DNA of 13,964 bases from Pseudomonadota bacterium (GTDB lineage Bacteria > Pseudomonadota > Alphaproteobacteria > Reyranellales > Reyranellaceae), in assembly GCA_023436825.1 (NCBI GenBank), contig JAEZHS010000371.1, positions 1 to 13,964 of the forward strand, read 5' to 3'. Positions 1 to 13,964 of the stretch are shown here, piece after piece. The notes below the pieces were generated by a model. That model ran no database searches, was not told the origin of the DNA, and worked only from the letters and a program-made list of their open reading frames with translations. The position numbers and the translations under genes are program-made. Position 1 is the first letter of the stretch. Each line of letters starts with the position of its first letter.

Positions 1-141
1 GTGCGGGTCGAGGCGGCCGTAGCTCGCGGCATAGGGACCTGTCCTGCGGCGCGGGCCGCCCTTGCGCGGTGTCTCCGGGGCCGTCGCGACGCCTGCGCAG
101 GCTATCATAGCGACGGCAGCCAGACTCAGAAGTTTTCGCAT
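1..141 (-). CDS. Secreted or lipoprotein-like protein, N-terminal part only (runs off the window)
   Basis: The minus strand starts at ATG 141-139 and stays open for 47 codons to the window edge, so the C-terminus is missing. The first residues, M-R-K-L-L-S-L-A-A-V-A-M-I-A-C-A-G-V-A-T-A, form a typical signal peptide: a basic N-region, a hydrophobic core and an A-T-A cleavage site. The stretch after it is rich in Pro, Arg and Gly. M-I-A-C could be a weak lipobox, giving a lipoprotein instead. An AAGAGGGA-type ribosome binding site lies just upstream of the start. The gene diverges from the EthD-like gene at 219. I do not recognise the family; export to the envelope is the only supported inference. 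Confidence 0.7.
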   Translation of the reverse strand, partial: MRKLLSLAAVAMIACAGVATAPETPRKGGPRRRTGPYAASYGRLDPH

Positions 142-218
142 CTTCCATCCCTCTTGAATTTTGTCGTTGGCGCGCATTCCATCCCTACTGGATGTCGCGT
201 GCAAGAGGAATGCCGAAA

Positions 219-554
219 ATGACCGCCTTGCCGAATTGCCTGCTCATAGTGACGGCCGAGGTCGAAGCCGCGGTCGAGGCCGACTGGAACCGCTGGTACG
301 ACGACGTGCACCTGCCCGATGCACTTGCCTGTCCAGGCGTGCTGGCCGGGCGGCGCTATGTGACCTCGGGCGAGGTGTCGGAAAGTGACCGCGGCCAGGG
401 CCGACGGACGAAGACGAAGCTTTACACGACGGTCTACGAACTTGCATCGCCCGCTGCGGTCGAAACCAAGGAGTTCAACGCCATGCGCGGCTGGGCGAAC
501 TTCGCGCCCCACGTCCGCTCGCAGACCAGGGTTGTGGTGCCGGTGGCGGGCTGA
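219..554 (+). CDS. EthD-like dimeric alpha/beta-barrel small protein
   Basis: This 111-residue protein has the look of a ferredoxin-like dimeric alpha/beta-barrel. It has an N-terminal beta strand (C-L-L-I-V-T-A), then W-N-R-W-Y-D-D-V-H-L-P-D followed by A-C-P-G-V-L-A-G-R-R-Y. This W-x-x-W-Y-x-x-x-H-x-P-x-x-L/A-x-x-P-G-V pattern is typical of EthD and related small proteins, often found near degradation genes. A second strand set (L-Y-T-T-V-Y-E-L) follows, and the C-terminus has V-R-S-Q-T-R-V-V-V-P-V. ATG 219 is chosen because AGAGGA sits 9 nt before it; in-frame ATGs at 192 and 210 lack that spacing. Catalytic function cannot be assigned: homologues range from stress-response barrels to accessory proteins for ring oxidation. 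Confidence 0.75.
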   Translation: MTALPNCLLIVTAEVEAAVEADWNRWYDDVHLPDALACPGVLAGRRYVTSGEVSESDRGQGRRTKTKLYTTVYELASPAAVETKEFNAMRGWANFAPHVRSQTRVVVPVAG

Positions 555-564
555 GACTGGTGGC

Positions 565-605
565 CACCCTTCGAGACGCCGCGCTTGGCGCGGCTCCTCA
601 GGGTG
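565..605. repeat. REP-like palindromic hairpin after the EthD-like gene
   Basis: The outer arms CACCCT (565-570) and AGGGTG (600-605) and the inner arms GCCGCGC (578-584) and GCGCGGC (588-594) pair perfectly around a TTG loop. Between them are TCGAGAC and TCCTC segments that pair partly. This layout (CCTTCGAGAC, GC stem, CTCCTCAGGGTGAGG) is, from memory, a very common dispersed repeat in Bradyrhizobium-like alphaproteobacteria. It starts 10 nt after the stop of the preceding gene and may act as a transcript end. Its sequence differs from the other repeat family in this window. Confidence 0.7.
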
Positions 606-675
606 AGGTGGTGTCGGGGCTGGCGTGACGCGCCCCAAGCACGCAACCCGCGGGCTGTCGGCACATTATCTCTGC

Positions 676-1113
676 ATGCAAGTCTGTGAAGTCATGACCC
701 GCCAGGTAGAGACGGTGGCGCCGGATGCCTCGCTGCAGCAGGCGGCGATGGCCATGGAGGCGATGGGCGTGGGCTCGTTGCCGGTCTGCCGGGGTCGCCG
801 GCTGGTCGGTACCCTGACCGATCGCGACATCGTCGTGCGCGGCGTGGCCACCGGTCGCTCGCCGGTCGAGATGCAGGTGCGCGAGTGCATGACCGAGGAC
901 ATCTCCTGGGCTTTCGAGGAAGAGGACGCCGAGGAGGTGCTGGAGCGCATGAAGACGCTGCAGGTGCGAAGGCTCGCCGTGCTCGACAAGGACAAGAACC
1001 TGGTCGGGATCGTGTCCCTGGGCGACATCGCCACCGAACCGCGCGCCGCTGATCTCAAGGAGGTCGGCGAGGCAATCGCGGAGATTTCGGAGCCGTCACG
1101 GCCGCATAAGTAG
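676..1113 (+). CDS. Tandem CBS-domain protein
   Basis: A 145-residue protein made of two CBS motifs. The first covers about residues 1-60 (V-M-T-R-Q-V-E-T-V-A-P-D-A-S-L, G-V-G-S-L-P-V-C, L-V-G-T-L-T-D-R-D-I-V-V-R). The second covers about residues 70-130 (V-R-E-C-M-T-E-D-I, R-R-L-A-V-L-D-K-D-K-N-L-V-G-I-V-S-L-G-D-I-A). Stand-alone CBS pairs usually bind adenine nucleotides and act as energy or redox sensors in the cytoplasm; the ligand here is unknown. ATG 676 is preferred because CBS proteins of this type start as M-x-V-x-x-V-M-T. The in-frame GTG at 625 would reach back towards the REP-like hairpin. No strong ribosome binding site is visible before 676, so the start is moderately sure. The gene converges on the gamma-glutamyltransferase-like gene with a palindromic repeat between them. 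Confidence 0.85.
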   Translation: MQVCEVMTRQVETVAPDASLQQAAMAMEAMGVGSLPVCRGRRLVGTLTDRDIVVRGVATGRSPVEMQVRECMTEDISWAFEEEDAEEVLERMKTLQVRRLAVLDKDKNLVGIVSLGDIATEPRAADLKEVGEAIAEISEPSRPHK

Positions 1114-1149
1114 TCTTCCAGGATAGCTGGCCACCTGGCGCGCTCATGT

Positions 1150-1212
1150 TCTTCCGGACCGCGCGCGTCTCGCGCGCCTCAAGAGCGCGCCGGACGCGCG
1201 CAGTCCGGAAGA
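1150..1212. repeat. Palindromic repeat family, copy A (between convergent genes)
   Basis: The left arm 1150-1177 begins TCTTCCGGACCGCGCGCGTC. The right arm 1185-1212 is its reverse complement at about 25 of 28 positions, with a 7-nt loop. The same core recurs at 7571, 9206 and 13922. Copy A lies between the stop codons of the CBS gene (plus) and the gamma-glutamyltransferase-like gene (minus), where a two-way transcription terminator would be useful. A CATGA-ATCATGAG tail follows, resembling the CATGATCAT tails of copies B and C. Confidence 0.85.
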
Positions 1213-1234
1213 GCATGAATCATGAGCGCTCCGA

Positions 1235-2830
1235 TCAAGCCGGCACGCAGTACCCGTCGCGACGCGGATCGCAGCCGCCGGTGAAGGTGCCGTCCCTGAG
1301 CGCCACGGCCTGCATGCCGCCGACCTTCATCGTCCAGTCCGGGCCCGAGCTGAGGTCGTGGCCTCGGTTGCGCAGCTCGTCGCGCACCTGGGCGTCGACC
1401 CGTGATTCCAGCAGCACGGCGCGGCCGTCGGTGAGACGCGCGCGCGGCGCCTCGATCGCCTGCTGCAAGGGCAGGCCGTAATCGATGTACTGCACCATGG
1501 CCTGCGCCTGAGTCTGCAGGATGCCGTAGCTGCCGGGCGTGCCCAGCGCCAGCACCGGCTTGTCGCCCTCGGTGACGATCGAGGGCGCCACGCAAACCGG
1601 CATGGGATCGCCCTGCTTCACGCGGTTGGGGCTCGCGGGATTCACGTCGGCCCAGTAGAGGAAGTTGTTGAGGCACACCCCGGTGCCGGGAACGACCACG
1701 CCCGAGCCGAACACGCTGCCGAGGCTCTGGGTGACACACACCATGTTGCCGTGGCGATCGGCGATGGAAAACGACGTGGTGTGGCCGTCGGTCGCCGGCG
1801 CCGTCCACTGCTCGGTCGGGCCCGTGACCGGGCTGCCGTCGCGCACCCGCGCCCGCAGGCTCTCGACATGGCCATCGGACAGGAGCTCGGCCAGCTTCTG
1901 CTGCGAGGGCACGCCGGTGGCGATGCGCACGCCCGCCGCGATGCGGATGGCGCGCAGCACGGTGTCGATATGGTCGGTGCCGTTGCGCTGCATTTTGGCG
2001 AGGTCGAAGCCTTCGAGGATGCGCAGCGTCAACAGGTACTGGAACGCCTCGCAGGGCGGCGGCGGCACGTGGATGGTGCGGCCGCGATAGGTCGCCGCCA
2101 CCGGGTCGATCCACTGCGCCTTCATGTCCATGAGGTCTTCCAGGGTGAGCGTCCCGCCCAGTTCGACGATGCGGTCGATCAACTTCTGGCCCAGCGCCCC
2201 TCCGTAGAGCAGCGATGGCCCTTCGGCCGCCAGCGCCTCCAGGGTCCTGGCGAGGTCGGCCTGCCGCAGCACCGCGCCCTGCATCGGCTTGCCGCCCTCG
2301 ATGCCTTCGAGATAGGTGCGCGACCATTCGGGATAGAGCTTGGCCTGATTGCGCAGCTCGTAAGTGACGCCGCCGATCTCCTCGACGTTGAACTCGATCA
2401 GGCCGAAGCCATCGCGGGCGATGGCGATCGCCGGCGCGAACAGCTCGGGCAGCTCCTTGGTGCCATAGGCGTCGACCATCTCGCACCAGCCCGCCAGATT
2501 GCCCGGCGTCCCGACGGCGATCGGCCCGCGCAGCACCTGCTCGCGGTTGCTCAGCCGGTCGAGTGGAAACTTGCGCGGGATGAGGCCCAGGAAGTTGAGC
2601 GAGCGCACGCGCCGCTCGGACGCGATGTAGCAGGTCGCCATGCCCTGTCCCGCCAGGCCCGACATGTAGGGCTCGACGACATTCAGGGTCGCGGCCGTCG
2701 CTGCGGCGGCATCGAAGGCGTTGCCGCCGTTGCCCAGCACGCGCGCGCCGGCGGCGGCGGCCAGCGGATGGGCGGCGGCCACCATGCCGTGCCGCGATGC
2801 GATTGTCGGACGCTTGCCATGCTGCAACAT
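1235..2830 (-). CDS. Gamma-glutamyltransferase family protein (Ntn-hydrolase)
   Basis: This 531-residue protein has the full gamma-glutamyltransferase layout. The N-terminal part carries A-A-A-H-P-L-A-A-A-A-G and G-N-G-G-N-A-F-D-A-A (about residues 18-42). The self-cleavage site is H-T-T-S-F-S-I-A-D, which places the catalytic N-terminal Thr of the small subunit at residue 351. G-N-M-V-C-V-T-Q-S-L-G-S-V-F-G-S-G follows, then C-L-N-N at 386-389 and L-G-T-P-G-S near residue 430, equivalent to the family's G-S-P-G-G loop. Family members cleave gamma-glutamyl bonds (glutathione), or act as acylases or oxamate amidohydrolase-like enzymes. Unlike classic periplasmic GGT it has no signal peptide, so a cytoplasmic role is likely and the substrate is open. 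The start ATG at 2830 has GGGAG about 7 nt upstream. It diverges from the SsuD-like gene across 99 bp that probably hold both promoters. Confidence 0.93.
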   Translation of the reverse strand: MLQHGKRPTIASRHGMVAAAHPLAAAAGARVLGNGGNAFDAAAATAATLNVVEPYMSGLAGQGMATCYIASERRVRSLNFLGLIPRKFPLDRLSNREQVLRGPIAVGTPGNLAGWCEMVDAYGTKELPELFAPAIAIARDGFGLIEFNVEEIGGVTYELRNQAKLYPEWSRTYLEGIEGGKPMQGAVLRQADLARTLEALAAEGPSLLYGGALGQKLIDRIVELGGTLTLEDLMDMKAQWIDPVAATYRGRTIHVPPPPCEAFQYLLTLRILEGFDLAKMQRNGTDHIDTVLRAIRIAAGVRIATGVPSQQKLAELLSDGHVESLRARVRDGSPVTGPTEQWTAPATDGHTTSFSIADRHGNMVCVTQSLGSVFGSGVVVPGTGVCLNNFLYWADVNPASPNRVKQGDPMPVCVAPSIVTEGDKPVLALGTPGSYGILQTQAQAMVQYIDYGLPLQQAIEAPRARLTDGRAVLLESRVDAQVRDELRNRGHDLSSGPDWTMKVGGMQAVALRDGTFTGGCDPRRDGYCVPA

Positions 2831-2929
2831 CGGAACTCCCTCGAAAGGCGCGGCGCGGATCGTGCCTGCTCGGCGGCGTTACGACCAGCAACAATTGCAC
2901 CGGAGCGCCTGCCGCAGCACAATCGAGGC

Positions 2930-4033
2930 ATGCAGCGGGACGGACAGCAACACGGGCGCAGACTGGAATTCGGCTGGTTCCTGCCGACGGCGGGCGATAC
3001 GACAGCCTATGGCTTGGCCAGTGCACAGGTAGCGTCGTCGCTGCCGCTGTTCGACCGAGTCGTCGCGGCGGCCGAGGCGGCGGGCTTCGAATACATGCTG
3101 GTCCCGGTGCAGACCGCGTGCTGGGAGGCCTGGATCTCGAGCGCGATGATGGTCGCGCGCTCCAGGTCGATCCGCATGCTGGTGGCGGCGCGGCCGTCCT
3201 ATATCAATCCCGTGCTGCTGGCCAAGATGATCGCGACCTTCGACCAGCTCTCGGGCGGCCGCATCTGCATCAACCTGATCGCGGGCCAAAGCGAGGCCGA
3301 GAACGAGTCCGAAGGCATCAAGTGGGGCAAGCAGGAGCGCTACGAGATCATGGACGAGGAGGTCTCGATCCTGAAGGCACTGTGGACCGCGCGCGGCCCG
3401 CTCACCTACGACGGCAAGTTCTATCAGCTCAAGGGCGCGCAGATCCGGCCGCATCCGCTGCAGAAGCCGTACCCGAAGTTCTATCTCGGCGGCGGCTCGC
3501 AGCAGGCCTGGGAGATCTCGGCCAAGCATTCCGACGTGCACCTGTTCTGGGGCGACACCTACGAGCGCATCCGCGCCAACATGGCCGTGATCCGCGGCAT
3601 GGCGGCCAGGCATGGCCGCGACAACGATATCGGCTTCGGCATGCGCCTGCAGATTGTCTGCCGCCAGAGCGAGAAGGAGGCCTGGGAGTTCGCCCATGAG
3701 CTGGTGGGACATGCCAGCGAAGCGCAAAAGGCCTTCGTGAAGGAGCGCTTCGCGACCTCCGAGGCCAATCGCCGGGTACGCGAGCTTGCGGCCCAGGGCG
3801 AGGTGATCGAGCGCAACCTGTGGACCGGCATCACTCAGGTGCGGCCGGGGGCAGGCATCGCCATCGTCGGCACGCCCGAGCAGTGCGCCGAGACCCTGCA
3901 GGACTTCATCGATCTCGGCTGCCACTCCTTCTGCCTCTCGGGATATCTGCACGACGAGGAGGCCGAGCGCTTCGGCAAATGGGTCATGCCCATCCTGCGC
4001 GACCGCAACCGCGAGCGCATGCTGGCGGCTTGA
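2930..4033 (+). CDS. SsuD-like LLM-class flavin-dependent monooxygenase
   Basis: A 367-residue luciferase-like monooxygenase that aligns by eye along its length with alkanesulfonate monooxygenase SsuD: E-F-G-W-F-L-P-T near residue 15, Q-T-A-C-W-E-A-W, A-A-R-P-S, F-D-Q-L-S-G-G-R, L-G-G-G-S, G-F-G-M-R-L and L-S-G-Y-L-H. SsuD uses FMNH2 from a partner reductase and O2 to split C-S bonds of sulfonates. Counterparts of its Cys54 (C64), Arg226 (R239), Arg297 (R305) and Tyr331 (Y339) are present, but SsuD His228 is Gln241 here. The substrate may therefore differ from a plain alkanesulfonate. ATG 2930 gives the normal family length; the frame happens to be open far upstream, opposite the neighbouring gene, but that part is not coding. 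The ribosome binding site is weak. No reductase or sulfonate transporter genes are adjacent. Confidence 0.92.
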   Translation: MQRDGQQHGRRLEFGWFLPTAGDTTAYGLASAQVASSLPLFDRVVAAAEAAGFEYMLVPVQTACWEAWISSAMMVARSRSIRMLVAARPSYINPVLLAKMIATFDQLSGGRICINLIAGQSEAENESEGIKWGKQERYEIMDEEVSILKALWTARGPLTYDGKFYQLKGAQIRPHPLQKPYPKFYLGGGSQQAWEISAKHSDVHLFWGDTYERIRANMAVIRGMAARHGRDNDIGFGMRLQIVCRQSEKEAWEFAHELVGHASEAQKAFVKERFATSEANRRVRELAAQGEVIERNLWTGITQVRPGAGIAIVGTPEQCAETLQDFIDLGCHSFCLSGYLHDEEAERFGKWVMPILRDRNRERMLAA

Positions 4034-4036
4034 GGG

Positions 4037-4258
4037 TCAGCCCTTCGCCTTCGGTGCGTCCCATTTGGACAAGGCGAGCCACCAGATGCACACGATGGGG
4101 CCGAAAAAGAACATGCCGATGCTTCCGGCGATCCAGCCGATGGCCGGTGCCTTGCCGGCACGCCGGCAAAGTCTGGACAGCGGGTAACCCCAAGGGATGA
4201 TCGAGGTGACGATGACGCCTACGACGACAATCAAATGCACCAGCTGAGGCTCGCCCAT
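4037..4258 (-). CDS. Small two-helix membrane protein, unknown function
   Basis: This 73-residue protein has two clear membrane segments. One is near residues 8-27 (H-L-I-V-V-V-G-V-I-V-T-S-I-I-P-W-G), and one near 40-63 is rich in Gly, Phe, Ile and Trp. A basic stretch between them (R-L-C-R-R-A-G-K) suggests a cytoplasmic loop, and the tail is K-W-D-A-P-K-A-K-G. ATG 4258 is supported by GGGAG 7 nt upstream. Its stop lies only 3 nt from the stop of the SsuD-like gene on the other strand, with no terminator between them. It diverges from the LysR gene. I do not recognise the family. Confidence 0.75.
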   Translation of the reverse strand: MGEPQLVHLIVVVGVIVTSIIPWGYPLSRLCRRAGKAPAIGWIAGSIGMFFFGPIVCIWWLALSKWDAPKAKG

Positions 4259-4342
4259 CGTCGTTCTCCCGTGTCGGTTCTGGCTTGAAGACGAGACGAA
4301 GAGGCTGAGCGTTACAGAGCATCCTGCTATGCTTGCAGCCTG

Positions 4343-5248
4343 ATGCCGCCTGCCGCGCTTCCCGACTTCAGCGCCCGTCAGCTCGAGGCGGTCCTGGCAC
4401 TGGTCGAGTATGGCAGCTTCGTCGCCGCCGCGGCCCGCCTGCGCATCTCCCAGCCGGCTTTGACGCGGGCCGTGAAACGGCTGGAAACCGAGCTTGGCGT
4501 GCGCCTGTTCGACCGCACGACGCGCCGCGTGCAGGTCACTGCCGCCGGCCGCGAGTTCGCTGCGGTCGCCGAGCGCATGTTGGCCGACCTCGGCATCACG
4601 GTGCAGAGCGTGCGGGAAGTGGCGCAGGAACGGCGCGGCCTGGTCGTTCTGTCGAGCGTCATGTCGGTGGCAGGGGCGGCCCTGCCGCGCCTGATCGCTG
4701 CTTATCGCGCCGATCGGCCGGGCGTGGAGATCCACATCCGCGAAAGCGTTCATGGATCGGTGCTCGAGGACGTGCGCAGCGGCGTCGCCGATTTCGCCTT
4801 GGGCTATGTCGACGAGCTGCCCGATTTTGCCGTCGGCACGGCGCTCGGCCGCGAGACGTTCTGTGTCGTGACCTCGGCCCGCCACAGGCTCGCCAACCGC
4901 CGCAAGCTCGGCCTGTCCGACCTCGCCGACCAGCCGATCGTGGCGCTGCCCACCGATTCGCGCACCCGGCGCACCATCGATGCGGCGGCGGCGATGGCGG
5001 GCGTACCATTGCGCCAGATGGTGGTCGTCACGCAGATCGCCACCTTGCTCGGCCTGGTCGCGGCCGACGTCGGCATCGGCATCGTGCCGCGCGGCGCCGT
5101 GCCGGCCGGCCGTAATTTGCGCGCGGTGCCACTCGAGCCGCGCCTGGTGCGACGCATCGGCGTGATCACCCTGCGCGAACGCGAGCCGACGCCGGCCGCC
5201 GCGGGATTCCTGGCATTGTTGCGGCGCGAGTGGCCGCGGCAGGATTGA
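4343..5248 (+). CDS. LysR-family transcriptional regulator
   Basis: A 301-residue LysR regulator of standard length. The winged helix-turn-helix occupies about residues 10-68 (R-Q-L-E-A-V-L-A-L-V-E-Y-G-S-F then A-A-R-L-R-I-S-Q-P-A-L-T-R-A-V-K-R-L-E, and L-F-D-R-T-T-R-R-V). The effector-binding domain follows from about residue 95 with two alpha/beta subdomains (A-D-F-A-L-G-Y, then L-V-A-A-D-V-G-I-G-I-V-P). It sits directly upstream of, and in the same direction as, the selenoprotein operon, and it diverges from the small membrane protein at 4258. The natural inference is that it controls one of these, with an unknown small-molecule inducer. No good ribosome binding site precedes ATG 4343, so translation may be from a very short leader. 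Confidence 0.93.
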   Translation: MPPAALPDFSARQLEAVLALVEYGSFVAAAARLRISQPALTRAVKRLETELGVRLFDRTTRRVQVTAAGREFAAVAERMLADLGITVQSVREVAQERRGLVVLSSVMSVAGAALPRLIAAYRADRPGVEIHIRESVHGSVLEDVRSGVADFALGYVDELPDFAVGTALGRETFCVVTSARHRLANRRKLGLSDLADQPIVALPTDSRTRRTIDAAAAMAGVPLRQMVVVTQIATLLGLVAADVGIGIVPRGAVPAGRNLRAVPLEPRLVRRIGVITLREREPTPAAAGFLALLRREWPRQD

Positions 5249-5270
5249 TGCCGAATTCGCAATAAACCTG

Positions 5271-5295
5271 TCTATCAAGTTGGTGTTGGCATAGA
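5271..5295. promoter_or_regulatory. Short inverted repeat upstream of the selenoprotein operon (possible LysR site)
   Basis: TCTAT (5271-5275) and ATAGA (5291-5295) form a 5-bp dyad with a 15-nt spacer that overlaps the predicted -35 box at 5286. The position suits an operator for the LysR regulator encoded just upstream. The arms are short and no clean T-N11-A LysR box is centred on the dyad, so this is only a candidate. Confidence 0.25.
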
Positions 5296-5313
5296 GACCT
5301 GCAGCGCTATGCT
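5286..5313 (+). promoter_or_regulatory. Predicted sigma70-type promoter of the selenoprotein operon
   Basis: TTGGCA (5286-5291; 5 of 6 to consensus) and TATGCT (5308-5313; 4 of 6) are separated by 16 nt. Transcription would start near 5320. That leaves a leader of about 15 nt holding the strong ribosome binding site GGAGGA (5324-5329), which is 5 nt before the GTG start at 5335. The intergenic gap is only 86 bp, so this is the only plausible place for a dedicated promoter; read-through from the LysR gene is also possible. Confidence 0.5.
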
Positions 5314-5334
5314 GCCGCCCTTCGGAGGAATCAC

Positions 5335-6399
5335 GTGCAGCTTTCTTCGCGGACTTACGACGCGGACAATATCGCCGCGGTCCAGGAGCTCTATCACAGC
5401 AACGGCTGGACCGACGGCCTGCCCATCGTGCCGCCGACCGCCGATGCGGTGCAGGCCTGCCTCGACTGGGCGATGATGCCGCCCGACCAGCTCATCGGCA
5501 TCGAACCGGTGCGCGGCCTTGCGGTCACGGCCGAGAAGCTCGCCGTCAATGCCGTGATGGCGGGCTGCCTGCCCATGCATTTCCCGGTCGTCATCACCGC
5601 CTGGACGGCGATGATGCAGGACGACTTCCTGATGCATGGCGCCACGGCCAGCACCGGCGGCTGCGCCGTGCTGGTGGTGCTGAACGGCCCGATCAGGGTC
5701 GAGCTCGGTGCCAGCGGTGGCTTCAATGCGCTGGGCAACAGCGATCGCGCAACGGCCGTGATCGGCCGCGCCATCCGGCTCTGCCTGATCAACCTGATGG
5801 ACGTGCGGCCGGGCGCCATCGACCGCTCGACCTTGGGTCATCCCGGCAAGTTCAGCTACTGCGTGGCCGAGGATGAGGAGGACACGACCTGGCTGTCGCT
5901 TGCCGAGCAGCGCGGCATCCCGAAAGAGGCTTCGGCGGTGACGGTGATGGCGGCAGGCGCGCCGCGTCAGCTCATGAATGAGTGGACGACCAGGCCCGAG
6001 GAGATCCTCGAGACCTTTGCCGCCGAGATGCGCGCCAATCTGCGGCACTATTCGATCCATCCCGGCAACTACGCGCTGATCATTCCCAAGCAGCTGCGCG
6101 AGCACCTGCAGGCCGCCAAGTGGAGCAAGACCGACATCGCCAACTTCATCCATGAGCGGGCACGCATCCATCGCCGCGAATGGGCCGAGGTCGGCAAGGG
6201 CGCCGTGGTGCGCGACCGCGGCGACAGCGTTTATCCGGCGATGGACTCGCCGGACCAGCTCTTGGTCGTCGCCGCGGGCGGTCCCGCCGGCGGCTTCGGC
6301 GCCGTCATTCCCCCGTGGCTCGGCAACAAGAGCCATGCCGTCACCATGGCCATCGGCGCCTGCGTCGACTGCGAGCCGCCCAAGAAGGAGCAGAGGTAG
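5335..6399 (+). CDS. Conserved protein of unknown function, operon partner of the UGSC selenoprotein
   Basis: A 354-residue soluble protein with no signal peptide or membrane segment. Near the N-terminus is a striking N-G-W-T-D-G-L-P-I-V-P-P-T motif (residues 23-35). Further on come M-H-G-A-T-A-S-T-G-G-C-A-V-L-V-V-L-N-G-P-I and a Gly/Ala-rich segment A-A-G-G-P-A-G-G-F-G-A-V-I-P-P-W. The end is C-V-D-C (Cys343, Cys346) followed by a charged tail. I recall proteins with this G-W-T-D-G-L-P motif as conserved hypotheticals in actinobacteria and proteobacteria, but I know no biochemical role. The GTG start has GGAGGA 5 nt upstream. The stop is 3 nt before the selenoprotein start, so the two are almost certainly translated together. 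A complex or shared redox reaction with the Sec protein is inferred from this pairing only. Confidence 0.85.
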   Translation: MQLSSRTYDADNIAAVQELYHSNGWTDGLPIVPPTADAVQACLDWAMMPPDQLIGIEPVRGLAVTAEKLAVNAVMAGCLPMHFPVVITAWTAMMQDDFLMHGATASTGGCAVLVVLNGPIRVELGASGGFNALGNSDRATAVIGRAIRLCLINLMDVRPGAIDRSTLGHPGKFSYCVAEDEEDTTWLSLAEQRGIPKEASAVTVMAAGAPRQLMNEWTTRPEEILETFAAEMRANLRHYSIHPGNYALIIPKQLREHLQAAKWSKTDIANFIHERARIHRREWAEVGKGAVVRDRGDSVYPAMDSPDQLLVVAAGGPAGGFGAVIPPWLGNKSHAVTMAIGACVDCEPPKKEQR

Positions 6400-6402
6400 A
6401 TC

Positions 6403-6927
6403 ATGACGTTCCGTGTCCTCGACCCCACACCGGAAAAGGCCCCGCCGGCCGGCCAGCTTGCACCGCGGCTCGCCTCGCTCGAAGGCAAGACCATCGGCTT
6501 CATCTCCAACGGCAAGGAAGGCACCAAGGGCTTCTTCGCCCATCTCGACCGCCTGCTGCGCGAGGAACATGGCGTGGCGAAGGTGGTGATGCGCACCAAG
6601 TCGAACTACAGCGCGCCGGCCGATGCCCACATCGTCACCGAGATCAGGAACTGGGATGCAGTGATCTCCGGCATAGGGGATTGAGGAAGCTGTTCATCGT
6701 GCAGTCTGCACGACTCCGTAACAGCTGAACGCCTCCTGGTCCCCGCCTTCAGCGTCATGACCGAGCGGTTCGCGAGCGCCGCCGAGCTGATGAGCCGCGT
6801 GCTGGGCATGCCTGATTACCGATTTGCCACGATCGGCCATCCGGTCAGCAGCGCGACGGATGCCGGCCTGGAGGTGATGGCACGGCTCGCCATCGAGCAG
6901 GGCAAGGCGATGCTGGTGAGGGCGTAA
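6403..6927 (+). CDS. UGSC-family selenoprotein (in-frame TGA at 6682-6684 read as selenocysteine)
   Basis: Read through the TGA at 6682-6684, this is a 174-residue protein with Sec at residue 94. Before the TGA come G-K-T-I-G-F-I-S-N-G-K (28-38) and W-D-A-V-I-S-G-I-G-D (84-93). After it come G-S-C-S-S-C-S-L-H-D-S-V-T-A-E-R, a Val/Pro strand, a helix (F-A-S-A-A-E-L-M-S-R-V-L-G-M-P), then I-G-H-P-V-S-S and a final helix, ending at TAA 6925-6927. The U-G-S-C motif at a strand-loop-helix position is the hallmark of the UGSC (seleno)protein family. U-x-x-C is a redox-type pair, and U-x-x-C-x-x-C recalls the Sec motif of glycine/proline reductase B-type selenoproteins. A fold-level link is my inference. 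The start ATG is 3 nt after the partner's stop, with GGAG and AGAGG in the partner's last codons. Read as an ordinary stop, the gene would lose its C-terminal half, including Cys97 and Cys100. The substrate is unknown. Confidence 0.92.
6688..6726 (+). promoter_or_regulatory. Bacterial SECIS hairpin for Sec insertion at UGA 6682-6684
   Basis: The lower stem AGCTGTT (6688-6694) pairs with AACAGCT (6720-6726), 7 of 7. The upper stem TCGTGCA (6697-6703) pairs with TGCACGA (6707-6713), 7 of 7, around loop GTC (6704-6706). An asymmetric internal loop CA / CTCCGT lies between the stems. The apical loop is 19 nt after the UGA, inside the usual bacterial window of about 16-37 nt. The tip UGCA-GUC-UGCA is nearly the E. 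coli fdhF SECIS tip UGCA-GGUC-UGCA (from memory), where the loop G and U contact SelB. The codons under the hairpin (TCA, AGT, GTA, ACA, GCT, GAA) end in A or T unlike the rest of the gene, as expected if RNA structure constrains them. Confidence 0.88.
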
Positions 6928-7097
6928 CTCTTCGTTCTTCGCAGCCTCGCCGACGCATCATGATTCAAGCTCCTCTTCCCACCAGAGGTAGGGGGAGTAT
7001 GAGTTGTATCGCTGCCAGGAATTGCCTCAGGAACCTCCCCGCAACCATTGCGTTGGTCTTGCATGCGTTGGTTGTGCAGACGAACAGGGAGACACCC

Positions 7098-7322
7098 ATG
7101 AGGCCGCTCGTCATCTTCGGCGCGCTGCTGATTGCCATCGGCATTGCAGGACTGGCGATCGACAACATCACTTTCACCGAAAAACGCACGGTCGTTGACG
7201 CCGGTCCGCTGAAGGTCACAGCCGATCAGCAGCGCACCATTCCCGTTCCCAGCATCGTCGGTGTGATCGCAATCGTCGTCGGAGGCGGCATGCTGTTCTT
7301 CGATCGCCGGGCAAGAAGCTGA
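7098..7322 (+). CDS. Small two-helix membrane protein (DUF3185-like)
   Basis: A 74-residue protein with membrane segments at about residues 3-21 (P-L-V-I-F-G-A-L-L-I-A-I-G-I-A-G-L-A-I) and 51-68 (P-S-I-V-G-V-I-A-I-V-V-G-G-G-M-L-F-F). Between them is a periplasmic-type loop containing V-D-A-G-P-L-K-V-T-A-D-Q-Q-R-T-I-P. The I-T-F-T-E-K/V-V-D-x-G-P/A-D-x-x-x-T-I-P-x-P pattern matches small membrane proteins I recall as DUF3185; the role is unknown. GGGAGA 5 nt before ATG 7098 sets the start; upstream in-frame starts lack this and would add an odd Cys/Arg-rich stretch. The 170 nt between the selenoprotein stop and this gene contains no other feature I can support. Confidence 0.8.
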   Translation: MRPLVIFGALLIAIGIAGLAIDNITFTEKRTVVDAGPLKVTADQQRTIPVPSIVGVIAIVVGGGMLFFDRRARS

Positions 7323-7375
7323 TGTCAGCTACATGACTTTCTGCTGACAAACACGGCGCATCGCGGCAACAGTAG

Positions 7376-7567
7376 ATGCGGGCTCTGTTCAATCTGGCGA
7401 TCGCTCCTCTTGCAGCGTTGACGCTGCGCAGTGTCGCGCATGCGCAGACTGCGCAACAACAGTCGAAGTGCGGCGTCGAGACCTGGTGGACCGACAAGAT
7501 GATGTACGTAACGACGCCCTGCACCTCGGGGACGACCGAGGAAAACCCAGGCGGCGCGCAGAAGTAG
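7376..7567 (+). CDS. Small secreted protein, unknown function
   Basis: The 63-residue product starts with a convincing signal peptide (M-R-A-L-F-N-L-A-I-A-P-L-A-A-L-T-L, cleavage after V-A-H-A). About 40 mature residues remain, with two cysteines (C-G-V-E-T-W-W-T-D-K and T-T-P-C-T-S) that could form a disulfide, and a Gly/Pro/Gln tail. No strong ribosome binding site is visible before ATG 7376, which lowers confidence. The gene lies 53 nt after the small membrane protein and may share its transcript. Copy D of the palindromic repeat starts 3 nt after its stop. I do not recognise the family. Confidence 0.55.
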   Translation: MRALFNLAIAPLAALTLRSVAHAQTAQQQSKCGVETWWTDKMMYVTTPCTSGTTEENPGGAQK

Positions 7568-7570
7568 ACT

Positions 7571-7606
7571 CTTCTGGACCGCACGTTCCCACGCGCGGTG
7601 CGGAAG
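7571..7606. repeat. Palindromic repeat family, copy D (short, diverged)
   Basis: The arms 7571-7586 (CTTCTGGACCGCACGT) and 7591-7606 (ACGCGCGGTGCGGAAG) pair at 13 of 16 positions around a TCCC loop. The preceding AGACT and the CTTCnGGACCGC core match copies A-C, but the middle is shorter. It fills the 43-nt gap between a plus-strand stop (7567) and a minus-strand stop (7611), so it probably ends transcripts from both sides. Confidence 0.7.
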
Positions 7607-7610
7607 CAAG

Positions 7611-8774
7611 CTAGTTCTTCCCCCACAACCGCTTGGTCGCGAGATCGGCACCTTCGCGGCAAGTCTTGAGCTTGGCCCAGACGACCTCTTCGGCGACCAG
7701 CTCGGAGCCGGCGAAGGTGCCGAAGCCGCAGTCGCAGGAGGCGATGACGCGGCTGCGGTCGCCCACGGCGTCGACGGCCTCGCAGATGCGGTTGGCCACG
7801 ACCTCGGGGTGCTCGACGAAATTCGTCTTGGTGTCGATGACGCCCGGCAACAGCAGGAACTCGGGCGGCAGCTTCGCCTTCTTGAGGGCGGCGTATTCGT
7901 GCTGGTGCCGCGGGTTGGCGAACTCGATCGACAGCGCGCCGACCTTGGCCTGGGTCAGCACCGGCAGGATGTCGGCCAACGGCACGTCGTGGATGTGCGG
8001 TCCGTCGTAGTTGCCCCAGCAGCAATGCAGCCGGACACGCTCGCGCGGGATGCCGGCCAGCGCCTCGTTGAGGGCGGCGACGTGCATCTCGGCAATCTCG
8101 ACGAACTCAGCGACGGTTTTGTCCTGGAAGAGCGTGGTGCGCTCGAGCGCCAGGTCAGGCGCATCGATCTGCAGAATGAAGTCGCGCGCGATCAGCTCGT
8201 ATTCCTTGGCGATCTCGCGCGCCAGAGCGAAGACGTAGGCTTCATGGCTATCGTAGTGGGCGTTGAGCAGCGTCGTGGCGATGATGCCGGGTGAGGCCGC
8301 CGTCATGAACGTCCCAAGCGGCGGCGACGGCAGCCTGTCGAGCGCCGCCCGGAACATGCGGCACTCGTCCTCGGCCGGCGCGAGATCCTCGTAGCGCACT
8401 TCGGCAATCGCCTGGGGTGCGTTCGAGACCTTGGCGCGCCGGGGATAGCGATAGGGAAGCTGCGCCAGCAGCGTCGGAAAGTCGGTATAGTCGCGCGGCC
8501 GCGGCCGCTTGGATTCTCCGCCGAAGCCGCGCATGCGCTGCGCCACGTAGGTCTGGAAGCCGACCCGCGGCTGCTCGCCGTCGTTCACGATGTCGACGCC
8601 GCTCGCCACCTGCTTGTCGACGACGTAGCGCACAGCACTTTCGCTCTGCCGCCTGAGTTCGGCCGGATCGATGGCCTGGCCGTCCTCGCCGCGGATCAGC
8701 AGGTCGGTCAGCACCGCATTGCGCGGCAGGCTGCCGACATGGGTGGTGAGGATCCGGTTGTCGCTGCGCAGCAT
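7611..8774 (-). CDS. Cobalamin-independent methionine synthase (MetE) C-terminal-domain-like protein
   Basis: A 387-residue TIM-barrel protein resembling only the catalytic C-terminal half of MetE; the N-terminal half is absent. Visible features are T-T-H-V-G-S-L-P-R (9-17), D-I-V-N-D-G-E-Q-P-R (61-70), D-A-P-D-L-A-L (204-210), L-H-C-C-W-G-N (249-255), S-I-E-F-A-N (282-287) and S-C-D-C-G-F-G (346-352). The zinc ligands of MetE (His-x-Cys, Glu, Cys) correspond to H250, C252, E284 and probably C349. The protein should therefore bind zinc and activate a thiol for alkyl transfer. Such stand-alone proteins include methionine-synthase-like and epoxyalkane:CoM-transferase-like enzymes; the acceptor here is unknown. 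ATG 8774 is set by GGAGGA about 6 nt upstream; an upstream in-frame start would overlap the RidA-like gene. It is co-directional with that gene, 22 nt away. Confidence 0.9.
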   Translation of the reverse strand: MLRSDNRILTTHVGSLPRNAVLTDLLIRGEDGQAIDPAELRRQSESAVRYVVDKQVASGVDIVNDGEQPRVGFQTYVAQRMRGFGGESKRPRPRDYTDFPTLLAQLPYRYPRRAKVSNAPQAIAEVRYEDLAPAEDECRMFRAALDRLPSPPLGTFMTAASPGIIATTLLNAHYDSHEAYVFALAREIAKEYELIARDFILQIDAPDLALERTTLFQDKTVAEFVEIAEMHVAALNEALAGIPRERVRLHCCWGNYDGPHIHDVPLADILPVLTQAKVGALSIEFANPRHQHEYAALKKAKLPPEFLLLPGVIDTKTNFVEHPEVVANRICEAVDAVGDRSRVIASCDCGFGTFAGSELVAEEVVWAKLKTCREGADLATKRLWGKN

Positions 8775-8796
8775 GGCGTTTCCTCCAGCTTGTTGG

Positions 8797-9183
8797 TCAT
8801 GGCGTCGCGGCAATACACTGCACTTCGAGCAGAAGGCCCGGGATCATGAGCGCGGCCACGCCGATCGTCGCACTGGTGTAGCTCGGTCGGGTCAGAATCT
8901 TCTTGCGGGCGGCGACATAGCCGGAGCCGTTGGTCGGCAGATCGACGATGAAGCTCGTCATCTGCAGGATCTGATCGAGGTCCGAACCGGCGGCCCGCAG
9001 CACCTTCTGGATATTCCGGAAGGTCTCGTGGGTCTGCGTCTCGATGTCGGCGCCGACGACCTTCCCTTCCGGGTCGATCGCCGAGATGCCGGACAGATAG
9101 AGCACATCCTTGAAGCGCACGCAGTTGGTGAAGCCGAACGGCTCATACGCCAGCACGCCGGAGGCCTGGATGACCTGTTTCAC
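8797..9183 (-). CDS. RidA/YjgF-like protein lacking the usual catalytic Arg
   Basis: This 128-residue protein has the Rid fold: F-K-D-V-L-Y-L-S-G-I-S-A-I-D-P-E-G (24-40), T-H-E-T-F-R-N-I-Q-K-V-L-R-A-A-G-S (51-67), and a final strand pair ending L-L-L-E-V-Q-C-I-A. Canonical RidA deaminates reactive enamine/imine intermediates using Arg105 (E. coli numbering). By hand alignment the equivalent position here is Ser104 in S-Y-T-S-A-T-I-G-V. It therefore probably belongs to a Rid subgroup (Rid4-7 style) without that activity, often found in catabolic operons. The start is GTG 9183 with GGGGAG about 9 nt upstream. It lies 22 nt before the MetE-like gene and is probably co-transcribed with it. Copy B of the palindromic repeat separates it from the GST gene upstream. 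Confidence 0.9.
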   Translation of the reverse strand: MKQVIQASGVLAYEPFGFTNCVRFKDVLYLSGISAIDPEGKVVGADIETQTHETFRNIQKVLRAAGSDLDQILQMTSFIVDLPTNGSGYVAARKKILTRPSYTSATIGVAALMIPGLLLEVQCIAATP

Positions 9184-9205
9184 GACGGACGTCTCCCCTC
9201 ATGCT

Positions 9206-9297
9206 CTCTTCCGGGACCGCGGGCGTCCCGCGCGCTCATGATCATACGCGCATGTGAATGCGCTTGAGCGCGCGGGGACGCGCGCGGTCCGGAAGAG
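9206..9297. repeat. Palindromic repeat family, copy B (long-loop form)
   Basis: The left arm 9206-9237 and right arm 9266-9297 are inverted copies that differ by one substitution and two single-base indels. They are separated by a 28-nt loop containing TCATGATCAT and a CGCGCATGTGAATGCGC mini-palindrome. The right arm ends 1 nt from the stop codon of the GST gene. The left arm lies about 23 nt before the RidA-like GTG, so the element can separate two minus-strand transcription units. Confidence 0.88.
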
Positions 9298-9298
9298 T

Positions 9299-10081
9299 CT
9301 AGCCCAGCGGCCAGGTGAATCGGATGTTGTTCTTCGCAAGGCCATCGAGCACGACCTGCACTCCGCCCGATTTCATCATCCATTCAAGCCGGTGGTCGCG
9401 GTACTCGCGGCGGATCGCGCCCGAGGCCAGGCGGGCGGCGGCATCACCCATGCGCTCCGCCGCCGCCTCGAACTCGCGGAACGTCGCGGCGACGGAGGGC
9501 CGTTCGCGGATGCGGTCGCGCCATTCGGCCAGCGGCGAATCGGCCGGCGTGCTGAGCCCATAGTGGAAGGAGCGGTTGACGTAGGGCGCCACGCTGAGAT
9601 CGGCCCAGCCGAAGCTTGCGCCATTGAACCACTGCGCCGTGCCGAGCTTGTCGGTGAGCCAGGCCTGCAGCTCGGCGGTCTGGCGGGCGGCGGTCGCCTT
9701 CATCTTGTCGGCCTGATCGCCCTCGGCGCGCTTGAACCAGCGGATCTCGCTCAGGCCCCAGTTGATCGCCTCGTAGAGCGTGTCGCAGACCTCCTCTACC
9801 ATGCGCGCCTGGGCGCGCTCGGCGGGATCGTGCGGCAGCAGGGGCGGGGAGGGGAACTTGTCCTCAAGGTATTCGAGGATGATGGTCGAATCGAAGACTT
9901 GCACGTCGCCGTCGATCAGCGCCGGCACTTCGTTGCGCGGGCTGGCCACGGCGAACTGGCCGCCGGCCTTGCCCGATCCCAGCGCCGGCGGCGTCTCGGC
10001 CCTGAAGGCGAGGCCCTTCTCGCGCAGCGCGATCTTGACCTTCTGAGCGTAGGACGAGAGCGGGTGTTCGTAGAGCAGCAC
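9299..10081 (-). CDS. Glutathione S-transferase family protein
   Basis: This 260-residue protein has an N-terminal thioredoxin-like domain: L-Y-E-H-P-L-S-S-Y-A-Q-K-V-K-I-A-L-R-E-K-G at 3-23 with Ser9/Ser10 as candidate thiolate-activating residues, then N-E-V-P-A-L-I-D-G (50-58) and D-S-T-I-I-L-E-Y-L-E-D-K-F-P (63-76). An all-helical C-terminal domain contains F-N-G-A-S-F-G-W-A-D-L-S-V-A-P-Y-V. The V-P-A-L and D-S-T glutathione-binding elements are intact, so it probably binds glutathione in the cytoplasm. A C-terminal extension of about 40 residues beyond the usual GST end is notable. The start is GTG 10081 with GGAGGG 6 nt upstream. The gap to the Lin0512 gene upstream is 16 nt, so it is the last gene of the TctC-Lin0512-Lin0512-GST operon. 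Confidence 0.92.
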   Translation of the reverse strand: MLLYEHPLSSYAQKVKIALREKGLAFRAETPPALGSGKAGGQFAVASPRNEVPALIDGDVQVFDSTIILEYLEDKFPSPPLLPHDPAERAQARMVEEVCDTLYEAINWGLSEIRWFKRAEGDQADKMKATAARQTAELQAWLTDKLGTAQWFNGASFGWADLSVAPYVNRSFHYGLSTPADSPLAEWRDRIRERPSVAATFREFEAAAERMGDAAARLASGAIRREYRDHRLEWMMKSGGVQVVLDGLAKNNIRFTWPLG

Positions 10082-10097
10082 GGGCTTCCCTCCGTCG

Positions 10098-10442
10098 CTA
10101 GGGCAACTCCAGCCGCACGCACACCGCGGCGCTGGCGATCACCGCCGGATCGTTGTTCTCGGGATCGGCCACGTCGAGGCCGCCCTTGACCGCCTTCACC
10201 GTGACGATGCCGTGTGGCAGCGACGCGCGCACCTTCTCGAGGTCGACCTTGTCGGGCTGCTGCACGCCGATCGTGACGTCGACGAACATGCCGGTCTTGG
10301 GGTTGACCTTGAGGCTGCGGATCATGGCGAGCGAGCTGTGATGCAAGGCGTCCTGCACGGCACGCAATGCCGCCTTGGTATAGTCGCCGCCGTGCAGGTC
10401 GTTGCCGGTGCCGAGCTCGAGGATCACGCGTTTCGCGGGCAT
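10098..10442 (-). CDS. Lin0512-family protein, second of a tandem pair
   Basis: A 114-residue protein similar along its length to the gene immediately upstream (10454-10792). Shared elements include K-R-V, G-G-D-Y-T-K-A-A, the I-G-V-x-x-P-D-x-V-D strand-turn and L-P-H-G. L-E-L-G-T-G-N-D-L-H-G-G-D-Y-T-K-A-A-L-R-A is the family's N-terminal signature as I know it. Lin0512 proteins are small and conserved, and their activity is unknown to me. ATG 10442 has GGGAGG 5 nt upstream. It lies 11 nt after the first paralogue and 16 nt before the GST start. Two copies in one operon suggest a heteromeric pair. Confidence 0.85.
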   Translation of the reverse strand: MPAKRVILELGTGNDLHGGDYTKAALRAVQDALHHSSLAMIRSLKVNPKTGMFVDVTIGVQQPDKVDLEKVRASLPHGIVTVKAVKGGLDVADPENNDPAVIASAAVCVRLELP

Positions 10443-10453
10443 CGCAGCCTCCC

Positions 10454-10792
10454 TTACAGGTCGAGCCGGACGACGGCGGCCGCCTGGGCGATCACCGTCT
10501 TGTCCGTGCCGGCTTCGTTGGGGATTTCCAACCCGCCTTCGACCACCTTGATCGTGCCTGTGCCGTGCGGCAGCACCGCCAGCACCTGCTGGGTGTCGAC
10601 CTGGTCGGGCTTCGGCACGCCGATCAGCACCTCGACCTGCATGTCGTCGCTCGACTTGCCGACCGCCGTGGCGACCGTGAGCGAGTTGTGCCACAGCGCG
10701 TCGCGCAGCGCGCGCACCGCGGCCTTGGTGTAGTCGCCGCCGCGGATGTCGGTGCCCATGCCGATCTCGAGCGCCACTCGTTTGAGCGCCAT
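10454..10792 (-). CDS. Lin0512-family protein, first of a tandem pair
   Basis: A 112-residue protein beginning M-A-L-K-R-V-A-L-E-I-G-M-G-T-D-I-R-G-G-D and continuing Y-T-K-A-A-V-R-A-L-R-D-A-L, then a strand-rich middle (V-E-V-L-I-G-V-P-K-P-D-Q-V-D) and L-P-H-G-T-G-T-I-K-V-V-E-G-G-L. It has no signal peptide or membrane segment. The strong ribosome binding site AGGAGG before ATG 10792 confirms the start. It follows the TctC-type binding protein by 15 nt. The function of the family is unknown to me, and association with solute uptake here is from context only. It is closer to the family consensus at its start than the second copy. Confidence 0.87.
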   Translation of the reverse strand: MALKRVALEIGMGTDIRGGDYTKAAVRALRDALWHNSLTVATAVGKSSDDMQVEVLIGVPKPDQVDTQQVLAVLPHGTGTIKVVEGGLEIPNEAGTDKTVIAQAAAVVRLDL

Positions 10793-10807
10793 GACGTTTT
10801 CCTCCTT

Positions 10808-11782
10808 TTATCCCTGCGCCAGCCCCGCCTTGATGAGCAACGGCTTCACGTCGACATAGTACTTCTCGGCGAAGGCGCGGTACTCGGCCGGGTTCTTGTA
10901 CCACGGTAATTGCAGGAACTTCGCCAGATACTCGTTGACCTTGGGCTCGCCCATGGCTTCCTTGAAGGCGAGATAGATCGAATCGACGATCTCCGGCGGC
11001 ATGGCCTTGGGCCCGACGATGCCGTAGGGGCTCTGGCCCACGACGTTGACGCCGCGCTCGATCAGGGTCGGCACGTCCTTGTATTTCTCGAGCCGCTGCT
11101 CGGTCGCCATGGCGAGGATGCGGCACTGTCCGTTGTCGACGAACGGCGCCCACTGGGCCGCGTCAGCCAGGAAGTGGACCTGCTCGCTGAGCAGGGCCTG
11201 CATCCATTCCGCGCCGCCCTTGTAGGGCACGTGGGTGAACCGCGCGCCGGTCGCCTGCTCGACCTCGATCATCATCAGCTGGCCGGTGCCGCCGATGCCC
11301 GAGGTGCCAAAATTGTACTTGTCGGGCTCCTTCTTGCCGGCGGCGATCAGCCCCTCGAGCGTCTGCCACGGCGCCGTCGACTTCACGACGATGCCCATGG
11401 TGTAGCCCGAAAGCCCGCTGATGTAGGTGAAGTCCTTGAGCGGATCCCAATTGGTCTTCTGGTAGTGCGGATAGCGCAGGCTGTTGATGCTCATGCAGGC
11501 GAGCGTCTGCCCGTCGGCCTTGGCGTTGAGCAGCATGGCCGGCGCCAGCGTGCCGGCGGCGCCGGCCTTGATGTCGACGATGACCTGCTGGCCCAGCACC
11601 TTCGAGACCGTCTCGCCCAGCATGCGGATGTGCACGTCGGTGACACCGCCCGCGGCGAAGGGATTGTAGATCGTGATCGGCTTGTCCGGCTTCCAGCGGG
11701 CCTGCGCCTGGCCGCGCGCCAGCAGGGGGGCGGCGAGGGCCGTGGTGCCGGCAAGGGCGGCGAAATGGCGACGCGTAAGCAC
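10808..11782 (-). CDS. TctC/Bug-family periplasmic solute-binding protein
   Basis: A 324-residue tripartite-tricarboxylate-transporter-type binding protein of normal length. It begins with a Tat-like signal (T-R-R-H-F-A-A-L-A-G-T-T-A-L-A-A-P-L-L-A, cleavage near R-G-Q-A). The mature part shows P-I-T-I-Y-N-P-F-A-A-G-G-V-T-D (35-49), V-D-I-K-A-G-A-A-G-T (69-78), Y-N-F-G-T-S-G-I-G-G-T-G-Q, H-V-P-Y-K-G-G-A-E-W-M-Q-A-L-L and G-I-V-G-P-K-A-M-P-P-E-I-V. These are the standard ligand-loop elements; family ligands are mostly carboxylates, but the exact one cannot be read. The start is GTG 11782 with GGGAGGA about 5 nt upstream. TctA/TctB membrane genes are not adjacent, which is common for such orphan Bug proteins. 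It heads the operon with both Lin0512 genes and the GST gene. Confidence 0.94.
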   Translation of the reverse strand: MLTRRHFAALAGTTALAAPLLARGQAQARWKPDKPITIYNPFAAGGVTDVHIRMLGETVSKVLGQQVIVDIKAGAAGTLAPAMLLNAKADGQTLACMSINSLRYPHYQKTNWDPLKDFTYISGLSGYTMGIVVKSTAPWQTLEGLIAAGKKEPDKYNFGTSGIGGTGQLMMIEVEQATGARFTHVPYKGGAEWMQALLSEQVHFLADAAQWAPFVDNGQCRILAMATEQRLEKYKDVPTLIERGVNVVGQSPYGIVGPKAMPPEIVDSIYLAFKEAMGEPKVNEYLAKFLQLPWYKNPAEYRAFAEKYYVDVKPLLIKAGLAQG

Positions 11783-11814
11783 GATGTTCCTCCCTGGACT
11801 TTGTCGCGCAGCAA

Positions 11815-11837
11815 GACGGCCGCACGTGGCGGCCGTC
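11815..11837 (-). terminator. GC-rich hairpin after the doxX-like gene
   Basis: GACGGCCGC (11815-11823) and GCGGCCGTC (11829-11837) form a perfect 9-bp stem with a 5-nt loop. It lies 35 nt past the stop of the minus-strand DoxX gene and before the TctC ribosome binding site. No long U-run follows on the minus strand, so it may be a weak terminator or a leader structure of the TctC operon. Confidence 0.5.
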
Positions 11838-11872
11838 CCCTATGCTTACAGTCGAAATGAAGCAGCGTTAAG

Positions 11873-12271
11873 CTACCTCTTTCGCATGGCGTCCAGACTC
11901 CACGGGCCGGGGCCGGCGGCCGCAAGATAGAGGAAGACGAAGCAGTAGAGCACCGCGAGCTCGCCGCGGTTGAGGATCGGGAAGAAGCCCTGCGGCGCGT
12001 GCGCCATGAAGTAGGCAACCGCCGTCATCCCGGAGGCAACGAATGCCGCCGGTCGGCTGAACAGCCCGATGACCAGAAGGATGCCGCAGACGAATTCGAT
12101 GAAGCCCGCATAGCCCGGCATCGAATTCAGGTTGAATGTCGGTGGAACGGCTCCCGCCGGGAACTTCAGGAGCTTGCCGGTTCCGTGCTGGAGCAGGAGC
12201 AGACCGGACATGATTCGCAGGATGCTGAGCAGGCGCGGTGACCAGGTTACCGCGAGGGCATCGAAATTCAT
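11873..12271 (-). CDS. DoxX-family membrane protein
   Basis: A 132-residue integral membrane protein with about four helices (near residues 15-33, 53-72, 74-92 and 105-123). Family marks are I-L-R-I-M-S-G-L-L-L-L-Q-H-G-T-G-K-L, then P-G-Y-A-G-F-I-E-F-V-C-G-I-L-L-V-I-G-L-F-S-R-P-A-A and A-Y-F-M-A-H-A-P-Q-G-F-F-P. DoxX/DoxD-like proteins are inner-membrane proteins, and some are linked to thiol or redox stress; the reaction is generally not known. The ATG at 12271 is preferred over ATG 12277 because CGGAG sits 6 nt before the former but directly touches the latter. It is followed by a hairpin at 11815-11837. Confidence 0.9.
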   Translation of the reverse strand: MNFDALAVTWSPRLLSILRIMSGLLLLQHGTGKLLKFPAGAVPPTFNLNSMPGYAGFIEFVCGILLVIGLFSRPAAFVASGMTAVAYFMAHAPQGFFPILNRGELAVLYCFVFLYLAAAGPGPWSLDAMRKR

Positions 12272-12324
12272 CTGCATCTCCGAGACGTTTTCATCATCCG
12301 CTCTTCATGATCTCGTCCGGAGCA

Positions 12325-12495
12325 TCAGACAAGTAAAGCTCCCGCGACCGGCGTCGGCGGTCCCGGTGGATGCGACGGCGGTGGCGGCAGATCCTCGGGC
12401 TCGGGTCCGGTAGGCTGCGGCAGCTCGGGTGGAATCGGATCGGTCTTGCCCGGCGGCGGCGGCACAGGTGATGGCTCGCGCGGCGGTCGTGTCAT
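12325..12495 (-). CDS. Proline-rich mini-protein
   Basis: A 56-residue product, 24 of whose residues are proline (M-T-R-P-P-R-E-P-S-P-V-P-P-P-P-G at the start, then P-I-P-P-E-L-P and L-P-P-P-P-S-H-P-P-G-P-P). It ends in a short hydrophobic tail A-G-A-L-L-V. It has no signal peptide, and the composition predicts an extended, disordered chain. Support for a real gene is GGGAG 6 nt before ATG 12495, a clean stop, and acidic/proline periodicity (D-P-I-P-P-E, E-P-E-D-L-P) that seems kept for its own sake. I recall similar Pro-rich small ORFs in related alphaproteobacteria, without any known function. It lies between the DoxX gene and the Gln-rich gene, all on the minus strand. Confidence 0.6.
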   Translation of the reverse strand: MTRPPREPSPVPPPPGKTDPIPPELPQPTGPEPEDLPPPPSHPPGPPTPVAGALLV

Positions 12496-12511
12496 GTCGC
12501 TCTCCCTGAGA

Positions 12512-12543
12512 AGGGAATGCCCGCCGGCGGGCGGGCATTCCCT
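12512..12543. terminator. Perfect 14-bp hairpin between two small minus-strand genes
   Basis: AGGGAATGCCCGCC (12512-12525) and GGCGGGCATTCCCT (12530-12543) pair without a mismatch around loop GGCG. The hairpin starts 19 nt after the stop of the Gln-rich gene and ends about 16 nt before the Pro-rich start, just upstream of its ribosome binding site. No U-run follows on the minus strand, so it may be a terminator without a classic tail, an mRNA-stabilising hairpin, or a control element for the Pro-rich gene. Confidence 0.65.
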
Positions 12544-12562
12544 AACGGCTCAGGACAAGGTG

Positions 12563-12727
12563 CTACTCGTCCATCTGCTGGTTTTGAGGTTCCTGGCCCG
12601 GCTGCTGATTGGGTTGTTGGTTCGGCTGCCGATTCTGGCGTTGGCGCTGCTGCTGCTGACGCTGTTGGCGCTCGCGCTGCTGCTGGTCACGGTCCTGTTG
12701 CGGGTTGCGGTCCTTGGGATCGTTCAT
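12563..12727 (-). CDS. Glutamine-rich, low-complexity mini-protein
   Basis: A 54-residue product that is almost entirely Gln, Arg, Asn, Asp and Pro. It starts M-N-D-P-K-D-R-N-P-Q-Q-D-R-D, passes through Q-Q-R-E-R-Q-Q-R repeats and R-Q-P-N-Q-Q-P-N-Q-Q-P, and ends G-Q-E-P-Q-N-Q-Q-M-D-E. It should be highly charged and disordered, with no membrane or secretion signal. GGAGG 7 nt before ATG 12727 supports translation; the open frame further upstream has no such signal and is not used. The CTG/TTG-rich plus strand is the complement of CAG/CAA codons, so replication slippage could have built the repeats. The function is unknown. It diverges from the EF-hand gene at 12861 across 133 bp that likely hold both promoters. 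Confidence 0.65.
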   Translation of the reverse strand: MNDPKDRNPQQDRDQQQRERQQRQQQQRQRQNRQPNQQPNQQPGQEPQNQQMDE

Positions 12728-12860
12728 CGCTCGTCCTCCATGGCTTCCGCAACGCCCGGGATTGGGCGCCGCCAGTTCAGGAACGCACCCCTGACGCAAC
12801 GGGTTGCCGGCGGTCTCGTTCACCCGGAGCAGCCCGACCCACAAGATCTGGAGACGCGTG

Positions 12861-13319
12861 ATGAGCCGAAAATCTGCACTTGCCGTGCTCGCGGTTGGTT
12901 GCGCCTTGCTGCCGATCGCTTCTTGGGCGGCGTCCGACGCCGACTGCGCGGCGCAATGGAAGAGCGCCGACGGCAACAACGACGGCGTGCTCACAGGACC
13001 CGAGGCCGACCGCTATCTCGCCTATTATCGCGTGCGCGCCCACACGACGCCGGTCGATGGCCGCATCACCCAGCAGGATTTCATGACGGCCTGCAAGAGC
13101 GACGTCTTCATGGCCAAGGCGCCCGAACCCGGCGCGCCGCTCAAGGGCGCCAACAGCTTCACCGAAGGACAGGCAAAGGATCGCATCCTGGCAGCCGGAC
13201 TCACCAGCGTGTCGTCGCTGGCCAAGGACGGTGACGGCATCTGGCGGGGCAGCGCCATGAAGGACGGCAAGAGCGTCAAGGTCGCCGTCGACTTCAAGGG
13301 CAACGTCGTCAGCCAATAG
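12861..13319 (+). CDS. Secreted EF-hand / PepSY-like protein
   Basis: A 152-residue exported protein. The signal peptide is S-R-K-S-A-L-A-V-L-A-V-G-C-A-L-L-P-I-A-S then W-A-A (cleavage near residue 24). A canonical EF-hand loop follows, D-G-N-N-D-G-V-L-T-G-P-E (about residues 37-48, calcium ligands at positions 1, 3, 5 and 12), and a weaker second one, V-D-G-R-I-T-Q-Q-D-F. The C-terminal third (I-L-A-A-G-L-T-S-V-S-S-L-A-K-D-G-D-G-I-W-R-G then V-A-V-D-F-K-G-N-V-V) has the PepSY-like pattern of small periplasmic proteins. GGAG 7 nt before ATG 12861 sets the start. It is 12 nt upstream of the stress-type gene and probably co-transcribed with it. Calcium binding in the periplasm is inferred. Confidence 0.82.
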   Translation: MSRKSALAVLAVGCALLPIASWAASDADCAAQWKSADGNNDGVLTGPEADRYLAYYRVRAHTTPVDGRITQQDFMTACKSDVFMAKAPEPGAPLKGANSFTEGQAKDRILAAGLTSVSSLAKDGDGIWRGSAMKDGKSVKVAVDFKGNVVSQ

Positions 13320-13331
13320 GAGCAATCGATC

Positions 13332-13919
13332 ATGCAGACCACTACGCGCGTCTATGACACCTACGGCCAGGCTCGCCAGGTCGTGGCCGATCTCGAGGCG
13401 TCCGGCATCAAGAGCTCGGACATCAACCTGATCGCCAACAAGTACATCTGCGACGAGACCGCCCGCATCGAAGAACCGTCGGCGACGGGACCGGCCGCCG
13501 GCGTGGGCGCGGCCCTGGGCGGCACGGCCGGCCTCCTGGCCGGGCTGGGCGTCATCGCCGTTCCCGGGCTTGGTCCCGTCGTTGCAGCCGGCGCGCTGGC
13601 GGCAACGGCGGTAGGCGCTGCGGCAGGCGCCGTGACCGGCGGCGTGGTCGGCGCGCTGGTGAGCGCAGGCGTGCCGGAAGAAGAGGCGAACGTCTACTGC
13701 GAAGCCGTGCGACGCGGCGGTACGCTGGTCAGCGTGCGCACGGCCGACGACAACGTCGCCTTCGTGCAGCAGATCATGAACCGACACCGGCCGATCGATC
13801 CGATCGAGCGGCGCGGCGTCTATCGCGGCCAGGGCTGGACGAGGTTCGATCCGGCCGCGGCGCCGTATCGGCCGACGCAGGCCGAGATCGATCGGTTACG
13901 CACCCCGTATCAGAATTAG
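13332..13919 (+). CDS. General stress protein 17M-like protein with glycine zipper
   Basis: A 195-residue protein. Residues 5-40 (R-V-Y-D-T-Y-G-Q-A-R-Q-V-V-A-D-L-E-A-S-G-I, then D-I-N-L-I-A-N) match the start of the YflT / general stress protein 17M-like domain. A Gly/Ala-rich hydrophobic block with G-x-x-x-G zippers spans about residues 52-113. The block returns to the domain's final strand (E-E-A-N-V-Y-C-E-A-V-R-R-G-G-T-L-V-S-V-R-T, about 116-136). The tail R-R-G-V-Y-R-G-Q-G-W-T-R-F-D-P is soluble. The family is linked to osmotic and other general stress, and the glycine zipper suggests membrane insertion. AGGAG 6 nt before ATG 13332 supports the start. The stop touches copy C of the palindromic repeat. 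Confidence 0.85.
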   Translation: MQTTTRVYDTYGQARQVVADLEASGIKSSDINLIANKYICDETARIEEPSATGPAAGVGAALGGTAGLLAGLGVIAVPGLGPVVAAGALAATAVGAAAGAVTGGVVGALVSAGVPEEEANVYCEAVRRGGTLVSVRTADDNVAFVQQIMNRHRPIDPIERRGVYRGQGWTRFDPAAAPYRPTQAEIDRLRTPYQN

Positions 13920-13921
13920 AG

Positions 13922-13964
13922 TCTTCCGGACCGTGCGCGTCCCCGCGCGCTCGTGATCATGAGG
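13922..13964. repeat. Palindromic repeat family, copy C (cut by the window end)
   Basis: The left arm begins TCTTCCGGACCGTGCGCGTC and continues CCCGCGCGCTC, then TGATCATGAGG. It matches the reverse complement of the right arm of copy B at all but one position (GTGCG for GCGCG). The right arm should lie beyond the window. It starts 2 nt after the stop of the stress-type gene. Confidence 0.8.

Follow-up and report, generated by a model that had tools for sequence, protein, structure and literature searches.

UGSC genes have a near-obligate partner gene, which accompanies 96 of 98 of them in 26 genomes and seems to be newly recognised here. Both members of the pair are found in the window, the whole stretch of 13,964 nucleotides that was analysed, with the partner gene at 5335-6399 and a UGSC gene, interrupted by an in-frame UGA, at 6403-6927. 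Sequence profiles link UGSC remotely to the selenocysteine (Sec) subunits of glycine and D-proline reductase, and we consider it rather probable that UGSC with Sec and its neighbour constitute a two-subunit selenoenzyme working like GrdB/PrdB.

A UGSC-family gene spanning an in-frame UGA

The reading frame on the forward strand opens at ATG 6403, meets TGA at 6682-6684, its only in-frame TGA, and continues to TAA at 6925-6927, with 93 codons before the TGA and 80 sense codons after it, exactly as given in the preliminary description of this DNA. The read-through product of 174 residues reads ...GIGD-U-GSCSSCSLHD... round the site, with U-G-S-C at residues 94-97, in agreement with the U-G-S-C-S-S-C after G-I-G-D recorded there. 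The standard ORF listing ends at the TGA, and the expectation that ordinary gene finding would yield a truncated product of 93 residues was borne out. Third positions beyond the hairpin had been called GC-rich, and they are: GC contents at the three codon positions are 0.62/0.46/0.84 in codons 1-93 and 0.67/0.50/0.84 in codons 105-174; past the TAA they are 0.55/0.66/0.54. Because the DNA is so GC-rich, the open frame past the TGA is weak evidence by itself. A chance frame is ruled out by a full-length family match across the TGA, by the retention of TGA in all eight aligned relatives and by the dN/dS values beyond it.

The product matches the PF24696 (UGSC family) profile over residues 4-171, across the UGA, with 154.7 bits against a gathering cut-off of 25 (E 3.3e-45), and the UGSC name assigned earlier is correct; the family has been in print since 2008 (PMC2398784). 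The match to the NCBIfam equivalog NF041046 scores 112.5 bits, below its naming cut-off of 125 bits, and the gene is therefore filed under PF24696 rather than under that equivalog. The product is an additional member of the already reported UGSC family, and the use of Sec itself is very likely.

A partner gene adjoins UGSC across distant bacterial groups

The partner gene at 5335-6399 (forward strand) encodes 354 amino acids with an AlphaFold2 pLDDT of 91, and its stop codon ends 3 nt upstream of the UGSC start. It belongs to an unnamed family, for which the protein collection contains 6234 relatives or more, with two nearly invariant cysteines, C78 and C176, and with His101 and Thr107 also conserved; among the 84 members searched, no convincing Pfam or NCBIfam match was found (best E 0.011). 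UGSC and partner co-occur in the same 26 of 41 genomes around G001, the nearest genome compared, which belongs to the genus Reyranella. The 96 pairs (98 UGSC genes in 26 genomes) were counted where a same-strand partner match lies up to 400 nt upstream or up to 3 kb downstream of UGSC, and they show the orders partner-UGSC (64), UGSC-partner-partner (29) and UGSC-partner (3). The two unpaired UGSC genes are on G019:C219, at the contig start, and on G007:C37; at the latter (L184, G007:C37:28000-42000) the UGSC gene is full-length and UGA-bearing, and no partner was detected in 14 kb. Among 133 partner matches, six have no UGSC within 4 kb.

The pairing extends well beyond the genus. In a phylum sample of 299 genomes, the same four carry both UGSC and partner. 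On genome contigs, UGSC is present in 75 of the best 80 of at least 570 partner loci, which include Proteobacteria, Chloroflexi, Acidimicrobiia, Rokubacteria, Binatia, Myxococcota, SAR324 and Acidobacteriota. Four of the five loci without UGSC in this set stop at a contig end and L141 does not; this Chloroflexi locus (JACPQN010000081.1) carries a partner-family gene, with UGSC not detected in its 8.9 kb. In one further locus of the 80, L128, UGSC lies on the strand opposite to the partner. Cys-form UGSC genes with partners also occur, for example in G182 and at G003:C32.

In two database proteins, P0203 and P0185, the partner and part of UGSC are joined in a single frame. A fusion of UGSC to an 'Unknown_1' domain is described in the GOS study (PMC2398784), and this domain may be the partner protein. 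A second operon type is seen at L053, L060, L065 and L069, in which a UGSC gene with the motif U-G-S-C-S-S-W-S-F is followed by two tandem partner paralogues, and the occurrence of UGSC with two paralogues in one operon suggests a three-gene complex.

Profile evidence for remote homology between UGSC and the GrdB/PrdB subunits

Profile comparisons place UGSC among the remote homologues of the subunits that carry Sec in glycine and D-proline reductase, a relationship that appears to be new. When 48 UGSC members were compared with NCBIfam, 21 matched TIGR01917 weakly but significantly (best 1.1e-4), 15 matched TIGR04483 and 14 matched NF040794. The matches come from some relatives only, and the UGSC protein of the window itself has none to the GrdB/PrdB models; relatives P0014, P0111 and P0118 reach 13.4-16.6 bits against curated cut-offs of 602 (TIGR01917) and 300 (TIGR04483).

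In hhalign comparisons, UGSC aligned with PrdB-like profiles in Sec-to-Sec register over 90 columns, with E-values of 5.8e-5 to 7.2e-5 and a probability of 63-66%. With the motif masked, the same columns aligned at E 2.5e-5 (75%), and none of 200 column shuffles scored as high. A Cys-dominated alignment gave E 0.0079 and a probability of 5%. Among controls, reversal of the UGSC profile gave a score of 15, and shifting it circularly, a change that mostly preserves the aligned block, still gave 26-36. The comparison set consisted of PrdB-like proteins, not of true clostridial PrdB or GrdB sequences; it held 15 of 17 TIGR04483 matches, all but the weakest pair (L167 and L168), and its likeness to GrdB was checked on one member, L188, which scores 23.4 bits with PF07355 against a cut-off of 22. 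Across 299 phylum genomes, 14 had a TIGR04483 match and none exceeded the PrdB cut-off, while the PF07355 search found five. PrdB-like genes with an in-frame UGA and a U-P-V-C motif occur in Reyranella, namely L188 (G001:C69:2384-3007), L191 (G001:C16) and L189/L190 (G017:C1), two in each of the two genomes of the genus in the 299-genome sample.

For the partner, no PrdA or GrdE family was present among its NCBIfam and Pfam matches (84 members, E up to 1). The portions available to us of PMC2398784, PMC13188914, PMC9312934, PMC5029168 and PMC7539508 contain neither a link between UGSC and GrdB/PrdB nor a UGSC partner gene beyond the 'Unknown_1' fusion.

The predicted fold and a thioredoxin-like alternative

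UGSC has been treated as thioredoxin-like (PMC2398784, PMC13188914), and a 2026 review places it among the Trx-fold proteins (PMC13188914). The AlphaFold2 model of the window's protein (pLDDT 92.7) alternates between strands and helices; it has five strands, and Sec follows the third. The fold-search matches listed are flavodoxin-like, receiver, TIR, PurE and lumazine synthase proteins; no thioredoxin-family protein is among them, and a weak or absent match does not exclude a fold. The predicted model seems to resemble flavodoxin-like/Rossmann-type folds and not the thioredoxin fold that publications assume, which also appears to be new.

These results bear on the possibility that UGSC and its partner are a thioredoxin-like, Sec-dependent thiol oxidoreductase or peroxidase instead of a substrate-cleaving reductase. 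Such an identity would accord with the grouping in the review (PMC13188914) and with the UxxC motif, which is typical of redox proteins, but we judge it unlikely, given the confident model with Sec after its third strand, fold-search matches listed that name flavodoxin-like and Rossmann-type proteins and no thioredoxin family, and profile relatives that are GrdB/PrdB. Nor is there a thioredoxin family among the 25 of 30 families listed when 48 members were searched with E-values up to 1.

Catabolic neighbours of the pair

A LysR-type regulator gene (PF03466 and PF00126) lies at 4343-5248 on the forward strand and is a possible local regulator of the pair. The LysR linkage remarked on earlier is mainly a genus trait; outside the genus it was seen at one locus (L099) among those compared. 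Recurring neighbours within the genus, besides LysR, are genes for a gamma-glutamyltransferase, a luciferase-like monooxygenase, GST, two Lin0512 proteins, a TctC receptor and DoxX. In the window, two tandem Lin0512-family genes at 10098-10792 on the minus strand stand beside a TctC-type receptor gene; both Lin0512 genes were found in six of eight distinct syntenic loci compared, and the other two loci end at or before them. A 120-residue ORF with no Pfam match, 3' of UGSC at 6960-7322, was likewise present in six of the eight.

The ten neighbour-cluster representatives obtained from the best 80 of at least 570 partner loci include CoA-transferase III, SDR, MFS, TctC, amidohydrolase, acyl-CoA dehydrogenase and similar proteins. 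Even the most widespread cluster spans only 11 of these 80 loci, so that no third gene recurs as the pair does. Catabolic genes in the neighbourhood suggest that the substrate may be a small carboxylic acid or amine.

The same neighbourhoods weigh on a reading in which Sec is a ligand and the pair serves to bind or detoxify a metal or metalloid compound, catalysing no reductive cleavage. A Sec/Cys motif followed by a further Cys, the multiple UGSC copies per genome and the nearly invariant C78 and C176 of the partner would suit that role; metal-resistance families, by contrast, are absent from the ten neighbour-cluster representatives and the window genes scanned, and the recognised neighbours are mainly catabolic and transport genes, which makes it improbable.

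Probable decoding of the UGA as selenocysteine

Comparison with relatives indicates that the in-frame UGA at 6682-6684 (forward strand) is very likely decoded as selenocysteine, predicted as Sec94. TGA occupies the site in all eight relatives aligned to the window and in 76 of 76 UGSC genes adjoining partner relatives (best 80 of at least 570 partner loci on genome contigs), a set in which close relatives of the window's partner protein are over-represented. The frame past the UGA is under purifying selection: dN/dS is 0.07-0.31 before the UGA (8 pairs), 0.09-0.33 after it (7 of 8 pairs computable, one being saturated) and 0.09-0.34 beyond the hairpin alone. The first ten codons 3' of the UGA show no change relative to the two closest relatives, and the next 69 codons carry 15 and 16.5 synonymous changes. 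Residues after the UGA include positions that are invariant in the family comparison.

The preliminary description had proposed looking for Cys at this site in homologues and had named a sequencing error at 6682-6684 as a finding that would overturn its reading. Cys is present in 120 of 126 motif-bearing database proteins, a count that includes P0001, whose C stands for U, and other relatives have UGA; the TGA is conserved across other assemblies and is thus not a sequencing error. In the remaining six (P0003, P0004, P0006, P0007, P0012 and P0022, metagenome UGSC proteins), the residue is Arg, Trp, Gly or Ser. Each of these forms is one base change from UGA, and they may be sequence errors or natural losses of Sec.

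In bacteria, a SECIS element is a hairpin just downstream of the UGA with a conserved G in its apical loop. The SECIS-like stem-loop at 6697-6713 (forward strand) follows this rule, being placed just past the UGA with an apical loop, GUC (6704-6706), that starts with G 19 nt beyond it. Relatives were compared through 70 distinct hairpin regions, derived from 112 distinct sequences picked with a motif pattern that fixes several residues. The apical loop starts with G and then U in 70 of 70, though the Ser/Cys codon there permits other endings, and stem cells are paired in 94%, versus 5-60% with the 3' arm slid. Three of seven stem pairs beat all 1000 shuffles in a test that overstates independence, because the hairpin sequences share kinship; the other four are no better than their own shuffles, and the outermost pair forms in only 71%. 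One compensatory change, from C-G to G-C, accompanies Cys-to-Trp and Leu-to-Phe replacements.

Compared with synonymous recodings, the UGA plus 45 nt is more stable (mean z -1.27, n = 112; 560 control windows, -0.44). The window's own hairpin taken alone shows no unusual stability in two folding tests (z -1.12 and z -0.72), and its support therefore rests on the comparison among relatives. Among three Cys forms seen as DNA, the two that were folded both lack the GU-loop hairpin. Rfam at gathering thresholds and ARAGORN gave no match within the window.

Genes for Sec synthesis and insertion, proposed earlier as a check, were all found in G001, with selA, selB and selC (anticodon UCA) together on contig C54 and selD on C69; the same neighbourhood is present in this genome, where the UGSC, partner and LysR proteins are 95-99% identical to those of the window. 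Over 25 genomes of the genus, 23 have selA over the cut-off, 24 SelB, 23 tRNA-Sec and 25 selD. As other tRNAs score with RF01852 in all 14 control genomes, the tRNA-Sec evidence was restricted to 71-76-bit matches and the TCA anticodon, and ARAGORN reported a tRNA-Sec with anticodon TCA in four of four loci scanned. In G020 (89% complete) no selA/B/C exceeds the cut-off, and in G037, a 77%-complete genome from another genus, neither SelB nor tRNA-Sec does, yet both carry UGA copies; absent contigs are the likely explanation. Sec use in an alphaproteobacterial genome, earlier regarded as notable, turns out to be routine in this genus, where 25 of 25 genomes carry 2-5 UGSC copies.

That the UGA is an ordinary stop, leaving a 93-residue protein and a decayed remnant, is highly improbable: the standard ORF listing does end there, many database UGSC entries are halves of about 95-130 residues and the window's hairpin alone is unremarkable, but purifying selection and invariant residues persist past the UGA, the UGA is conserved whereas a remnant would drift, and G001 has the Sec genes. 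Equally implausible is that suppression or a variant code puts a different amino acid, Trp or Cys, at the UGA, a reading which could draw on the Trp, Arg, Gly or Ser seen in 6 of 126 proteins, against the Cys in 120 of 126, the use of TGA as a normal stop in 4 of 11 other window genes examined, and the SECIS-like hairpin together with a tRNA-Sec of anticodon UCA.

A proposed two-subunit selenoenzyme and its relation to known reductases

From the observed pairing, the conserved residues and the remote profile homology, we infer a complex of UGSC and partner, its chemistry and its substrate. Judging from its conserved parts, the stem-loop at 6697-6713 would recruit SelB with Sec-tRNA(UCA). The partner protein would hold the small substrate, a step proposed by analogy only, because the partner has no likeness to the PrdA/GrdE models. 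By homology, the selenol of Sec94, a residue that immediately precedes a helix in the model, would be the nucleophile that attacks the substrate at an electrophilic carbon, Cys97 of U-G-S-C would resolve the selenium adduct to a selenenyl-sulphide, and a thiol donor would reduce the latter. A comparable sequence has been proposed for D-proline reductase, in which the pyruvoyl group of PrdA holds the substrate, the Sec of PrdB attacks, a Cys resolves and re-reduction follows (PMC3091704).

More tentatively, UGSC and its partner could form a third, widespread branch of the glycine/D-proline reductases, two-subunit in general and three-gene in some operons, distributed over Proteobacteria, Chloroflexi and Actinobacteria, with the 2-5 copies per Reyranella genome each perhaps having its own substrate. 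Given its near-obligate partner and its remote link to reductases whose chemistry is known, UGSC is no longer an orphan selenoprotein and can be tested as a two-protein enzyme. Moreover, the partner family may serve as an annotation marker, as a gene of this family predicts an adjoining gene that often contains a UGA and is halved by gene callers.

Compared with GrdB/F/H (selenoprotein B; PF07355, TIGR01917), the window's UGSC protein shares the UxxCxxC motif named for GrdB (PMC13188914), but it is a single domain of 174 residues, whereas GrdB of C. sticklandii has 436 (PMC3091704); UGSC also scores far under the GrdB cut-off, and its partner has no GrdE match. Among PrdB (TIGR04483) and the proteobacterial PrdB-like proteins, the Sec of the latter aligns to the Sec of UGSC, and PrdB is likewise paired with a second subunit, PrdA (PMC3091704); the PrdB-like proteins compared differ in having U-P-V-C as their motif, and the UGSC partner differs in lacking a PrdA match. 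The closest known system is the UGSC family itself (PF24696; NF041046), described from GOS marine metagenomes with 255 Sec and 21 Cys forms (PMC2398784), with which the window's protein shares both the full-length match and the U-G-S-C motif.
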